From Marinibacterium sp. (lineage in GTDB: Bacteria > Pseudomonadota > Alphaproteobacteria > Rhodobacterales > Rhodobacteraceae), in contig JAEPNQ010000001.1 of assembly GCA_017643305.1 (NCBI GenBank), positions 1 to 64,000 of the forward strand: a DNA stretch of 64,000 nt, written 5' to 3'. Positions within the stretch are counted from its first letter, which is position 1, and every line of letters begins with the position of its first letter. Below are positions 1 to 64,000 of this stretch, one piece after another. A model generated the notes under the pieces. The model saw only the letters and a list, made by a program, of their open reading frames with translations, was not told where the DNA came from and made no database searches. Both the position numbers and the translations under genes were made by a program.

Positions 1-96
1 ACTGGGCGGCAGCCCGGCGTGATGCTGCATGCTAACACGATATGGCGGGCGCAAGGGAAGCGTCTTTCGCAATCTTACAGGCGCGCAGCGCGATCT

Positions 97-2193
97 TTAC
101 CCTCCGAATGCCTTTTGCCGTTTGCTGCTGTAGGCTTGCAGGATTCGATCCGCCGTCATCGCAATCAGGGCCATGGACAGACCAGCGATGATTCCCCACC
201 CCACATCCGCCTGTGTCAACGCAACATAGATTTGCTGTCCCATACCCTGGGTTCCGACCAGAGCGGCAATGACCAGCATGGCCAGCCCGTACATTATGGT
301 CTGGTTCAGGCCGAGCATGATGATAGGCAGCGCGATGGGCAGCTTGACCTCGAACAGTATTTGCCTGTCAGTGCATCCGGTCTGGCGGGCAGCTTCCACG
401 ATATGTTCCGGCACGGTGCGCAGGCCGTGTTCGACGTAGCGGATCGGCGGGACGATTGCATAGGAAATGATCGCCAACAGCGCCGTAAATTCACCGACCT
501 TGAACAGCATCAAGGCTGGGATCAGCAGCACGAAGGGCGGCATGGTCTGCAGCGTGTCATTGATCGGGCGGATGACGCGGGAAACAGTTTCGTTATGCGC
601 GGCCCAGATGCCGATCAGCCCACCAATGGCAAAGCTGATCATCACCGCAACCGTACACAGATAGATCGACAGCATCGCTTTGTCCCAGAGCCCGTTGACC
701 AGGATGAAAAGCATGGAGCCCAGCGCGAACGCTGCCACGCTGCGCCCCCCTGCCAGCCACGCCAGCAAGGTGACCAGCCCCACAAAGACAGGCCATGGCG
801 TCGTCGCCGCGCCAAAATAGAGCAGATAGGCCACCACAGCCACGGCAATACCTGCCCCGGTCCGCCCTGTTGCGAGACAGGCCAGGCTGATGGCTGCTGC
901 GCACAGGCTGTAACCCCAGACCAGCGCCGGCGTCATCGCAAAGCCCCATGTAAACGGGTTGACCGCAGTGACGATACCATTGCGGATTGGCAGCATGACA
1001 TAGAACAGCGTGGTTTCTTTGAGTGCGTCCATTGCATCACCAAAGCTGCGGATGAACTGGCTCATCGCGCTGTTCAGCGCGTCGGCGGGGTAGATTACCC
1101 AAGCTTTGGGATATTGCGCGAGCGCGGGCAGGACCAAGCCCGCCAGCTTGAACCCGATGATGCAGCCCAGCGCGATGAGCAACGTGCGGTGTCTGCGCCA
1201 AGGCGACATGGGTGCCCCCCCGGCTTCGGGAGGCTTGCGATCGGCGGCGGCCGAAGACAGCCGGTCCAGCACCATGGCCAGCAGCGCGATGACCAACCCG
1301 GCCAGCAGGCTCTCACCGAACTGGGCCTTGCGCATCGTGCTCAGCACCTCCCAGCCAATATCTTCGAACCCTCCGATGATAGCCGCGATGACCACCATCG
1401 ACAGCGCTGCCATGGTGCATTGGTTCACGCCCACCAGGATCTGCGGCAGTGCGGTGGGAAACTCCACCTGCCAGAACAGCTGCCGGGGTTTGCACCCGTT
1501 CATTACACCGCTTTCGACGATGTCCGACGGCACTTCGCGCAGGCCGAGGATCGTATTCCGCACCATGGGTGGCGCGGCATAGATGATGCTGGCAATCACC
1601 CCGACCACCGGACCGAAGCCAAACAGGAACAGGATCGGGATCAGGTAGGCAAAGGCGGGAACTGTTTGCATGATGTCCAGCACCGGCTGTATCACCATAT
1701 CAAACCGGCGGGACCGGAACGCCATCACGCCCAGCGCCAGCCCCAGAACAATCGACAGCGGCACCGAGATCGCCACCAGCGCCAGCGTGTTCATGGATTC
1801 GGTCCAGTATCCGACCACGACCATATAGCCAATCGCGGCGCCGGTAAAAACCGCCAAACGCGCCCCGCCAAACCGGGCTGCGAACAAAACGAACAAGGCA
1901 ATCGTCGCAGGCCAGGGCAACCAGTGCAGAACATATTGCACCGCTTTCATCGGCACCTCGATCACCGCCGAAAGGCCCCGGAAAAACCATTTGAAGTTGG
2001 CCACAAACCAGTCCGACACCGCCGCCACACCGTCCGCCAGCGAGATAACCCAAGCGTCCGGATAGGTTTGCAGCCACGGAACATTCCGTGCTGCGACCGT
2101 ACAGAGTGCGGCGCAGACCCCAAAGACCAGCCAGATCCGCAACCCGTCTGTCAGCCACGGTGTGACGCGTGGATGTTCTATCGCCAGCGTCAT
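97..2193 (-). CDS. Glycine betaine/proline ABC transporter permease, tandem-fused (ProW-like)
   Basis: This 698-residue inner-membrane protein is the permease of an osmolyte (glycine betaine, proline betaine or choline type) ABC importer. Two complete permease modules are fused: each has the EAA-type coupling loop with a G-C-x-x-R-Q-L/I-L/F core, at about residues 228-255 and 596-630, and each is preceded by its own set of hydrophobic segments. A classical ProW has one module and works as a dimer, so this chain could supply both halves of the channel. The start overlaps the stop of the upstream ATPase gene by 4 nt (ATGA), so the two are translated together. No binding-protein gene lies between them or upstream; it may lie beyond base 1. 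Substrate is inferred from the family only. Confidence 0.9.
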   Translation of the reverse strand: MTLAIEHPRVTPWLTDGLRIWLVFGVCAALCTVAARNVPWLQTYPDAWVISLADGVAAVSDWFVANFKWFFRGLSAVIEVPMKAVQYVLHWLPWPATIALFVLFAARFGGARLAVFTGAAIGYMVVVGYWTESMNTLALVAISVPLSIVLGLALGVMAFRSRRFDMVIQPVLDIMQTVPAFAYLIPILFLFGFGPVVGVIASIIYAAPPMVRNTILGLREVPSDIVESGVMNGCKPRQLFWQVEFPTALPQILVGVNQCTMAALSMVVIAAIIGGFEDIGWEVLSTMRKAQFGESLLAGLVIALLAMVLDRLSSAAADRKPPEAGGAPMSPWRRHRTLLIALGCIIGFKLAGLVLPALAQYPKAWVIYPADALNSAMSQFIRSFGDAMDALKETTLFYVMLPIRNGIVTAVNPFTWGFAMTPALVWGYSLCAAAISLACLATGRTGAGIAVAVVAYLLYFGAATTPWPVFVGLVTLLAWLAGGRSVAAFALGSMLFILVNGLWDKAMLSIYLCTVAVMISFAIGGLIGIWAAHNETVSRVIRPINDTLQTMPPFVLLIPALMLFKVGEFTALLAIISYAIVPPIRYVEHGLRTVPEHIVEAARQTGCTDRQILFEVKLPIALPIIMLGLNQTIMYGLAMLVIAALVGTQGMGQQIYVALTQADVGWGIIAGLSMALIAMTADRILQAYSSKRQKAFGG

Positions 2194-3254
2194 GGGGCCA
2201 GCGCCCGCGCTTCGCCCTGCGCCAGCGCCTGCAACGCACCGATGGGCGTGACCATTCCCACAACAGCCCCGTCCCGCGCTACGGCCACGGGGGCCTGCCG
2301 GTCGGAAAAACTGGGCAGCAGAGCCTCCAGCGTGGTTTCGGGCGGAACGGCGGTCGACGCGTCCAACCCGTCCCTCACTGGCTCCATGATCGCGCCGCAG
2401 GTGATGACCCGCACCAGCGGCACATCTTCGGTGAATTCAGCAACATAGGGCGTGGCGGGGTTCAGCACGATCTCGGTCGGTGTGCCGATCTGCACGACCT
2501 GTCCGTCCTTCATTATCGCAATCCTGTCGGCCAGCTTCAGCGCCTCCAGGAAATCATGGGTGATGAACACGATGGTCTTGTTCAGCTTGGTCTGCAGACG
2601 AACGAATTCATCCTGCATCTGGCGGCGGATCAGCGGGTCCAATGCCGAGAATGGTTCGTCGAGAAACCAGATTTCGGGGCGTACGGCCAGCGACCGGGCA
2701 ATGCCGACGCGCTGCTGCTGGCCACCCGATAGCTGGTTCGGAAACGCATTTTCGCGGCCTGCGAGTCCCACAAGGTCGATCATTTCCTGCGCGCGTTCCA
2801 GGCGCTCGGCTTCAGCGATTTTCTGGATCTTCAGGGGGAACGCCACGTTTTCCAAAACGCTCAGATGCGGCAGCAGGCCAAAATTCTGGAACACCATGCC
2901 CATCTTGTGACGCCGGATTTCGATCAATTCGGCCTGAGACACCTGCAAGAGGTCGGTGTCGTCCAGCATGATCTCTCCGACCGTCGGCTCTACCAGCCGG
3001 GACAAGCAGCGCACCATGGTCGACTTGCCCGACCCCGAAAGCCCCATGATGACGAAAATCTCACCTTCATTTACATCGAAGGACACGTTGGCCGCTGCCG
3101 GGATCGCCCCTTCGGCTCGCAAACAGTCCACCATGCCGGGCGTGTCCCCAACGTCACCGGAGCCGGCCGTGAAATGTGCCTCCGGATTGGCCCCATAGAC
3201 CTTCCATACGTTCCGACACCGAAGCTTGACCCGCCTGTCCGCATTTGCGCTCAT
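2190..3254 (-). CDS. Glycine betaine/proline ABC transporter ATP-binding protein (ProV-like)
   Basis: ATPase of the osmolyte importer, 354 residues. Walker A is G-L-S-G-S-G-K-S-T at residues 71-79, the ABC signature L-S-G-G-Q-Q-Q-R-V is near 172, Walker B ends in F-L-D-E-P near 196, and the switch histidine sits in I-T-H-D-F. An extra segment of about 30 residues before the P-loop and the glycine-rich G-L-S-G-S-G-K P-loop fit the ProV/OpuA family. I place the start at 3254, not the upstream in-frame ATG at 3278, because a GGACGG ribosome site stands just before it. The C-terminal 60-70 residues are where ProV proteins carry CBS-like sensor sequence. First gene of a two-gene operon divergent from a sulfatase. 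Confidence 0.9.
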   Translation of the reverse strand: MSANADRRVKLRCRNVWKVYGANPEAHFTAGSGDVGDTPGMVDCLRAEGAIPAAANVSFDVNEGEIFVIMGLSGSGKSTMVRCLSRLVEPTVGEIMLDDTDLLQVSQAELIEIRRHKMGMVFQNFGLLPHLSVLENVAFPLKIQKIAEAERLERAQEMIDLVGLAGRENAFPNQLSGGQQQRVGIARSLAVRPEIWFLDEPFSALDPLIRRQMQDEFVRLQTKLNKTIVFITHDFLEALKLADRIAIMKDGQVVQIGTPTEIVLNPATPYVAEFTEDVPLVRVITCGAIMEPVRDGLDASTAVPPETTLEALLPSFSDRQAPVAVARDGAVVGMVTPIGALQALAQGEARALAP

Positions 3255-3606
3255 ATGTCCGTCCTTTGCTTCGGCCACAGTGTTACCCGATAATTTTCAC
3301 ACAGCTCTGGAAAGCAACCGGTTCACTTTCATAATATCGGCGATTTTGCATTGCTCAATCGTCTCTGAAAACGCTTGATCCGGATCCAGCCGGAGGCGAG
3401 TGTGGCTGTCACTTTAACGATTTCGTCCAACCAAAACAGTCGCGACTGATCCGGAACTGCATTTCTGTGTTATTCACAGGCTGCGCGTGGCTGGAACGTC
3501 TGCCATGTCGGCGCGGGTATCGGGTGAAACCAACGCATCAGCAATGATGATCGCCGAGAGCGCAACAGATGTGATCTTGCGCGACAGCGCCTAAGCGGGG
3601 GGACCA
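3255..3606. other. Divergent intergenic region between betaine transporter and sulfatase
   Basis: About 350 bases between two divergent start codons, so both promoters should lie here. I see no convincing operator palindrome. A 29-codon ATG frame from 3505 ends with TAA 10 nt before the sulfatase start, but it has no ribosome site and no recognisable product, so I do not call it a gene. Confidence 0.5.
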
Positions 3607-5100
3607 ATGGCAACCGAAAGAAAACCGAATATCGTCCTGATTTTCACGGACAATCAGCAGGCCAGCACATTGGGCTGCTATGGCAACTCCGAAATCCACA
3701 CGCCAAATCTGGACAAACTGGCATCGCAGGGCATGACCTTTGAAAATGCGTTTTGCCCCAATGCCTTCTGTTCGCCTTGCCGCGCCTCGGTTTTGACCGG
3801 GCTGCTGCCCTCCCAACATGGCGTGCACAGCTGGATCGACGACCGCAACATGGCCGACTGGCCGGAAAACTGGCATGCGCTGGATGGCCTGCGCACCCTG
3901 CCGGGCACGCTGCAGGCGGCCGGCTATGCCACCGCGCTTTGTGGTAAATACCACCTGGGAGCGCCTGACCGCCCCATGTCAGGGTTCGACTATTGGTGCA
4001 CCATGGCGGATGGTCATGTGCGCAGCTTCTACCACAACCGGATCACCGAGAACGGGCGCAGCTACGACCACCACGGCCACACCGTGGATTTCTTCACCGA
4101 AAAAGGCATTGGCTTTATCGAGGAACAGGCGCAGGCAGGAACACCCTTTTTCCTCTACCTGCCCTACCCCGCGCCCTACGGCCACTGGCCCGCCACGAAG
4201 GAAGACGAAACTTGCCGCCACAGTGACCGCTATGCCGATTGCCCGATGCAATCGATCCCGCGCGAGGGGCTGAGCAAGCCCGCCATTGATGCGTTTCTGA
4301 TGCGGCACAAATATTCCGGCGGTGGGTTGGATTATTCGATGACGCTGCGCGCGCCCAACGATCTGGCAACGTTGAGAAATTACTATGCACAAGTATCGAT
4401 GGTCGATGACGGTGTCGGGCAGATCATACAGGCGCTGGACCGGCTGGGGTTGAGCGACGACACGATCCTGATTTTTACTGCTGATCACGGGCTGTCGCTG
4501 GGCCATAACGGGTTCTGGGGACATGGTGCAGCGACATGGCCATCGAACCTGCATCGCGCTGCGCATTCTGTGCCCTTGCTGATGCACTACCCGTCTGCCA
4601 TCGCCCCTGCGAAAAGGTCGCGTGCGATGGTTTCAAACATGGATCTCTTCGCCACCTTGCTGGATTTCACCAGCCAACCTCACGACCAAACCGGCATGGA
4701 GGTGGCCAGCCGATCTCTCAAACCGCTAGTCACTGGAGGGCGCGCAGGACGGGACGAAGATGTGGTCTTTTCCGAACAGGAGGAGACCCGCGTGCTGCGC
4801 ACCCCAAAATGGGCCTATTTTCAACGCTTCAAGGGCAAGGGGGCCGAGGGGTTTGAAGACGCCTTGTTTGATCTGGAGACCGACCCCGGAGAGAAATCCA
4901 ATCTGGCGCAGGACCCGGCCCATGCCGGGACCTTGGCGATGCTGGACGAAAGGCTCACCGCATTTTTTGCAACCCATAGCCGCCCAGAGGCCGATCTGTG
5001 GCGAGGCGGCATACCGTTGCAACATACAGAACGGGCGGACCTTTGGCGGCAAGCCTGGGGCCCGGAGTGGTCACCAACCTACCGGTACGAAACTGGCTGA
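3607..5100 (+). CDS. Sulfatase (formylglycine-dependent, choline-sulfatase/arylsulfatase type)
   Basis: Type I sulfatase of 497 residues, predicted to hydrolyse a sulfate ester. The signature is C-S-P-C-R-A-S-V-L-T-G at residues 55-65; Cys55 would be the residue oxidised to formylglycine. The usual third position of this motif is Ser, Ala or Thr; here it is a second Cys. Metal-binding residues appear in F-T-D-N at 13-16 and in the T-A-D-H-G stretch near residue 294. There is no signal peptide, so it should be cytoplasmic, like choline sulfatases. A GGGGGA ribosome site precedes the ATG. Its neighbour is a betaine-type importer, which would fit choline-O-sulfate or another sulfated osmolyte as substrate, but this is inference. 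Confidence 0.88.
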   Translation: MATERKPNIVLIFTDNQQASTLGCYGNSEIHTPNLDKLASQGMTFENAFCPNAFCSPCRASVLTGLLPSQHGVHSWIDDRNMADWPENWHALDGLRTLPGTLQAAGYATALCGKYHLGAPDRPMSGFDYWCTMADGHVRSFYHNRITENGRSYDHHGHTVDFFTEKGIGFIEEQAQAGTPFFLYLPYPAPYGHWPATKEDETCRHSDRYADCPMQSIPREGLSKPAIDAFLMRHKYSGGGLDYSMTLRAPNDLATLRNYYAQVSMVDDGVGQIIQALDRLGLSDDTILIFTADHGLSLGHNGFWGHGAATWPSNLHRAAHSVPLLMHYPSAIAPAKRSRAMVSNMDLFATLLDFTSQPHDQTGMEVASRSLKPLVTGGRAGRDEDVVFSEQEETRVLRTPKWAYFQRFKGKGAEGFEDALFDLETDPGEKSNLAQDPAHAGTLAMLDERLTAFFATHSRPEADLWRGGIPLQHTERADLWRQAWGPEWSPTYRYETG

Positions 5101-5176
5101 TGGCATATCATCGGGATGATGGGTCCGTCTGATTGGGCCAGCTGAGATGTTCTCGCGCCCGATCTCCGATACTGGG

Positions 5177-5914
5177 TCACGCGAGAATGGTTTCCAGCTG
5201 CATCACCACGTCTTCAGCATCCCCGTAAAAGCCGACCTTTCGCCAGATCACCGTATTGTCCCGGAACGACAGGACCGGGTGCTCTTCGACCATCGGATTG
5301 GTGGCAAGCGCGGCAATCGCCAGCCCGTCAGCCACACGGCAAAACGCGTGAACACCGTCGAAAAGCAGGTCGATATTGTCTGGGACATACCCCGCGTTCA
5401 GCGCGTCGATGATGGGCTTGGTCGCGGGCTTTGATGGTCGCCCGATGCCCAGCACGGCGACAGTTCCATCAGAAACAAGAACGCCCTTGTACCCATGGTC
5501 CGAAAAGCGCAGCGCCGTGGTTTGCATGGTGGCTTTCTGAACCCAAAGTTCCGCATAGTCCGCCAGCACACCCGTTTCGATCATGTGCCCGTCTTCATCG
5601 AAAGAAATTGCGCCGACATCCACACCATCGGGGGTACCATGCCAGTTAATCTCGCGGTGCCAGGTGCAGTTGTCCCCGTCCAGCGTGATATGGCCCGCAA
5701 ACCCTTCGGCGCGGGCGAGGTCGGTCAGTGCAGAAGGCGACAAATCTGCGAGGCAACTCGCACCCTTATGTGCAGGCCGTTTGGCTGGGATGCGCACATC
5801 GGCATAGTCGCGCCCGGCCTGGATCCAATGAACGCGGGTTGTATCGTCATCGAAATCCGGTGCCTTGATCCAGCGCCGGACCCAGTGGCCTTGGATGGTG
5901 TCTTCGACGATCAC
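5177..5914 (-). CDS. Conserved protein of unknown function (possibly HRI1-like beta-barrel)
   Basis: A 245-residue soluble protein without signal peptide or membrane segment. It is rich in Trp, Asp and short beta-strand-like stretches such as H-W-I-Q-A-G, Y-A-D-V-R-I-P and Y-A-E-L-W. This pattern recalls the two-lobed beta-barrel proteins related to yeast HRI1 and their uncharacterised bacterial relatives, but I am not certain of the family and assign no function. It is the last gene of the ABC importer/isochorismatase operon and its start overlaps the end of the hydrolase gene by 4 nt (ATGA), so co-translation is likely and it probably serves the same substrate pathway. Confidence 0.75.
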   Translation of the reverse strand: MIVEDTIQGHWVRRWIKAPDFDDDTTRVHWIQAGRDYADVRIPAKRPAHKGASCLADLSPSALTDLARAEGFAGHITLDGDNCTWHREINWHGTPDGVDVGAISFDEDGHMIETGVLADYAELWVQKATMQTTALRFSDHGYKGVLVSDGTVAVLGIGRPSKPATKPIIDALNAGYVPDNIDLLFDGVHAFCRVADGLAIAALATNPMVEEHPVLSFRDNTVIWRKVGFYGDAEDVVMQLETILA

Positions 5915-6525
5915 TCCGCCGCCACTTGATGGGCGCTAATCGCGGCGATGATTTCGTCTGCAGACAGAACCGCGCCCTCCTGTAGGTATTCCATCGCGTT
6001 GAGCGAGGCCTTATGCGCTTCGGGCGACGTGCCGCCGACGCAATCACCAACCACCCGGCAGTAGTAGTCATGCTGATGGCCATCGGCAAAACTGTAATGC
6101 ACGCAGACATCTGTCATCCCACCGATCATGATAAGCGTTTTGGCTTTCAGACCTTTGAGCAGGATTTCTGTTTCGGTCCCAAAGAACACGGAATAGCGGC
6201 GTTTGTGGATGAAGTAATCGGTCGGCCGCATGTCCATTTCTTCTTTTGCGACCGGCGTGCCGGGTTCGCCTTCGAGACAATGGATGTCTTCTGTCCCATC
6301 CAGTTCGCGACCGTAGTCGATTTTGTTGCGACGGTGGATTTCCTGAAAAAAGATGATCGGAATATCCGCCTCATGCGCGGCATCCACGATGCGTTTGGCG
6401 CGCTCCATGTTTTCGTGATAGCCAGGCATGACGGGAATGCCTGCCTTGTAATCCATGAACGCGGATTTCTGGATGTCGATGACCAACAAGACGGCCTGAC
6501 CGACGATGGTGGGTTGGCGTGGCAT
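5911..6525 (-). CDS. Isochorismatase-family cysteine hydrolase
   Basis: Soluble 204-residue hydrolase of the isochorismatase/nicotinamidase fold. The catalytic triad is visible: Asp17 in V-I-D-I-Q, Lys108 in H-K-R-R-Y-S, and Cys141 in M-T-D-V-C-V-H. The G-G-M-T segment before the Cys supplies the usual cis-peptide oxyanion site. Such enzymes cleave C-N bonds in amides, ureido acids and related compounds, so with the upstream polyamine-type importer it probably deaminates or cleaves an imported amide. It begins 13 nt after the permease stop with a strong AGAGGAGA ribosome site, and overlaps the next gene by 4 nt. The exact substrate cannot be read from the sequence. Confidence 0.9.
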   Translation of the reverse strand: MPRQPTIVGQAVLLVIDIQKSAFMDYKAGIPVMPGYHENMERAKRIVDAAHEADIPIIFFQEIHRRNKIDYGRELDGTEDIHCLEGEPGTPVAKEEMDMRPTDYFIHKRRYSVFFGTETEILLKGLKAKTLIMIGGMTDVCVHYSFADGHQHDYYCRVVGDCVGGTSPEAHKASLNAMEYLQEGAVLSADEIIAAISAHQVAAE

Positions 6526-6538
6526 TGGAATGTCTCCT

Positions 6539-7336
6539 CTATTTGCGAGATTGATCGGCGCCCATCAGGCGCGGCAGGTCGCCCCAGCGAGCAACGGCCG
6601 AAAACACCAGAACCGAAACTGTGAGAAAAGTGATCGCGGCCACCGCCATGGTCGGCGTGTACCCGTTGCGGAGCGAGTTGAAGATTTGCAGCGTGACAGT
6701 GGCGTAAGACGACGCCGACACGAAGAAGATCACGATAAATTCGTTGAACGACAGGACCAGCACAAAGAACAGTCCTGATATCGTGTAAGGAATGGTTTGC
6801 GGCAGGACGACGGTGCGGAAGGCCACCTGTTCGGTCGCCCCCATGGTCGCAGCGGCATCCAGATGCGCGCGGTCGATGGATTGCAGGCCGATGGAAATGG
6901 TCACCAGCGGCAGCGCCATAAGCAGGATAGCATGACTGATGACACCAGCCCAAATCTCGCCCAGCCCGCCTGTGAAGGCCCAGAAAAACCCCAGCCCAAC
7001 CCCAAACACGATGGGCGGCACGGCAAACGGAAGGGAACCAAGCCCGGCCAGCGTTTTGGACAGTTTCGTTCCAGTCGACCACAGCAGGTAAGCGATGGGC
7101 CATGCCATTGCGACAGCCAGTATCGAGGCGCCCACGGCAACAATGACCGAATTCCACAGCGCAGCGGTCCAGACCGGCTCCGACACAAAGAATTCGCCAA
7201 ACCGGACAAAGGTTGGGTCAACGGGCGGGAAAAACATGCTGCGCCCCGAATTCAGCGCAGCACCACAGACAACCACGATCGGCATCGCCAGAACGAGCGA
7301 TGCCAGCCCCATATAGATCGTACCAAACGTCCGCAT
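6539..7336 (-). CDS. ABC transporter permease, PotC-like
   Basis: Inner-membrane permease of 265 residues with about six hydrophobic segments and the EAA loop (A-A-T-M-G-A, then V-V-L-P-Q-T-I-P) near residues 170-195. It is the second permease of a spermidine/putrescine-type importer. The reading frame stays open upstream to 8134, but I start at the ATG at 7336: its A is shared with the TGA of the first permease (TGATG), as expected for coupled translation, and translation from here gives a typical first membrane segment. Confidence 0.9.
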   Translation of the reverse strand: MRTFGTIYMGLASLVLAMPIVVVCGAALNSGRSMFFPPVDPTFVRFGEFFVSEPVWTAALWNSVIVAVGASILAVAMAWPIAYLLWSTGTKLSKTLAGLGSLPFAVPPIVFGVGLGFFWAFTGGLGEIWAGVISHAILLMALPLVTISIGLQSIDRAHLDAAATMGATEQVAFRTVVLPQTIPYTISGLFFVLVLSFNEFIVIFFVSASSYATVTLQIFNSLRNGYTPTMAVAAITFLTVSVLVFSAVARWGDLPRLMGADQSRK

Positions 7337-8319
7337 CACCGGCCCTCCGCCCGTCGGTTCAGAAGATGGCCAAGATACAGACAGACGCTGGCTGAAATAA
7401 GCAGGATGATCGCCTGCGTGGCCCCAAACGGCGCATTCAGGTTCGCGCCGCGGATGTTGGCATAAATAGCCACGGCGGTTGTGTGCTTGTTGGGCGCGGC
7501 AAAGACGGTGATCGACACGTAGGTGCCTAAAAGGAAGACGAACAACAACAGCGTCGTGCCCATCAATGGCAAACGGATGGACGGCAATGTCACCGTGCGG
7601 GTAACCGTCCAGCGGCTGGCACCCATGGTCCGCGCGGCCTCTCCCAGCGACGGGTCCAACCGCGACAGGGCGGGATACAGCAGGATCACCGCATAGGGCC
7701 AGACTAGGTAGCTCATCGTCAGGATGGTTGCGAAATCCGATGTCTTGAACTTGACGTTTCGGGGGTTTGCCAGCCCCCAGTCCCGCAGGGTCTGGAACCA
7801 GCCGACTTCCTTCAACCACGCCGTCAGGCCGGTTTCCTTGAAGAGTTTGGGCAGGCCCGAATTGTTCGACAGAAGGATGTCCCAGCCCATGACGATGAAC
7901 ACCTCCGACAGCGACAGCGAAGACAGGATGAACACCAGCCAAATCGCCTGCGCGCGTCGGCTCAGCCGGGTGAGCGCCAATGTAAATGGCAAGGCCGTCA
8001 CCACCGCCAGAAGCGAGGCGATCACGGCGAAGTAAAAAGAATAGTAAAGTTGCTGGAGGTAAAGAAACGTCACTTCCTGCGGCCAGAGAACACCGACAAA
8101 GAAGCGTTGATAGTTTTCCAGGGTGAAGTCCCACACCCAGGCCGCGCCATCCACTTTGCGCCCGAAGGAGATCGCCAGAACCAGAAGGAATGGGAAAACG
8201 CAGAAAACAACAATGGCCGAGGTCAGAAAGCCCAGTAGCACAGATTTGGCCGGAAAGGTCGATGTCTTGTTGGCCGATTGCACCCTATCCGGCAAAGATA
8301 TGTCGTTGGCGACAGTCAT
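7336..8319 (-). CDS. ABC transporter permease, PotB-like
   Basis: First permease of the polyamine-type importer, 327 residues, with a cytoplasmic N-terminus of about 25 residues and six or more hydrophobic segments. The EAA coupling loop (E-A-A-R-T-M-G-A, then L-P-S-I-R-L-P) lies near residues 230-255. A large extracytoplasmic loop of about 60 charged residues between the third and fourth membrane segments is somewhat longer than usual for PotB. It overlaps the ATPase stop by 4 nt upstream and the second permease by 1 nt downstream. Confidence 0.9.
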   Translation of the reverse strand: MTVANDISLPDRVQSANKTSTFPAKSVLLGFLTSAIVVFCVFPFLLVLAISFGRKVDGAAWVWDFTLENYQRFFVGVLWPQEVTFLYLQQLYYSFYFAVIASLLAVVTALPFTLALTRLSRRAQAIWLVFILSSLSLSEVFIVMGWDILLSNNSGLPKLFKETGLTAWLKEVGWFQTLRDWGLANPRNVKFKTSDFATILTMSYLVWPYAVILLYPALSRLDPSLGEAARTMGASRWTVTRTVTLPSIRLPLMGTTLLLFVFLLGTYVSITVFAAPNKHTTAVAIYANIRGANLNAPFGATQAIILLISASVCLYLGHLLNRRAEGR

Positions 8320-9368
8320 GCGGCCTCGTATCTAGGGAAGACTTGCAGCGCATCCGGCGGCAGACGCACGGTGGTCGCATCACCATTTCTGAGCTCAGGG
8401 TTTGTTTCCCCCGCCGCGTGTTCCACGATGATCGGTCCGATGTCGGACTGCAGGTGGTATTCGCGCATGGGCCCCAGATCCCGTACGAACATAACCTTGG
8501 CGGCCACACGGTTGGCGCCTGGGTCAAAGTCAATAAAGGCCCGCTCCGGGCGGATCGCAATCCGAACAGGGCTTTCTGTGCGGAAATTCGATGCGGTCTG
8601 CAAAAAGTTTTCGCCAACCAGCACGCCCCCATCCTTGCAGACGCCATCAAAGAAATTCGCCTTACCAATGAAATCCGCCACGAAAGCATTGGCCGGTTGA
8701 TGATATATCACCTGGGGCTTGGCGATCTGTTCCACCCGGCCATTTGACATCACCACGATCTGGTCGGCCATCGTCATCGCTTCGCGTTGGTCATGCGTCA
8801 CAACAATTGTTGTGATTCCCAGCTTTTGCTGCAAAAGCCGCAGTTCAACCTGCATTTCTTCGCGCAGCTTGGCGTCGAGCGCGGACATGGGTTCATCCAG
8901 CAGGAACACTTCGGGTTCCTGCGCCAGAGCGCGCGCAATGGCCACACGCTGGCGTTGCCCGCCAGACAATTCGCCGATCCGGCGATCACCAAAACCACCC
9001 AGCTGAACCGTTTCCAGCAAATTGTTGGCCTCATCCAGTGCGGTCCGTTTGTCCACGCCGCCAATGGTCAGCGAATAGGCCACGTTTTCGCGCACTGAAT
9101 AATGCGGGAACAACGCGAAGTTCTGGAAAACCATACCGAACTTACGTTTGTGCGCGGGCAACGCCGTGATGTTTTGCCCTTCCAGCAAAATGGACCCGAC
9201 GGAGGGGTCCTCCAGCCCGGCTATCATCCGCAGCAATGTGGTCTTGCCGCATCCCGATGGGCCGAGAAGCGCGGTCAGTTCCCCTTTGGCGAACTTCAGG
9301 TCTGTGGGTTCTACGGCGCGGGTGTTCCCAAATGACTTGGAAACGCCCTTCAGTTCCAATCCGTGCAT
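8316..9368 (-). CDS. ABC transporter ATP-binding protein, PotA/UgpC-like
   Basis: ATPase subunit of the importer, 350 residues. Walker A is G-P-S-G-C-G-K-T-T near residues 36-44, the Q-loop is V-F-Q-N-F-A-L, the signature is L-S-G-G-Q-R-Q-R-V near 133, Walker B is L-L-D-E-P-M-S-A-L-D, and the switch is V-T-H-D-Q. After about residue 240 comes a TOBE-like regulatory beta-domain. Length and order match PotA, CysA and FbpC; the neighbours point to a polyamine- or opine-like solute. Translation is coupled to the downstream permease. Confidence 0.92.
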   Translation of the reverse strand: MHGLELKGVSKSFGNTRAVEPTDLKFAKGELTALLGPSGCGKTTLLRMIAGLEDPSVGSILLEGQNITALPAHKRKFGMVFQNFALFPHYSVRENVAYSLTIGGVDKRTALDEANNLLETVQLGGFGDRRIGELSGGQRQRVAIARALAQEPEVFLLDEPMSALDAKLREEMQVELRLLQQKLGITTIVVTHDQREAMTMADQIVVMSNGRVEQIAKPQVIYHQPANAFVADFIGKANFFDGVCKDGGVLVGENFLQTASNFRTESPVRIAIRPERAFIDFDPGANRVAAKVMFVRDLGPMREYHLQSDIGPIIVEHAAGETNPELRNGDATTVRLPPDALQVFPRYEAA

Positions 9369-9374
9369 GACGGA

Positions 9375-10445
9375 TCAGGCTTCAGCCAGCATCTTGTCCC
9401 AGCTTTCCTTGATGAAGGTTTCGTTATCCAGATAAGCCTCGTAAGCGGGTTTGATCGCCGGAGTACCGGAAACGAAGTTGAACTCATCATCCGTCAGATC
9501 GGTCATGGATTTGTCGACAAGAGGCGCGGTGCCGATCTTGCGGCTCATCAGGGCCTGAATGGACGGCTCGGACGAAAAGTTCATGAATTCGGCCGCTTCA
9601 TCGGCCTTGTCAGACCCAGCGGTCAGGCACCAGGATCCGTAGTCCTGCAAGTTGCCTTCTTTCGGGAAGGTCGGCTTGATCGGGAAACCGTCCAGCGCCA
9701 TCAGGTTGGCCACGTCCAGATAATACTGGCCCGCAACAACGTCCCCGTTCTTCATGGACTGTTCCATCTGGCTTTCTGCTGTCCACCAAAGTGCGACGTT
9801 CGGCTTCAGCTCAGCCACTTTTTCAATGATCGCGACAATGCCATCGTCGGACATCATGGTTTCAGCACCGTCAAAGAACGTCGCAGCCGTGAAGTCGAGC
9901 AGACCGGCATTATAATTACGGCCCAAACCGAGAGAGGCCTCAAACCGGCTGCTGTCCCAGAAATCGGCCCAGCTGGCCGGTGTCTCAACTTCATTCGGGT
10001 TAAACACCATGGCCGAGAACCATGACATCGCACCGACGCCCTGTGGGCCGTCTTTGCCTTCGAACACAAAGTAGCTGTCCAGGTTGCCAGCGCCCTTGAT
10101 CTTGGTCAGGTCAAGCGGTGCGATCAAGTCCCCGATCCGGGTTGCCTTGATCATCGTGTCGCGTGCGAAAAGCGAAATATCGGCAGGGATGTTGCCCGCT
10201 GCAACGGCCTGCCGCAATGTGACAAGCCAATCGGAGGAGTTCGGCTGCGTGATGCTTTCCACCGCGATCCCGGTTGCTTTGGTGAACTCCGGATACACAT
10301 ATTCTTTGAAGCTGTTTTCAAAATACCCGCCATAAGACCCGATCTTTACGGACCTGGCCTGCGCTATCAGGGGTGTCGCCAATGTGGTGGCAGCAACACC
10401 TGCAACACCGGATTTCAGCAGGGCGCGTCTGGTCAAATTTGACAT
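9375..10445 (-). CDS. ABC transporter extracellular solute-binding protein, Tat-exported (PotD-like)
   Basis: Periplasmic binding protein of 356 residues that captures the solute for the importer encoded just downstream. The N-terminus has a twin-arginine signal, T-R-R-A-L-L-K at residues 5-11, a hydrophobic stretch and a probable cleavage after A-Q-A near residue 30, so it should be exported folded by the Tat system. The frame is open further upstream, but the ATG at 10445 has an AAAGGA ribosome site and yields the intact signal, so I start there. It is first in a six-gene minus-strand operon, and the divergent 2-oxoglutarate oxygenase gene begins about 245 nt away. Confidence 0.92.
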   Translation of the reverse strand: MSNLTRRALLKSGVAGVAATTLATPLIAQARSVKIGSYGGYFENSFKEYVYPEFTKATGIAVESITQPNSSDWLVTLRQAVAAGNIPADISLFARDTMIKATRIGDLIAPLDLTKIKGAGNLDSYFVFEGKDGPQGVGAMSWFSAMVFNPNEVETPASWADFWDSSRFEASLGLGRNYNAGLLDFTAATFFDGAETMMSDDGIVAIIEKVAELKPNVALWWTAESQMEQSMKNGDVVAGQYYLDVANLMALDGFPIKPTFPKEGNLQDYGSWCLTAGSDKADEAAEFMNFSSEPSIQALMSRKIGTAPLVDKSMTDLTDDEFNFVSGTPAIKPAYEAYLDNETFIKESWDKMLAEA

Positions 10446-10689
10446 ATTCAGTCCTTTCAGTTCCCACGACTCGGACAGACACAGCGCGGTCCGAGTCCAT
10501 TCATATTGGTTCCAATGGACATTCATCGGCGGGCCACCGGTCAATTTTTGCGATCCAAAATTCGTCAGACGTTACCGAAATTGCCCGTTTTATAAGCAAT
10601 CTGGCTGCTCTTCTTAACTTTCTTAGACAGACCAGAGTCAGCCTGCCGCCCGTTTGTGCATTCTGACAACGCACGGAAAGGGATTAATC

Positions 10690-11766
10690 ATGGCCGAAAC
10701 TGATGAAATGCAACTTACAGCTCTTACGGTGGATGACGCGACACTGCCTGTCATCGATCTTTCGGGGTTGTTCACGGGCGATACAGACGACAAGGCGCGC
10801 ATTGCCAAGGAACTGGGGGCCGCTGCCCGGACATCTGGCTTCTTCTATATCACCGGCCACGGCGTGCCGCAGAAACTGATCGATGCGGCCTTCGCAGCCT
10901 CCAAGGAGTTCCATGAAAAACCACGGTCTTTCAAGATGCAGACATGGTCCGGCTTCACCACGAACCACCGCGGTTATGTTCCTTTCGAAGAAAACGGAAG
11001 CAATTTTCCAAAGGTTATCAATTTCAACGAAGCTTGGGACATGTCCTATGAGGCGCCCGCCGATCACCCCGACTATCTGGCGGGCTGGCGGATGACCGGC
11101 CCCAATGTCTGGCCCGAGATTGACGGGTGGCGTGAAACAATTTCCGGTTACTATGACGCTGTTTTCAATCTTGGCCTTCGTATGCTCGACGCCCTTGCGC
11201 TGGAGCTTGGCGTTTCGCCCGAAGACCTGACACGTCACATCACCTGCCCGACCTCCCAGCTGCGCCTGCTGCGCTACGTCGAAAATGACATGCCGCAGAC
11301 CAAGGATGTGACCGGCATTTCGGAGCATTCGGATTTCGAATGTTTCACGATCCTTTTGCAGGGTGCGCCCGGCCTGCAGGTGATGAACGCCGATGACATG
11401 TGGATCGAAGCACCGCCCATTCCCGGCACGTTCATCGTGAACATAGGCGACATTTTTGAAACATGGTCCGGTGGGCAGTTCAAATCGACCCAGCACCGCG
11501 TGATCAATACCGGGAAGGAACGATATTCCATGCCGCTGTTCTTTGGGTTGGACTATCACGCCGTGATCGAACCGCTGGAGAAGTTCCGGACGCCCGAAAC
11601 CGCGGCCAAGTACCCACCGATGAAAGCAGGTGACCATTTGATGCGTATGTCCGTGAACGCATTCCGTTACATGGCTGAAGCTAGGGAAAACGGCGTGTTC
11701 ACACCGGATTATGAAGTGCCCGACGAAAACCCGTTCAAACGCGACGCAAAAGAACCAGCAAAATAA
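10690..11766 (+). CDS. 2-oxoglutarate/Fe(II)-dependent oxygenase, isopenicillin N synthase family
   Basis: Soluble 358-residue oxygenase. The N-terminal DIOX_N segment has I-D-L-S-G near 22 and G-F-F-Y-I-T-G-H-G-V near 50-59. The iron ligands are His213 and Asp215 in E-H-S-D-F and His269 in T-Q-H-R-V; Arg278 with Ser280 (R-Y-S) should bind 2-oxoglutarate. I start at the ATG at 10690 because AAAGGGA precedes it; an earlier in-frame ATG at 10654 lacks a site. The family includes enzymes that hydroxylate free amino acids, among them arginine and homoarginine, and a guanidinase-like gene lies 2.4 kb downstream, but a link is speculation. It is followed 1 nt later by the next gene. Confidence 0.9.
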   Translation: MAETDEMQLTALTVDDATLPVIDLSGLFTGDTDDKARIAKELGAAARTSGFFYITGHGVPQKLIDAAFAASKEFHEKPRSFKMQTWSGFTTNHRGYVPFEENGSNFPKVINFNEAWDMSYEAPADHPDYLAGWRMTGPNVWPEIDGWRETISGYYDAVFNLGLRMLDALALELGVSPEDLTRHITCPTSQLRLLRYVENDMPQTKDVTGISEHSDFECFTILLQGAPGLQVMNADDMWIEAPPIPGTFIVNIGDIFETWSGGQFKSTQHRVINTGKERYSMPLFFGLDYHAVIEPLEKFRTPETAAKYPPMKAGDHLMRMSVNAFRYMAEARENGVFTPDYEVPDENPFKRDAKEPAK

Positions 11767-11767
11767 C

Positions 11768-12229
11768 ATGGACCCGCATCCGGATTTTGCGGCTGTCGAC
11801 TGGCCGCGACACTTTGCTCTTGGTGGTTTCCTGCTTACCCCGCTGGCACATGCGTTTGTTGACGAAGACTATGCCGCTGTGTTGGCTACAGCGCCTTTGT
11901 TCGATGGCATTTTCGGCACGTGGCCCGAAGGATTGACGCTAGAAGACAACCTGATTGACCTGGCCTGGCACGACCGGGAATTCACGGCCCGGCGGTCGTT
12001 TTCCTGGATCGTTCGGGATGCGCAGGGGACCTATATCGGATGTTTTTACCTCTTTCCCGAACTCGGGACGCGAGGCAGGGCCAAGGCGGCTTTGTGGCTT
12101 TGTGATGTTTCGGACCGTGTTTCGGTCGCGGAGACATTGAAAGATGCGCTCGCGTCTTGGCTTGCAACCAACCTCCCTCCCGGCATTGAAGTAGCCTGGA
12201 CCACGCGACCGCACACAGGAGCGACATGA
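11768..12229 (+). CDS. GNAT-like N-acetyltransferase family protein
   Basis: Soluble 153-residue protein that resembles short GNAT-fold acetyltransferases: a segment F-S-W-I-V-R-D followed by Y-I-G-C-F-Y-L-F-P matches the beta4-beta5 core that binds acetyl-CoA, and the length is right. The usual Q/R-x-x-G-x-G/A pyrophosphate motif is weak (R-G-R-A-K-A near residue 100), so activity is uncertain. It starts just after the oxygenase stop and overlaps the following hydrolase gene by 4 nt (ATGA). I have no substrate to propose. Confidence 0.7.
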   Translation: MDPHPDFAAVDWPRHFALGGFLLTPLAHAFVDEDYAAVLATAPLFDGIFGTWPEGLTLEDNLIDLAWHDREFTARRSFSWIVRDAQGTYIGCFYLFPELGTRGRAKAALWLCDVSDRVSVAETLKDALASWLATNLPPGIEVAWTTRPHTGAT

Positions 12230-13017
12230 TGACTTTACCTGTTGCCGACAACTGGTTCGAGGCCAGGAAGATCGACGCCGACACAACGCTGATTATCGAG
12301 CCGCATATTCATGTACTCGAACAGGCCAACATGTTCCTTGTTGAGGGCAGTGAACGGGACATGATCCTCGATACCGGCATGGGCGTGATCCCGTTCAGGC
12401 CATATCTCGACAGCCTGCGCCAGGACCCCGAAAAAGAGATCATCTGCGTATCGTCCCACACGCACATCGATCACATAGGGGCGGTCCATGAATTCGAAAT
12501 CCGTCTGGTCCACCCAGCCGAGGCAGATGAAATGGCAAACCCTTCCGGTCTTACATCTCTGTTCCGCCGGGATATGCCCAAGGCCCTTTTGCAGACCTTT
12601 CTGGATGCAGGCTACCCGCCGATTGGCGAAACCCTCATCGAAGCGCTGCCATTTGAGGGGTACGATCCCGAAACCTACCGCCTGCAGGGCGCACCCGCGA
12701 CCGGGTTGCTGAACCACGGCGACACTTTCGATCTGGGCAATCACGTTTACGAGGTCCTGCATCTGCCGGGGCATTCGCCGGGCGAGATCGGGTTGTTCGA
12801 GCATGAGACCGGCATCTTGTTTAGCGCAGATGCGATTTATGACGGGCCATTAATCTACGAAGGTCCGGGGATGAGCGTAGACGCTTACCGAAAAACGTTC
12901 AACCTATTGAAATCTCTTCCGGTTATGACGGTCCATGGCGGGCACGACCCCAGCTTTGATAGTGCGCGGATGTTGGAGATTATTGCCCATTACGAAGCGC
13001 TTTGGGCGGCGGCCTGA
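12226..13017 (+). CDS. MBL-fold metallohydrolase
   Basis: Metallo-beta-lactamase-fold hydrolase of 263 residues without a signal peptide. The metal site is H-T-H-I-D-H at residues 78-83, with further ligands in L-P-G-H-S-P-G-E-I near 182, S-A-D-A-I-Y near 201 and V-H-G-G-H-D near 240. The layout resembles glyoxalase II-like and other thioester or lactone hydrolases. Two ATG codons stand together at 12226 and 12229; either may be used. It is the last gene of the oxygenase operon. Confidence 0.88.
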   Translation: MMTLPVADNWFEARKIDADTTLIIEPHIHVLEQANMFLVEGSERDMILDTGMGVIPFRPYLDSLRQDPEKEIICVSSHTHIDHIGAVHEFEIRLVHPAEADEMANPSGLTSLFRRDMPKALLQTFLDAGYPPIGETLIEALPFEGYDPETYRLQGAPATGLLNHGDTFDLGNHVYEVLHLPGHSPGEIGLFEHETGILFSADAIYDGPLIYEGPGMSVDAYRKTFNLLKSLPVMTVHGGHDPSFDSARMLEIIAHYEALWAAA

Positions 13018-13031
13018 GCCACGCTAAGACG

Positions 13032-13061
13032 CGTTTCGCGCGATTGAAGGGGTGCGAAACG
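13032..13061. terminator. Possible terminator hairpin after the oxygenase operon
   Basis: An 8-bp perfect inverted repeat (CGTTTCGC / GCGAAACG, 13032-13039 with 13054-13061) with a 14-nt loop begins 15 nt after the hydrolase stop. There is no T-run, so termination strength is doubtful. Confidence 0.35.
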
Positions 13062-13213
13062 GGAGTGACCTGGTCGTTTCAGGTCCCAAATCCGACTCTT
13101 CTCGCCTATTTTTTGCACTTCCAAAGACATTCCGCCTAAAAATTGCGCACCAACGCATGCGACCGCACGACTGCGCTAGAAATCGTGGGCCAGCCTCCCG
13201 CCCGGCCCCGTAC

Positions 13214-13340
13214 CGTGGACTTGCAGGGTGTCTAGGGTTCCGTCGGTCGGAAGGCAGAGCTGGTCCGAGAGACGCCGCCACATTGGCAAATTCCAATGCG
13301 GTACACGGCGGGACAAAATCCCGGGAGAGCACTGCGACCG
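13214..13340 (+). promoter_or_regulatory. Guanidine-I (ykkC) riboswitch
   Basis: The stretch contains, in order, the conserved blocks of the guanidine-I riboswitch: CTAGGGTTCCG at 13232-13242, GGTCCGAGAGA at 13262-13272, ACACGGCGGGA at 13303-13313 and CCCGGGAGA at 13320-13328. Bases 13221-13229 pair with 13329-13337 to form P1, with one mismatch and two wobble pairs, which closes the aptamer. These blocks are specific to the class that binds free guanidinium and turns genes on. It stands 65 nt before the first reading frame of a broken ABC importer and upstream of a guanidine-hydrolase-like gene, which fits perfectly. The expression platform is not obvious; control could act on the TGGAGG ribosome site at 13391. 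Confidence 0.92.
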
Positions 13341-13401
13341 TTCGGCCGCGTCTCTCTGTGTTGTCTCCGGTCAGGTTCACACACTCGATTTGGAGGTCAA
13401 G

Positions 13402-13665
13402 ATGAAACGTTTCCTGATCGCCGCAGAGGCCATCGCCAGCAAAAACGGTTTAGGTTATCGCATCTTCCTTGTGCGCCGATACCTCGCGATGGACATCATC
13501 CTGACCTACGTCATCTGGATCACGTTCCTCGCCTCTCTGATTGATTGGCTGCTACGCGTGGCATCCCGCCGGTTCTACCCGTGGGCGGAGCAGACCTGGT
13601 GCGCTTTGGAACGGTATCCGACATGTTCCAGACCGACGATCAACGCCCGATCCTGGAGAGGGTGA
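13402..13665 (+). pseudogene. Remnant of ABC importer permease (taurine/nitrate-type), with possible binding-protein start
   Basis: Only about 60 residues of the end of a SsuC/TauC-type permease survive. The tail E-A-I-A-S-K-N-G-L-G-Y-R-I-F, then R-R-Y-L-A-M-D, then W-I-T-F-L-A followed by L-I-D-W-L-L-R is the usual C-terminal membrane hairpin of that family; the preceding 200 residues, including the EAA loop, are missing. The frame begins with M-K-R-F-L-I behind a good TGGAGG site, which looks like the start of a binding-protein signal peptide. My reading is that one deletion joined the start of the binding-protein gene to the end of the permease gene. It lies directly behind the guanidine riboswitch, so the lost importer was probably for guanidine. 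Confidence 0.75.
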
Positions 13666-14163
13666 ATGTGTCAGTCGACGAAGGCGAATTCATTTCGATC
13701 GTTAGGGCCTCCGGCTGTGGCATATCCACCTTTCTCCGCCCGCGCGCGCGCCGACGAAACGCTTGCCCGGATCGGGCTGAACCATGTTGCAGACAATTAT
13801 CCGATGACCCTTTCGGGCGACATGCAGCAACGGCTGGCCATTGGTCAGGCGCTGACCGCCAAACCCAGCGTTTTTCTGTTGGATGAACCTTTTGGCGCAC
13901 TCGATCCGGGCACACGCCTGTCGATGCGCAACTTCCTGCAAGAACTGCGCGCGGAAACCGGCATGACCGTGTTCATGGTCACCCACGATCTGGAAGAAGC
14001 GTTCAAGCTGGGTGACCGGGTTCTGGTCTTCGCCAAACCTCGCTGGGGCCCACACGATCCGTCCCGCTATTGGGCCACGATCACCTACGATTTCGATGCG
14101 CGCGAAGGCAGCATCCCATACCAACAAGTGAAGGAGAATACCCATGTTGTGCAAGAACACTGA
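13582..14163 (+). pseudogene. Remnant of ABC importer ATPase (SsuB/TauB-type)
   Basis: Two parts of one ATPase gene are recognisable in different frames. The first part carries V-R-F-G-T-V-S-D-M-F and a ruined Walker A, S-G-C-G-I-S-T, where the invariant Lys is Ile. After about 13735 the frame changes and roughly 80 residues, including the Q-loop, are absent. The second part resumes with a helical region, the signature L-S-G-D-M-Q-Q-R (normally L-S-G-G), Walker B F-L-L-D-E-P and V-T-H-D-L, and runs to a stop inside the next gene. With the Lys lost, a frameshift and a deletion it cannot be a working ATPase. It overlaps the start of the guanidinase-like gene by 20 nt. Confidence 0.82.
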
Positions 14164-15388
14164 GAGATCGCGGTCGCACCATCCGCGTGACCACCAACAT
14201 ACCGAGGCCCGGTTCCACCATCCGGATCTGACCAAGCTGCAGGGCTGGAGATCGATGAAGGCCGAAGCCGACATTCCGGGCAACCGTTGGGACGAAGAAC
14301 GCCGCTGGGCCCTGCGCATGGGGCTGACCGGCGCCGACAGCATCGAAGACAAATCTATTCCCACCTTCGCCCGGGGTGAGCTGCCCCATTACGCGGGGAT
14401 CAATACCTTTCTCAAAGCGCCATACGCCGAAGACGTCACGGAGGTAAATGACTATGATGCAACCGTTTTGGGCATCCCGTTTGATGGGGGCACCACATAC
14501 CGCGCCGGCACCCGTTTTGGACCTCAGGGCGTTCGCAAAATCAGTGCGCTCTATACGCCATACAACTATGAAATGGCGGTCGATCTTCGGGAACAAATGA
14601 CATTGTGCGATGCAGGCGACGTGTTCACGATCCCTGCGAATATCGAAAAGACCTTTGACCAGATCAGCCGCGCTGTCAGCCATGTCGCGTCGTCCGGTTC
14701 GCTGCCCATCATGATCGGTGGCGACCATTCCATCGGGTTCCCTTGTGTGCGCGGCATTGCAGAATGCACCTCCAAAAAGATCGGCATCGTCCATTTTGAT
14801 CGCCACGCGGACATACAGGAAAAGGATCTGGATGAACGGATGCACACCACACCTTGGTTCCATTCAACCAACCTGCCGAACGTACCCGCCAAAAACCTTG
14901 TTCAGGTGGGCATCGGCGGCTGGCAGGTCCCGCGCGAAGCCGTGGCCGTTGCCCGCGAACGGGAAACCAATATCATAACTATGTCAGATATGGAGCGGAT
15001 GGGCGTCGACAAAACCGCCGAAATGGCGCTGGAGATGGCATGGGACGGCGTCGACATGGTCTACATGTCCTTCGATATCGACAGTATCGACTGCGGTTTT
15101 GTACCTGGCACGGGTTGGCCCGAGCCCGGAGGCTTCCTGCCGCGCGAGGCACTGGCACTGGCATCAAAGGTCGCAGCCGAAGGGATCTGCGGCATGGAGC
15201 TGGTGGAGGTTGCCCCGCCCTATGACCAATCCGAGATCACTGCGCTGATGGCCACACGAGTGATCGTCGATGTGCTGGGGTCTCTGGTGGCCTCCGGCAA
15301 GCTGGGCGCGCACAAGCGTCATATCGACAAGCCCGTCACCATCCCGCACGGCGAATTTGAAGGAAAGCGCTGGTCCAATGCCACATGA
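14144..15388 (+). CDS. Guanidine hydrolase-like ureohydrolase (GdmH type, arginase/agmatinase superfamily)
   Basis: Cytoplasmic ureohydrolase of 414 residues, predicted to release urea and ammonia from guanidine. Binuclear-metal ligands are His195 (G-G-D-H-S), Asp219, His221 and Asp223 (F-D-R-H-A-D-I-Q), and Asp311 and Asp313 (S-F-D-I-D). Agmatinases are about 310 residues; this one has an N-terminal extension of roughly 90 residues and the segment D-L-D-E-R-M-H-T-T-P-W-F-H after the second metal motif, which I associate with cyanobacterial guanidine hydrolase GdmH. The guanidine-I riboswitch upstream agrees. A strong AAGGAGA site fixes the ATG. GdmH enzymes use nickel and need chaperones, but no hypA/hypB-like pair is present here; a His-rich protein follows instead. 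Agmatinase activity is the alternative, less likely in this setting. Confidence 0.88.
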   Translation: MLCKNTERSRSHHPRDHQHTEARFHHPDLTKLQGWRSMKAEADIPGNRWDEERRWALRMGLTGADSIEDKSIPTFARGELPHYAGINTFLKAPYAEDVTEVNDYDATVLGIPFDGGTTYRAGTRFGPQGVRKISALYTPYNYEMAVDLREQMTLCDAGDVFTIPANIEKTFDQISRAVSHVASSGSLPIMIGGDHSIGFPCVRGIAECTSKKIGIVHFDRHADIQEKDLDERMHTTPWFHSTNLPNVPAKNLVQVGIGGWQVPREAVAVARERETNIITMSDMERMGVDKTAEMALEMAWDGVDMVYMSFDIDSIDCGFVPGTGWPEPGGFLPREALALASKVAAEGICGMELVEVAPPYDQSEITALMATRVIVDVLGSLVASGKLGAHKRHIDKPVTIPHGEFEGKRWSNAT

Positions 15389-15812
15389 TATCGTGAACGG
15401 CCATATTGGCCACAATCATAGCCACAGCCATGGCGAACATCTTCACAGTCACATGCCGGATGCAGATAGGGCCGAGGAACTTCAGGTCCTGACAACCCAG
15501 TTCATCGATGGGTTTACCGCTGCCAAAGACAAGATGTCTTATCTGCGGCTGGCCGGTGTGCCACTGGAAATCCCGGCCCCCGACGGCGGGCCATCGATGA
15601 AGCTCGTGGACGTGCAGCTCACCACGGAATGGCAAGTCGGCACCGCCTCCCCGTCCTTTGGGTCACGTGATTTGTCTTATTTGCCTTATCCCGGCGAAAT
15701 GGTGACTGAGCGTACCAACATGAGCTTTATCTATGTGTCACTGGACAGCAAAGAGGTCACTGATCTGAGAAGCTTTTTGCAAAACCATCCGGCGGCAAAG
15801 GAAACGGTATGA
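15378..15812 (+). CDS. His-rich protein of unknown function, coupled to the guanidinase gene
   Basis: A 144-residue soluble protein I do not recognise. The first 25 residues hold nine histidines, arranged mostly as alternating H-x-H (H-N-H-S-H-S-H-G-E-H-L-H-S-H), a typical chelating tail for Ni, Zn or Co. The remaining 115 residues form a compact acidic domain with no known catalytic motif; one stretch, Y-L-P-Y-P-G-E-M-V-T-E-R-T-N-M-S-F, is likely conserved. I start at the ATG at 15378, behind AAGGAAAG; it overlaps the guanidinase stop by 11 nt. Because the enzyme upstream probably needs nickel, a metal-delivery or storage role is a reasonable guess, not a demonstrated one. Confidence 0.82.
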   Translation: MPHDIVNGHIGHNHSHSHGEHLHSHMPDADRAEELQVLTTQFIDGFTAAKDKMSYLRLAGVPLEIPAPDGGPSMKLVDVQLTTEWQVGTASPSFGSRDLSYLPYPGEMVTERTNMSFIYVSLDSKEVTDLRSFLQNHPAAKETV

Positions 15813-15988
15813 AGCGTCTTGCACTGGCCTTGGCAGTTGTTGCTGCCCCGGCCCATGCCCATCACGAGGTGGTTGTTGTTTCCTCAATCCTGCCAGTGCT
15901 AAGCGGCCTCGCGCTTGTTACCACAGCAGGCGTGGCCGCGCTGCGCCGATGGCTGCGGGACAACGCTTGGAACAGCCTCAAGGACTGA
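15809..15988 (+). CDS. Small exported or membrane peptide (59 aa) at the end of the guanidinase operon
   Basis: The frame encodes a signal peptide (M-K-R-L-A-L-A-L-A-V-V-A-A-P-A-H-A), then H-H-E-V-V-V-V, a second hydrophobic stretch of about 20 residues and a basic end R-R-W-L-R-D. This predicts a periplasmic N-terminus with up to three histidines and a single membrane anchor with its tail in the cytoplasm. The start overlaps the stop of the His-rich gene by 4 nt (ATGA), so it is very likely translated despite its size. Histidines again suggest metal handling. I know no family for it. Confidence 0.72.
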   Translation: MKRLALALAVVAAPAHAHHEVVVVSSILPVLSGLALVTTAGVAALRRWLRDNAWNSLKD

Positions 15989-15994
15989 ACCTGG

Positions 15995-16066
15995 ACTGCG
16001 GCGCGCGATTGCAGCGCCGCAGTTCAAGATCCGATTGCGCGCCGCGCATTCAATTGACGCGCAATC
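15995..16066. terminator. Two tandem terminator hairpins between convergent genes
   Basis: First stem: 10 bp, ACTGCGGCGC with GCGCCGCAGT, 15995-16004 and 16014-16023. Second stem: 9 bp, GATTGCGCG with CGCGCAATC, 16033-16041 and 16058-16066. They lie between the plus-strand guanidinase operon and the minus-strand racemase gene, so they can end transcription from both sides. Confidence 0.6.
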
Positions 16067-16122
16067 TAATTCCGCGACGAAAATGGCCGGACTTACAGCT
16101 TCGAAAACGACGTTCGTCCCGC

Positions 16123-16842
16123 TCAGACCGGATTGAAACGTCTCGGCGTGAGCCCGGCTTGAAACCAGCCTACAAAGCTGTGGATCGAAAACACAGGCAG
16201 ACCGATAGCCTCCCGGATGTCAGCCGCGTAAGGCACCATGTTTGTGCATTCCAGTACCAGCGCGCCCATGTCCGGGTTGGCCTGGGCCAGCAAGACGGCA
16301 GCGTCGATATTGTCCCGCCGCGCGGCATCGACATCCAGCTCCAACTCATTGCCCAGAATGGCGCGGGTGAATTCCCGCAAGCCCTCGGTGGAGCCAATCG
16401 GTGTGCCCTCCGGCACACTAGCCGCAACAAGGTGCGCCTGAGTCAGCGAACTGTCTGAAATTGTAAGAATGCCACAGCGTTTGCCGGGCGGCAGCAGCGC
16501 ATTAACCATAGCCACTTGCATCAGCGAAGACGCCGCGACAGGCACGTCCACAGCGGCGGCAAGCTCGCCCTGGAAAAGAGACAGGAAACCGCAATTCGTG
16601 GTGATCCCATCTACCCCGTTTGCGACCAGATCCTTGGCAGCGTCGATGAACAAAGGCAGCGTGCCTTTCGCGCCCCGGCGGACCACAAGATCCGGCGAGG
16701 CGCTGCGCACCACGCGGTAGTGCACCGGGAAATCCCAGCTCAGCGCATTGCCCATGTCGCCGGGTATACGGGGAAACTGTGCTTCGAGCATCAGGATGCC
16801 CACGGACGCCCCGTAGACCGTTTTGCCACCACGCACCTTCAT
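16123..16842 (-). CDS. Aspartate/glutamate racemase family protein
   Basis: Cofactor-independent racemase-fold protein of 239 residues. The two catalytic cysteines are in T-T-N-C-G-F-L (near residue 89) and L-E-C-T-N-M (near 198), the pattern of the Asp/Glu racemase, hydantoin racemase and arylmalonate decarboxylase superfamily. I use the ATG at 16842 with an AAGGGA site; the frame is open 78 nt further upstream. It follows the LysR regulator gene on the same strand, next to an enolase-superfamily dehydratase and a DadA-like oxidase, so it may interconvert stereoisomers of the amino acid handled there. Confidence 0.85.
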   Translation of the reverse strand: MKVRGGKTVYGASVGILMLEAQFPRIPGDMGNALSWDFPVHYRVVRSASPDLVVRRGAKGTLPLFIDAAKDLVANGVDGITTNCGFLSLFQGELAAAVDVPVAASSLMQVAMVNALLPPGKRCGILTISDSSLTQAHLVAASVPEGTPIGSTEGLREFTRAILGNELELDVDAARRDNIDAAVLLAQANPDMGALVLECTNMVPYAADIREAIGLPVFSIHSFVGWFQAGLTPRRFNPV

Positions 16843-16945
16843 TTCATCTATTCCCTTGCATCCGGACCACACACACCCGTCGCCACCGTCGCGATAACAT
16901 ACGCCATGCGCAAGTTCCAAACTGACAGCGCCTCGGCTTCCGGTC

Positions 16946-17866
16946 TCAGACTGCCTCCGCCTGTGCCGGAGGATCTACCGCCATCGCCCCCATACGCGGC
17001 AAAATCTGTTCTAGAAACTGCCGTCCTATGGTCGAAAGCGGGCGGTCCTTTGGGGTGACCACCACCATGTCAAACAAAATGGAAGGATCGAACGGGCGCA
17101 CTACATAGCCCACCCCATCATCGGCGTTCAGCGTGAACGGGTCGATCAATGCAGCACCCAACCCTTGTTTGACGAGGCTCAGAGCATTGCGAAACAGGTC
17201 CGTATGGCTTCTGATGCGAAACTGCGCGCCGCGAGAATGAAACGCCTCTCGCGTACGCCGGCTGACCATATGGTCGGTACCCATGACGATAAACGGAAAA
17301 TCATCCAGCAATTCCGGCGTCAGCCTGTCATGGCAGGCCAAGTGGCTGTCCGCAGGCAGGGCGCAAAGCGTTTCAAAATAGAAATGCTGTTCTGCCAGTC
17401 CTTCCTGCCGGACGGGCATTTCGCAGATACCAATTTCGAACAGGCCTGCCGTAACCCATTCCTGGATCTTACCGGAATATTGCGACTGGAACGCGATGGT
17501 CAGGTTGGGTCGGTCGCGGCTGAATTCGGCAATTTCAGGCGGCATGAAGCCAAAGGCCAGCGCGTGGCTGGTGGCGATCTGCAACTGCCCGGCCTTCTGG
17601 TTCTGCAGGTCATAGACCGCCTGATTGACGTGATCGAGCCCGCGAACCACCGTGTCGATTTCATCGTACAGCACCATGGCTTCGGGAGTGGGCACCAGCC
17701 GCCCCCGCGCGCGTTCGAACAGCTTCAATGTCGTGCGACGTTCCAGCTGCGACAGCAGGTTGCTGATTGCAGGCTGGGAAATCCCAAGATGTTCGGCAGC
17801 AGCCGTGACAGTGCCCCGTTCGATAATGGCGTGAAAGGCCTGAAACTGGCGGAATGAGTTCGACAT
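16946..17866 (-). CDS. LysR-family transcriptional regulator
   Basis: DNA-binding regulator of 306 residues. The winged helix is at residues 1-65 with the recognition helix in S-Q-P-A-I-S-N-L-L-S-Q-L-E (about 28-40), followed by the substrate-sensing domain that starts near residue 90. It is divergent from the enolase-superfamily gene, 101 nt apart, the classic arrangement for a LysR activator that controls its divergent neighbour. The shared gap holds ATAGCTTAT near 17885, a possible part of its binding site. The effector is probably the amino-acid substrate of the divergent operon. Confidence 0.93.
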   Translation of the reverse strand: MSNSFRQFQAFHAIIERGTVTAAAEHLGISQPAISNLLSQLERRTTLKLFERARGRLVPTPEAMVLYDEIDTVVRGLDHVNQAVYDLQNQKAGQLQIATSHALAFGFMPPEIAEFSRDRPNLTIAFQSQYSGKIQEWVTAGLFEIGICEMPVRQEGLAEQHFYFETLCALPADSHLACHDRLTPELLDDFPFIVMGTDHMVSRRTREAFHSRGAQFRIRSHTDLFRNALSLVKQGLGAALIDPFTLNADDGVGYVVRPFDPSILFDMVVVTPKDRPLSTIGRQFLEQILPRMGAMAVDPPAQAEAV

Positions 17867-17967
17867 ACGTCCATTACATCACAATAGCTTATGGATTGGA
17901 AAAAACATTGTATTGGAAATGATGATCTTCCTGCGACAAGCTGTCGTCAGACAATAAGGTATAACTG

Positions 17968-19101
17968 GTGTCCAACTGTGACCAGATCATAACAGGGTTC
18001 GATCTTTGGTACCTGAAGCTGCCGGTGGTATCTGCCCGCGACCATGGGATCGGGCGTGTCGATGGGTCCTGCGAGGTAATCGTGCTGCGCCTGACTGCCG
18101 AAGGTGGCGCCGAGGGGTTTGGCGAAGCGTCACCCTGGTCAGTTTTTACCGGGTCGCCAGAAGCTAGTTTTGCCGCTCTGGATCGTTACATCCGTCCGCA
18201 TGTTCTGGGGCGCAAAGTAGCAGACCGCGCGGGCATCATGGCCGATGCAGCCCGCGCGGTGGCCCATTGCACCGAGGCCAAGGCCGCTTTGGAAAGTGCG
18301 CTGCTGGATCTGGAAGGACATATCCGCGGCCAACCGGTTTACGATCTGCTGGGCGGCAAGACCCGGGATACGATCCCATTGTCTGTCTCTCTCGCGAACC
18401 CGGACTGGGCGCAGGATCGCGAGCTGCTCACGCGATTACAGTCGGATGGCGTGCGGATCGTCAAACTGAAAACTGGCTTCGCCGGGCCCGAGTTCGACAT
18501 GATGCGTCTGGAAGCCATGGCGCGCGATTTCCAGGATTTTTCCGTGCGGGTGGATTACAATCAGGGGCTTTCGGTTGCCGATGCTTCGGCGCAGGTCCGC
18601 GCTGTGGCCGCACTGCACCCCGATTTCATCGAACAGCCTGTCGGCGCAGTGCATTTCGATGCGATGGCCGCGCTCCGGTCGCAAATCGACGTGCCGCTGC
18701 TGGCGGACGAAAGCGTGTTTGGCCCCGAGGATCTGGCACGCGCCGTGCGCGAAGACATCTGTGACGGTGTGTCGATAAAGATCATGAAATCCGCCGGACT
18801 GACCCGCGCCCAGAAAACCGCGCGACTGGCCGCAAATCATGGGCTTTCGGCCTATGGCGGCGACATGTTCGAAGCCGGTTTGGCGCATCTGGCAGGCGCG
18901 CATATGATCGCCGCCACCCCTGAAATCACACTGGGCTGTGAATTTTATCAGGCGCGCTATTATTTGCGCGAAGACATCCTGGAAGCGCCGTTTCCCTGCG
19001 AAGGCGGTGTCGTCACCTTGCCGGGCACACCAGGCTTGGGCATCCGTCCAGATATTGGCAAACTTGACCATTACAGCCTCGGAAAGGCACGGGCCGCATG
19101 A
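17968..19101 (+). CDS. Enolase-superfamily dehydratase, possibly cis-3-hydroxy-L-proline dehydratase
   Basis: Mandelate racemase/muconate lactonizing enzyme-type protein of 377 residues. Catalytic residues are clear: Lys166 and Lys168 (K-L-K), metal ligands Asp196 (V-D-Y-N), Glu222 (I-E-Q-P) and Asp247 (A-D-E-S), and the opposing Lys271 (S-I-K-I-M-K). The opening segment F-D-L-W-Y-L-K-L-P and the TRAP transporter and D-amino-acid-oxidase-like neighbours resemble loci of cis-3-hydroxyproline dehydratase in marine alphaproteobacteria; other amino-acid dehydratase or epimerase roles remain possible. The start is GTG at 17968 with a weak AAGG site. It overlaps the next gene by 4 nt. Confidence 0.82.
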
Positions 19102-20351
19102 CCGAACCGCAAAAAACCATCGCGATTATTGGCGCGGGCATTGTCGGGGTCTCCACCGCCATCTGGTTGCAGCGCGAAGGTCACCGCGTTATCCTGATCG
19201 ACCGCGAAGGTCCGGCGGCGGGAGCGAGCCATGGCAATGGGGGCGTGCTGGCGTCCTGTTCGATCATCCCGGTGGCCGGGCCTGGGCTGATTTCCAAGAT
19301 ACCGGGCATGCTGCTCAGTCCATCGCAACCTTTGTTCATGAAATGTGGGTACCTGCCTCGTCTCGCGCCATGGCTCATACGGTTCCTGCGCACCGCAAAT
19401 GCAGACAGCGTACGCCGCCGCGCCGCCGCACTGACACCCATCATTGGCGACAGCCTGGCCGATCACCAGGCACTGTCCGAAGGGACCGGAGCGGAGCGCT
19501 GGGTCGTGCCAGCAGACTACCTGTTCCTCTACAACGACCGTGCGCATTATGATGGCGATGCTTTCGGTTGGTCGGTGCGCAAGGAACACGGCTTTGAATG
19601 GGACGTGCTCGAAGGACAGGACTGGCGCGATTATGATCCCGCCTTCGGGCCTGATATCACGCTGGCCGCCCGTCTGAAGAACCATGGGCGCATTAGTGAC
19701 CCGGGCGCCTATGTCAAAGCACTGGCCGCCCATGCAGAACGCGAAGGCGCCAAAATGATCCGCGCCGAGGTCGAAGATGTCGTGCGCGACGGTGACCGCA
19801 TCACCGGTCTGCGCGCTGGCGGCGAGACCATTGCCTGCGATGATGCCGTGCTGGCCACCGGGGCCTGGTCCGGGCCGTTGGCAACGAAATTTGGCATCAA
19901 TGCCCCGCTGGAAAGTGAACGAGGCTATCATCTGGAACTGTGGGAGCCTTCGGTGATGCCACGGGCCCCCGTGATGGTTGCGTCTGGCAAATTTGTGGCC
20001 ACCCCGATGGAAGGCCGCCTGCGCCTGGCCGGTGTGGTCGAATTCGGCGGTTTGAACGCGCCGCCATCCAAGGCCCCGTTTCGGCTGCTGGAGAAGAACG
20101 TCCGTGCCGTCATGCCCGGTCTGACCTGGAAGAAAACCGTCGAATGGATGGGGCACCGTCCGTCCATGGCGGATAGTATTCCTGTCATCGGCGCGGTGCC
20201 GGGACTTTCAGGCGCGTACACCGCCTTTGGGCATGACCATGTCGGCCTGACCGGCGGTCCCAAAACCGGGCGCATCCTTTCACAGATCATTTCAGGCAAG
20301 CGGCCGAACCTTGATCTGACACCCTATTCCCCTGCACGCTTCTCGGCATAA
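19098..20351 (+). CDS. FAD-dependent amino acid oxidoreductase (DadA-like)
   Basis: Flavoprotein of 417 residues in the DAO fold. The dinucleotide motif G-A-G-I-V-G is at residues 12-17, followed by the ribose-binding D-R-E at the end of the second strand; a second FAD contact region is G-A-W-S-G near 256 and the C-terminal [11 protein letters not shown] near 374 closes the flavin site. It should oxidise an amino or imino acid and pass electrons to the respiratory chain. Overlapped by the dehydratase gene and followed by a TRAP transporter, it is likely part of one catabolic operon. Confidence 0.9.
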
Positions 20352-20400
20352 GGGCAATAAACCAAGGCAAGAACCAATAAATTCAACAAGGGAGACCGAT

Positions 20401-21378
20401 ATGAAACACATCACAAAACTTCTTGTAGGCGCGGCAACAGCCGCTGCTCTGGCCGCTCCGGCCATGGCGGAGAAATGGGATATGCCGATGGCCTATTCGG
20501 CATCGAACTTCCATTCGGCAACGGGCGCGGAATTCGCGCAATGCGTAACCACCGGCACCGGCGGCGATATCGAAATCGTCACTCACCCGTCCGGGTCACT
20601 GTTCCCGGGGGCACAGATCAAACGTGCCATCCAGACCGGGCAGGTGCCAATCGGCGAACGTCTGTTGTCAGGCCACCAGAACGAAAACGCGCTGTTTGGC
20701 TTTGACTCGGTGCCGTTCCTAGCCACCTCCTTCGACGACGCTGACAAGCTTTGGAAAGCCGCCAAGGAGCCGCTGACCTCCGTACTGGCAGACCAGAACC
20801 TGACCCTGCTCTATTCTGTGCCATGGCCACCCCAGGGCCTGTATTTCAAGAACGAGGTGAATTCAGTCGCGGACATGAAAGGCATCAAGTTCCGCAGCTA
20901 CAACAACGCCACCTCGCGTCTGGCCGAACTGACGGGCATGCTGCCGGTGACCATTGAAGCCGCCGAAATCAGCCAGGCCTTTGCCACCGGTGTCGCCGAT
21001 TCAATGGTGTCATCAGGTTCAACCGGCTACGACCGCAAAGTCTGGGAAAGCCTGAACTATTTCTACGAAGTCGATGCCTGGCTGCCGCGCAACTACATCA
21101 TGGTCAACTCCGATGTCTGGAACGGGGTTTCCGAGGCCAACCAGAATGTCATCCGCGCCTGCGCCGAACTGGCGGAATATGCGGGCAACTGGCGGTCCAA
21201 GGAATACACCGGCTTTACCCTGCAGGGTCTGCGTGACGGCGGGATGACCGTGGGTCCGGCGTCCGAACAGATGGTCGGTGAGCTCAAGGAAATTGGTGTC
21301 ACCATGACCAACGAATGGCTCGAAGCCGCTGGCGCAGATGGCAAGGCCATCGTCGATAACTTCATGAGCATGAAGTAA
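20401..21378 (+). CDS. TRAP transporter substrate-binding protein, DctP family
   Basis: Periplasmic binding protein of 325 residues. A Sec signal peptide ends at A-M-A near residue 23. The core includes G-I-K-F-R-S-Y-N-N-A-T near residue 160; the Arg in it is the residue that pairs with a substrate carboxylate in TRAP proteins. Together with the DctQ and DctM genes it takes up an organic or amino acid for the enzymes just upstream. A GGGAGA site precedes the ATG. Confidence 0.92.
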   Translation: MKHITKLLVGAATAAALAAPAMAEKWDMPMAYSASNFHSATGAEFAQCVTTGTGGDIEIVTHPSGSLFPGAQIKRAIQTGQVPIGERLLSGHQNENALFGFDSVPFLATSFDDADKLWKAAKEPLTSVLADQNLTLLYSVPWPPQGLYFKNEVNSVADMKGIKFRSYNNATSRLAELTGMLPVTIEAAEISQAFATGVADSMVSSGSTGYDRKVWESLNYFYEVDAWLPRNYIMVNSDVWNGVSEANQNVIRACAELAEYAGNWRSKEYTGFTLQGLRDGGMTVGPASEQMVGELKEIGVTMTNEWLEAAGADGKAIVDNFMSMK

Positions 21379-21390
21379 AATCAAAACCGG

Positions 21391-21422
21391 GCGCCGGGCG
21401 GGGATTGTCATCCGCCCGGCGC
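21391..21422 (+). terminator. Intercistronic hairpin after the TRAP binding-protein gene
   Basis: A perfect 11-bp stem, GCGCCGGGCGG with CCGCCCGGCGC, and a 10-nt loop lie 12 nt after the binding-protein stop and before dctQ. No T-run follows. Such hairpins usually stabilise the upstream message or reduce read-through, giving more binding protein than permease. Confidence 0.6.
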
Positions 21423-21465
21423 TCTCGCCAACACATTCACTTTCATTCGAAAGACGGGCGGGGAC

Positions 21466-22128
21466 ATGGAATTTCTCAATTCGGTCGCAAAGATGTTCGA
21501 AGCCTTCCCAGGCGGCCCTGCGGTGCTGGGGATTGTTTTGTTTGCTGTGCTTCTTGTCGGGTCCCTTGGGGCTAGGTCTGCGCTGGGGCCTGACGCCCGT
21601 ATCGGGCACGTGGTCCGAAGCCTACTCGACTTCGTCTACTTTGCCTCCGGCGTTCTGGCGGCGCTCTGCCTTGTCACAATCCTTGTGCTGATCGTTCTGC
21701 AGATGCTGGCCAGGTGGACGGGCGAGGTCGCGCCGGGCATCCCGGAATATGCAGGCTACTTCATGGCCGCCGCTTCATTTCTGGCCTTTGCCAACACGCT
21801 CAACCGTGGCAACCACATTCGGGTTTCGATCCTGATCAACGCCTTGTCACCGGCGGTCCGCCGGGTGCTGGAATTATGGTGTTTCGCGATCGGTGCGGCC
21901 ACGGCGTGGTACTTTGTCTGGTACGCTCGCAAATTTGTCTACTGGTCCTGGAAATTCAATGACATCAGCCAAGGGCAGGACAAGACGGCGCTATGGATTC
22001 CGCAAAGCTTTGTCCTGATCGGCGCCGTGATCCTGGCCATCGCGCTGACCGACCATCTGATCAACTTGTTCCTGTCCGGCAATCACCGCATCAAGAGCGA
22101 TGTCGTCGAACAGAGCTTTGGGGAGTAA
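21466..22128 (+). CDS. TRAP transporter small permease, DctQ family
   Basis: Membrane protein of 220 residues with four main hydrophobic segments and the W-K-F-N-D-I-S motif region before the third loop typical of DctQ. It joins the large permease encoded 5 nt downstream to form the sodium-driven TRAP channel. The first 60 residues form an additional hydrophobic hairpin, so the protein is longer than the usual 160-180 residues. The ATG has a GGCGGGGA-type site just before it. Confidence 0.88.
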   Translation: MEFLNSVAKMFEAFPGGPAVLGIVLFAVLLVGSLGARSALGPDARIGHVVRSLLDFVYFASGVLAALCLVTILVLIVLQMLARWTGEVAPGIPEYAGYFMAAASFLAFANTLNRGNHIRVSILINALSPAVRRVLELWCFAIGAATAWYFVWYARKFVYWSWKFNDISQGQDKTALWIPQSFVLIGAVILAIALTDHLINLFLSGNHRIKSDVVEQSFGE

Positions 22129-22133
22129 CGGAT

Positions 22134-23444
22134 ATGGAAGATTTCTCGGTCATCATTCTCTTCCTGTTCATTCTGTTCCTGCTGTTGGGCACGGGCGTCT
22201 GGGTCGGGCTGGCCTTGATGGGTGTGGCCTGGGTCGGGATGGAGTTATTCACCTCCCGTCCCGTTGGTGACGTGATGCTGACGACGATATGGTCGTCGTC
22301 TTCGAGCTGGACGCTGACCGCTCTGCCGCTGTTCATATGGATGGGCGAAATCCTGTACAGAACCCGATTATCCGAAGACATGTTCCGCGGATTAAGCCCG
22401 TGGATGGCGGGACTGCCGGGCGGATTGGTACATACCAACATTGTGGGCTGTACGGTGTTTGCCGCCGTTTCCGGTTCGTCTGCGGCGACTCTGACCACGG
22501 TTGGCAAGATGTCGATCCCAGAGCTTCGCAAACGCGAGTATCCCGAACCGATGATCATTGGCACACTGGCCGGGGCGGCAACGCTTGGCCTTATGATCCC
22601 ACCCTCGCTGACCTTGATCGTCTATGGCGTGACGATCAACGAAAGTATCTCAAAACTGTTCTTTGCCGGTATCCTGCCAGGTCTGGTATTGGCAGCCCTG
22701 TTCATGGCCTATGTGGCGATCACCTCGAAAGTGTCGCGAAATTGGAACCCCAAGGCGGAACCGCCGATGACATTCGTGGAACGTTTTCGGAATTCGCGTT
22801 TCCTGATCCCGGTGATCCTGCTGATCACCTTGGTGATCGGGTCAATGTACCTGGGCTATGCCACAGCGACCGAGGCCGCGGCATTTGGCGTTATCGGTGG
22901 ACTGGTGCTGGCAGCTTCGCAAGGGTCACTGACATGGACAACTTTTTCCCAATCCCTGATGGGGGCCACGCGAACCTCTGCCATGATCGCCCTGATCCTC
23001 GCCGGTGCATCCTTTCTTTCGCTGTCGATGGGGTTCACCGGCCTTCCGCGCGGGCTGGCCGACCTGATCGCGCAGATGGAACTGTCTCGCTTTGAACTGC
23101 TGATGGTGCTGCTGGTGTTCTATATCATCCTCGGCATGTTCCTGGATGGAATTTCCAGCGTGGTGCTGACCATGGCCGTGGTGGAACCCATGGTGCGCGA
23201 AGCGGGCATCGACCTGATCTGGTTCGGCATCTTCATCGTTGTGGTCGTCGAGATGGCCCAGATCACCCCGCCCATCGGCTTTAATCTGTTCGTCCTGCAA
23301 GGCATGACCCATCACGAGATGAGCTTCATCGCCCGGGCCGGCTTTCCGATGTTCCTGATCATGGTGCTGATGGTTTTTGTCTTGATCCTGTTCCCGGAAC
23401 TGGCCACATGGCTGCCCGACAACATCCGACGAGGTCCCGGATAA
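22134..23444 (+). CDS. TRAP transporter large permease, DctM family
   Basis: Twelve-segment membrane protein of 436 residues. Family marks are visible: F-A-A-V-S-G-S-S-A-A-T near residue 108, the G-A-A-T-L-G-L-M-I-P-P-S segment near 152, and the second inverted repeat with G-M-F-L-D-G-I-S near 335 and I-T-P-P-I-G-F-N-L-F-V near 378. The start at 22134 follows the dctQ stop by 5 nt behind GGGGAG. It forms the ion-coupled channel of the TRAP system. Confidence 0.93.
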   Translation: MEDFSVIILFLFILFLLLGTGVWVGLALMGVAWVGMELFTSRPVGDVMLTTIWSSSSSWTLTALPLFIWMGEILYRTRLSEDMFRGLSPWMAGLPGGLVHTNIVGCTVFAAVSGSSAATLTTVGKMSIPELRKREYPEPMIIGTLAGAATLGLMIPPSLTLIVYGVTINESISKLFFAGILPGLVLAALFMAYVAITSKVSRNWNPKAEPPMTFVERFRNSRFLIPVILLITLVIGSMYLGYATATEAAAFGVIGGLVLAASQGSLTWTTFSQSLMGATRTSAMIALILAGASFLSLSMGFTGLPRGLADLIAQMELSRFELLMVLLVFYIILGMFLDGISSVVLTMAVVEPMVREAGIDLIWFGIFIVVVVEMAQITPPIGFNLFVLQGMTHHEMSFIARAGFPMFLIMVLMVFVLILFPELATWLPDNIRRGPG

Positions 23445-23465
23445 CCACAGAAGCGGAGGCGCAGG

Positions 23466-24401
23466 TTGCATTTCCTCGGTTTCGCAGCACGGCACGGGAA
23501 ATGGTGCCTGATCCTTGGCCTTCTAGCGGGGATGCTTCTGCCGGGACTGGCCCTGGTGCTGAAAGACTACCTGCCTGTCTTCATCGCAGGGCTGCTGTTC
23601 CTGGCGGCGCTGCGGATCGGTCCAGACGCGGTGCGCGGGGGGTTGCAGGCCGCGCGACGCACGATTTGGCTGGTGGGCATCTATCAGTTGGCCGCCCCGC
23701 TGGCCGTTTTTGCGGTGTGCTGGATTTTTGGTGTCGCGCATACACCGGCCGCTCTGGCCTTTGTCCTGATGCTGTCGGCACCATCGGTCACAGGCGCCCC
23801 GAATTTCGCGATCCTGATGGGGCTGCGGCCCGACAGCGCCTTGCGGATGCTGATCGTCGGCACAGCTCTGTTGCCCCTGACGGCAATGTTGGTCCTGTGG
23901 TTGCTGCCGGGCATGGATATCCGGGCTGTTCTTTACAGCGCGGCGCGTCTGGTTGGGGTGGTTCTGATTGCAACCAGTCTGGCCTTTGCTCTGCGAAGCA
24001 CAGTCATGAAAAGCCTGTCTGACCAACAGCGGCAAGGGTTGGATGGTGCATCAGCAATCCTGCTTGGGGTGGTTGTGGTTGGGCTCATGTCAGCCGTAGG
24101 CCCCGCCCTGACACAGGATCCCGCGCGCTTCGCCACGTGGCTGGGCTTTGCCATTGCCGTCAACTTTGGTTCCCAATTGCTGGCCTGGAGCGCGCTGAGA
24201 ACTAGGGTTCCAGAGGCCGACCGCCCCGCTATCAGCATCGTTGCGGGAAACCGTAACATCGCGCTGTTTCTTGTGGCCCTGCCATCGTCAATGACAGACG
24301 CGCTCTTGATCTTTATCGGATGCTATCAAATCCCGATGTATTTGACGCCCATTGTGCTGCGCCGCGTGTTGTCGCGGAAGGGTTCTGCCCCATCCGTCTA
24401 G
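23466..24401 (+). CDS. BASS-like (bile acid:sodium symporter family) membrane transporter
   Basis: Membrane protein of 311 residues with about ten hydrophobic segments. The segments S-A-P-S-V-T-G-A-P-N near residue 102 and A-G-N-R-N-I-A-L-F near 262 correspond to the crossed helices of the bile-acid:sodium symporter fold. Start is TTG at 23466 with a GGAGG site 8 nt before. It follows dctM by 21 nt and may export or import a product of the same pathway. An AEC-type carrier is a less likely reading. Confidence 0.7.
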   Translation: MHFLGFAARHGKWCLILGLLAGMLLPGLALVLKDYLPVFIAGLLFLAALRIGPDAVRGGLQAARRTIWLVGIYQLAAPLAVFAVCWIFGVAHTPAALAFVLMLSAPSVTGAPNFAILMGLRPDSALRMLIVGTALLPLTAMLVLWLLPGMDIRAVLYSAARLVGVVLIATSLAFALRSTVMKSLSDQQRQGLDGASAILLGVVVVGLMSAVGPALTQDPARFATWLGFAIAVNFGSQLLAWSALRTRVPEADRPAISIVAGNRNIALFLVALPSSMTDALLIFIGCYQIPMYLTPIVLRRVLSRKGSAPSV

Positions 24402-24411
24402 GCTGTGCATC

Positions 24412-24570
24412 ACGCCCTTCGTAAAGGCGGCCGTGGCAGACAGAGACGCAGGATTGCCTGCAGACGCGCGGATCGAAATTCGGATCGGTGTGAACATGGG
24501 TGATCTGATCATCGATGGCGACGTTATCTATGGTGAACGCGCCGTGGGTGCGGAGGGTCCGCCTCCTTAG
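24412..24570 (+). pseudogene. Fragment of class III adenylate/guanylate cyclase
   Basis: About 45 residues, A-D-A-R-I-E-I-R-I-G-V-N-M-G-D-L-I, then I-D-G-D-V-I-Y-G, match the core strand-helix of bacterial class III cyclases that precedes the V-N-V-A-A-R-L-E motif. Frame and homology stop abruptly after Y-G-E-R. Neither the N-terminal metal-binding part nor a regulatory domain is present, so this is a relic. Confidence 0.7.
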
Positions 24571-24591
24571 CCCAGGCACGGACCGACGCAC

Positions 24592-25713
24592 TCACCCGAC
24601 CAGGGCAGCCCCATCGCAGAGCGCCTGAAGCTTGGCATAGGCAATGTCAGGATCGACTGCACCGAAACCTGCGAAGGTGCCAAAACCACAATCACTGCCT
24701 GCAATCACGCGCTCGTCCCCGACAATATCTGCAAACCGCCCGATCCGCTGAGCGACAAGCTCGGGATGCTCGACGAAATTGGTGGTGGTATCGACAACGC
24801 CCGGCACAAGCACCTTGTCATCCGGGATGTCTGCCCTGCGATCGCGGAACACGGTCCATTCATGAGCATGGCGCGGGTTTGACGTTTCGAAGAGGACATA
24901 GCGCGATCTGGTCGACATCAGCGTGTCAAAAACCTTCTCCATTGGAACGTCACAGCAATGCGGTCCTTCGTAATTGCCCCAGCAGATATGAATGCGCACC
25001 CGTTCCTGTGGCACATCCGACAAGGCGTGATTGAGCGCTTCGACATGCATGTTGGCGATGCTCACGAATTCCTCATCGCTCAAATCCGCAAACAACATAT
25101 GCCGACTGAGCGCGAGATCCGGGCAGTCAAGCTGCAGGTCCAGCCCGGCAGCGACGATGGTCTCGTACTCCGCCTTCATCGCATCAGCCAGCGCGGCGAG
25201 GTATGCCTCGCGTGAAGGATAGTGATCGTTCTGCAGGAAAAGCGAGATCACGCCGGGGCTGGCCGCATTCATGAAGCCGTTTTCGACGCCATGCTCTGCC
25301 ATCGCCGTTTTGAGATTTGCGATGTCCTTTTCCAGCTCACCCTGGCCCTTGGATTTGACCTCTCCCACGCACATTGGCCTAGCGTATTTGGGCGTGCCGC
25401 CATCATCTGCCAGCCGTTGTAGGTAACCGGGAAACAATTTCAGATCCGCCGGGGCGTTTCGCGGGCTGTCACCCGCAAAGCCGGTATAGCGGTCTTTGAC
25501 GTATGTGGCGTAGCTGATCTTGGAGGTTTCGCCATCGCTGACAATGTCCACGCCCGCTTTGACCTGCTTGCGCACGGTTTCGGACACCGCCCTAGTCATG
25601 CAGGCGTCAAATGCAGCCTGGTCAAACGGTTCTTCACGCTCACGCGCAAAAATGAAATCGACCACGTCCTGGGTCCGCGGCAGGGACCCAACATGGGTTG
25701 TTTTTATGGTCAT
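24592..25713 (-). CDS. Cobalamin-independent methionine synthase-like protein (MetE C-terminal domain family)
   Basis: Soluble 373-residue TIM-barrel protein matching only the catalytic C-terminal half of MetE. It opens with T-T-H-V-G-S-L-P-R, the substrate-binding strand, has D-I-V-S-D-G-E near residue 57, the zinc pair in I-H-I-C-W-G-N near 240, and a final zinc Cys in G-S-D-C-G-F-G near 345. Such short homologues act in methyl transfer to small substrates or have unknown catabolic roles. It is the last gene of the long minus-strand cluster, after the cupin, 51 nt away, with a GGGGA site. It may remove a methyl group from the imported compound; this is inference. Confidence 0.82.
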   Translation of the reverse strand: MTIKTTHVGSLPRTQDVVDFIFAREREEPFDQAAFDACMTRAVSETVRKQVKAGVDIVSDGETSKISYATYVKDRYTGFAGDSPRNAPADLKLFPGYLQRLADDGGTPKYARPMCVGEVKSKGQGELEKDIANLKTAMAEHGVENGFMNAASPGVISLFLQNDHYPSREAYLAALADAMKAEYETIVAAGLDLQLDCPDLALSRHMLFADLSDEEFVSIANMHVEALNHALSDVPQERVRIHICWGNYEGPHCCDVPMEKVFDTLMSTRSRYVLFETSNPRHAHEWTVFRDRRADIPDDKVLVPGVVDTTTNFVEHPELVAQRIGRFADIVGDERVIAGSDCGFGTFAGFGAVDPDIAYAKLQALCDGAALVG

Positions 25714-25764
25714 TGGCCTATCCCCTCCCCATCCCGGTTTTGGTCGGGACGCGCTATTGTTTTC

Positions 25765-26730
25765 TTAGCCCTGCCAGGTCAGCCCGGCCGGATCATCTGT
25801 AGCCACGATATGATAAAGCCCGGCTTCACCAGACATCGAAGGTACTGCGGAGTGCGGCAGGTGTTCGGGCACGGACATGGTGTCGCCCGGTGCCAAAGTG
25901 GTGCTGCCCCCGTCCCAATCGACCCGCCAATGTCCGGTCACCGGCATGAGAACCAAGGGATGGTCATGGCCATGTTTCTGGTCCGTGGCGCTCCCACGGG
26001 TGATAAAATCAACCTCAAAGCCTGGCTTGTCGCGCAACAGGCCGGTTTCGCCAATCACCTTCACCGGTTTGCGGTCGGCATAAGCAACCAGATCCCAATA
26101 TCGGGCTACGTGGTTGGGGATAACATCCGCTGTTCGCGGCTCCCCCCGTTTGGCCAGTTCTGCGTCTGACATCAGGGGCATGGGCTTCACATCATCCGGC
26201 AGACGCTGTTGTTTCTTGCTGTCGTAAAGTTTCCCGTTTGCACCCAGAACCAACCCGTGATCTGCCGCATCCTCGATCACCTGCGGCGCCCACATCACAC
26301 CGCCCCCGGCATCATCCCCGCCCAGGATAGCCATGATCATGCCGTAGTCGGAGCCGATATTCTCAAACCCTCGGAAGATGCCCGTGGGAATGTTGAAGAT
26401 ATCGCCCTTTTCCAGCACCACCTCACCCGCGTCACCCCAGCGGCCCCAGAAAAACCGCCAACGTCCAGACAGGACAAAGAAAGCCTCCGCCGTGCGGTGA
26501 TCATGCAGGCTGTTGCGGCATTTCGGAGGCTGCCCTGCCGCGCCGATGTTGAAGCCGTGCGGAATTGTGATGTGAACGTGCTGGTCGGGACTTTCGCTGA
26601 CCCCACCGCCGATGATGGTGAAGTTTTCCTTCTGATCGCTCCCCGGCGTGTGCGCGTCGATAAAGGCAGTGCGGCAAGGCTGTAGATCGCCATAGCGCAC
26701 GATGCGTGCTTCCATGTCTTGGGGTGTCAT
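25765..26730 (-). CDS. Bicupin domain protein
   Basis: Soluble 321-residue protein with two cupin barrels. The first has S-L-H-D-H-R-T-A-E-A-F-F-V-L-S-G near residues 72-87 and its second motif near G-D-I-F-N-I-P; the second has K-H-G-H-D-H-P near 248 and P-G-D-T-M-S-V-P. Both could bind a metal, as in dioxygenases of the gentisate type or cupin isomerases. The start overlaps the stop of the upstream NTF2-like gene by 4 nt. Its reaction is unknown. Confidence 0.85.
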   Translation of the reverse strand: MTPQDMEARIVRYGDLQPCRTAFIDAHTPGSDQKENFTIIGGGVSESPDQHVHITIPHGFNIGAAGQPPKCRNSLHDHRTAEAFFVLSGRWRFFWGRWGDAGEVVLEKGDIFNIPTGIFRGFENIGSDYGMIMAILGGDDAGGGVMWAPQVIEDAADHGLVLGANGKLYDSKKQQRLPDDVKPMPLMSDAELAKRGEPRTADVIPNHVARYWDLVAYADRKPVKVIGETGLLRDKPGFEVDFITRGSATDQKHGHDHPLVLMPVTGHWRVDWDGGSTTLAPGDTMSVPEHLPHSAVPSMSGEAGLYHIVATDDPAGLTWQG

Positions 26731-27701
26731 AGTTCACCGGTTTGCAGAAGGATCTGTTTCCAGACCGAGGTTTCATCGAAAAGCGTGTATTCACGGCGCA
26801 GGCCCCATGGGCCAAATTCAGCATGGCTGATGCCCAACACGAACAGATCTGCACCCGTGGGCGTGCCAAACACGCCCCAACCGTCATGTTTGCCCTGCAG
26901 GCTCCAACGGATGGCGGCACGCGGCGGCATCATCGGGTCATCGCGTCCGATTTGATGGTGGATGGTGAACTTTGCATTCGGAACTGCAGCGCGCAGCCCC
27001 ATCCAGAACCGATCCACCGGTTCGCGCCCATGGTCGGTTTCTCCCCCCGGATATTCAGATTGCACCGCGCGATCATACTTTGCCGCAATCACAGACATAT
27101 CTGCGCCCATGATCCGGGTCAGGATGTCGGCATATCTAGATCCCCATTCATTGTCATTGCCAGTGCCTTGATACGGACCAGGCTGGTCATTCGCCGGGGT
27201 GAACGGCTGTATGCAACCGTCGGGCCCACCTTCGCGCGCGATCAGGTCACGGGCATAATCACGGGCATCCCACCCCATCTGGCGCACGATGGCACCCTGG
27301 TCGCGGATCAGCCATTCATCATTGATCTGGTTATTGATGGCATGACAATCGGCCATGATGCGATACGTCAGCTTCTTGCCAGTCGCTTTGCCATACATGC
27401 CATCGCCCAGATGCGTGGCGGTGGACAACAAGCGGTGCGAACTCAGCATGCCTTCTGCCGGGGTTCCCGACCAAATCACATCCTCACCCAACAACGTGCG
27501 GTCGGGAAACTCGGCCAATGTGGCCATGGTGGCGGCGATGACACCCTGATTGCCCACCACGACGGAGCCGGGCGAGCGCACAACAATGTCCGGCGCATAG
27601 TAAGCATGCAGTGTTGCGATGCCGCGATCTTCCCAGATTTCCTTGGTGATCCCGATGATGTAGTCGGGAAAATCTTTGAACTTGGGATCAAAGCCCTTCA
27701 T
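26727..27701 (-). CDS. NTF2/SnoaL-like protein, two-domain (copy A)
   Basis: Soluble protein of 324 residues made of two cone-shaped NTF2/SnoaL-type domains, a fold used by ester cyclases, dehydratases and isomerases. The first domain has the helix I-W-E-D-R-G-I-A-T-L-H-A-Y-Y-A-P-D and V-V-G-N-Q-G-V; the second contains W-S-L-Q-G-K-H and G-I-S-H. I start at the ATG at 27701 because AGAGGA precedes it; two earlier in-frame ATGs overlap the LacI gene. It is one of four NTF2-like proteins in this cluster and lies between the regulator and the cupin. No catalytic assignment is possible from the sequence. Confidence 0.82.
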   Translation of the reverse strand: MKGFDPKFKDFPDYIIGITKEIWEDRGIATLHAYYAPDIVVRSPGSVVVGNQGVIAATMATLAEFPDRTLLGEDVIWSGTPAEGMLSSHRLLSTATHLGDGMYGKATGKKLTYRIMADCHAINNQINDEWLIRDQGAIVRQMGWDARDYARDLIAREGGPDGCIQPFTPANDQPGPYQGTGNDNEWGSRYADILTRIMGADMSVIAAKYDRAVQSEYPGGETDHGREPVDRFWMGLRAAVPNAKFTIHHQIGRDDPMMPPRAAIRWSLQGKHDGWGVFGTPTGADLFVLGISHAEFGPWGLRREYTLFDETSVWKQILLQTGEL

Positions 27702-27706
27702 GCCTG

Positions 27707-28741
27707 TCATCCTCTGGACCATCCTTCAGGTATGCGGGCCGAGCCGCGAACGACCAACGGGCCGTCAATTTCTACGCGTTGCGCCGCAATCTGCGGGGTT
27801 TCGATCTTGCTCAGCAAGATTTCCACGGTTTTACCAACCATCCGACTGGCCGGTTGCCGGACCGTCGTCAGGTCATAGGCCGGCCAGGACGCCGGCGCTG
27901 CGTCGTCATAACCGACAACGGACACATCTTCCGGGACACGCAGGCCCATTTCATGGCGCAGCGTGTCCATCACTGACAGCGCCATATGATCGTTGGCCAC
28001 AAACACCGCGTCTGGGCGATCCGGGCCTAGCGCCGGATCAAACATGCGCAAGGTGGCGACCCGCGCCTCTTCCATCCGGAAATTTCCAACCTGCCGCGCA
28101 TGCAGCGCAACGCCTTGGGCACGCAGGCCTTCGACAAATCCTGCCTCGCGGTCGCGCTGGGTCGATGCCCCTTCCCACCCGGCGATGAAACCGATCTTTT
28201 CGTGCCTGCCGGCCAGCAGAAACTCCGCCACCTTGCGCCCCCCGGCGCGATTGTCCGATGTGACCGCCGACATTTCCGGGCTGTCCTGACTTCGGTTGAA
28301 CAGAACCATCGGAACCCCAGCAGCGCGACACCGTTCCGCCAGATCCGAAGACAGCGCAACCGAAGCGGCGATGATCCCGTCGACCTGGTAATCCAGTAAT
28401 TCCTCCACCACTTTGTCGATGTTTCCGGCGGTTTGGGAGGCCATGAAAACCAACACATGATAGTCGCGTTCCTGCAGTGCTTTGGATAGTTTTTCCAGCG
28501 CCTCAGGATAGAACTGGTTGTTGAGATAAGCCACCACCAACCCGATCATGCGGGATTTGCCCGAAACCATTGCCCGTGCCAGAACATTCGGGCGATACCC
28601 CAGTTCCTGTGCCGCGCGTTTGACCCTTTCGGCGGTCTTGGCCGAAACCGAGGCACCGGGCGTGAACACCCTGCTGACCGCCGACTGGCTGACGCCAGCG
28701 CGTTCCGCAACTTCTGCCGATGTGATTTTCACCGTCATCAT
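27707..28741 (-). CDS. LacI-family transcriptional regulator
   Basis: Repressor of 344 residues. The N-terminal headpiece has V-A-E-R-A-G-V-S-Q-S-A-V-S-R-V-F (recognition helix) and the hinge L-G-Y-R-P-N-V-L-A-R-A-M, then a periplasmic-binding-protein-like sensor domain to the end. It sits inside the catabolic cluster, overlapping the stop of the SDR gene, with start ATG at 28741 (a TTG stands 3 nt before). Two palindromes at 36921 and 36975 have the central CG and half-site form expected of LacI operators and are the likely targets, so it should repress the cluster until its sugar-like inducer binds. Confidence 0.93.
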   Translation of the reverse strand: MMTVKITSAEVAERAGVSQSAVSRVFTPGASVSAKTAERVKRAAQELGYRPNVLARAMVSGKSRMIGLVVAYLNNQFYPEALEKLSKALQERDYHVLVFMASQTAGNIDKVVEELLDYQVDGIIAASVALSSDLAERCRAAGVPMVLFNRSQDSPEMSAVTSDNRAGGRKVAEFLLAGRHEKIGFIAGWEGASTQRDREAGFVEGLRAQGVALHARQVGNFRMEEARVATLRMFDPALGPDRPDAVFVANDHMALSVMDTLRHEMGLRVPEDVSVVGYDDAAPASWPAYDLTTVRQPASRMVGKTVEILLSKIETPQIAAQRVEIDGPLVVRGSARIPEGWSRG

Positions 28742-29508
28742 CAATCCGCCGTCCAGCCCCCATCGAGCAGCATGGACGTTCCGGTGACCAATGCACTGGC
28801 GTCCGATGCCAGGTAGACCACTGCGCCCATGATGTCCTCAATCTCGCCCGGGCGTCCCAGCTTGATCCTGTCCAGCACCCAAGCCCGTTTTTCCGGATCT
28901 TCAAAGGTCGGACGACTGAGCTCAGTCAGGATGAATGTCGGGCAGATCGTGTTGACCCGGATCTTCGCCGGACCGAACTCCAACGCCATGGCCTTGGTGA
29001 AACCTTCGACTGCGAATTTCGATGCACAATAAACCGCGCGGTCGATACCACCAACATGCCCCATCTGGCTTGAAATGTTGATCAGGCTGCCCGGTCGGCC
29101 CGCCTGCAGCAACCCTTTGGCCACGGCTTGGGTCAGAAAATATGCGCCGCGCAGATTGATATCCATCACAGCATCGAAATCATCCGCCGTCGTGTTCACG
29201 GCCTTGGAATGCCGCGCCAACCCGGCGGAGTTTAGCAAAACATCAAACGGGCCATTTTCGGCCACGACCCGGGCAGTGGCGGAGACGTCTGAGACGTCCA
29301 GCACCAACGCATTTGCTGACCACCCTTCCCGGGTCATGTCCCGGACAAGATCGTCCAGCATGGCCGCACGACGGGCCACAAGCGTTACTTCGGCCCCATT
29401 TTCCGCGAGCGCCACGGCGCTGGCCAGCCCGATACCAGAGGACGCGCCAGCCACCAGCGCCCGTTTACCGGTCAGATCAAAGGAAGGCGTACGTGGAAAC
29501 GCCATCAC
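28741..29508 (-). CDS. Short-chain dehydrogenase/reductase
   Basis: NAD(P)-dependent oxidoreductase of 255 residues. The cofactor loop G-A-S-S-G-I-G is at residues 21-27, N-S-A-G near 92, catalytic Ser in N-I-S-S-Q near 145 and Y-C-A-S-K near 158-162. The acidic V-L-D-V and lack of an Asp after the second strand (V-A-R-R) favour NADP(H). It is coupled by 4-nt overlaps to the NTF2-like gene before it and to the LacI gene after it. It probably oxidises or reduces a hydroxyl of the imported sugar-like compound. Confidence 0.92.
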   Translation of the reverse strand: MMAFPRTPSFDLTGKRALVAGASSGIGLASAVALAENGAEVTLVARRAAMLDDLVRDMTREGWSANALVLDVSDVSATARVVAENGPFDVLLNSAGLARHSKAVNTTADDFDAVMDINLRGAYFLTQAVAKGLLQAGRPGSLINISSQMGHVGGIDRAVYCASKFAVEGFTKAMALEFGPAKIRVNTICPTFILTELSRPTFEDPEKRAWVLDRIKLGRPGEIEDIMGAVVYLASDASALVTGTSMLLDGGWTAD

Positions 29509-30557
29509 ACATCCCCCACCGGAAACGGGATGGAACCCGGCACACGGGTTTTGTTGAATTCGCGCATTCGGCCAAGGACATCCACATCCAGCTGTCGATA
29601 GGCATCCAGAATGTCGACCAACACCCAGTTTTCCCGGATCTTGCCGTTTTCCAGCCGCCAGAAATCCAGGCTCTTCATTGTAATCTTTCGACCTGCCGGA
29701 GCGATGCCCATCCAGCCATCATGGGTGACGGTCTGGATCATGTTTGGCCAGCCCGTCACAGCCGCATAATCCCCATCGCCAAAGAAGTGATAGGTGATGT
29801 CGTCCACATATTGGCCACGGTCGGGCATGCCATTCAGGAACGGGATCTGGTGCCAGTTGCGGAACCCGGCAACCCCCCGGCCCGTGCCGATCCCGGCCGG
29901 TCCATACCAGTTCATCTTATCATGCCAGAAGCGCGGCATCTCCATCACCTCAGGCCCACCCTGGCTAGGGTGTTTCTTCATGTGGTCGAGCATCGTGATA
30001 ATATGCTGCTGCGACGCCTGCGACTTGGCCTCGTCCCACGGTCCGGGCACGATCCCGTCCAGCGTGGCCGGACCGGGAATGCAGAATTCCAGCCCCAGCG
30101 ACGGCGCCATCGGCCAGGCCCCAGCCTGCATCGTGACCTCGGGAATGTCCCAGAGCGCCTGAACCTCAACGATCTTCTCCCCTTCGATGCGGAAGAATTC
30201 GTGATAGCGCATGTGTGTCAGATGCCCCCCTGGCGGAATATCCAACCACGGTGCGACGAACGTCCCAAAATAATGCCCCCCACAGCCAATCCAGTTCGCA
30301 CCATGTTCGTCCGGACCTGCCATGACGATCCAATCCCGCCGTTCCAGATCAGGCATGGCCGCCAGCAACGGCGCATAGCATGTGCTATAAAATGCCCCCG
30401 GACCAACCATGTCCCCCAACGGGTAAGGCATGTGGATAACCGCGTCGGCGTCTATCACGGCCTCCAACGCTGCGCGCACGCTGGCTTCGTCAAAATCATA
30501 AAGCGCCGCCCGCAATGGCGCGATCAGCGCCTTGTTGGCAGTATGGATGTCACTCAT
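29505..30557 (-). CDS. NTF2/SnoaL-like protein, two-domain (copy B)
   Basis: Soluble 350-residue protein with two NTF2/SnoaL-like domains. Each ends in the characteristic strand pattern: [16 protein letters not shown] in the first and [17 protein letters not shown] in the second. The [13 protein letters not shown] segment supplies polar residues to the first cavity. Start ATG at 30557 overlaps the dehydrogenase stop (ATGA). Similar to copy D at 37006 in architecture, so the two may have come from duplication. Confidence 0.85.
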
Positions 30558-31864
30558 TCCGCCGCCTCTCCGTACGGCACGTTTTTCCCGCCATAGCGGC
30601 GGACGCGAATGTTGCACTGCTCGGCATGGCCAACAAAGCCTTCGAGCATGCACAGGCGGGAGCCATATTCACCCACCATCGCCGCTGCTTCGTCTGTCAT
30701 CACGCGCTGATAAGAATGGGTTTTCAGGAATTTTCCGACCCACAACCCACCTGTGTAACGACCGGCCTTCTTGGTTGGCAGCGTGTGGTTCGTGCCTATT
30801 ACCTTGTCGCCATTGGCCACATTGGTGCGCGGCCCCAGAAACAACGCGCCATAGGAATGCATGTTCTCCAGATACCAATCATCGCGATCGGTCATGACCT
30901 GGACATGTTCATAGGCCATGTCATTTACCACCTGCAGCATTTCCTCATGACTATCACACAGCACCACGTCGCCATAATCACGCCAGCTGGCGGCCGCGGT
31001 CTCGGCCGTTGGCAGAATGGCGAGGAGCCGGTCGATTTCGGTCATCGTGTCCCGAGCCAGCTTTGCGGAATTCGTGATCATGCAGGCCGGGGAATTATAG
31101 CCGTGCTCAGCCTGCCCCAGCAGGTCGGTGGCGCAAAGCTCGGCATCCACCGTGTCATCCACGATCAGCATGGTTTCGGTCGGCCCGGCAAAGAGGTCGA
31201 TTCCCACCCGGCCATAAAGCTGGCGCTTGGCCTCAGCCACAAAAGCGTTGCCGGGGCCGACCAGCATATGCACCGGATCAATGCTCTCGGTGCCCAAAGC
31301 CATCGCGCCAACCGCCTGAATGCCACCCAGCACGTAGATTTCATGCGCCCCACCCAGATGCATGGCCGCGACAATTGCCGGATGCGGTTCACCGTTCACC
31401 GGCGGGGCTGACGCGATGATGCGCGGAACGCCAGCTACCGAGGCGGTCAGTACAGACATATGTGCCGAGGCCACCATTGGGAATTTGCCCCCCGGGACGT
31501 AGCAGCCCACCGACTGGACCGGGATGTTCTTGTGCCCCAGGATCACGCCCGGCAGCGTTTCCACCTCGACATCCGTCATCGATGCGCGTTGGGCTTCGGC
31601 GAAGTTGCGGATCTGGGTCTGGGCGAACTTGATGTCGTCCATATCTCGGGCCGAAACCTTCTGCATCGCTGCCTCAATCTCGCTGCCCGTCAGCCGGAAG
31701 CGGTCGGGGGTGTAATTGTCAAACTTGGCCGAAAGGTCCTGAACCGCCGCATCGCCCCGCGTTTGGATATCAGCCAGTGTGGCTTCCACAACAGCGCGCA
31801 CCTTGGCGTCGTCTTCGGCCTTTTCGGCCTCCGTTTTGGAACGTTTCAGATATTCAATTGTCAC
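30554..31864 (-). CDS. HisD-family dehydrogenase resembling sulfopropanediol 3-dehydrogenase HpsN
   Basis: NAD-dependent, zinc-type alcohol dehydrogenase of the histidinol dehydrogenase fold, 436 residues. The sequence [11 protein letters not shown], the cofactor loop [10 protein letters not shown], the metal pair Q-A-E-H-G-Y-N-S-P and the end [13 protein letters not shown] resemble HpsN, which oxidises dihydroxypropane sulfonate to sulfolactate. The true HisD of histidine synthesis differs in the substrate region. Start is GTG at 31864 behind AAAGGATG; the frame is open upstream. Here it sits with a sugar importer and no sulfonate genes, so a polyol or another diol may be the substrate. Confidence 0.88.
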
Positions 31865-31868
31865 GATT

Positions 31869-32405
31869 TCATCCTTTAGGTTCGGGCCGGGGCGGCACCT
31901 TGTTACCCCGATCATAGACTTCCCAGCCTTCGCCATTGAACACGTCAACACCCAGCTGCGCCAAAACATGCGGAAAATCGACCATCACCCAATTGTCAGT
32001 GATCTTGCCGTCTTCGACCTTCCAAAAATCCATGTATCTGATTTCAATGCGCTTTCCGGTGGGAGTAATTCCCATGAAGAGGCCAGAATGCGTGGCTTCC
32101 TGCCGACCAAAAGCCGCGGCCCATTCGCCCATGAAAAGACGCGCCTCATCGATGCAGACCTTGTCCGAGAAAGCTGCCTGAAACGGGCGTTGCCAATTGT
32201 CCTGAAATTCCTTTAGCCCGGTTTTGGTGCCACATCCCTCGTTGCCCATCCACCTGAAACCTTGGGCAAAGAACTGGCCGATATCGTCGATACGGTGGTC
32301 ATTCAACCCGTCCACCATACCTTCGATAACCGCGCGGGTTTCAGCGGTCTTGGACATGTCGGTATCGCGGCTCAGCACCGCTTGTTCGGGCCTTGCGCCA
32401 CTCAT
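31869..32405 (-). CDS. NTF2/SnoaL-like protein, single domain (copy C)
   Basis: Soluble 178-residue protein with one SnoaL-type domain: helix [15 protein letters not shown], then R-W-M-G-N-E-G, and the paired strands [19 protein letters not shown] near the end. The ATG at 32405 has AAAAAAGGA upstream and overlaps the stop of a 36-codon frame. It lies between the importer permease and the HpsN-like gene. Single-domain SnoaL proteins include ester cyclases; its reaction here is unknown. Confidence 0.85.
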
Positions 32406-32512
32406 GTCGGGATCCTTTTTTCATTCGTTTGCCGCGCCATAGGTGAATTGCAGACGCGCAACGTGTCCAGCAGCGCGGCAATCAGGGTTCTGGTGTCATC
32501 GTGAACGTTCAT
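32402..32512 (-). CDS. Translationally coupled small protein, 36 aa
   Basis: This 36-residue frame exactly fills the gap between the MalG-like permease and NTF2-like copy C. Its ATG overlaps the permease stop by 4 nt (ATGA, 32509-32512), and its TGA overlaps the next gene's ATG by 4 nt (32402-32405). AAGGG in the permease end provides a ribosome site. The peptide begins M-N-V-H-D-D-T-R-T-L-I-A-A-L-L-D and ends basic; it may be an amphipathic helix. Coupling on both sides supports real translation, though it could be only a relay keeping ribosomes on the message, or the relic of a longer gene. Confidence 0.6.
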   Translation of the reverse strand: MNVHDDTRTLIAALLDTLRVCNSPMARQTNEKRIPT

Positions 32513-33390
32513 CCCTTGACCGCCCCCGCCGTCAACCCGCTGACGATCTGACGCTGGAAGAACAGGATCAACACGAACAAAGGCGCAGTGGCCGAAACGA
32601 CGGCGGCGACGGCGAACATTATATTTCCCTGCACCTGTACAGACCCAAGGAAACTGGCAACGGCTGGAACCATCGTCTCGTTTGGCTTACTCAGCAACAT
32701 AGAGGTCACGGCATAGTCGTTATAGGCCAAAAGAAAACTGAACAGACCGGTGGTGATCACGCCCGGCCACATGACCGGCACGATCACATACCGAAACGCC
32801 TGGAACCGGGTGCAACCGTCCACCATTGCGCTTTCATCCATATCCTTGGGAATATTCTTGAAGAACGAATGCAGCATCCACAGGGTAAACGGCTGATTGA
32901 TCGCTACAAGCACGATGATGGCCGTCCCTTTCAGCCCCCAGATATTCCATTCGAAAAACGGCAGCATATAGCCCGACACCAGTGTGATGTGCGGCATCGC
33001 GCGAAAAATCAGGGCGGCCATCAGGATCCAGAATGCATAACGAAAGCCCGATCGGGCCAAAGCATACCCTCCCAGCGTCCCGAAGGTGAGCGAGATGACA
33101 ACCGTGAAAAACACGATCACCATCGTGTTCAAAACGTTGCGCCAGAATTCCTCCTGCACCCAGGCCCCAAAATACCCCGCCAGGGTAAAGGAGCTGCCGG
33201 TTTCGCGTTGCGTGAACACGCCGTAGATGGCGTTGGTCCAATCGGCCTTTGAGAAAAAGTCACCCTGCACCTTGAAGCTGCCCCAAACGGTCCAGAGGAA
33301 TGGGAAAGCAGCGATCAAGAGCCAGATCGCGACAAGCGCATAAGAAACGATTTTGAGCGTGGTGAGACGGGAGTCAGCCTGGGTTGCCAT
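32509..33390 (-). CDS. Sugar ABC transporter permease, MalG family
   Basis: Inner-membrane permease of 293 residues with six hydrophobic segments and the EAA loop (E-S-A-M-V-D-G-C-T-R-F-Q-A-F, then V-I-V-P-V-M-W-P-G) near 185-215. It pairs with the MalF-like permease encoded 13 nt upstream. The periplasmic loop before segment two is short, as usual for MalG. It forms half of the channel of the carbohydrate-type importer. Confidence 0.93.
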   Translation of the reverse strand: MATQADSRLTTLKIVSYALVAIWLLIAAFPFLWTVWGSFKVQGDFFSKADWTNAIYGVFTQRETGSSFTLAGYFGAWVQEEFWRNVLNTMVIVFFTVVISLTFGTLGGYALARSGFRYAFWILMAALIFRAMPHITLVSGYMLPFFEWNIWGLKGTAIIVLVAINQPFTLWMLHSFFKNIPKDMDESAMVDGCTRFQAFRYVIVPVMWPGVITTGLFSFLLAYNDYAVTSMLLSKPNETMVPAVASFLGSVQVQGNIMFAVAAVVSATAPLFVLILFFQRQIVSGLTAGAVKG

Positions 33391-33403
33391 GATCGTCGCC
33401 TCC

Positions 33404-34435
33404 TCAATGCGCCTTTACGTTAAAATCGCGCCAGGTGCGGATCAGAACGGGGGTCAATAGGATCGCCACACCGATGATCGTCAGGATCGACGTCGCACCA
33501 GCCGAGGCGTATAGCGGATTGCCGGCTTCGCGCAGGTCGCTGACGATAAAGGTACTGAGAGACTGCGCATGAGCTTCAGCCTGAAAACTGATGATTGGCT
33601 CGAACACACGGAAATTATCCATCAACAACATCAGGGTCACGAAGGACACCAACGGCATCAGGTGCGGGACCACGACGTTCATCATGGTTTGCCACTTGCT
33701 GGCACCATCGACCCGGGCCGCTTCCAGCGTATCCTGCGGCACGGTCTGCAGCCCGGCGTAGAAGGTGATGAAGCTGAACGGCAGCGTGTGCCAGACCCCA
33801 TAGACCATCAGCGCAATCCACATCAGCGACGTGGATGCCTTGATGCTGAGACTCGGGTCATTGAAGATGATCTGCAATGTCGCCCCAATGATGCCTTCAC
33901 CATCCAGCATCCATGACAGGATCATCGATCCGACAATCGTGGCCACCAGAAACGGCAGCAGCGATATGAAGATCGCAACGCCCCGCATCGCTTTTGGTAG
34001 GTTGTTGACGCCAACCGCGATCGCAAGCCCCAGCACCAGAACCAACGGCGTGACGACAAAGGTATAGGTCAGCGTGAAAAACAGCGCCTTGTAGAACTTC
34101 AGATCCATCAGACCGCTGACGAAAGAGCCCAAACCGCTGGACTCGGCCCAGATCTCGGCCACTTCGGCGGTCGCCAGGTGCGATCGGTCGAGATAGGTAC
34201 CAAGTCCGTTGAAGCGACCCAGCGGCTGCGCTGCGCGCAGTGCGGCGGTTGCCTCGACATCGATGGACGTGGTCGGCGTGCACCCGAAGGGCCCGCAGCT
34301 TTCCGAAACGATAAGAACCTGTTCATGCTGGATGAACAGCGACTGAACAAAAACAGAAACGATGGGCAAAGCAATGAAAAGGATCATCGCCGACAAGGTC
34401 GGCAGGATGAACCAGAAAAAGGTACGATGTTTCAT
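33404..34435 (-). CDS. Sugar ABC transporter permease, MalF family
   Basis: Permease of 343 residues. After the first membrane segment there is a periplasmic loop of about 90 residues, containing two Cys (S-C-G-P-F-G-C) that could form a disulfide; this is longer than in most CUT1 permeases of this length. The EAA loop is E-A-A-R-V-D-G-A-S-K-W-Q, then V-V-P-H-L-M-P near 235-260. With the MalG, MalK-like and binding proteins it makes a CUT1-type importer. Confidence 0.92.
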   Translation of the reverse strand: MKHRTFFWFILPTLSAMILFIALPIVSVFVQSLFIQHEQVLIVSESCGPFGCTPTTSIDVEATAALRAAQPLGRFNGLGTYLDRSHLATAEVAEIWAESSGLGSFVSGLMDLKFYKALFFTLTYTFVVTPLVLVLGLAIAVGVNNLPKAMRGVAIFISLLPFLVATIVGSMILSWMLDGEGIIGATLQIIFNDPSLSIKASTSLMWIALMVYGVWHTLPFSFITFYAGLQTVPQDTLEAARVDGASKWQTMMNVVVPHLMPLVSFVTLMLLMDNFRVFEPIISFQAEAHAQSLSTFIVSDLREAGNPLYASAGATSILTIIGVAILLTPVLIRTWRDFNVKAH

Positions 34436-34468
34436 TGCAAATGCGCCGTTCCGATGACCAGTGGGTCA

Positions 34469-34491
34469 GGAGGGCCCATGCGGGACCCTCC
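34469..34491 (-). terminator. Intercistronic hairpin after the sugar-binding-protein gene
   Basis: GGAGGG at 34469-34474 pairs with CCCTCC at 34486-34491, with an inner CCC/GGG helix, 13 nt after the binding-protein stop. It probably protects the binding-protein message and lowers read-through to the permeases. Confidence 0.5.
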
Positions 34492-34504
34492 TTTGCAGTA
34501 AAAG

Positions 34505-35749
34505 TTACTGCAGGAAGCCTGCTTCTTTCGCCGAAGTCCGATAGGCCGCCTCAACATCCGCCAACGCGTCTTCCGCGCTTTCGTCGCCTTTGTAGAAGTC
34601 CACCAGCTCAGATCCCAACGCGTTGTGCATCAAGTTGATGTAGGGGATCATCGGATAGGGTTTCGCGCCGCCTGCCGCGCTTTGGGCAACACCTGCCGCT
34701 GCTGGTCCCGGCTTAAAGCCGTCAATCAGCCAGATGGCCTTGTCATTGTGCTCTTCCATCAGGTCTGATGTGAGGCCACTGACCAACGCAGCAAATGTCG
34801 CTTCCGCATCTTCATCAGGAATATTCTTGGCAATGGTGATGCCGTCCCACCACAGGGTTGCTGCGGGCACGGAACCGCCCCCAGCGGTGGGCGCAGCGCT
34901 GAGCACCGTGTTGGAGGTGACTTCCTCGGTCGAGCCTTCGGCATCCAGAACCGCAGCGCCGCGCGAACCCCACATGATGGCCATGGCCGCCTGACCAGAT
35001 TCCCACAGCGCCTGCGTTTCGTTCGACGCATGGCTCAGGTGATCCGGGTGCGTGTATTCCAGCAAAGACTTGATGGAATTCAGCGCTGCGACACCTTCGG
35101 GAGAGTTCACATTCGGCTCTGCCGAACCCTGTTTGAACATTTCACCGCCGTTGGCGAGGAAGAACAGGTTGAAGACTTCACCAACATTCCATCCGACCTT
35201 CATGTTCATCACGATGGGATATTCCATGACGCCTGCCGCGCGGATCTTCTCTGCCGCCGCAACCATGTCTTCCACGCTCGACGGAACACCATCTACACCG
35301 GCCTTTTCCAGGATGTCGGTGCGCGAAAACAGATGCTGAGAGTTCGCCATAAAAGCCACCGCCATCACCTTGCCGTTGATGGTGATCAACTGCGTCGGCT
35401 TCAGATTCTGGCCATATTTGGCGACGTAGTCGTCCAGCGGGCGAACCAGATCATCATTCATCAGCTGTGTCAGTGTCGAGTTCGCGACGATGACGCTGGT
35501 GTATTCAGCCGGGTTCGGCGTGAGCGCCTGGTTCATCATGTCACGTGTGTTGTCGCGCAGGTTGATGGTGAATTCACCGGCGCTTCCTGCACAATTCGCT
35601 TCTGCAGCGCCTGAAACGGCCTGAATAGCCGGAAAGTCAGAGCCGAGTATGCGGACCGATTTGCCCGAAGGGCCGCAATCCGCGGCAAAGGCTGCACTGC
35701 CCATCAGGCCAGCAAAAGCACCGGACAGTACGATTTTCTTAAGAAACAT
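34505..35749 (-). CDS. Extracellular solute-binding protein, family 1 (sugar-type)
   Basis: Periplasmic binding protein of 414 residues. A signal peptide ends at A-F-A-A near residue 22. The body has the two-lobed pattern of family 1 carbohydrate-binding proteins: V-P-S-S-V-E-D-M-V near 150, F-F-L-A-N-G-G-E-M-F near 185, and A-A-M-A-I-M-W-G near 255. I start at ATG 35749, with GGGAGA just upstream. An early Cys at residue 24 is not in a lipobox. The solute is likely a sugar, polyol or sugar derivative; the rest of the cluster gives no closer answer. Confidence 0.92.
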   Translation of the reverse strand: MFLKKIVLSGAFAGLMGSAAFAADCGPSGKSVRILGSDFPAIQAVSGAAEANCAGSAGEFTINLRDNTRDMMNQALTPNPAEYTSVIVANSTLTQLMNDDLVRPLDDYVAKYGQNLKPTQLITINGKVMAVAFMANSQHLFSRTDILEKAGVDGVPSSVEDMVAAAEKIRAAGVMEYPIVMNMKVGWNVGEVFNLFFLANGGEMFKQGSAEPNVNSPEGVAALNSIKSLLEYTHPDHLSHASNETQALWESGQAAMAIMWGSRGAAVLDAEGSTEEVTSNTVLSAAPTAGGGSVPAATLWWDGITIAKNIPDEDAEATFAALVSGLTSDLMEEHNDKAIWLIDGFKPGPAAAGVAQSAAGGAKPYPMIPYINLMHNALGSELVDFYKGDESAEDALADVEAAYRTSAKEAGFLQ

Positions 35750-35835
35750 GACAGTTCTCCCTGTTTTGGTCTTGGCGGATGCACATTGCAGTCGCACATC
35801 CTGGTTTGCCCCCGAAAACTATCGGGTTTTTTTGT

Positions 35836-36888
35836 TCATGCCCGGATCAATGCACCGCTCTGGGCATCAAACAGATGGCAGATTGCGCTGGGTACCGAGA
35901 GGGACACCTCATCACCAATCTCGGCGCGGAAATCTTTGGGCGCGCGCACAGCGACCAGTTCACCGCCTGCACGGACGGTGACCATCGTGGCATCGCCCAA
36001 CAGTTCCAGCGTATAGATCGGCGCGGAAATCTCGTGATACCCTGCACCACCCAACCCGGCATCTTCGGCGCGAAAGCCCAGCGTCACGGGTCCGTCTGGA
36101 GCCTGCAGGCCCTGGATACGCACGTGGTCCGCAACAAAGACGCCGTTTTCGATACGGCCCTTCACAAGGTTCATTGCCGGGTTCCCAATGAACCCTGCGA
36201 CGAACGTGTTGGCCGGGGTGTCGTAGATTTCAGTTGGCGTGCCGACCTGCTGCACAACGCCTTTCTCCATCACCACGACGCGATCCGCCAGGGTCATGGC
36301 CTCAATCTGGTCATGCGTGACATAGATCGTTGTTACGGCCAGTTCATGGCTCAGGTTCTTGATCTGGGCCCGGGTCGATACCCGCAGTTTGGCATCAAGG
36401 TTAGATAGCGGTTCGTCCATGAGAAAGACGTTTGGTTCGCGCACAATCGCCCGGGCCAGCGCGACCCGTTGCCTTTGCCCGCCCGACAATTCTGCCGGCT
36501 TGCGATGCAGAAAATCATCCAACTCCACCATCGCACTTGCACGGCGCACGCGCTCATCATGGGTCGATGCATCAATGCCTCGTACCTTGAGCGGGAAGCG
36601 GATGTTGTCATAGACATTCATGTTTGGATAGAGCGCGTAGCTCTGGAACACCATTGCGACATCGCGGTCCTTGGGCTCCAGTTCGTTAACCCGCCTTCCG
36701 TCGATGGCGATCTCACCTTCAGTGGGGTCCTCAAGCCCGGCAATCATCCGCATTGTCGTGGTCTTGCCGCACCCTGACGGGCCAAGCAGAACAAGAAATT
36801 CCTTGTCCGCTATCGTCAGGTTGAAGTCGTCGACCCCGACAAAGCTGCCCCAGCGTTTGGAAATGCTGCGCAGCTGAATTTCGGCCAT
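35836..36888 (-). CDS. Sugar ABC transporter ATP-binding protein, UgpC/MalK family
   Basis: ATPase of 350 residues. Walker A G-P-S-G-C-G-K-T-T near 36-44, Q-loop V-F-Q-S-Y-A-L, signature L-S-G-G-Q-R-Q-R-V near 133, Walker B L-M-D-E-P-L-S-N-L-D and switch V-T-H-D-Q. The C-terminal 110 residues form a TOBE/MOP domain, ending with the V-H/L-F-D-A typical of UgpC. It is the first gene of a minus-strand run that continues without a large break to 24592, and its promoter should lie beside the operators at 36921-36994. Confidence 0.93.
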   Translation of the reverse strand: MAEIQLRSISKRWGSFVGVDDFNLTIADKEFLVLLGPSGCGKTTTMRMIAGLEDPTEGEIAIDGRRVNELEPKDRDVAMVFQSYALYPNMNVYDNIRFPLKVRGIDASTHDERVRRASAMVELDDFLHRKPAELSGGQRQRVALARAIVREPNVFLMDEPLSNLDAKLRVSTRAQIKNLSHELAVTTIYVTHDQIEAMTLADRVVVMEKGVVQQVGTPTEIYDTPANTFVAGFIGNPAMNLVKGRIENGVFVADHVRIQGLQAPDGPVTLGFRAEDAGLGGAGYHEISAPIYTLELLGDATMVTVRAGGELVAVRAPKDFRAEIGDEVSLSVPSAICHLFDAQSGALIRA

Positions 36889-36920
36889 GCGCTTTCCCCG
36901 GTTGGTTACGTCACAATGCT

Positions 36921-36940
36921 TTTTGCATACGCTTGCAAAA
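36921..36940. promoter_or_regulatory. LacI-type operator 1
   Basis: TTTTGCATACGCTTGCAAAA is a 20-bp imperfect palindrome with a central CG, the form bound by LacI-family repressors. It lies 33 bp before the UgpC-like start codon in the divergent region and shares the half-site TTTGCAWAC with the second site. Confidence 0.75.
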
Positions 36941-36974
36941 TGCTAGACTCGGCTATAGCAATTTGGCAAGTGTT

Positions 36975-36994
36975 TTTTGCAAACGTATGCAAAT
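36975..36994. promoter_or_regulatory. LacI-type operator 2
   Basis: TTTTGCAAACGTATGCAAAT is the second 20-bp palindrome, with the same TTTGCAWAC half-sites and central CG. Its centre is exactly 54 bp from that of the first site, about five helical turns, so both can be bound on one DNA face. It ends 11 bp before the start of the divergent NTF2-like gene and overlaps where its promoter or leader would be. The LacI gene at 27707 is the likely source of the repressor. Confidence 0.75.
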
Positions 36995-37005
36995 CAGGAG
37001 TGTTC

Positions 37006-38025
37006 ATGCCTGACTTCCTTATTGAAAAGGCGCTGGTCCGCAATTTCTATGGGGCGCTGGACACAGTTGCGGACAGCGAAATTGAAGATGTTCTGGACCG
37101 ATTCTGTGCGCCTGATTACCTCTGGCGTGGCTATCATCCGTTCAATGAAAACCGCACGCCCAGCCTAGTCGCCAAGCTGTTCTGGCGCCCCCTGCGCCAA
37201 GCTCTGACCCGACTTCAGCGGCGAATGGACATTTTCATGGCGGGCCGAAACGAGATCGACGGATTTAGCAGCACATGGGTCGTGTCAATGGGCCACTTGA
37301 TGGGCCTGTTTGACGGGCCATGGCTGGGCATTCCCGCGACCGGCAAGATCGCGATGCTGCGCTACTGCGAATTTCACCGCGTCGAAAATGACCGCATCGC
37401 AGAAACTGCGATGTTTTTCGACATTCCTCACCTGATGGTCCAGGCCGGTCTGAAACCGTTTCCACCGCAGACCGCCGCACAGCTGGTTCAACCCGGCCCG
37501 ATGACCCATGATGGTTTGATGTTCGCCGACCAGCCTCAAACCGAAGGCAGAGCGACGCTGGCAGCCATCAATGCCATGATTTCTGATCTCGGCACATGGA
37601 GCCTGGGCCTCCCGCTGGAGGAAGAACTGGCGCGCACCTGGACAGACGATATGATCTGGTGGGGCCCGACGGGGATTGGTGCGACTTACACCATCGAACG
37701 CTATGCCAAGCAGCATTCCGGACCCTTCCGCGCCGCCTTTTCCGAACGGTCCAAAACCGCACATATCTGCCGCATGGCGGAGGGACATTTTGGGGGCTTT
37801 TTTGGATGGCCCAATTTCACGGCAACCTTGTCTGGACCTTTCATGGGCCACGCGCCCACCGGAAAGCAGAGCGAATTTCGCGTGATCGACATCTACCGTC
37901 GCGAAGGCAACAAACTGGTCGAAAACTGGGTGTTCATTGACCTGCTGCACTTCTGGAAAGCGCAGGGCGTGGACGTTCTGGCCGATCTGAATGCGAGCGA
38001 CAGCGGTCAGGTTCTGCCCGTATGA
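37006..38025 (+). CDS. NTF2/SnoaL-like protein, two-domain (copy D)
   Basis: Soluble 339-residue protein with two SnoaL-type domains: A-M-L-R-Y-C-E-F-H-R-V-E-N-D-R-I in the first and F-R-V-I-D-I-Y-R-R-E-G-N-K-L-V-E in the second, each followed by a short helix. W-W-G-P-T-G-I-G-A-T-Y in the second domain parallels [11 protein letters not shown] in copy B, so these two are close paralogues. Start ATG at 37006 follows CAGGAG. It is divergent from the importer operon and shares its two operators, so both should be induced together. Confidence 0.87.
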   Translation: MPDFLIEKALVRNFYGALDTVADSEIEDVLDRFCAPDYLWRGYHPFNENRTPSLVAKLFWRPLRQALTRLQRRMDIFMAGRNEIDGFSSTWVVSMGHLMGLFDGPWLGIPATGKIAMLRYCEFHRVENDRIAETAMFFDIPHLMVQAGLKPFPPQTAAQLVQPGPMTHDGLMFADQPQTEGRATLAAINAMISDLGTWSLGLPLEEELARTWTDDMIWWGPTGIGATYTIERYAKQHSGPFRAAFSERSKTAHICRMAEGHFGGFFGWPNFTATLSGPFMGHAPTGKQSEFRVIDIYRREGNKLVENWVFIDLLHFWKAQGVDVLADLNASDSGQVLPV

Positions 38026-38083
38026 TTTGAATGACCGTTAGACGCGGGGAATAGGAAAATACCCGGCCACGCGTGTCGATGAG

Positions 38084-38680
38084 TTAGCCATATGGGTTCT
38101 TGGCTGACCGATCATCGGAAAGGGACTGCTGATCGCGGCGAACCAGAAGTTCGATTGCATCAGCCAGATGTTCCTTTTCGATGTGGTGATCTCCACGGGC
38201 CACGCGGATGCGGTGGGCTTCAATCATCACGTCGGCATGCCGGCAGCCTTCCGGCGGTTCGAACCGGTACGACGCCAGTTCAATCCGCAGGCCAAGCGGA
38301 TCCCGGAAGTAGATTGAATCCATGAACCCGCGATCTACCGGGCCAGAATGCGACACACCCCGCGCATCCAGACGTTCGGCGACCTGCCAGAATGTGGCCT
38401 GGCTGACATTGAGCGCCAGGTGATGCAGTGAACCCGTAGCTTCGGGCACTGGGGTCGCATCGGGTTTGCGGGTTTCATTGGTGAAGATCGTGATCAGACG
38501 GCCATCACCGGGATCGAAGTAGACATGGCCTTCGTCCGGGTTGTCGAGGTTTGGTTGGTCGAAGATGAAAGGCATGCCAAGCACCCCTTCCCAAAAGTCG
38601 ATTGAGGTTTGCCGATCCGCGCCGATGATGGTGATGTGATGCACACCGTGCGTCTGAATTTTCTGGAATGTCTCGGCCAT
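38084..38680 (-). CDS. VOC-family (glyoxalase/dioxygenase-fold) protein
   Basis: Soluble 198-residue protein with two beta-alpha-beta-beta-beta modules. The first begins G-V-H-H-I-T-I-I-G (His metal ligand near 14), the second S-L-H-H-L-A-L-N-V near 84, and a final ligand is Glu in G-L-R-I-E-L-A-S-Y near 134. This fits a metal-dependent ring-opening dioxygenase, isomerase or glyoxalase. The last 45 residues are a charged extension without known role. AAGGAGG directly precedes its ATG. Convergent to copy D. Confidence 0.87.
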   Translation of the reverse strand: MAETFQKIQTHGVHHITIIGADRQTSIDFWEGVLGMPFIFDQPNLDNPDEGHVYFDPGDGRLITIFTNETRKPDATPVPEATGSLHHLALNVSQATFWQVAERLDARGVSHSGPVDRGFMDSIYFRDPLGLRIELASYRFEPPEGCRHADVMIEAHRIRVARGDHHIEKEHLADAIELLVRRDQQSLSDDRSAKNPYG

Positions 38681-38850
38681 ATATCAGCCTCCTTGCATTT
38701 CATTGCGCATGATCGCGGCCATGTCGGCGATTGCTTCTTCTTACCAAAGCCCTCGTCGTACAGAAAATATCTCAAAAGCCCGGAAAAGCTCGGAACTCTC
38801 TAGAGAGGACTATTCCTTGCCCCATCTGGCCCACTCATCTGCGGACGGTG
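38681..38850 (-). pseudogene. Gene relic upstream of the VOC gene
   Basis: On the minus strand, I-A-D-M-A-A-I-M-R-N-E-M-Q-G-G ends with a stop just before the VOC gene. One frame away, Y-D-E-G-F-G-K-K precedes it. Together they look like the last 25 residues of a frameshifted protein whose front is missing. I do not recognise the family. Confidence 0.35.
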
Positions 38851-39606
38851 CTACCAACTGCCGACGGTCGCCCCACCCTCCATTGGCAGCGCGGCGCCGG
38901 ATATGAACCCGGCCTCGGCCGAGGCGAGGAACACCACCGCGGCAGCGCACTGGTCAACTGTTCCGATGCGGCCAAGTGGATACGCGTCGTGCTGCCGACG
39001 GATCCCCAAATCTTCGTCACCGTCAATGGCAAAGGCGGCACGGGCCATATCAGTCTCAACCGCGCCCGGGCAAAGCGCGTTTACACGTATCTCAGGCGCC
39101 AGCTCCATGGCCATGGCACGGGTCAGGTTCACCACCGCGCCTTTCGAGGCACAGTAGGCAGAAGTTTCTGGATACCCGTTCAGCCCAGATTCAGACGCAA
39201 TGTTGACCACGTTGCCGCCAGCCGTCCTGAGCGCTGCTGCGGCGTATTTGGTGCAGAACTGCACGCTTTTGATGTTGGCCGCCATCACAGCGTCCCAGGC
39301 CGCTTCTTCGGTTTGCTCAATGCTCTGACGCAGGAAGATGCCCGCATTGTTGACCAGCACATCAAGCCCGCCAAAGGCCTCCAAAGCCGCCTCGACCGTG
39401 GCGGCGCAGCCTGCTGCGGTCGACACGTCCCCGGGCGCTGGTACCGCGCCATCGCCCAGACCCACCATTGCCCGGTCAACCGACGCGATGGTCCGACCAT
39501 TGACCGCCACCTGAGCGCCTTCGGCGAGAAACGCCTCCGCACAGGCCCTGCCAATACCGCGTGTTGCACCCGTCACCAGAACCGACTTGCCTTCAAAACG
39601 TTGCAT
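38851..39606 (-). CDS. Short-chain dehydrogenase/reductase
   Basis: NAD(P)-dependent oxidoreductase of 251 residues. Cofactor loop G-A-T-R-G-I-G near residues 13-19, N-N-A-G near 84, catalytic Ser in A-S-E-S-G near 133, and Y-C-A-S-K near 147-151. The start is the ATG at 39606 with GGGGAG 7 nt upstream; the frame is open a little further. It lies at the edge of the catabolic cluster, separated from the VOC gene by a relic, so it may belong to the same pathway. Confidence 0.9.
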   Translation of the reverse strand: MQRFEGKSVLVTGATRGIGRACAEAFLAEGAQVAVNGRTIASVDRAMVGLGDGAVPAPGDVSTAAGCAATVEAALEAFGGLDVLVNNAGIFLRQSIEQTEEAAWDAVMAANIKSVQFCTKYAAAALRTAGGNVVNIASESGLNGYPETSAYCASKGAVVNLTRAMAMELAPEIRVNALCPGAVETDMARAAFAIDGDEDLGIRRQHDAYPLGRIGTVDQCAAAVVFLASAEAGFISGAALPMEGGATVGSW

Positions 39607-40032
39607 CAGGGCTCCCCAATTCAATTCCAATTGCTCTAACTGTGACGTCGCGCAGGCGTCTGATCAAGCAAATCAGCCTCGGTCCAGCGCAATCAAGTCA
39701 ATACAGGCGAACCCGGTATTTTGGCCTCCTACACGCGGCAGGCGGCAATCTGAACACTCAAGAAAACAACCAAGTGCGACAACGACGATCGCATCGATAG
39801 GACCACTTCAGTGGGGGAGACTTAAAAATGGTGCGTGAACTTGGGCGATATCGTCATATCAAGTGGACGCAAGTCGAACGGATTGTATGGTCATAGTAGG
39901 AGGCTTGCTACTTCAGCCGTTCGACGGGTGGACCTAACCGCTGGCCAGCGAGACCTGCCAAACAAGGCGGGCCAGAGGGTTGTGTCGCCGAAAGCGGAAA
40001 ACTGCTTGCACGGCCCATAGGGAGATTACAGT
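39607..40032. other. Intergenic region, boundary of the accessory zone
   Basis: About 425 bases without a supported gene. An ATG at 39829 with a perfect GGGGGAG site opens only 22 codons (M-V-R-E-L-G-R-Y-R-H), perhaps the head of a lost gene. Base composition becomes more AT-rich from here. No clear promoter or repeat was found. Confidence 0.4.
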
Positions 40033-41382
40033 TTGAAAACACCGCGCCACATTTCTGCGCAAGAGGCAGCGCAACTCGTCCGTTCAGGGCATTGGGTCGA
40101 TTATGGTGTGACCATTGGTCAACCGGATGTCTTTGATGCCGCCCTCGCGCGGCGGGTTGCCGAACTCAGCGATGTCAAATTCCGATCATGTATCACTGTT
40201 AGACCCCGCGCCGTTATTGAGGCAGACCCGGGAGGGAAGCACTTTCATTGGTTCAGTTGGCATTTTTCGGGCTACGACCGCAAAAAGAGTGACCAAGGCA
40301 TCGCGCACTATATGCCAATAAATCTCGGCGAGATACCGGATTATTATCGCCGCTTTATTGATCCAGGCGACATTGCGGTGATCAAAGTACGTCCTAAAGA
40401 CGCCAACGGATATTACAATTTTGGCGGTACAAACCTATGGCATGGCGCCATACTAAAAGCTGCGAAGACTGTAATTGTCGAAGTCACACAAGGTCTCCCC
40501 TATACGCACGGGATGGACTGCGGCATTCACGAAAGTGAGGTTGATTTTGTCATCGACGGTGACAACGCACCCGCAACCGAATTGCCGGGTTTGCCAATCA
40601 CAGATGTGGATCGCGCGGTCGGGGCGCTGGTTGCTTCAGAGATCGAAGATGGCTCGTGCATCCAAGTGGGCATCGGCGGCATGCCAAATGCTGTGTGTGC
40701 CTCACTTTTGGAGAGCGGCGCGTCAAATCTTGGGATCCATTCCGAGATGCTCACCGACAGTATGGTGGATCTTGTGCGGTCTGGTCAGGTCACCGGTGCG
40801 TTCAAGACATTAGACGTGGGCAAGCATACCTACAGTTTCGCGCTTGGCAGCCGTCGCCTATATGAGACGATTGACGACACACCTGAATTTCATTGCTGCC
40901 CGGCGGATTACACAAATCCGCCCCATATCATCATGCAAAACGACCGCGTTGTGGCGATTAACAACACAACCCAAATCGATCTAACAGGACAGGCCGCCTC
41001 AGAATCCGATGGATTCCGGCATATCAGTGGCACCGGGGGCCAGTTGCAATTTGTGCGCGGCGCCTATGCGTCCCAGGGTGGTAAGTCGTTCATATGTCTT
41101 TCTTCAGTTTTTGAGAAAGGCGAGGTTCGCAAAAGCCGGATAGTTTTGAACCTGACACCCGGCAACACGGTCACAACACCCCGCATGGACCAGATGTATA
41201 TCGTTACTGAATTTGGAATGGTCAATCTAAAAGGCCAATCCGTGGCACAGCGCGCGCGCAGTTTGATTTCTATCGCACATCCGGACTTCCGCGACGCGCT
41301 TGAGCGCGACGCGCGCACGCATAATCTGATCCCACAAACAGTCTTCCCCGTTGCTGCGTATCGATCCGCAGATAACGGGTAG
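40033..41382 (+). CDS. Acetyl-CoA hydrolase/CoA-transferase family protein
   Basis: Soluble 449-residue family I CoA-transferase of the Cat1/4-hydroxybutyrate type, which moves CoA between carboxylic acids. The catalytic Glu is Glu238 in I-H-S-E-M-L-T-D, and the oxyanion loop is V-G-I-G-G-M-P-N just before it. The start is TTG at 40033 behind GGGAGA. Codon use is more AT-rich than in the clusters to the left, which suggests transfer. No partner enzymes lie beside it. Confidence 0.88.
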   Translation: MKTPRHISAQEAAQLVRSGHWVDYGVTIGQPDVFDAALARRVAELSDVKFRSCITVRPRAVIEADPGGKHFHWFSWHFSGYDRKKSDQGIAHYMPINLGEIPDYYRRFIDPGDIAVIKVRPKDANGYYNFGGTNLWHGAILKAAKTVIVEVTQGLPYTHGMDCGIHESEVDFVIDGDNAPATELPGLPITDVDRAVGALVASEIEDGSCIQVGIGGMPNAVCASLLESGASNLGIHSEMLTDSMVDLVRSGQVTGAFKTLDVGKHTYSFALGSRRLYETIDDTPEFHCCPADYTNPPHIIMQNDRVVAINNTTQIDLTGQAASESDGFRHISGTGGQLQFVRGAYASQGGKSFICLSSVFEKGEVRKSRIVLNLTPGNTVTTPRMDQMYIVTEFGMVNLKGQSVAQRARSLISIAHPDFRDALERDARTHNLIPQTVFPVAAYRSADNG

Positions 41383-42154
41383 CGGCAGGATGAACCGTTT
41401 GTATGGCCTGCCAAAGCTTAATGCCCATGCCGAGTGGCAAATTAAGCACCGTGTTTTCAAAAGGCGCGGCAGCAAATCAAAAATCAATAACTACATTCAA
41501 CGTTGCATTAACCGATGTGATGGAGGACATATCGATTTTCGGTTTTGAAGCATTTGAGCAAAAAGCAGGCATATGTGCAGCTTTGAACTTGCACCCTTCT
41601 CCCACACATGGGGCGTCAAACCCGTACAGGGCAGTTCTGCACGGGATTGTCAAACTGTCCGGCCACAGCCCCTAACGGGTCCTTTGCAAAGACCGTGGGA
41701 GTGGATAGTTCGCGCCACTTTTGTTTTCTAGCGACAGAATGATATAGGGGAGAACGACAAATAAAGGATCTTCGTGGCCACTTTGGCAGAGGTGCGAGCA
41801 CGTGCAAATAGAGCCAGCCAACGTCAAGTTGGTGGACCGCTTTCATGGGGCTACTCGATGGGAGCGAGGAACCAGAATCCCCCTTTTATCAAATCGACAT
41901 AAACTGTTTCATTCTTACTGATGTCAGACAACGGTTAAACCGCGCTCGGCAAACCTGTCACAGAGACATTAGGATAAGTCTGCCTGGAGAAAGGGAACGA
42001 TCAGCCGATAGCCGATTTGCGAAACAGATCCTATGAATCGGGACATTCCAACGGTGACGCGCAAAACTTAAAAATAAGCTTGACCAGTTTCCACAGGCGG
42101 GCGACCCTTTAGAAGAGAACATCAGGCCGCTAAATCAGTGCCTGTTTCAGTTTT
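41383..42154. other. Gene-poor AT-richer stretch
   Basis: About 770 bases in which short frames exist on both strands but none has a convincing ribosome site, family motif or codon pattern. I see nothing assignable; the sequence looks like decayed accessory DNA. Confidence 0.45.
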
Positions 42155-42181
42155 ATGAAGCAATGGAAGGCTTATTGGACA

Positions 42182-42886
42182 ATGCGTGCTTCACTTTTAA
42201 CCTTAGCATTCTTTATTTGTTCCCCTTTTTGCGCTGCAGCCGAGGAAACAGCGGAAAAGTGTCCTGAACTAGGTAATAGCATCACATTGCAAAGTCTTAT
42301 GGAATGTGCAGGTAGTGGAATTAATCAAATATCAAACAGGGCACTGATTTTATATGATAAAGTCACAACCTCAGCTAGTGATTTTTCAGGTGAGTTAGCA
42401 TTAGAAATTGATATCTGGCCTTATGATGCGGATTCTTTGGAAGAATCCGCCAATAGTGATGAGTTTATGTCTTTAATACAAAAAGCTGGTTTTGAATTGA
42501 AGAGTATAAACCTAGGAATAGGATTGGTACCAGAATTTAGTCTGTCGCTTGAGCGTTACTCGGCAACTGTCGCTAACAATAGCGACGTTTTTCAAGATAT
42601 GGATGAATACGCCGATGATCTCCCATGGTATACGTCATTTGACGAAAGATTCGTATTCTCTGCCCTAAAGAGGATTGTAGGCAGTGCAAACTATAAAGCA
42701 GTTGATGACGTGGAAATTATCATTCTGCCGCTTCCACAAATTGACATAGTGTACCTTGTCAATATGAAAGCTGAACATAAACAGCCTACAATCAAGATAG
42801 TCGAAGAGAACTTACAAGATTTGCGCACCATTTTAACTGCAATTGAAACGGAGCTTGATACGCTTTTATTGCACGGTACAGAATGA
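42182..42886 (+). CDS. Secreted hypothetical protein
   Basis: A 234-residue protein with a signal peptide (M-R-A-S-L-L-T-L-A-F-F-I, cleavage probably at C-A-A-A near residue 18). The mature part is acidic, with two Cys early (E-K-C-P-E-L and M-E-C-A-G) and no known motif. An ATG 27 nt upstream (42155) is in frame, but starting at 42182 gives a cleaner signal. The DNA is markedly AT-richer than the window average, a sign of foreign origin. I do not recognise it. Confidence 0.6.
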   Translation: MRASLLTLAFFICSPFCAAAEETAEKCPELGNSITLQSLMECAGSGINQISNRALILYDKVTTSASDFSGELALEIDIWPYDADSLEESANSDEFMSLIQKAGFELKSINLGIGLVPEFSLSLERYSATVANNSDVFQDMDEYADDLPWYTSFDERFVFSALKRIVGSANYKAVDDVEIIILPLPQIDIVYLVNMKAEHKQPTIKIVEENLQDLRTILTAIETELDTLLLHGTE

Positions 42887-42950
42887 GGCAGTGCTGTTGC
42901 GCAAAGTTCTTCAGGCTTGAGGCACATGTTGGGTCGGTGCCGTTCGCACG

Positions 42951-43240
42951 CTACTGAAATTCTACGATGATATTCCCAATGAGGGTTGCATGTTGATAGA
43001 CGCAGGCCGCAGATGTGGGTTGAAGGACCATGCTTGGTGCTGCAGCGCCAAGGATGTCCGTGTGTAACGTGTCCCCGCACATGGCGATCCGATCTCGTCG
43101 GATGCCATTCAAGGTATCCCCAACAATCTGGAAGACCTCGGGATAGGGCTTACCGTAGAAGCTGATTTGCGTCAGGCCTCGATCGGCTAGCAAATGGCAG
43201 AAGTGGTCTGGCTCCAGTGAAAAACCATGGTCGCGAGTCG
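42951..43240 (-). pseudogene. Fragment of HAD-superfamily hydrolase (class IIA, NagD-like)
   Basis: The minus strand holds F-S-L-E-P-D-H-F, F-Y-G-K-P-Y-P-E-V-F and D-R-I-A-M-C-G-D-T-L-H-T-D-I-L-G, the last motifs (Lys and G-D-x-x-x-x-D) of a NagD-type HAD phosphatase. The nucleophile D-x-D half at the N-terminus is absent and the C-terminus after A-A-A-P-S is replaced by unrelated residues. It is a truncated relic. Confidence 0.75.
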
Positions 43241-43285
43241 CTGCGATATCTGCTTTAAACTGTCAGATGAACGTCAGGATGCGTT

Positions 43286-43633
43286 TTATTCACTCCAGTT
43301 TTTTTGGTATCTAGCAATCGTACGCAGTTCATTACAGGCATCTGACACCGCTCTTTTATTGAGCGCTGATAGCTGATGAGCGTAGCTTGACCCTTCTCTA
43401 GACCAGGAAAACTCCAAGCCTAAATCGCTTAATTCATTAGCCAAATCTACGCCAGAATTATCGCCTGATCTGTTTTCACCAGTACGATTTAGAAAGGAAC
43501 TGGCTGGCGCCATCGCTACTTGCCGACATAGATCCTTCATTTCATTTACATTTTCCTCCGGTATCCAGCTTCCATTGTAGCTGAGGCAAACTGTTAATCC
43601 GAATAAACATTTCAACGACATTAATTTTCTCAC
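43286..43633 (-). CDS. Small secreted hypothetical protein
   Basis: A 115-residue protein with a likely signal peptide (M-R-K-L-M-S-L-K-C-L-F-G-L-T-V-C-L-S) and a polar, Ser/Asn/Glu-rich remainder. No family is recognised. It lies in AT-rich DNA beside broken genes; it may itself be a remnant. Confidence 0.45.
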   Translation of the reverse strand: MRKLMSLKCLFGLTVCLSYNGSWIPEENVNEMKDLCRQVAMAPASSFLNRTGENRSGDNSGVDLANELSDLGLEFSWSREGSSYAHQLSALNKRAVSDACNELRTIARYQKNWSE

Positions 43634-43674
43634 AAGTCATTAGTCAGCCCCACCTGCGTGGACCGGTTTGATTG

Positions 43675-44208
43675 TTAATGTATAACTGGCTTTTGATCCA
43701 TCTGGAAGATGGTTTCCAGAGCCGGCGGGCGGTAGCCGAGAGCACTATGCGGTCGTTTTGTGTTGTGGTGTTTTCTCCATTGTTCGATCAGGATTTGTGC
43801 CTCCCGCAGGCTGTAGAAAACTTCGCCGTCAAACAGTTCATCCCTGAACCGCGCATTTAAGCTTTCACTGTATCCGTTCTCCCACGCACTGCCTGGCAGG
43901 ACATCGCATGGCGATGTCCTGAGAGTGGTGATCCTAGCTCGATGTAGGCGGTCGTGGCCCCGACCCTCAGCAATCCAGTCTCGGGAAGCCTGAGCAATGA
44001 ACTCCGGGCCGTTGTCTAACCGTATGTAAGCTGGGGCACCGCGCAGGATGAACAGGTCTGTCAACGCGTCGATGACTTCGGTCGAGTTCAGCTTCCGTTT
44101 TACACGGATCGCCAGACATTCTCTGCTATGCTCATCCACGATGTTTAATGTCCTGACTGCCCTGCCATCGTCTGTCCGGTGATGCACAAAGTCGTAATAC
44201 CAAACGTG
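43675..44208 (-). mobile_element. IS3-family transposase (OrfB) fragment, interrupted
   Basis: C-terminal two thirds of an IS3-type DDE transposase: [25 protein letters not shown] (second Asp), W-E-N-G-Y-S-E-S (Glu) and R-P-H-S-A-L-G-Y. The N-terminal part and OrfA are missing; the left break joins IS21 sequence near 44208. Between W-I-A-E and W-E-N-G a frameshift and about 40 extra bases carrying a palindrome occur. Not functional. Confidence 0.88.
43897..43921. repeat. Perfect 11-bp palindrome inserted in the IS3 transposase
   Basis: CAGGACATCGC at 43897-43907 pairs with GCGATGTCCTG at 43911-43921 around a 3-nt spacer. It lies in extra bases absent from normal IS3 transposases: the other frame reads V-G-A-T-T-A-Y-I-E-L-G-S-P up to the palindrome, and W-E-N-G resumes after it. 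Confidence 0.7.
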
Positions 44209-44565
44209 ATGTATGAGCTTGGCTATCTGCCGTTCAGTTCGTCCGGTGGTGCGCTGCTCTTTCATCTGCTGAGCAAGCTCTATGAACGCACCAGCGTCAT
44301 CATCACCACCAACCTAAGCTTCTCAGCATGGGTACAGGTCTTCGGGAATGCAAAGATGACCACTGCGCTTCTGGATCGGCTTACCCACCGCTGCCACATC
44401 CTCGAAACCGGCAACGAAAGCTACCGCTTCAAGGCAAGTTCAGAGGCTGCAAAGAAAACAGGAAAGGAGACCAAAACATTGACCGCGTCATAGACCAAGG
44501 CGCATAACTGAAGATGGGTCAAATCTCGGTAAAAATACCGGGTCAGTTCTCAGTGACAATCAACA
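44209..44565 (+). mobile_element. IS21-family remnant: IstB fragment and right end
   Basis: The plus strand encodes the last 90 residues of the IS21 helper ATPase Ist[21 protein letters not shown], and [12 protein letters not shown] up to the TAG at 44493. The right end follows, with GGGTCA repeats at 44516 and 44540 and the terminal CAATCAACA to 44565, which is the multiple-repeat end of IS21 elements. IstA and most of IstB are lost. Confidence 0.87.
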
Positions 44566-44661
44566 GTTCAACTCCTGGATCGGAACCTCGACGCCCGTCT
44601 CGGCCAGATAGACGCAGACCCGCTGGGCATTCACCGCCGGGCCGAAATCATAGAGTTTCAT
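44566..44661 (-). pseudogene. N-terminal fragment of a glutathione S-transferase, cut by the IS21 end
   Basis: On the minus strand from ATG 44661: M-K-L-Y-D-F-G-P-A-V-N-A-Q-R-V, then V-Y-L-A-E-T-G-V-E-V-P, the thioredoxin-fold start of a GST. The frame ends at Q-E-L-N exactly where the IS21 terminus begins, so the element inserted here and the rest was later lost. Confidence 0.8.
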
Positions 44662-44764
44662 TGTGCGTTCCCCCATGTCGGTCCCGTTTGACTGACGGTG
44701 AAATTTGAAGTTAGTCTCCTGCATATGTCAACCGGGTGGATCCGACCCGGCCAGAGGATTCGTC

Positions 44765-47128
44765 ATGAACGAGCAATTGCCAGTCAAAGCCACTGATCCG
44801 TCGTCTGACACGATCACCAAGAATGTCGTCTGCACGTCTTGTGATGGGTTCTGCCCGGTTGCGGCCAAGGTTCAGGACGGGCGGGTCGTGAAGGTCACGA
44901 CGCGCGATCATCCTTTCTTCAAGGACGTGATCTGCATGAAGGGCGCCTATGCGCCGAAGGCGTTCGCCCACCCCGACCGTCTGTTGTACCCGCTAAAGAG
45001 GGTGGGCGAGCGTGGCGGCAACGACTGGCAGCGCGTAACCTGGGACCAGGCGATCGACGAGATCGCCGAAAAGCTGCAAAAGGTCGTCGCCGAAAATGGA
45101 CCGGAGGCCCTGGCTGTGGCGGGGTCCAACGCCAACACCGGCACGGACAATGGCCTGACGCGGCGCTTCATGAACGTGCTGGGCAGTCCCAACTGGATCG
45201 GCGGGGTGGCCTATTGCATGGGCAACACGGCGGCGGTGAACCGGATGGCTTATGGATGGTATCCGCGCGCGGACGTGATCAATTCACAGTGCATCGTTTT
45301 GTTCGGCCATGACCCACGGCGCCATTCCTGGACGCTGGAGTATAAATCCATCCGAACGGCTCAAGCCAAAGGAGCCAAGCTGATCACGCTGGACCCCCGC
45401 CGGTCGGAAAACGCCGAGGCCTCAGACATCTGGCTGCCGCTGCGCGCTGGCACCGATGCCGCAATGATGCTGGGCTGGATGAACGTGATCATCGAAGAAA
45501 GGCTTTACGACCACGACTTCGTGCGTGACTGGTGCCACGGGTTCGAGGCATTCGCCGAACGCATCCGCAAATACCCGGTGGAACGGGTGGCTGCGATCAC
45601 CGGTTGCGAGCCCGGGCAGATCCGCGCCGCCGCCCGGATGTACGCCGCCGCCGATGCGGCTACTATCCCGTGGAGCCCGATCACCGACCAACAGGTGTCG
45701 TCGACCTCGGCGATCCGCATGCAGTGCTATCTGCGCGCGCTGTGCGGCAATATCGACAAGAAGGGCGGCGAGCTTTTTATTGGATTCGACAGTCAGGTGC
45801 TCAGCGACACAGAGGTCGAGCGCCACGACCTTCTGACGGCGGAACAGAAGGCTAAGCAACTGGGCGCCGACCAGCACCCCGTCTTCACCTATCGCGGCAT
45901 GGCACCGCTGGGCGAGGCCACGAAACGGGTCTGGGGCCACGAATTTGCCAACCTGGTCGGCGGTTGTTACATGGCGAACCCCAAGAACGTCTTTCGGGCG
46001 ATGGCCGAGGGCGACCCTTACCCGGTCAAGGCCTTTATTGCGCTGGCCAACAACACACTGATGTCGTTTGCGAACACGCACCGGATCCACCAGGCGCTGA
46101 TGAACCAGGATCTGATCGTCGCGTTCGAGCACATGATGACGCCAACGGCGCAGATCTCGGACTATATCCTTCCGGGTGATAGCTGGCTGGAACGCGCGCA
46201 GATGATGGCGGGTGTCTCGGACCAGGCGATGGAGCCGCCCGGCGAATGCCGCGATGTCGGACATTTCTGGCTGGAACTGGCGCGGCGCATGGGGATGGAG
46301 GAACATTTCCCGTGGGCCGACACCCGAGAAGTGCACGACTGGAGGTTGGCGGCATCCTGCAAGACCTGGGACGACGTGGTTGCCGACGGCCGCTTGCCGC
46401 GCGACAGGCGCGAGGAGAAGAAATACATGCAGACCGGCTTTGCCACGCCGACCGGGAAGGTGGAACTGGAGAGCACCGTGCTGGCGGATCTCGGCTTTGA
46501 CCCGTTGCCCTATTACCGCGATGGCGCGGCAACGTCGGCCGAGTACCCTCTAATGTGCTTCATCGGCCTTCCGGACGACGAGTACTACCGTACGGGCCAC
46601 CGCTATATCCACGAGTTGCGGGTCAGGGCACAGGACCCGATGCTGTTCCTGGCGCCAGAGGATGCCGAGGCCCTAGGTCTGGCCGATGGAGACTGGGCCG
46701 AGGCCGCCAACCCGACCGGCGCCATGAAGGGCCGGGTCTATGTACGCACTTCAATGCCCATCGGGTTGGTGCGGGTCCCGCACGGCTGGTGGAAACCGGA
46801 GTCGGGCCGGGGCGCGAAGATGCTGTCGGGTATGTGGGATTTTGCCGACGCGCAGATGACGCCCGACGACGACCCGGACCTGATCGATCTGGAACAGGGC
46901 ATCCCACACCTCAAAGGCGTGCCTTGCCGTGTCCGCAAGCTGGACAAGGCCGAGGTCGCGCGGCTGGAAGAGATCTATGGTCCCACCGACGACTTGCCGC
47001 GCGGTCCGGAAGGCAAGGTCCTGCGTTCAGACGCCAAGACGGTTGATTTCATGGTCGACGAGAGTTTCACAACGGATGTCGAGTTCCAGGCAGTGGAACT
47101 GAGCTTGTGGGGCAAGAGCACGCTGTAG
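44765..47128 (+). CDS. Molybdopterin-dependent oxidoreductase, DMSO reductase family
   Basis: Large catalytic subunit of 787 residues with bis-molybdopterin. The [4Fe-4S] cluster ligands are Cys23, Cys26, Cys30 and Cys57 (C-T-S-C-D-G-F-C and I-C-M-K-G). Later regions include the pterin-binding G-P-E-A-L-A-V near 113, D-P-R-R-S near 220 and the C-terminal domain A-E-A-L-G-L-A-D-G-D near 636. There is no Tat signal, so it acts in the cytoplasm. I start at ATG 44765 behind AGAGGA. No electron-transfer subunit gene is beside it, and it stands among broken genes, so its partner and substrate are unknown. It appears intact. Confidence 0.9.
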   Translation: MNEQLPVKATDPSSDTITKNVVCTSCDGFCPVAAKVQDGRVVKVTTRDHPFFKDVICMKGAYAPKAFAHPDRLLYPLKRVGERGGNDWQRVTWDQAIDEIAEKLQKVVAENGPEALAVAGSNANTGTDNGLTRRFMNVLGSPNWIGGVAYCMGNTAAVNRMAYGWYPRADVINSQCIVLFGHDPRRHSWTLEYKSIRTAQAKGAKLITLDPRRSENAEASDIWLPLRAGTDAAMMLGWMNVIIEERLYDHDFVRDWCHGFEAFAERIRKYPVERVAAITGCEPGQIRAAARMYAAADAATIPWSPITDQQVSSTSAIRMQCYLRALCGNIDKKGGELFIGFDSQVLSDTEVERHDLLTAEQKAKQLGADQHPVFTYRGMAPLGEATKRVWGHEFANLVGGCYMANPKNVFRAMAEGDPYPVKAFIALANNTLMSFANTHRIHQALMNQDLIVAFEHMMTPTAQISDYILPGDSWLERAQMMAGVSDQAMEPPGECRDVGHFWLELARRMGMEEHFPWADTREVHDWRLAASCKTWDDVVADGRLPRDRREEKKYMQTGFATPTGKVELESTVLADLGFDPLPYYRDGAATSAEYPLMCFIGLPDDEYYRTGHRYIHELRVRAQDPMLFLAPEDAEALGLADGDWAEAANPTGAMKGRVYVRTSMPIGLVRVPHGWWKPESGRGAKMLSGMWDFADAQMTPDDDPDLIDLEQGIPHLKGVPCRVRKLDKAEVARLEEIYGPTDDLPRGPEGKVLRSDAKTVDFMVDESFTTDVEFQAVELSLWGKSTL

Positions 47129-47130
47129 GG

Positions 47131-47289
47131 ATGCATGGGATGGCACTGGACGACACGACACTGACCACCCTAGCCGGGCGCATGCTGGCGGACTACGACA
47201 ATGCTACGGCGGTCGGCTGGCTTGATGAACAGCTTTCCGGGCTTGGAAGGCGGCTGGAGGCAGGCGACACGATCCCGACAGGTGCCTAG
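47131..47289 (+). pseudogene. Internally deleted 2-keto-4-pentenoate hydratase-like gene
   Basis: A 52-residue frame starting 2 nt after the oxidoreductase stop. Its first 25 residues (T-L-T-T-L-A-G-R-M-L-A-D-Y-D) look like the N-terminal helix of MhpD-type hydratases; the next part (T-A-V-G-W-L-D-E-Q-L-S, then L-E-A-G-D-T-I-P-T-G) looks like the same family's C-terminal region. About 180 central residues and the last strand are missing. If real as a peptide, it has no catalytic residues. Confidence 0.5.
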
Positions 47290-47370
47290 GGCCCGCCAAT
47301 CCCAATGGACGGGCGCGCGCGGGTGGATGTGACCTCTTCCGGGTTCGGGGATTTATCCGCGACGTTTACC

Positions 47371-47400
47371 TAACGCCGCGAATATGACGTCGCGGCGTTA
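47371..47400. terminator. Bidirectional terminator overlapping a stop codon
   Basis: TAACGCCGCGA at 47371-47381 pairs perfectly with TCGCGGCGTTA at 47390-47400 around an 8-nt loop. The TAA stop of the minus-strand enoyl-CoA hydratase is inside the right arm. It lies between convergent genes. Confidence 0.7.
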
Positions 47401-48213
47401 CTTCCCTCGGAACACCGGCCTGCGCTTTTCGATGAAGGCGCGCACTGCTTCCTTATGGTCATCGGTCTGAGCGACGCGCACTAAGCGGTCGGCCTCCCAG
47501 TCGAGACAGGTCTTGAAGTCGGTCTGCATGGCCCGATTGATGTTCTGCTTCATGTAACGGATGGCAAGCGGTGGGCCGTCTGCGATCTGGGCTGACAGTT
47601 CGGCGGTCCGCGCGGGAAGCTCCTCGTCAGGGACGACTTCGTTCAGCAGCCCTAGTGTTAGAGCCTCTTCTGCGTGGACGTGGCGGCCGGTGAAATAGAT
47701 CTCCTTGGCCTTGGCCGGCCCGACGATCTGGGTGAGCTGCCACGAACCTCCGTAATCCCCGGAAAGCCCGATCGCCCCGAACCCCGGCGCAAAGAAGGCA
47801 CTGGTTCCGCCGATGCGCACATCGCAGGCCAGCGCAATCGACATGCCCGCGCCCGCGGCCGCGCCCGGCAGCGCGGCAATGGTCGGTTTGGGCAGCTCGT
47901 GCAGGCGCAGCGTCAGGGTCTGTTGGCGATGTTGCAGGGCGCGGATATTATCGTCCAGCGAACGGTCGTCCGGCGCACCACCGTCCATGCCCTTGACGTC
48001 ACCACCAGCGCAGAACGCCTTTCCGGCGCCGGTCAGCACGATGACACGAACCTCCGGGTCGGCCTCCAGCAACAACAGCACCTCGCGCAGCGCCGGGGTC
48101 ACGATGTCGCCCAGCGCGTTGCGCTTTTCCGGCCGGTTGAAGGTCAGCGTGGCGACATGGCCATCGACCTGGCATAAAAGCTGATCCGTGCCTGTGTCGA
48201 CCGCCCGGACCAT
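47398..48213 (-). CDS. Enoyl-CoA hydratase/isomerase family protein
   Basis: Crotonase-fold protein of 271 residues. The oxyanion-hole segments are F-C-A-G-G-D-V-K-G-M near 67-76 and A-L-P-G-A-A-A-G-A-G near 112-121; R-P-E-K-R-N-A-L is at the N-terminus. One catalytic Glu of classical hydratases (G-G-G-x-E) is replaced near G-A-G-M-S, so it may be an isomerase or hydrolase. The ATG at 48213 shares one base with the stop of the broken GST gene upstream (TGATG), showing they were once an operon. Confidence 0.9.
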   Translation of the reverse strand: MVRAVDTGTDQLLCQVDGHVATLTFNRPEKRNALGDIVTPALREVLLLLEADPEVRVIVLTGAGKAFCAGGDVKGMDGGAPDDRSLDDNIRALQHRQQTLTLRLHELPKPTIAALPGAAAGAGMSIALACDVRIGGTSAFFAPGFGAIGLSGDYGGSWQLTQIVGPAKAKEIYFTGRHVHAEEALTLGLLNEVVPDEELPARTAELSAQIADGPPLAIRYMKQNINRAMQTDFKTCLDWEADRLVRVAQTDDHKEAVRAFIEKRRPVFRGK

Positions 48214-48815
48214 CAAGCCGCCTCGGCTGCGATGAACGGAGGCCGCGCCTCCAGCCGATCAGCATAGGCCGAAAGGTTCAGGCACTTGCCAAAATCGGCG
48301 CCCAGCCGGTGGGACATGATCACCGCATGGCCGGTGATGGTATCAGCGACCGTGAAGTCGCCTGAGATGAATTCGCGGTCCTCCATGTGTGCCTCGGCAG
48401 CGCCCAGCACGCTGTTCAACAGCTTCAATCCCCGCGCCGCCATTTCCCGGTTGCGTCGGTCGGGTGACAGCAGGATCGTCTCGACGACGTAGTTGTCCAT
48501 GAGCGGCATGATCACACTCTCGGAATAGTACAGCCATTGCAGGTACATGGCGATATTCGGGGCATCTGGGCCGGGGGTCAAGTGCGGCGCGTACTTCACG
48601 CCCAGATACCGCGCGATTGCCGTACTCTCGGAAATCGTCGTGTCGCCACCGACCACCGTCGGCACCCGGCCTTTCGGGTTGATCTGCGTTTACTCGGGCG
48701 CGCGCAATTCCTTCTGGCCGAAGGTGAAGCGTTTCAGCTCTTACGGTTGCCCGATCTCCTTCTACAGCCATACCATGCGCACCGTCCGCGAGTTCTGTGC
48801 GAAATAGGCCCTCAT
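48213..48815 (-). pseudogene. Glutathione S-transferase gene with three in-frame stop codons
   Basis: A full-length GST of 200 codons is readable without any frameshift from ATG 48815 to TGA 48213, but codons 18 (TAG, 48764-48762), 25 (TAA, 48743-48741) and 42 (TAA, 48692-48690) are stops. Flanking sequence V-R-M-V-W-L, E-L-K-R-F-T-F-G-Q-K-E-L and T-Q-I-N-P-K-G-R-V-P-T is well conserved, as are S-E-S-T-A-I-A-R-Y-L and the helical C-domain. The second and third stops stand where relatives usually have Tyr, one base from TAC/TAT. From an internal start the C-terminal 150 residues could still be made, without the glutathione-binding N-terminus. Confidence 0.85.
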
Positions 48816-48916
48816 GTTTCAGTCCTTTTCAGGTTTGACCGGCCCGGCGGCCAGCGTTGACAGAACCTAGCTTCAATTTTACAAGACTGAGGGTTCGTAA
48901 TCCGAAGCGAGAATCC

Positions 48917-49174
48917 ATGGGCCGAGCCGCGCTGTCGTCACAAACCTGCACCATCGCCAGTGCCGCGGCACTGGCGGGCGACGAATGGGCCATCATAATC
49001 CTGCGCGAAATATTCCTGGGCACTCGCCGGTTCGACAATTTCCTCCGCCAGACCGTTATGTCCTCGCACTTGCTCTCTCAGCGACTGAATACGCTCGAGA
49101 CCTCTAACTGGTCCCGCTCGCGGGTAATGGGCCGGCTTGGCTCCCGCAATAAAAGGACAAAGAAAGATGGATAA
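48917..49174 (+). pseudogene. Truncated HxlR-family transcriptional regulator
   Basis: About 62 residues of the winged helix remain: C-T-I-A-S-A-A-A-L-A-G-D-E-W-A-I-I-I-L-R, E-I-F-L-G-T-R-R-F-D-N-F and S-H-L-L-S-Q-R-L-N-T-L-E. After that the frame reads unrelated residues and stops; the wing and dimerisation helix of HxlR proteins are missing. It probably regulated the divergent GST/hydratase operon or the SDR downstream. Confidence 0.7.
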
Positions 49175-49946
49175 GGTCTGCCTCGTCGTCGGCGCCGGCG
49201 CGGGAATTGGCGGGACTGTTGGTGCCCGCTTTGCAACGGGCGGATATCACGCGGTCCTATGCCGCCGATCCGATGCAAAGGGACTGAAACGGCTGGTCAG
49301 CGACATCGAGGCCGCGGGCGGCAAAGCTACCGGCCGGCTGCTGAACATAGTCGAGCCTGAAACCATCGAAAGCCTGATTGCCGAGGTCGAGCAAGACGTC
49401 GGCCCGATCCACACGCTGGTCTTCAACATTGGAGCGCAGGTCGGTGACCGGGCGCTGTCCGAGACCAGCCACAAGGTCTTCGAGCGCAGCTGGCGCATGG
49501 CGACATTCGGCCTGTTCCGCGCGGCACAGGTGGTGTGCCCGTTAATGTCGGGCCGGGGCAGTGGCACTATCCTGGTCACTGCCTCGACCGCAGCGATGCG
49601 TGGCAACCCGGGTCAGCACGCCCACGCGTCTGCGATGGCAGCGCGCCGGATGCTCTGCCAATCCCTGAATGCGGAATTCGCCTCTCAGGGCGTTCACATC
49701 GCTCACATCGTGGTTGACGGCACCGTGGACGCACCGGACACCCTTGGTAAGATGCTAGGTCCCGAGAGGTTCGCCGAACTACGTGCGACAAAGGGCGCAG
49801 AGGACGGCCTGATCCTGCCAGAGCAGGTGGCCGAGACATACTGGCACGTTGCGCACCAGCACCGCTCGGCTTGGACGCACGAACTAGATCTGCGGGCTTG
49901 GTCGGATCAGGCGTGGTGGAATCATCAGACGGCGACGCGGATCTGA
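49167..49946 (+). CDS. Short-chain dehydrogenase/reductase-like protein
   Basis: Soluble 259-residue Rossmann-fold protein. Cofactor loop is G-A-G-A-G-I-G near residues 9-15 and N-I-G-A replaces the usual N-N-A-G near 88. The catalytic Ser is in T-A-S-T-A near 138, but the Tyr-x-x-x-Lys is not seen; the equivalent region reads A-H-A-S-A-M-A-A, so classical SDR chemistry is doubtful. The C-terminal half contains a W-T-H-E-L-D-L-R motif seen in a subgroup of such proteins. The ATG at 49167 follows AAAAGGA. Confidence 0.82.
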   Translation: MDKVCLVVGAGAGIGGTVGARFATGGYHAVLCRRSDAKGLKRLVSDIEAAGGKATGRLLNIVEPETIESLIAEVEQDVGPIHTLVFNIGAQVGDRALSETSHKVFERSWRMATFGLFRAAQVVCPLMSGRGSGTILVTASTAAMRGNPGQHAHASAMAARRMLCQSLNAEFASQGVHIAHIVVDGTVDAPDTLGKMLGPERFAELRATKGAEDGLILPEQVAETYWHVAHQHRSAWTHELDLRAWSDQAWWNHQTATRI

Positions 49947-50018
49947 AGGTCCTATTTAGGTCTGTGGATGCCATCACTGTGACATCTCCCGGATCCCAGC
50001 TGATGGAGACACAACCAA

Positions 50019-51233
50019 GTGCAAGAAAGGCTTGAAAGCCGCCACGCCAACCCAAGAGTCGGCCGTTTCGGTATCCTGGTTTTTGCAACGCTGGTGGTAT
50101 GCACGGCGTTCGGAGAGGCAGCGACCGGCCTGATCGTCCCCGCAATGCCGATGCTGGGCGAGATCTTCCAGACGTCACCGCGAAAGATTCAGCTGGTCCT
50201 TGTGGCGTTCGCGGTCACGCTTGCAGTCGGGCAGCTTTTCTTTGGCCCGTTCTCGGACCGCCGGGGCCGCCGGACCGCCCTGATGATCGGCGCCATCCTT
50301 GTGATCGTCGGCTGCGTCTCATCTGCCATGGCAGACAGCATTTGGCTCATCGTTCTGGGCCGGGCCGTCCAGGGATTGGGCGCTGCCGCCGGTTATGTTG
50401 TGGCCCGAGCGATGGTGAGGGATATTTATGGCGCCGAGGGCGCGCCAAAAGCCATGGCCATCCTGTTCGCCTTTATGGCTGCGTCCATCTTGGCGGCCCC
50501 GCTTGTCGGGGGTACATTGATCGAGCTGGCCAGTTGGCGGGCGGGTTTCCTGTTTGCGGCAGTCGTTGGGTCGCTGTGGCTGGCATCGGCTATCATTATC
50601 ATGCCAGAGACGCTGACCAAGGCGCCAGCGGCGGAACATCAGGCGGCACATATCGTTTATCTGGGACTGTTTCGGCACAAGGGCTTCCTCACCTTTATGC
50701 TCTCACACTCCTTGGCCTATGCTGGTCTCTACGGCTTTGTAGCCGGTGCGCCCTATTTTTTCATCAACAGCCTAGGGCTGGGCCCGGCCAGCTATGGCGT
50801 GATTGCAGCTATCGCGATGTCGGGCTTTCTCGCTGGATCTATTATGGCCCGGCTCGCCATTCCGCGCTGGGGGATGCATCGCGTCATCCTAATCAGCCTG
50901 ACCATCATGCTGGGGGCACCCGCAGTTCTGGTCTTGCTGGGCCTGGTAGGATGGTTGCCAATGGCGATTATCGTGGTGATGCAGTTCGTCATCTGGTTCG
51001 GTGGCGGGTTCCTTGCGCCTAACACTGCGGCGGGTGTGATGATGTCTCATCCCAAAGGCGCGGGCGCGGCGGCGGCGGTGTTGGGCTGCGTCCAGATGTG
51101 TGCGGCCGCAGCGGTCTCGCTGTTGCAGGGACTTATCTACGATGGCAGCGTCTTCCCGATGATCGGGACGCAGCTTGTCCTTGGGCTGGTTACCTGGCTG
51201 ATCTGGCAACGGCTGAAACGCCATACGTTGTAA
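50019..51233 (+). CDS. MFS drug-efflux transporter, Bcr/CflA family
   Basis: Twelve-segment inner-membrane transporter of 404 residues. The loop after segment two has G-P-F-S-D-R-R-G-R-R near 69-78 (motif A) and the fifth segment has L-V-G-G-T-L-I-E-L-A-S-W-R (motif C, antiporter type), both typical of Bcr/CflA multidrug exporters driven by protons. The start is GTG at 50019 with GGAG 11 nt before. It ends 42 nt from the tRNA-Ser gene. Confidence 0.9.
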   Translation: MQERLESRHANPRVGRFGILVFATLVVCTAFGEAATGLIVPAMPMLGEIFQTSPRKIQLVLVAFAVTLAVGQLFFGPFSDRRGRRTALMIGAILVIVGCVSSAMADSIWLIVLGRAVQGLGAAAGYVVARAMVRDIYGAEGAPKAMAILFAFMAASILAAPLVGGTLIELASWRAGFLFAAVVGSLWLASAIIIMPETLTKAPAAEHQAAHIVYLGLFRHKGFLTFMLSHSLAYAGLYGFVAGAPYFFINSLGLGPASYGVIAAIAMSGFLAGSIMARLAIPRWGMHRVILISLTIMLGAPAVLVLLGLVGWLPMAIIVVMQFVIWFGGGFLAPNTAAGVMMSHPKGAGAAAAVLGCVQMCAAAAVSLLQGLIYDGSVFPMIGTQLVLGLVTWLIWQRLKRHTL

Positions 51234-51277
51234 AGCAGGACACCGTTGGTCCATGGCAGGTGCGAAGCAGCGTATGG

Positions 51278-51364
51278 CGGAAGCGGTGGGATTCGAACCC
51301 ACGAAACGCTTTCACGTTTGCTGGTTTTCAAGACCAGTGCCTTCAACCGCTCGGCCACGCTTCC
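51278..51364 (-). tRNA. tRNA-Ser (anticodon UGA)
   Basis: The minus strand folds as a class II tRNA: acceptor GGAAGCG with CGCTTCC, D-arm GCCGAGCGGTTGAAGGC, anticodon stem CTGGT/ACCAG with loop CTTGAAA (anticodon TGA), a long variable arm AACGTGAAAGCGTT, and T-arm GTGGGTTCGAATCCCAC. CCA is encoded at 51277-51275. All features fit serine UGA. Confidence 0.97.
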
Positions 51365-52070
51365 CTTCTTATCGCAGAAGGGCTTACCGGGCCGGCGGCC
51401 GAGGTTCAACGGAATTGTGACCTTTGCAGCGTCTATTTCGCAGGCGCGATAAGTTGGGCCAGCACGCTGGCGGCAGGTTTCGGACTTTTACGCAGGTCAA
51501 TGCACCAAGGAACAATGGCATACCGCCCTGTCAGAGACAGGTCCGGGATGCGTCAGACAGCACCTCTTCCATTAAAACACTCCGCCCTGGCCGCCGCCGG
51601 GGGTTGGTACATGCTGGTCTTCGCCGCCTGCTGGACGCTGACCTTTATGGGATAGGACCACGCGACCGCCGAACCGTCTGATCCCATGGCCGAACTGCTC
51701 TTGCCGCCTATCCTACTGGCTTTGCCGGCGATCATCGCGATGTATTGTGATTTTCGCCTCCGCATGGAGCAGCCACCGTCTGCCCACATTCCGCTCTTTC
51801 TGACGCTTATCACGGTGGTCATGTCCGTGGGCATTATGATCTTCCCGGTGTTTGACGTTTATCACTCACCGGCAGGGTCAGGCCTGAAAATGCGGCGTGC
51901 GGGGGGAGCAGTTCGGCACAGAGGCGCTCGCTGCCACCAACGGGCTTTGAAAATTCGTTCATACAGGTTATCATCAAGCCAACGACGGTGAAATAACCGC
52001 GCGAGCAGATCCGGAAAACCGGCACAACAGAGCGCCACCAAGGCGCCATGAACGAGGCAAAGGTCAAGGC
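51365..52070. other. Intergenic region with doubtful small membrane frames
   Basis: About 700 bases. Two short plus-strand frames encode hydrophobic peptides: 35 codons from 51548 and a frame from 51686 with two membrane-like stretches (L-L-L-P-P-I-L-L-A-L-P-A and I-P-L-F-L-T-L-I-T-V-V). Neither has a good ribosome site or known relatives, and the second loses coding character after 51890. They may be real small proteins or relics. Confidence 0.35.
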
Positions 52071-52970
52071 ATGTCTAGAATTGTCGGACGCAGTGGGTAT
52101 TCCGCCAAAATGTTTGGTGCTGTTCTAGCGCTGGGAACGCTGGCCGGGTGCGAAGAGGGCACGCAACTGGGCTTCCTGCAGCCTGCCAATTCTTCTTCGA
52201 ACAGCGAAACAACCGCAACCACGAAACTGGTGGAACGTGATGTCGAAGCGCCTGATGTGTTCCAGGTTAACGAAGCGGGTCTTTGGGATGGTCGTCCATC
52301 GCTGGGTGGTATCTGGGTCGCACACCCAGACGTTGGGGAACCTGAACGCGTCATCATCCGCAACAACACCAACGGCAAATTCGTGATCGGCGCCCTGTTC
52401 CGTCGCGAACGAGAAATTCCCGGGCCGCGCCTGCAGGCATCCTCCGATGCCGCTGCCGCTTTGGGCATGCTCGCCGGCGGACCCGTGGAGTTGAACGTCA
52501 CCGCATTGCGCCGCGAAACTGTCGAAGAAACACCGGAACCGGCTCCGATCGAGAAACCGGGCGAGGTGGAAACCGCGAGCCTGCCATCGAGCGACATTTC
52601 CGAAGCCACCCTGGATCCGATTACTGCCGCAGCCGCGGCCATCGAAGCCGCCGGTCCCACGACCGAAGCTAAGCCCGAGCCCAGCCCAAGCGCTGCCGTG
52701 GCCAAAGCAGCGGCCCCTGCCAAATCGCCATCGCCACTGGACAGGCCCTATATCCAAATCGGTATTTTCAGCGTGGAGGCCAACGCCAACCGCACCGCAG
52801 CCCAGATGCGTAACGCGGGCATGCTGCCGACGATTTTCAAGGAAAAGCACGGCGGCAAGTCCTACTGGCGTGTCGTTGCCGGCCCCGCTATGACTAAGAG
52901 CGAACGGTCGGCCCTGCTGAAACAGATCAGGGAGGCTGGATTCTCCGACGCTTACGCCGTCGTCAAGTAA
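52071..52970 (+). CDS. SPOR-domain lipoprotein
   Basis: Envelope protein of 299 residues. A lipobox L-A-G-C at residues 24-27 predicts lipid attachment; a Pro/Ala-rich linker occupies about 150-225; the C-terminal SPOR domain (Y-I-Q-I-G-I-F-S-V, then W-R-V-V-A-G-P) at 225-299 binds denuded peptidoglycan. RlpA-like proteins have the same layout, but the expected double-psi barrel is not clearly seen. It precedes the D-Ala-D-Ala carboxypeptidase gene by 12 nt, consistent with a role in cell-wall remodelling. Confidence 0.9.
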   Translation: MSRIVGRSGYSAKMFGAVLALGTLAGCEEGTQLGFLQPANSSSNSETTATTKLVERDVEAPDVFQVNEAGLWDGRPSLGGIWVAHPDVGEPERVIIRNNTNGKFVIGALFRREREIPGPRLQASSDAAAALGMLAGGPVELNVTALRRETVEETPEPAPIEKPGEVETASLPSSDISEATLDPITAAAAAIEAAGPTTEAKPEPSPSAAVAKAAAPAKSPSPLDRPYIQIGIFSVEANANRTAAQMRNAGMLPTIFKEKHGGKSYWRVVAGPAMTKSERSALLKQIREAGFSDAYAVVK

Positions 52971-52982
52971 CAGGAGACCGGA

Positions 52983-54152
52983 TTGCACCACCCCTTGCTT
53001 CGCAGCATCTTAGCCTGCTGCTGCCTGTTCATACTGGCGCTGCCAGTCCGTGCATTCGACACCAGCGCCCGTGCCGGTTACGTCGTGGATCAGGGCAGCG
53101 GCACAGTCCTGATGGCCAAGAACGCGGACGAACCCCTGCCTCCCGCGTCGATGTCCAAGTTGATGACGCTGTATGTCGCGTTCGAGGCGCTCCGCGATGG
53201 TCGTCTGTCGCTGGATGAACGGCTGCCTGTCTCCACCCATGCGATGAGCTACAGGGGCTCCACCATGTTCCTCGACACCACCGACAAGGTGACGGTCGAA
53301 GACCTCTTGCGCGGCATCATCGTAATCAGCGGGAATGACGCCTGCGCCGTGATCGCCGAAGCGCTGAGCCCGGATGGGACCGAAGCCGGGTTTGCCCGTT
53401 TCATGACCAAGCGGGCACGCCAGATGGGCATGGAAAACTCGACCTTCACCAACTCCAACGGATGGCCGCAGGCCGGGCACCTGATGTCGGTGCGGGATCT
53501 GGCCATTCTGGCTGAACGCATCATCGTGGACTTCCCCGAATTCTATCCGCTTTTCGCAGAAACCGAATTCGAATTTGACGGCCGCGCTCCCCAGAATACC
53601 CGCAACCGCAACCCGCTGTTGCGGCTGGGCATCGGTGCCGATGGGCTGAAAACCGGCCACACCCAGGCCGCGGGGTATGGCCTGGTGAGTTCCGTAAAAC
53701 AGGGCAATCGGCGTGTCATCTTTGTCCTCGCCGGGCTGGACAGCATCGCCCAGAGAGCAGAGGAGGCAGAGGCGATAGTCAACTGGTCGTTTCGCAACTT
53801 TGTCGAAAAGACCATTGCCAAGAAAGACTACCCCATCGCGCGCGCAAGCGTCTGGATGGGACGCGAGCCGACGGTGACCTTGGTGCCCGCCGAAGACAAG
53901 ACCGCGATGCTGCCCGCACTGGCAGCAAATGATCTGCAGGGTGAGGTGCGCTATATCGGGCCAATCCGTGCGCCGATCGAAAAAGGCCAACAGCTGGGGG
54001 AACTGGTGATCGCGCCCGAGGGCCTATCGGAAATCCGCTTGCCACTGGTCGCAGACCGCGACATCCCGCGCGGCGGGTTCCTGATCCGCTTGGGCACAGC
54101 CGCGCAGTATCTGGTCACCCGGTTCAGTGACGCGCATCAGGGGGCGATGTGA
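52983..54152 (+). CDS. D-alanyl-D-alanine carboxypeptidase (DacA/PBP5 family)
   Basis: Periplasmic serine peptidase of 389 residues that trims the terminal D-Ala from peptidoglycan stems. A signal peptide ends near residue 24 (P-V-R-A). The catalytic motifs are S-M-S-K at 56-59, S-G-N near 117 and K-T-G near 224. A C-terminal beta domain from about 290 and an end without clear amphipathic anchor helix follow. Start is TTG at 52983 behind AGGAGA. It overlaps tmk by 4 nt (GTGA). Confidence 0.94.
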   Translation: MHHPLLRSILACCCLFILALPVRAFDTSARAGYVVDQGSGTVLMAKNADEPLPPASMSKLMTLYVAFEALRDGRLSLDERLPVSTHAMSYRGSTMFLDTTDKVTVEDLLRGIIVISGNDACAVIAEALSPDGTEAGFARFMTKRARQMGMENSTFTNSNGWPQAGHLMSVRDLAILAERIIVDFPEFYPLFAETEFEFDGRAPQNTRNRNPLLRLGIGADGLKTGHTQAAGYGLVSSVKQGNRRVIFVLAGLDSIAQRAEEAEAIVNWSFRNFVEKTIAKKDYPIARASVWMGREPTVTLVPAEDKTAMLPALAANDLQGEVRYIGPIRAPIEKGQQLGELVIAPEGLSEIRLPLVADRDIPRGGFLIRLGTAAQYLVTRFSDAHQGAM

Positions 54153-54775
54153 CCGCTCAAGGCACTTTTATCACGTTCGAAGGCATCGACGGGTCCGGCA
54201 AATCCACGCAGGCCCGGATGCTGGTGGACCGGCTGCGCGACGAAGGTCGGGAGGTGCTGCTGACCCGCGAACCGGGCGGATCGCCGGGGGCCGAAGAAAT
54301 TCGCCGCCTTGTTTTGGAAGGTGACCCGGACCGCTGGTCTGCAGAAACCGAACTGCTGTTGTTTACCGCTGCAAGGCGGGATCATCTGGAACGCACTATC
54401 GAACCGGCGCTTGCGGCCGGCAAAACCGTGATCTGCGACCGCTTTGCCGACAGCACCCGCATGTATCAGGGCCTTTCTCGCGGGGATCTGCGCGCAAAAG
54501 TCGATGTTCTGCACAACCTGATGATCGGGCGGGAACCCAACTTGACCGTCCTGATCGATATGAACCCTGAGACTGGCCTGACCCGCGCCCTCGGGCGGCA
54601 AGGCACCGAAGAACGGTTCGAAGACTTCGGCCCGGACCTGCAACGCCGCATTCGCGCCGGGTTTCTGGACCTTGCCCGTGCCTATCCCGACCGGTTCCGC
54701 GTGATTGTTGGTGGCCGCGACCGGGAATCGGTGGCGGAGGACGTGCACAGGGCGGTAAGCTCCGCCCTACCATGA
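54149..54775 (+). CDS. tmk: Thymidylate kinase
   Basis: Cytoplasmic 208-residue kinase that phosphorylates dTMP to dTDP. P-loop F-E-G-I-D-G-S-G-K-S-T at residues 8-18, the D-R-F-A-D-S segment (DRY-like) near 98, and R-E-P-G-G near 43 are present. The LID region has R-R-D-H near 77. Start GTG at 54149 overlaps the preceding stop, and the stop overlaps holB. This is a typical housekeeping gene. Confidence 0.96.
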   Translation: MTAQGTFITFEGIDGSGKSTQARMLVDRLRDEGREVLLTREPGGSPGAEEIRRLVLEGDPDRWSAETELLLFTAARRDHLERTIEPALAAGKTVICDRFADSTRMYQGLSRGDLRAKVDVLHNLMIGREPNLTVLIDMNPETGLTRALGRQGTEERFEDFGPDLQRRIRAGFLDLARAYPDRFRVIVGGRDRESVAEDVHRAVSSALP

Positions 54776-55893
54776 CTAACGACATCCCAGCCCCGGATCA
54801 GGCCCCCGGTGCCCCGCACCCGCGCGAGGCCGTCCACCTGTTTGGACAGGACAGCGCCGAACGCGCATTTTTGCAGGCCCATGCCGCCGGGCGGCTGCAC
54901 CACGGCTGGCTGCTGACCGGACCGCGTGGGGTTGGTAAGGCCACGTTAGCGTGGCGTATCGCGCGGTTCCTTCTGGCCACACCGCCTACGGAGGATGATG
55001 GGCTGTTTGGCGCGCACCCACCGCCGGAGACGCTGGAGATCTCCCCCGATCACTCGGTTGCGCACAGGATGTTGGCGGGGTCCGAACCCGGGCTGGCCTG
55101 CATCACCCGCACGCCCAACGAAAAGACCGACCGGCTGCGTGACAATATCGTGGTGGAAGATATCCGTAAGCTGGGCCGCTTCTTTGGTCTGTCGGCAACA
55201 GATGGAGGGCATCGTGTGGTGATCGTCGACGCAGCCGACGACATGAACGTATCCGCCGCCAACGCCTTGCTCAAAATGCTGGAAGAACCACCAGCGCGTA
55301 CCACACTTCTGCTGATCTCGCACCAGCCCTCGCGCCTGTTACCCACAATCCGCTCCCGGTGTCGGACGCTGCGTCTGTCGGGATTATCGCCACAGGCTCT
55401 GGCCGCCGCGCTGGCGCAGGCCGAAGTGGAGCTACCTCCAGAAAACGATGCTCTGGCCGCTCTCGCGCGCGGATCTGCGGGTAACGCGCTGCGGCTTATG
55501 TCGCTGGGCGGGCTGGAAATTTACGCTGAACTGATCGCCATTCTCGGCACGATGCCACGGATGGACCGCATCCGTGCACTGGCCCTTGCCGAAGCCGCCG
55601 CCCAGCGCAATGCGTCCGACCAGTTCCACCTGTTGCTGGACCTCGCCGACATCTTGCTGGCGAGGCTGGCGCGTACCGGGGCCTGTGGTATGCCGCCTAC
55701 ACCCGAAGCCGCCCCTGGCGAAGCTGAAATTCTGAGCAGATTGTCCTCCACCCCGGCCCGGGGCCGCGATTGGGCCGACATCGCGACCCAGATCAGCAAT
55801 CGGGCGCGCCATGGCGTGGCGGTCAACCTTGACCCTGCCGCACTGGTGCTGGATACGGTCTTCAAGATGCAGGATGTTGCCAACCGCCCATGA
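54772..55893 (+). CDS. holB: DNA polymerase III subunit delta'
   Basis: Clamp-loader subunit of 373 residues. AAA+ features: a modified P-loop G-P-R-G-V-G-K-A-T near 45, V-V-I-V-D-A-A-D-D-M (Walker B region) near 146, N-A-L-L-K-M-L-E-E-P-P near 162, and the S-R-C sensor near 195. The zinc-binding cysteines of many delta' proteins are not seen. The tmk-holB-tatD order supports the name. Both ends overlap neighbours by 4 nt. Confidence 0.94.
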   Translation: MTNDIPAPDQAPGAPHPREAVHLFGQDSAERAFLQAHAAGRLHHGWLLTGPRGVGKATLAWRIARFLLATPPTEDDGLFGAHPPPETLEISPDHSVAHRMLAGSEPGLACITRTPNEKTDRLRDNIVVEDIRKLGRFFGLSATDGGHRVVIVDAADDMNVSAANALLKMLEEPPARTTLLLISHQPSRLLPTIRSRCRTLRLSGLSPQALAAALAQAEVELPPENDALAALARGSAGNALRLMSLGGLEIYAELIAILGTMPRMDRIRALALAEAAAQRNASDQFHLLLDLADILLARLARTGACGMPPTPEAAPGEAEILSRLSSTPARGRDWADIATQISNRARHGVAVNLDPAALVLDTVFKMQDVANRP

Positions 55894-56696
55894 CCGAGAC
55901 ACACAAAATTACCGACAGCCATTGCCACCTCGATTTCCCCGATTTTGAAGGTCAGTTGGACGAATTTGTCGCCCGCGCCGAACGTGCCGGGGTGACCCGC
56001 ATGGTCACGATCTGCACCAAGCTGGTAAATGAGCCGCAGGTGCGGGCAATTGCCGAAACCTACGCCAACATCTACTACGCCGTAGGCACTCACCCGATGA
56101 GCGCGGCAGACCAACCACTGGTCACGGTAGACGATCTGGTGGCGCTGGCGCAGCACCCCAAGATGGTAGGCATCGGCGAGACCGGGCTGGATTACCACTA
56201 TACCGCCGAAAGTGAAGAGATACAGCAAACCTCCCTGCGCATCCATATAGAGGCCGCACGCTGTACCGGTTTGCCGCTGATCATTCATGCCCGCGCGGCG
56301 GATGACGACATGGCGCGCATCCTTACCGAAGAGCACGCCAATGGCGCTTATTCCTGCGTGATGCATTGCTTTTCCTCCAGCGCGGAACTGGCGCGCGCGG
56401 CGCTGGATCTGGGGTTCTACCTGTCGATGTCCGGCATTGCCGCCTTTCCCAAAAGCCACAATTTGCGCGACATCTTTGCCGCCGCTCCAGTGGACCGCAT
56501 TCTTGTAGAGACCGACGCGCCCTACCTCGCCCCGCCCCCACACCGGGGCAAGCGAAATGAACCCGCCTATGTGGCGCACACCGCGCGGATCGGGGCAGAT
56601 GTGTTCGGCATGGACTATGCCGATTTCGCAGCGCAGACGCAGGACAATTTCGACCGGTTGTTCACCAAGGCCGCGCGCACAAAGGCAGCTGCCTGA
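55890..56696 (+). CDS. TatD-family metal-dependent hydrolase (YcfH-like)
   Basis: TIM-barrel DNase-like hydrolase of 268 residues. Metal ligands: D-S-H-C-H-L-D near 9-15, Glu in G-E-T-G-L-D-Y near 96, His in I-H-A-R near 132, His in H-C-F near 157, and Asp in E-T-D-A-P-Y near 209. Such proteins degrade DNA or act in D-aminoacyl quality control. It overlaps holB and abuts the MBL gene. Confidence 0.94.
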   Translation: MTETHKITDSHCHLDFPDFEGQLDEFVARAERAGVTRMVTICTKLVNEPQVRAIAETYANIYYAVGTHPMSAADQPLVTVDDLVALAQHPKMVGIGETGLDYHYTAESEEIQQTSLRIHIEAARCTGLPLIIHARAADDDMARILTEEHANGAYSCVMHCFSSSAELARAALDLGFYLSMSGIAAFPKSHNLRDIFAAAPVDRILVETDAPYLAPPPHRGKRNEPAYVAHTARIGADVFGMDYADFAAQTQDNFDRLFTKAARTKAAA

Positions 56697-57493
56697 TGGC
56701 GACGATCCGGTTTACGATACTCGGCTGCGGGTCGTCTGGCGGCGTGCCACGACTGGGCGGCGTCTGGGGTGATTGCGACCCGAACAACCCCAAGAATAAT
56801 CGCCGCCGTTGTTCCATGCTTGTGGAACGCGACGGGCCAAATGGCACCACCACGGTGTTGATCGACACAACACCTGACCTGCGCAACCAGTTGCTGGACA
56901 CCGGCACAGGGCGACTGGACGGCGTGGTCTGGACCCATTCACATGCCGACCACGTGCATGGCATCGACGACCTGCGCATGATCGTGTTCAACATGCGCGC
57001 TCGCCTGCCCGTTTGGGCCGATGGCGACACGCAGAATGCTCTACTCAGCCGGTTCGGCTATGCGTTTGTACAACCCGAAGGCTCCCCCTATCCGCCGATC
57101 CTTAATATGAAGACCATCAGCGGCGCGTTTGAAATCAACGGACCCGGCGGACCGATCCCTTTCAAATCTTTCCGTGTCGGACACGGGTCGATCGACTCGC
57201 TTGGTTTCAGGATCGGAGGGCTGGCATACCTGCCAGACGTAGCCGAAATTTACGACGCCGCATGGGAAGATCTGCGGGACCTCGACATCTGGATCCTGGA
57301 CGCTCTGCGCCGATCGCCGCACCCGACCCATTCGCATTTGGAACAATCGCTGGAATGGATCGCCCGTGCCGCGCCACGTCAGGGCATCCTAACCAACATG
57401 CATATCGACCTAGACTACGATATCGTACGGGATGAAACCCCCGACAACGTGATCCCAGCTTATGACGGCATGACCCTGAGCCTGGAGATCTGA
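56696..57493 (+). CDS. MBL-fold hydrolase, PhnP-like phosphodiesterase
   Basis: Metallo-hydrolase of 265 residues related to phosphoribosyl cyclic phosphate phosphodiesterase PhnP. It begins L-G-C-G-S-S-G-G-V-P-R, has T-H-S-H-A-D-H near 80-86, V-G-H-G near 162 and Y-L-P-D-V near 179 where an Asp bridges the metals, and N-M-H near 232. No phosphonate genes are near; in this group the gene usually follows tatD. Its start is one base inside the tatD stop. Confidence 0.9.
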   Translation: MATIRFTILGCGSSGGVPRLGGVWGDCDPNNPKNNRRRCSMLVERDGPNGTTTVLIDTTPDLRNQLLDTGTGRLDGVVWTHSHADHVHGIDDLRMIVFNMRARLPVWADGDTQNALLSRFGYAFVQPEGSPYPPILNMKTISGAFEINGPGGPIPFKSFRVGHGSIDSLGFRIGGLAYLPDVAEIYDAAWEDLRDLDIWILDALRRSPHPTHSHLEQSLEWIARAAPRQGILTNMHIDLDYDIVRDETPDNVIPAYDGMTLSLEI

Positions 57494-57498
57494 CCTAA

Positions 57499-58428
57499 AT
57501 GCAAGCGCTGATCGACGTCGTTCTGCCCGTCTTTCTGGTTATCGGCGCAGGGTTCGCCGCGTTTCGGTTCAAGTATTTCGACAGTAGCCATGTCGACGGG
57601 TTGATGAAATTCGCCCAGGGCCTTGCTATCCCTTTCATGTTGTTCCTGGCCATCTCGGGACTAGACCTGCGGGCCGGTTTCGATCCGGGTTTGCTGGCCA
57701 GCTTCTATGGCGGCGCCACCATTTGTTTTCTGCTTGGCCTCTTCGGATCCCGCGCGTTGTTCGGTCGCGACTGGGAAGATTGTGTGGCCATCGGTTTTGC
57801 CTGTCTCTTTTCAAACTCGGTCCTGCTGGGCCTGCCGATCACCGAACGCGCCTATGGGCCCGATGCGCTGACCGGAAACTTTGCCATCGTCGCTCTGCAC
57901 GCGCCGTTCTGCTACGGGCTGGGCATCACGGTGATGGAGATCGTCAAGAACCGCGGCAAGGGCGGGGGTGCAATTCTGACCGCTGTTGTCGGGTCCACCT
58001 TCAAGAACGCACTGCTTTTGGCGATAGCGCTGGGTTTTGTATTCAATCTGCTATCCATACCGATCCACAACACGGTCAGCGAAGCACTGGCCATTGTGGG
58101 CCGTGCTGGGCTGCCCTGCGCGCTGGTCGCGCTTGGAGGCATCCTTGCGCAATTCCGGCCTGAAGGCGACCTGCGCGTCATCGCCTCGGTGGTCGTAATC
58201 TCGCTGCTGGTACATCCGGTGCTGGTCTGGAGCTTTGGCACCATGGTCAGCCTGCCGCAGGACCTGTTCCGTTCCGCGGTACTGACCTCAGCCATGGCCC
58301 CGGGGGTGAACGCCTATATCTTTGCCAGCATGTATGGTCGGGCCACCCGTGTGGCGGCCTCTTCGGTCCTGATATCAACGGCAGCTTCCGTGCTGACGGT
58401 TTGGGTCTGGCTAAGCCTGCTGCCGTAA
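57499..58428 (+). CDS. AEC-family (auxin efflux carrier-like) permease
   Basis: Membrane protein of 309 residues with ten hydrophobic segments in two inverted halves. The marks are V-L-P-V-F-L-V-I-G-A-G-F at the start, F-S-N-S-V-L-L-G-L-P near 110 and the A-P-G-V-N-A-Y-I-F-A segment near 272. AEC carriers move malonate, malate or other organic acids. It follows the MBL gene by 5 nt, so it may be read from the same message. Confidence 0.92.
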   Translation: MQALIDVVLPVFLVIGAGFAAFRFKYFDSSHVDGLMKFAQGLAIPFMLFLAISGLDLRAGFDPGLLASFYGGATICFLLGLFGSRALFGRDWEDCVAIGFACLFSNSVLLGLPITERAYGPDALTGNFAIVALHAPFCYGLGITVMEIVKNRGKGGGAILTAVVGSTFKNALLLAIALGFVFNLLSIPIHNTVSEALAIVGRAGLPCALVALGGILAQFRPEGDLRVIASVVVISLLVHPVLVWSFGTMVSLPQDLFRSAVLTSAMAPGVNAYIFASMYGRATRVAASSVLISTAASVLTVWVWLSLLP

Positions 58429-58435
58429 TCGGCAA

Positions 58436-58930
58436 TCACGGCATCAAAACCTGCGACCGGTCAAAAGAGACCGCATCAGTGCCCAGATCGTCGTAAGTGA
58501 TCTGAACATCAATCGACTGGACTGATCCGAGTTCAAAGGACCGGTATGGCAACCCATCCTGTTCCAGCACGACACCCGGCATCGGCTGGTCCATATGACA
58601 GTCTGGCAGTGGCCAGACATCCGGTGCAGCACCATTGATGCCCACGCGCATTTCCAAAAGGCCGCAGCGCCACGTCCATAGGTGGGTGACATAGACCAGA
58701 TCCTTGCCATCGAATTCCCGCACGGCGATCCAAGTGCCTTTCGTGGCGTTCAGGATGGGGCGCACTTCTGTCGCGGTTGTGAATTTGCCGCTGGGCTCCT
58801 GCGGTTCGGCCACCAGGGCGGTGGGTTCCGTTGCTTCGACCTGCGCCGTAGCTTCCGATTTGGTCGCCTCGCTGCTGCTATCCCCATGTATGGCCAGCGC
58901 CAAGATTACCAAAAAAATCAAGCATCGCAC
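58436..58930 (-). CDS. Exported hypothetical protein
   Basis: A 164-residue protein with an N-terminal signal-like hydrophobic stretch (C-L-I-F-L-V-I-L-A-L-A-I), an acidic Glu/Ala/Thr linker, then a domain with two Cys (W-R-C-G-L-L and L-P-D-C-H-M-D) that may form a disulfide. I do not recognise the family. It is convergent with the AEC gene, 7 nt between stops. Confidence 0.7.
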   Translation of the reverse strand: MRCLIFLVILALAIHGDSSSEATKSEATAQVEATEPTALVAEPQEPSGKFTTATEVRPILNATKGTWIAVREFDGKDLVYVTHLWTWRCGLLEMRVGINGAAPDVWPLPDCHMDQPMPGVVLEQDGLPYRSFELGSVQSIDVQITYDDLGTDAVSFDRSQVLMP

Positions 58931-59037
58931 CTATCCAATTTCTGTTCAATTCAATCCGACCAAGGGGTGTTGCCGGCCCATCGCCCGGGTATACTAGGAC
59001 AAAGAGCAGTCGCCCACAGGCGCGGACAGATCCGACT

Positions 59038-60042
59038 ATGGCAAAGAAAACGGCAACCGGCAAAACCTTAAACATCGTGATCGTCGGTCAGGCGGGCCGC
59101 CTGCAATACGAGGCCATCCTCTTCGCCGCGTCGCTGCGGCGGTTTTCCACTAGCTTCAAAGGTCGGCTGTTTGTGGCCGTACCACAGGCCGGACCAGCCT
59201 GGGGTCATGACCCGTCCATCCGGCAGTCCGATGTGCTGACCGTGCTGGAGGAGCTGGGTGCGGAAATATTGCCATTCGAGTCATGCGTGTTTGGCCAGAG
59301 CTATCAATACGGCAACAAGATCGAAGCCCTGCTGGCGATGCCGGAAGGCGAACCTTTCGTGTTTTTTGACACGGATACGCTGGTACTGTCTGACATCACC
59401 TCTGTTCCGTTTGATTTCAACCGCCCCACTGCCTCGCTGCGCCGCGAGGGCACCTGGCCCACGATTGAACTTTACGGACCAGGCTACTCCGCTATCTGGA
59501 AATCGCTCTATGACCGGTTTGGACTGGATTTCGAAACCAGCCTCGAGCCGGCCTGGCCTGATGAATTCTGGCGGCGCTATCTTTATTTCAATGCCGGGTT
59601 CTTCTTTTACAAATGCCCCCGTGCGTTTGGCACGCGGTTTGTGACCTATGCCCGCTCGGTCCGGGACAACCCACCGCCGGAGCTGGTCTGCCAATCGCTC
59701 AATCCCTGGCTGGATCAGGTGGTTCTACCACTTGTGATCCATGGTCTGGGCGGCGGGCGCGATACCCTGCCTGACGGTATGCTGGATGGCTCCGTTACCT
59801 GCCACTATCGCTTGCTGCCGCTGCTGTACGCCCGGGAAGACGATGCCGTGGTCGAGGCGCTGGAAGAGGTGGCTGCACCAAACAAGATCAAGAAGGTTCT
59901 GAAGGCCTATGAACCGATGAAGCGGATGATCTACCAGAAACGCGGCCACAAAGTACGGGCACTGTTTGACCGGGACAACCTGCCGCGCAAGGAACAGGCC
60001 ATTCGCAATCGCATAAAATCCGAAGGGTTCTGGATGCGGTGA
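59038..60042 (+). CDS. Glycosyltransferase-like protein
   Basis: Soluble 334-residue protein with a GT-A-like layout. I-V-I-V-G-Q-A-G near residue 15 opens the nucleotide-binding half and F-F-D-T-D-T-L-V-L near 107-115 contains a D-x-D metal motif; N-A-G-F-F-F-Y-K near 187 is also typical of GT8-like enzymes. The donor sugar and target are unknown. No other polysaccharide genes are nearby. Confidence 0.75.
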   Translation: MAKKTATGKTLNIVIVGQAGRLQYEAILFAASLRRFSTSFKGRLFVAVPQAGPAWGHDPSIRQSDVLTVLEELGAEILPFESCVFGQSYQYGNKIEALLAMPEGEPFVFFDTDTLVLSDITSVPFDFNRPTASLRREGTWPTIELYGPGYSAIWKSLYDRFGLDFETSLEPAWPDEFWRRYLYFNAGFFFYKCPRAFGTRFVTYARSVRDNPPPELVCQSLNPWLDQVVLPLVIHGLGGGRDTLPDGMLDGSVTCHYRLLPLLYAREDDAVVEALEEVAAPNKIKKVLKAYEPMKRMIYQKRGHKVRALFDRDNLPRKEQAIRNRIKSEGFWMR

Positions 60043-60370
60043 CCCGTGCTCCGCCCTGCCTTGGCACGTGTGTGTTCCTGCTGTCCGACATCCACAACCG
60101 CAGCACGCTAACGTTATAGGCAGAGACCCCAAATGTTGCGGTCTCCGGAACCAAAGCTGTTTGGCATATGTCGGTTTTGCATATGTTGACGGGCGGATGC
60201 ACCGGACACGGGCGCAGCGGCGTGCGCCGTCTGCTCATGTTTTCAAAACATTCGCTAGTTTCAGGATCAGGCCACGCAAGCCTCTGCTGCCGTTTAATCC
60301 GCAATCCAAGATTGTCCTTGCGGCGGCTTTGCCCTAACCGTGTCGCAAACACAAAGTGATGGAGTTTTCG
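60043..60370. other. Intergenic region upstream of metY
   Basis: About 330 bases that must hold the metY promoter. I looked for a SAM-II or SAM-V riboswitch, common before this gene in alphaproteobacteria, but did not find the conserved blocks. No terminator with T-run is evident either. Confidence 0.45.
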
Positions 60371-61666
60371 ATGACCACAGATGGCCCAACCTACGGCTTC
60401 GACACGCTGCAAATCCACGCTGGTGCCCGACCGGACCCGGCAACGGGTGCCCGGCAGACGCCGATCTACCAGACTACCGCATACGTGTTCCGTGATGCCG
60501 AACATGCGGCTGCGTTGTTCAATCTGCAGGAAGTCGGCTTTATCTATTCCCGTCTGACCAACCCCACCATCGCAGTGCTGCAGGAACGCATCGCGACGCT
60601 GGAAGGCGGCGTTGGCGCGGTTTGCTGTTCATCGGGTCACGCAGCGCAGATCATGGCGCTTTTCCCGCTGATGCAACCGGGGATGAACGTGGTGGCCTCC
60701 ACCCGGCTTTATGGCGGCACGGTTACCCAGTTCAGCCAAACGATTAAACGCTTTGGCTGGTCGGCAACCTTCGTGGATTTCGACGACTTGGACGCCGTAA
60801 AGGCTGCCATTGACGACAACACCCGAGCTGTATTCTGCGAATCCATTGCCAACCCGGGCGGCTACATCACCGATTTGGATGCCGTTGGAAAAATCGCAAA
60901 TGACGCCGGTCTTCCGCTGGTGGTCGATAATACCTCGGCCACGCCATACCTGTGCCGCCCGATTGAACATGGCGCGACGCTGGTCGTGCATTCGACTACC
61001 AAATACCTAACCGGCAACGGCACCGTGACCGGCGGCTGCGTGGTCGACACTGGCACGTTCGACTGGTCGGCCAGCGACAAGTTTCCTTCGCTCAGCCAGC
61101 CCGAGCCCGCGTATCACGGGCTGAAATTCCACGAAACCTTTGGTCCGCTGGCCTATACTTTCCACGGCATCGCCATCGGCCTGCGCGACCTGGGGATGAC
61201 GATGAACCCCCAGGCCGCGCATTACACGCTGATGGGGATTGAAACCCTGTCGCTTCGGATGCAGCGCCATGTGGAAAACGCCGAGAAAATCGCAGCCTGG
61301 TTGGAAAACGACCCGCGCATCGATTTTGTCACCTATGCAGGCCTGCCGTCATCGCCCTATTCGGACCGGATGAAAACGATCTGCCCGAAAGGTGCAGGTG
61401 CTCTGTTCACGGTTGGGGTCAAGGGCGGATATGACGCCTGCGTAAAACTGGTGAACACGCTGGAAATCTTCAGCCACGTCGCAAACCTCGGCGATGCGCG
61501 GTCGCTGATCATCCATGCCGCCTCCACCACACACCGGCAGCTGACGCCGGACCAGCAGGAAGCTGCAGGGGCGGCGCCCAATGTTGTCCGTATATCCATC
61601 GGCATCGAGGACGCAGATGACCTGATCGATGATCTGGATCGCGCACTTGCGGCTGCTTGTGGCTAA
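60371..61666 (+). CDS. metY: O-acetylhomoserine aminocarboxypropyltransferase (sulfhydrylase)
   Basis: PLP enzyme of 431 residues that makes homocysteine from O-acetylhomoserine and sulfide. The Schiff-base Lys is Lys211 in H-S-T-T-K-Y-L-T-G; the cofactor phosphate loop is C-C-S-S-G-H-A-A near 82, and the Y-S-R-L-T-N-P-T segment near 60 supplies Tyr and Arg from the partner subunit. The length of 431 residues fits MetY rather than the shorter cystathionine enzymes. I start at the ATG at 60371 because GGAG stands upstream; GTG and ATG codons at 60356 and 60359 are in frame. Confidence 0.93.
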   Translation: MTTDGPTYGFDTLQIHAGARPDPATGARQTPIYQTTAYVFRDAEHAAALFNLQEVGFIYSRLTNPTIAVLQERIATLEGGVGAVCCSSGHAAQIMALFPLMQPGMNVVASTRLYGGTVTQFSQTIKRFGWSATFVDFDDLDAVKAAIDDNTRAVFCESIANPGGYITDLDAVGKIANDAGLPLVVDNTSATPYLCRPIEHGATLVVHSTTKYLTGNGTVTGGCVVDTGTFDWSASDKFPSLSQPEPAYHGLKFHETFGPLAYTFHGIAIGLRDLGMTMNPQAAHYTLMGIETLSLRMQRHVENAEKIAAWLENDPRIDFVTYAGLPSSPYSDRMKTICPKGAGALFTVGVKGGYDACVKLVNTLEIFSHVANLGDARSLIIHAASTTHRQLTPDQQEAAGAAPNVVRISIGIEDADDLIDDLDRALAAACG

Positions 61667-61686
61667 GGCCGTCTTGCCATCGGCAA

Positions 61687-62385
61687 TCATTCGCCGATGG
61701 CGAACACCATCGTAACATTGGCCTGAACGGTCATCTCCCCGCCCGCGATCGGCATACCGCTGCTGCGGGCGGCTGCGGCCTCCATCATAAGCGGCTGCAC
61801 CCCTCCGCCGATGTCCGAGATCGACTGGACCGGTCCCAACGGCACCCCTGCAGCCTCCGCCAGAAGGGCTGCACGGGCCATGGCATCGGCCACCGCAGCG
61901 CGCCGTGCGTCGTCTTTCAGAGGGGCGGGGTCCTGCAAACCAAACTGCAAACGATCGAACCGGTTGCCACCTTCTTCCAGCACCGTGTCGAGGATCGGAC
62001 CCAGCGCATCAAGGTCGCGAATACGCACCATGACGGTGTTGCTGGCCGTAAAGCCCGATATTTCCGGATCATTCTTGCTGACCGACGACTGGTTCGACCA
62101 CAGCGGCTTCAGTGTCAGCTGCCGGGTCTGGATGTCTGTTGGGGCGATCCCGGCCTTGTTCAATGCCTCCAGAATACTTGTGACATTGGCTGAAACCACG
62201 GCCATAGCCGCGCTGGCTTCCCTGTCGGCATTGGTCACGCCCAGAGTTATTGTGGCCATGTCCGGTTTGGCCGCAACCTCCCCGTATCCGGTCACGGTGA
62301 TTACCCGTGGCTCATTCGCCCAAGCGACCGATGCGGCCAGAAACAGCGCCGCAATCGCTGCTGCAACCGAAACAATCCGAACCAT
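61687..62385 (-). CDS. SIMPL-domain (DUF541) exported protein
   Basis: Periplasmic protein of 232 residues. A signal peptide ends at A-W-A-N near residue 22. The mature part follows the SIMPL family: V-T-G-Y-G-E-V, then K-P-D-M-A-T-I-T-L-G-V, and G-G-N-R-F-D-R-L-Q-F in the middle. Relatives form oligomeric rings and affect oxidative stress resistance, but the function is not settled. Start ATG at 62385 follows GGAGGAAAA. Convergent with metY. Confidence 0.9.
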   Translation of the reverse strand: MVRIVSVAAAIAALFLAASVAWANEPRVITVTGYGEVAAKPDMATITLGVTNADREASAAMAVVSANVTSILEALNKAGIAPTDIQTRQLTLKPLWSNQSSVSKNDPEISGFTASNTVMVRIRDLDALGPILDTVLEEGGNRFDRLQFGLQDPAPLKDDARRAAVADAMARAALLAEAAGVPLGPVQSISDIGGGVQPLMMEAAAARSSGMPIAGGEMTVQANVTMVFAIGE

Positions 62386-62540
62386 GCTTTTCCTCCGTTT
62401 CCAGATCCGAGCATCCGACAAGCCAACCCATGACACAAGCGTCGGATTGTCTTATACTTTCCTTCGGCGGACTGCTGCTTTAAACCGAGCTTTGGGGAGG
62501 AGCATCTCCGCTTATTTGTATTGATTTCGCACGGGACCAA

Positions 62541-64000
62541 ATGAAACCCGCATTTGCGCTGTCATTGTCATATGAAGGTATCAGCCTTCTGCATCGGTGC
62601 GCCGGTGGATGGCGTAATGCCGGAGAGGCGGCGCTTGACGCGCCTGATCTGGCCACGGCCTTGTCAGGCCTGCGCGGGGCCGCGTCCCGGCTGGAACCCG
62701 GCCCGCTTCGTTCCAAGCTGATTATCCCCAACGAACAGATCCGCTATCTCAGCATAGAAACCGGCACGGCAGATCGGCAGACCTGCGACCAGATGGTGCG
62801 TGCTGCGCTGGAGGGTGCCACTTTCTACGCAGTGGATGAACTGGCCTATGACATCTCGATCGAAGGCCACACCACCCATATTGCTGCCGTCGCGCATGAA
62901 ACGTTGGAAGAGGCGGAAAATTTTGCCCTCGAGCACCAGTTCGGGCCAGTCAGCTTTGTCGCCATCCCCGGCAAAAAACCATTTCTGGGAGAGCCGTATT
63001 TCGGCCCCACCCGACATGCCGCAACCGTCCTCGCTCCCGGCGAAACGGTGGAGCCTGATGGCATTGCGGTTGTCGTTGTCGGTCCGGCTCAGTTCCCAGT
63101 GGAAGGCGCGGTGCCGACACCGGAACCCGAAGTTACCGCTGAACCACAGGCAGCACCCGTGGACGACCCGGCGCCGGAACCGGCGGATCCACCGGTGGAG
63201 GCCGCCCCGACAGAATCTGCTGTCCCGACCTTTTCCAGCCGCCGCCGTCGCGGAACCGAAACTTATGCACCTGCGAAAGCTGAACCGCCGCTAGAGGCCC
63301 AGCAGCTGCCCGTCGCGACTGACCCGGTTGAAGACCCCTTGCCGGAACCCCCGGTCGCCACCCCAGCTGCACCGCAGCCCGCCGCAGCGCTGGAATTGCC
63401 GAAGGCAGAGCCCCCTGCGCCTGTCTCAGCTCCTCCGCTGGCAGCTCAGGCTGCCGCTCCAGCCGTTGCTCCACCGCGTAAGATCGACCTGGGCAAAAAC
63501 CCGAACAAGGGCGATGATGCCCCGAAGGCCGGGCTTCTGTCCGGACTGCTGCGCAGGCGCGGCAGAGACACACCACCGGTTGAGGCTCCTTTGGCCTCTG
63601 CTGCCCCCGCCGCTCCAACCGCGCCCCGACGCGAGTTGGACGTGTCCGGCATGCCACCAAAGCTGGCCGCCGCCGTTCTTAAAACCGCCGAGCGGAGCAC
63701 GACGCCTGCTGGCGAGGGCCCCCTAGACCCGCCGGCAGAAGCACAGCGCATGACGGTGTTCGGCGCGCATCAACCTGCCGATGCCAATGCCAAATCGCGG
63801 CCTCACTTTCTCGGCCTGATCCTGACCGCCGTGCTGCTGCTGTTTTTGGCGGGTGTGGCGGCCTGGGCCTCGATCTTTATAGATGATGATCTGGCAGGGC
63901 TGTTCAGCAGGGAACCACAGGATGCCACGGTTGCAAATGATGCGCCCGCGCCCGCAAGCGACACACCTTCGGTTGCGGCCTTCACCGTCCCGCAGCTGGA
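62541..64000 (+). CDS. Large proline/alanine-rich membrane protein, partial (cut by window end)
   Basis: The frame from ATG 62541 is open to the last base (486 codons). Residues 1-190 form a soluble domain (starting M-K-P-A-F-A-L-S-L-S-Y-E-G-I) that resembles an actin-like or pilus-biogenesis type front, but I cannot assign it. Residues 195-395 are a low-complexity Pro/Ala/Glu linker with a basic patch (S-S-R-R-R-R). One membrane helix lies at about 423-447 (F-L-G-L-I-L-T-A-V-L-L-L-F-L-A), placing the first part in the cytoplasm and the following part in the periplasm. The protein continues beyond 64000. Confidence 0.75.
   Translation, partial: MKPAFALSLSYEGISLLHRCAGGWRNAGEAALDAPDLATALSGLRGAASRLEPGPLRSKLIIPNEQIRYLSIETGTADRQTCDQMVRAALEGATFYAVDELAYDISIEGHTTHIAAVAHETLEEAENFALEHQFGPVSFVAIPGKKPFLGEPYFGPTRHAATVLAPGETVEPDGIAVVVVGPAQFPVEGAVPTPEPEVTAEPQAAPVDDPAPEPADPPVEAAPTESAVPTFSSRRRRGTETYAPAKAEPPLEAQQLPVATDPVEDPLPEPPVATPAAPQPAAALELPKAEPPAPVSAPPLAAQAAAPAVAPPRKIDLGKNPNKGDDAPKAGLLSGLLRRRGRDTPPVEAPLASAAPAAPTAPRRELDVSGMPPKLAAAVLKTAERSTTPAGEGPLDPPAEAQRMTVFGAHQPADANAKSRPHFLGLILTAVLLLFLAGVAAWASIFIDDDLAGLFSREPQDATVANDAPAPASDTPSVAAFTVPQL

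Follow-up and report, generated by a model that had tools for sequence, protein, structure and literature searches.

The window, i.e. the whole 64,000-nucleotide stretch analysed here, carried a guanidine-I riboswitch aptamer at positions 13221-13329 of the + strand. It was the sole RF00442 match when the whole window was scanned with cmscan and it spanned the complete model (1-107 of 107) with 80.8 bits (E 8.4e-13), the gathering score of this model being 63 bits. A permissive scan (E up to 1) returned no other Rfam family at 13150-13420. The riboswitch class given in the original prediction was thus confirmed, and its limits (13214-13340) did enclose the element but were a few bases too wide on each side. 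The four conserved blocks on which it relied were all present: CUAGGGUUCCG, CUGGUCCGAGAG, ACACGG and AAAAUCCCGGGAG formed the invariant or near-invariant core in an alignment of 28 aptamers of the family, and 27 of the 29 model pairs can form in the window aptamer. A genome search found it to be the single RF00442 copy of its host. Among 395 genomes of the family (about one per genus), 66 displayed an RF00442 match, 58 of which exceeded the cut-off.

The element was originally placed at the head of a ureohydrolase operon. It does head the operon, but the ureohydrolase is only the first intact gene, 815 bp past the aptamer and behind wrecked importer genes. Neither these genes nor the upstream module described below figured in the original prediction. 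This gene, gdmH (14144-15388, + strand, PF00491), encodes a protein matching guanidinase structures 9fek and 7esr/7oi1 at E 1e-160 (next structure, 6e-49) and displaying 65% identity to Synechocystis GdmH over 306 columns. Guanidine specificity is set by Thr97 and Trp305 in Synechocystis numbering (PMC11410670); both residues were encountered in the window protein, as T118 and W325 (chain offset by 2). Judged by its sequence, the window ureohydrolase is therefore a guanidinase; the protein suffices for this assignment, with which the riboswitch is consistent. Guanidine as the likely substrate had been rightly proposed, but not the view that the riboswitch fixed it more firmly than protein similarity, which was already decisive. 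The enzyme probably depends on nickel, like its family. Urea could be used further, two urease-alpha genes being present in the host genome. Both the riboswitch and the guanidinase are members of already known kinds (PMC11410670, PMC12186494).

A small His-rich protein of 144 aa (15378-15812, + strand) is encoded next, with an 11-nt overlap with gdmH, which it also follows in relatives. The histidines of its NHxH and HLHSH motifs were invariant in 16 sequences from 16 genera, and no match was obtained in Pfam, NCBIfam or among PDB folds (fold search at E 0.001 or better). It is a candidate nickel-delivery partner of GdmH, replacing GhaA/GhaB. A tiny frame of 59 aa with a signal-like start (15809-15988) overlaps the stop of the His-rich gene by 3 nt.

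Importer remnants and leader

The comparison set consisted of 80 loci bearing close relatives of the window guanidinase. A model built from family aptamers detected the riboswitch in 78 of them, the remaining two being L057, whose contig begins inside the permease, and L062, a marine single-cell genome in which gdmH and the His-rich gene occur without upstream riboswitch or guanidine importer. All 78 riboswitch loci displayed a binding protein, a permease and an ATPase between riboswitch and guanidinase, and these were whole in 75. The importer ATPase frame was broken in L084 and L087, which hints at recurring importer loss, and the importer region of L088 included a run of 450 Ns. Two further loci displayed the binding protein and the remaining importer operon under two separate guanidine-I riboswitches (L141, at 4412 and 18622; L174, at 8137-8236 and 12678-12778).

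No intact riboswitch-controlled guanidine ABC importer was found in the window. What remains of the binding-protein gene is its start (Shine-Dalgarno 13392-13396, ATG 13402), fused straight to the last 61 permease residues; the resulting fusion frame (13402-13665, + strand) resembles the permease over residues 208-268 alone, at 83% identity. This open frame was considered as a genuine gene and rejected after comparison with relatives, which identified it as a permease stump. The importer ATPase persisted as a pseudogene (13599-14163, + strand), delimited by nucleotide alignment to locus L031. Its lesions comprised a frameshifting deletion of ~203 nt, replacement of the Walker A lysine by isoleucine and conversion of LSGG to LSGD, and its best open frame covered 55%. 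The binding protein was absent from all contigs of the host genome, the same query being positive in four out of four control genomes.

Substitution patterns against three relatives differed between remnants and enzyme. The ratio pN/pS was 0.25-0.32 for the permease stump (0.08-0.21 for intact pairs) and 0.14-0.17 for the ATPase remnant (0.07-0.09 for intact pairs), while gdmH displayed 0.07-0.09, equal to the values between relatives with intact operons; synonymous sites were near saturation, so all these ratios are rough. Being raised in the remnants and unchanged in gdmH, they indicate that constraint was relaxed on the importer and not on the enzyme, and gdmH remains under purifying selection. 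Guanidine could nevertheless enter by some other permease.

The expression platform (13330-13401, + strand), delineated by alignment with 15 relatives, still includes the GGAGG Shine-Dalgarno motif (13392-13396) that belonged to the lost binding-protein gene. An intrinsic terminator was rejected as its mechanism, since none was found on the + strand at 12900-14200 and 15 of 16 leaders lacked a T-run of four or more. In the 15 relatives, the first gene has its Shine-Dalgarno buried in a helix (93% of helix cells paired) and the two-helix leader structure had 95% of its cells paired, against at most 46% in a slid control. Pairs of the sequestering helix were kept with one-sided changes alone and no compensatory changes, so that covariation gives no proof of it. 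The window leader has diverged from those of its relatives; its Shine-Dalgarno was also predicted to be paired, and enforcing the aptamer in silico left it paired instead of freed. Control by the switch is predicted to be translational. As the three genes directly behind the ancestral switch are destroyed, control of gdmH must span a 0.8-kb remnant. The fusion frame closes with a TGA abutted by ATG 13666, which opens the C-terminal frame of the ATPase pseudogene; this frame reaches 14163, beyond the gdmH start at 14144; these abutting and overlapping frames therefore leave an unbroken ribosome path from switch to gdmH despite the deletions, an arrangement that may be due to chance.

Upstream module

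A conserved module (5177-13017) was encountered upstream of the riboswitch. On the - strand, it includes genes for an MgdL-like lyase (5177-5914), an isochorismatase-like hydrolase (5911-6525; PF00857, E 1e-35) whose best PDB match was a biuret hydrolase and which is conserved in the module, and a polyamine-type ABC importer (6539-10454) with two permeases, an ATPase and a binding protein in conserved order (PF13416, PF00005 with TOBE_2, weak PotD/PotF matches). The + strand carries a 2-oxoglutarate/Fe(II) dioxygenase (10690-11766; PF14226 and PF03171), a small protein (11768-12229) and a metallo-beta-lactamase-fold hydrolase (12226-13017; PF00753) conserved beside the other module genes. The small protein was conserved in tblastn searches and follows the dioxygenase in most module copies; it displayed no Pfam or NCBIfam match.

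Other genera carried the set as well, close to their riboswitch-gdmH operon and with its blocks differently arranged. Dioxygenases of the window type were found in 17 of 390 genomes (one per genus), of which 15 also harbored the guanidinase (Fisher 1.6e-12) and 16 the riboswitch; in nine of the 17, no more than 13 kb separated the dioxygenase from riboswitch or gdmH. The Fisher test takes no account of relatedness above the genus level; more weight falls on the linkage, seen in several gene orders. The polyamine-type transporter was always accompanied by dioxygenase and lyase. Module genes occurred within the locus in 10 of the 80 gdmH loci, and no MgdL-like protein was found on plasmids. Most module-bearing genomes retained the guanidine importer; the module is therefore no general replacement for it, and the loss in the window is a special case.

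Lyase and dioxygenase

Assignment of the lyase relied on locus L171, which was reached by a phylum-wide profile search. There, a Gd-I riboswitch is followed by an importer, two small genes that occupy the position of cgdA/B and a Gd-II riboswitch, and then by a gene for a carboxylase-like protein of 1215 aa, a dioxygenase and a 225-aa protein. This is the layout published for the Vreelandella boliviensis operon together with MgdH and MgdL (PMC12508155). The catalytic pair of MgdL is D49 and R51 (PMC12508155), and the 225-aa protein carries Asp 49 and Arg 51; it was taken as MgdL-type on the strength of the operon layout and the residue numbering rather than an accession. The window protein at 5177-5914 was homologous to it (blastp E 3e-12, hhalign 98%) and displayed the pair at D39 and R41; additional W, D and E residues were also retained. 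Structure prediction (pLDDT 77) gave a beta-rich model that matched the fold of yeast Hri1 (3rby), in agreement with a weak Pfam match. At the sequence level, this protein is MgdL-like and a putative lyase.

The HxD..H and RxS residues of the window dioxygenase (H213, D215, H269, R278 and S280) were invariant. MgdH was considered as its identity and ruled out by the tree: the window and L171 dioxygenases shared 43% identity and fell into separate clades (support 100/100), which is why the window enzyme, in a clade of its own, was not called MgdH.

Possible internal source of guanidine

The explanation we favor, with moderate confidence, is that an N-substituted guanidine is imported, that the module frees guanidine from it inside the cell, and that the guanidine so freed is both the ligand of the switch and the substrate of the guanidinase, making the guanidine importer dispensable. 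The polyamine-type transporter would import the N-substituted compound, the dioxygenase would hydroxylate it beside a guanidino nitrogen and the MgdL-like lyase would cleave the resulting hemiaminal into guanidine and an aldehyde; of the module, only importer, dioxygenase and lyase are assigned steps. Internal guanidine would then bind the riboswitch, probably exposing the ribosome-binding site and inducing the guanidinase, which would yield urea and ammonia, with urease completing the breakdown. Under such internal release, an importer for guanidine could be dispensed with here. The substrate class, the order of reactions and the mode of the switch are those that we infer from gene content and leader structure. 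Several points weaken this explanation: the dioxygenase lies outside the MgdH clade, most module genomes keep the guanidine importer, the isochorismatase-like and lactamase-fold proteins have no part in it, enforcement of the aptamer left the Shine-Dalgarno unfreed, and another permease might still bring guanidine in. More tentatively, and with somewhat less than even confidence, a guanidine riboswitch operon may here have turned from an uptake circuit into an internally fed one, with a new dioxygenase clade, an MgdL-type lyase and a dedicated importer that would serve, in marine Rhodobacterales, the cleavage of an N-substituted guanidine other than methylguanidine.

The destroyed importer genes and the diverged leader would also be expected if guanidine use were being lost altogether, the importer first and the riboswitch and guanidinase as relics to follow, beside an unrelated module. 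Such decay is unlikely: neither gdmH nor the His-rich gene is damaged, and both are held to the constraint seen where the operon is whole; the riboswitch retains each of its four blocks, and other genera also carry the module in linkage with gdmH. Somewhat less plausibly, the polyamine-type transporter might carry guanidine itself, leaving the dioxygenase pathway to another purpose: its genes are undamaged and conserved in the vicinity of gdmH, and other organisms do use other importers, comammox Nitrospira for instance an APC permease (PMC11410670). In relatives with the module, however, both transporters persist, so that their substrates likely differ, and the constant company of dioxygenase and lyase also speaks against this reading. 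We give little credence to a guanidinase that merely clears guanidine arising as a side-product, with the importer unneeded and any nitrogen gain incidental. Detoxification is a known role for genes under guanidine riboswitches, but known cases work by export (PMC12186494), and linkage to a catabolic module bearing its own importer would be left unexplained. Finally, an importer intact in the organism and mis-assembled in this draft genome of 164 contigs is highly improbable given several independent lesions across genes, including the Walker A and signature point mutations, relaxed substitution, and the lack of any contig with the binding protein in a genome 99% complete.

The natural origin of free guanidine is an open question (PMC12186494) and known guanidine-releasing enzymes are few (PMC11018352, PMC12508155). 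A conserved gene set found together with guanidinase in a range of genera, which here sits beside an importer-less operon, points to a specific candidate source; if the internally fed reading were true, it would name a natural one. It also calls for caution, as the ligand of a riboswitch would be no guide to the compound taken up by the cell.

Compared with the gdmH operons of Synechocystis PCC 6803 and comammox Nitrospira (PMC11410670, PMC12186494), riboswitch class, guanidinase and operon logic were alike. The window differs by lacking a working importer and by displaying a His-rich protein where no GhaA/GhaB-type chaperone genes were seen in the operon, and its relatives by a leader that sequesters the Shine-Dalgarno instead of a terminator. 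Plant homoarginine-6-hydroxylases and the ethylene-forming enzyme are also guanidine-releasing 2-oxoglutarate dioxygenases, acting on larger guanidino substrates (PMC11018352); there, the hydroxylated product decays spontaneously, whereas the window dioxygenase has a lyase-like companion. A narrow literature search for guanidinase together with Rhodobacter gave no match. What appear to be new variants are the importer-less operon, the His-rich partner and the Rhodobacterales module, whose dioxygenase forms a separate clade.

A close parallel to the module is the demethylation of methylguanidine in V. boliviensis by the methylguanidine hydroxylase MgdH and the N-(hydroxymethyl)guanidine lyase MgdL; hydroxylase-lyase logic was already known for the carboxylase pathway in halophiles (PMC12508155). 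Both systems place a dioxygenase and a lyase with a D-x-R motif beside guanidine genes and a guanidine-I riboswitch. The window differs in having a guanidinase instead of the carboxylase pathway, a dioxygenase from a separate clade, and a module with its own polyamine-type importer and isochorismatase-like and lactamase-fold genes, which sits outside the riboswitch operon. Four other loci (L168, L169, L170 and L172) combined MgdL-like and isochorismatase-like genes with a guanidine-I riboswitch and displayed no dioxygenase match within the locus; their MgdL-like proteins may act on another hemiaminal.

Follow-up and report, generated by a model that had tools for sequence, protein, structure and literature searches.

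A 36-codon frame between a permease gene and a SnoaL gene in Marinibacterium sp.: a probable double-SnoaL gene stub and putative translational relay

Does a short frame that exactly fills the space between two genes encode a small protein, or does it have a different origin and a different role? The question was raised by a 36-codon frame on the minus strand (start ATG at 32512, stop TGA at 32402) of a 64,000-nt stretch of Marinibacterium sp. DNA (contig JAEPNQ010000001.1, positions 1 to 64,000; hereafter the window). Direct reading of the sequence confirmed the preliminary description of this frame, which reported an ATGA overlap at each end. The stop codon of the upstream ABC transporter permease gene (32509–33390, minus strand; BPD_transp_1 domain match) overlapped the start of the frame at 32509–32512, and the stop codon of the frame overlapped the start of the downstream SnoaL-like ester cyclase gene (31869–32405, minus strand) at 32402–32405. 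The permease gene ended in GGATGA and the SnoaL gene started with ATGA; since the neighbours' own codons thus supplied both overlaps, only the phase and the absence of stop codons needed explaining. The SnoaL start was backed by a motif kept in relatives (M[K/S]G[A/S]RPEQ); a simple purpose-made gene caller put it further in, at 32378. A candidate Shine–Dalgarno (SD)-like site, AAAGGA (32413–32418, minus strand), was read before the SnoaL start, within the last codons of the frame.

The minus-strand cluster around the frame consisted of ABC transporter genes, SnoaL-like ester cyclases, an HpsN-like dehydrogenase, an SDR and a LacI regulator, the last two assigned by eye from the sequence and from one annotated relative. 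The dehydrogenase gene (30554–31864, minus strand) was histidinol-dehydrogenase-like, and its nearest solved relatives were DHPS dehydrogenases (HpsN): its product matched structures 8wwe and 8v35 with 379 and 370 bits, compared with 251 bits for the best histidinol dehydrogenase. In its cluster, this HpsN-closer dehydrogenase was accompanied by several SnoaL genes and by an ABC transporter of the sugar type. Literature searches on the cluster together with SnoaL found nothing. An intact double-SnoaL gene (29505–30557, minus strand) was located further downstream.

The preliminary description held that a frame bridged at both ends was unlikely to occur at random, a claim that did not survive a count of such frames over a 1.6-Mb portion of one related genome. 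With a simple purpose-made gene finder, same-strand gene pairs separated by 4–400 nt were screened for an xTGA at each end in which x completes a start codon (ATG, GTG or TTG). Doubly bridged frames of at least 10 codons occurred about 11 times per Mb. Among the 61 gene pairs with xTGA at both ends, 21 were bridged end to end, and the phases were distributed 24/19/18, without the genome-wide phase bias that was looked for. Openness in this genome was suggestive only (in phase, 19/22 open vs 15.5 expected; out of phase, 17/35 vs 22.5 expected). Given the base composition of the gap in the window, an in-phase frame had a probability of 0.28 of being open, or 0.09 with phase included. A single doubly bridged frame is, on its own, no evidence of a gene.

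Searches of Pfam and NCBIfam with the 36-residue peptide gave no match. Its first 19 codons (32456–32512) resembled the 5' end of a double-SnoaL gene that relatives carry in the same slot, both in an anchored BLOSUM62 comparison and in an HMM search. Against the double-SnoaL start at locus L065, 10 of the first 19 residues were identical, with start codon on start codon and an anchored score of 52, which was reached by none of 100000 shuffles and by no other start-anchored frame of the window (set of 4039). At the DNA level, 36/57 bases were identical, distributed over the three codon positions as 15/14/7 of 19, as expected if the frame had been coding during much of its history. Because L065 was chosen after the likeness had been seen, a second test used a profile from the N-termini of nine orthologs found by search, two of which belonged to already known loci (L175, from the L031 genome, in which the likeness was first noticed, and L179, from the L046 genome). 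The 36-codon frame ranked first of 6240 with this profile (18.1 bits, E 6.8e-4), and the second match was the stop-to-stop frame containing the same ORF. A broader profile of 70 N-termini gave the frame only 8.3 bits, with 3/5000 shuffles scoring higher.

The position of the frame agreed with this origin. In 9/9 relatives and in L065, the double-SnoaL gene started on, or a few bases from, the permease stop codon, and the 36-codon frame was placed likewise. The likeness to the parent gene ended after about residue 19–22. The last 17 codons gave no reliable match and no consistent place when compared with eight reference regions; tail similarity was weak at best (2/200 shuffles as high for L062, 9/200 for L065) and was dropped. 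The window frame shares its slot and its start by the permease stop with the double-SnoaL (ester cyclase) genes of the cluster (L065:355–1395, L175, L179) and resembles them in its first 19 residues, but those are intact, at about 346 residues. SnoaL domains were absent from the frame in Pfam, and we therefore regard it as a stub rather than a member of the double-SnoaL genes. No ortholog of the slot's double-SnoaL gene was found in the window's own genome at E 1e-100, and the intact gene at 29505–30557 would be a paralogue of the one left as a stub. A double-SnoaL gene most likely once lay between the permease and SnoaL genes, as it still does in relatives, and an internal deletion would have taken nearly all of it, leaving a remnant frame from the old start codon to the ATGA at the SnoaL start. 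At locus L191 (gap of 307 nt), a 104-codon bridging frame looked like what an internal deletion would leave of a GMC oxidoreductase gene (weak blastp matches, E 0.006 and 0.027), a parallel to the stub in the window.

SnoaL was detected at E 1e-60 in 108 of 394 genomes of the family; 80 further SnoaL loci were fetched from GTDB contigs, and 73 more stretches were added later. From a set of 190 loci, 40 with no permease within reach and 20 duplicates were dropped, which left 130 distinct junctions, the window included. The permease and SnoaL genes overlapped directly in 18, a micropeptide lay between them in 37, the gap exceeded 400 nt in 22, and 53 had other short gaps. The contents of these junctions in relatives ranged from a direct 4-nt overlap through spacers and micropeptides to double-SnoaL genes and GMC oxidoreductase genes, the last named by eye from the sequence. 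None of the relatives among the 130 distinct junctions carried the 36-residue peptide of the window. The one other genome of the genus that was searched matched neither the SnoaL gene nor the junction DNA. Intergenic CPPEA, PPTP or LSRPERAEPR stretches recurred at eight loci (L075, L079, L097, L116, L002, L040, L085 and L234) and are probably dispersed repeats. A contig labelled Vibrio sp. S9_S30 (L134) had a Rhodobacteraceae-type SnoaL gene (84% identical), which indicates either a transfer or a mislabelled assembly.

The micropeptide, MS...R...RHPALNRMPRDF, was found immediately upstream of SnoaL (L034, L035, L064, L069, L090, L133, L171–L173 and others). The suggestion of a conserved hidden short gene at this place was thus borne out for 37/130 distinct junctions, by a peptide of another sequence that the window itself does not have. 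The pattern MS...R(H/S)....RHPALNR(M/L)PRDF(L/I) occurred ahead of the SnoaL gene at 31 loci with 27 distinct sequences. HPALN was the search key of this class and is invariant by construction; outside it, S2, R6, P20 and D22 were each invariant in 27/27. Synonymous codons varied, with R6 encoded by all six codons, AGA and AGG included, and this combination of invariant residues and varying synonymous codons argues for a selected protein. The micropeptide mostly started on the stop codon of the preceding gene, whichever gene that was, as ATGA or TGATG. A profile search of the 394 genomes gave strong matches in 23 (24 places), after 9 of 32 genomes with weak matches only (E 1e-3 to 0.01) had been set aside; with the result tables read side by side, all strong matches were directly upstream of SnoaL. 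The micropeptide was also present in seven of the eight plasmid records that had SnoaL. The sole copy seen annotated as a gene of its own was MALG_05013 of Marinovum algicola, among plasmid gene tables that were incomplete (one of the seven records was unannotated). Pfam and NCBIfam held no family for it, giving one chance-level match, and the micropeptide family seems largely unannotated. In an 80-row tree, carriers fell on either side of the root as drawn, which is tentatively read as a sign that the micropeptide is old and has undergone losses. Close clusters with and without it (L109 and L114, L088 and L106, and, in Tateyamaria, L089 and L102) suggest recent losses.

A reading-frame pattern emerged among the remaining short gaps, where 17 of the 35 non-micropeptide gaps in which it was first met were bridged at both ends. 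In the full set of 53, 31 junctions were eligible in that a start codon overlapped the permease stop and the SnoaL start read xTGA, and 26 of these were in the bridging phase; the other five were split 2 and 3 over the two other phases. One bridging junction, L247, looks like a divergent micropeptide, and the count without it is 25/30. In 18 of the 22 ineligible gaps, which had phases 3/7/8, the permease stop carried no start codon; in the other four (L005, L139, L209, L226), the assigned SnoaL start was not xTGA, partly from an alignment-projected start. Among the 26 in-phase eligible junctions, 25 were open, with largely unrelated sequences, and in-phase gaps of at least 10 nt were open in 24/25 cases vs 12.6 expected. 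A comparison of related clusters thus failed to recover the peptide of the window but did recover, in 25/31 eligible junctions (window included), an open bridging frame of differing sequence. All eight eligible junctions fetched after the pattern had been noticed (L191 and up) were in phase and open. When each cluster of similar gaps was counted once, a step that removes the relatedness of the loci only partly, 21/25 were in phase (p 2.6e-7). Compared with the gene pairs of the related genome, the phase bias was stronger here (Fisher 3.9e-5), as it was when compared with the micropeptide class (0.0012). Bridging was not universal, 28 of the 53 short-gap junctions being non-bridging. Eight of the bridging peptides had no match in Pfam.

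Together, the double ATGA coupling at this junction looks to be under selection, and the pattern suggests a translational relay similar to the MIRU frames, in which the peptide content is free. The 36-codon frame has the corresponding features, overlapping both neighbours with its start and stop and lying where relatives keep an open frame regardless of sequence. A ribosome finishing the permease gene would reinitiate at the first ATGA, translate a filler peptide without a fixed sequence, stop at the second ATGA and reinitiate on SnoaL. A reason for such a relay is offered by the cited part of PMC10666635, according to which ATGA coupling requires close contact and an intergenic distance of about 20 nt nearly abolishes it. 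On balance we favour the interpretation that the 36-codon frame derives from the 5' end of a double-SnoaL gene, and that this stub was probably retained as a relay frame and persists through that function. More tentatively, we hypothesize that selection at this junction acts on reading-frame continuity alone, so that genes and spacers turn over, fillers of any sequence survive by way of two ATGA reinitiations, and gene stubs may become relay frames.

The most serious competitor to a retained relay is a stub that no longer does anything, left by a recent deletion and still open and in phase by chance. It accounts equally for the homology of the stub and draws support from the base rate of doubly bridged frames, which showed no phase bias in the related genome, and from the SD-like site that SnoaL retains. 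A weaker SD at bridged junctions was looked for and not seen: the median was −6.5 kcal/mol for the bridged group (n = 32, with bridged junctions of the micropeptide and long types among them) and −5.4 kcal/mol for the micropeptide class, the opposite direction. Coupling may thus be unnecessary for SnoaL. The strong bias in phase and openness of the junction across genera suggests, however, that open bridging is maintained, and we consider a roleless scar unlikely, though worth serious weight. A frame unrelated to any gene would agree with the base rate, but its start coincides with the start of the parent gene and no shuffle matched that gene start as well; pure chance is the least credible of the explanations.

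The view that the frame is an unannotated functional protein of 36 residues, coupled to both neighbours, is what the preliminary description had in mind in calling it a hidden small gene. The exact overlaps, the micropeptide that holds the same place elsewhere and the concentration of changes at third positions within the first 19 codons speak for it, and the apparently selected double ATGA coupling is the part of that proposal that stands. The peptide itself, however, lacked the conservation in relatives expected of a conserved short ORF, had no family match and no score against the micropeptide profile, and began as a double-SnoaL protein whose likeness soon ends, which makes a functional small protein improbable. 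Descent of the frame from the conserved RHPALNRMPRDF micropeptide by decay would agree with the shared place, and decayed or divergent copies seem, by eye, to be present elsewhere (L120, L247). The micropeptide profile nevertheless gave no match to the frame even unfiltered and at E values as high as 1000, and at E 0.01 nothing in the window's genome matched it; homology to the micropeptide was rejected on this ground, and descent by decay is very improbable.

Comparable arrangements have been described. MIRU frames coupled by −4 overlaps, and short frames that solely deliver ribosomes, are both covered in the cited part of a review (PMC12548453). There, as here, a short frame adjoins a gene with a −4 overlap, and the MIRU peptide is thought irrelevant, ribosome delivery being what counts. 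MIRUs, however, are mobile repeats of common sequence, whereas the fillers at this junction are largely unrelated and that of the window is a gene stub. A search with the junction DNA (161 bases) in the window's own genome at E 0.001 matched only itself, without the copies elsewhere that mark a MIRU repeat. The window frame fits the ribosome-delivering short frames, with a gene stub in the place of the mobile repeat. Termination–reinitiation at ATGA and TGATG pairs, as presented in the cited parts of PMC6728339 and PMC10666635, likewise uses the overlap as the coupling element and needs close spacing, but involves direct contact of two genes instead of two serial overlaps through a filler frame. 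In Salmonella, the small frame mgtQ also lies between two operon genes and promotes translation of the second, mgtB; according to the cited part of PMC8092293 it works via particular codons and RNA stem-loops, whereas the fillers of this junction share no sequence.

If the relay interpretation is correct, some bridging short ORFs from ribosome profiling would have no functional peptide, yet selection would maintain them as carriers of translation, a role that a gene in decay could take up. The junction would then offer a natural set of variants (direct overlap, relay, micropeptide and uncoupled gap) for how continuous coupling must be.
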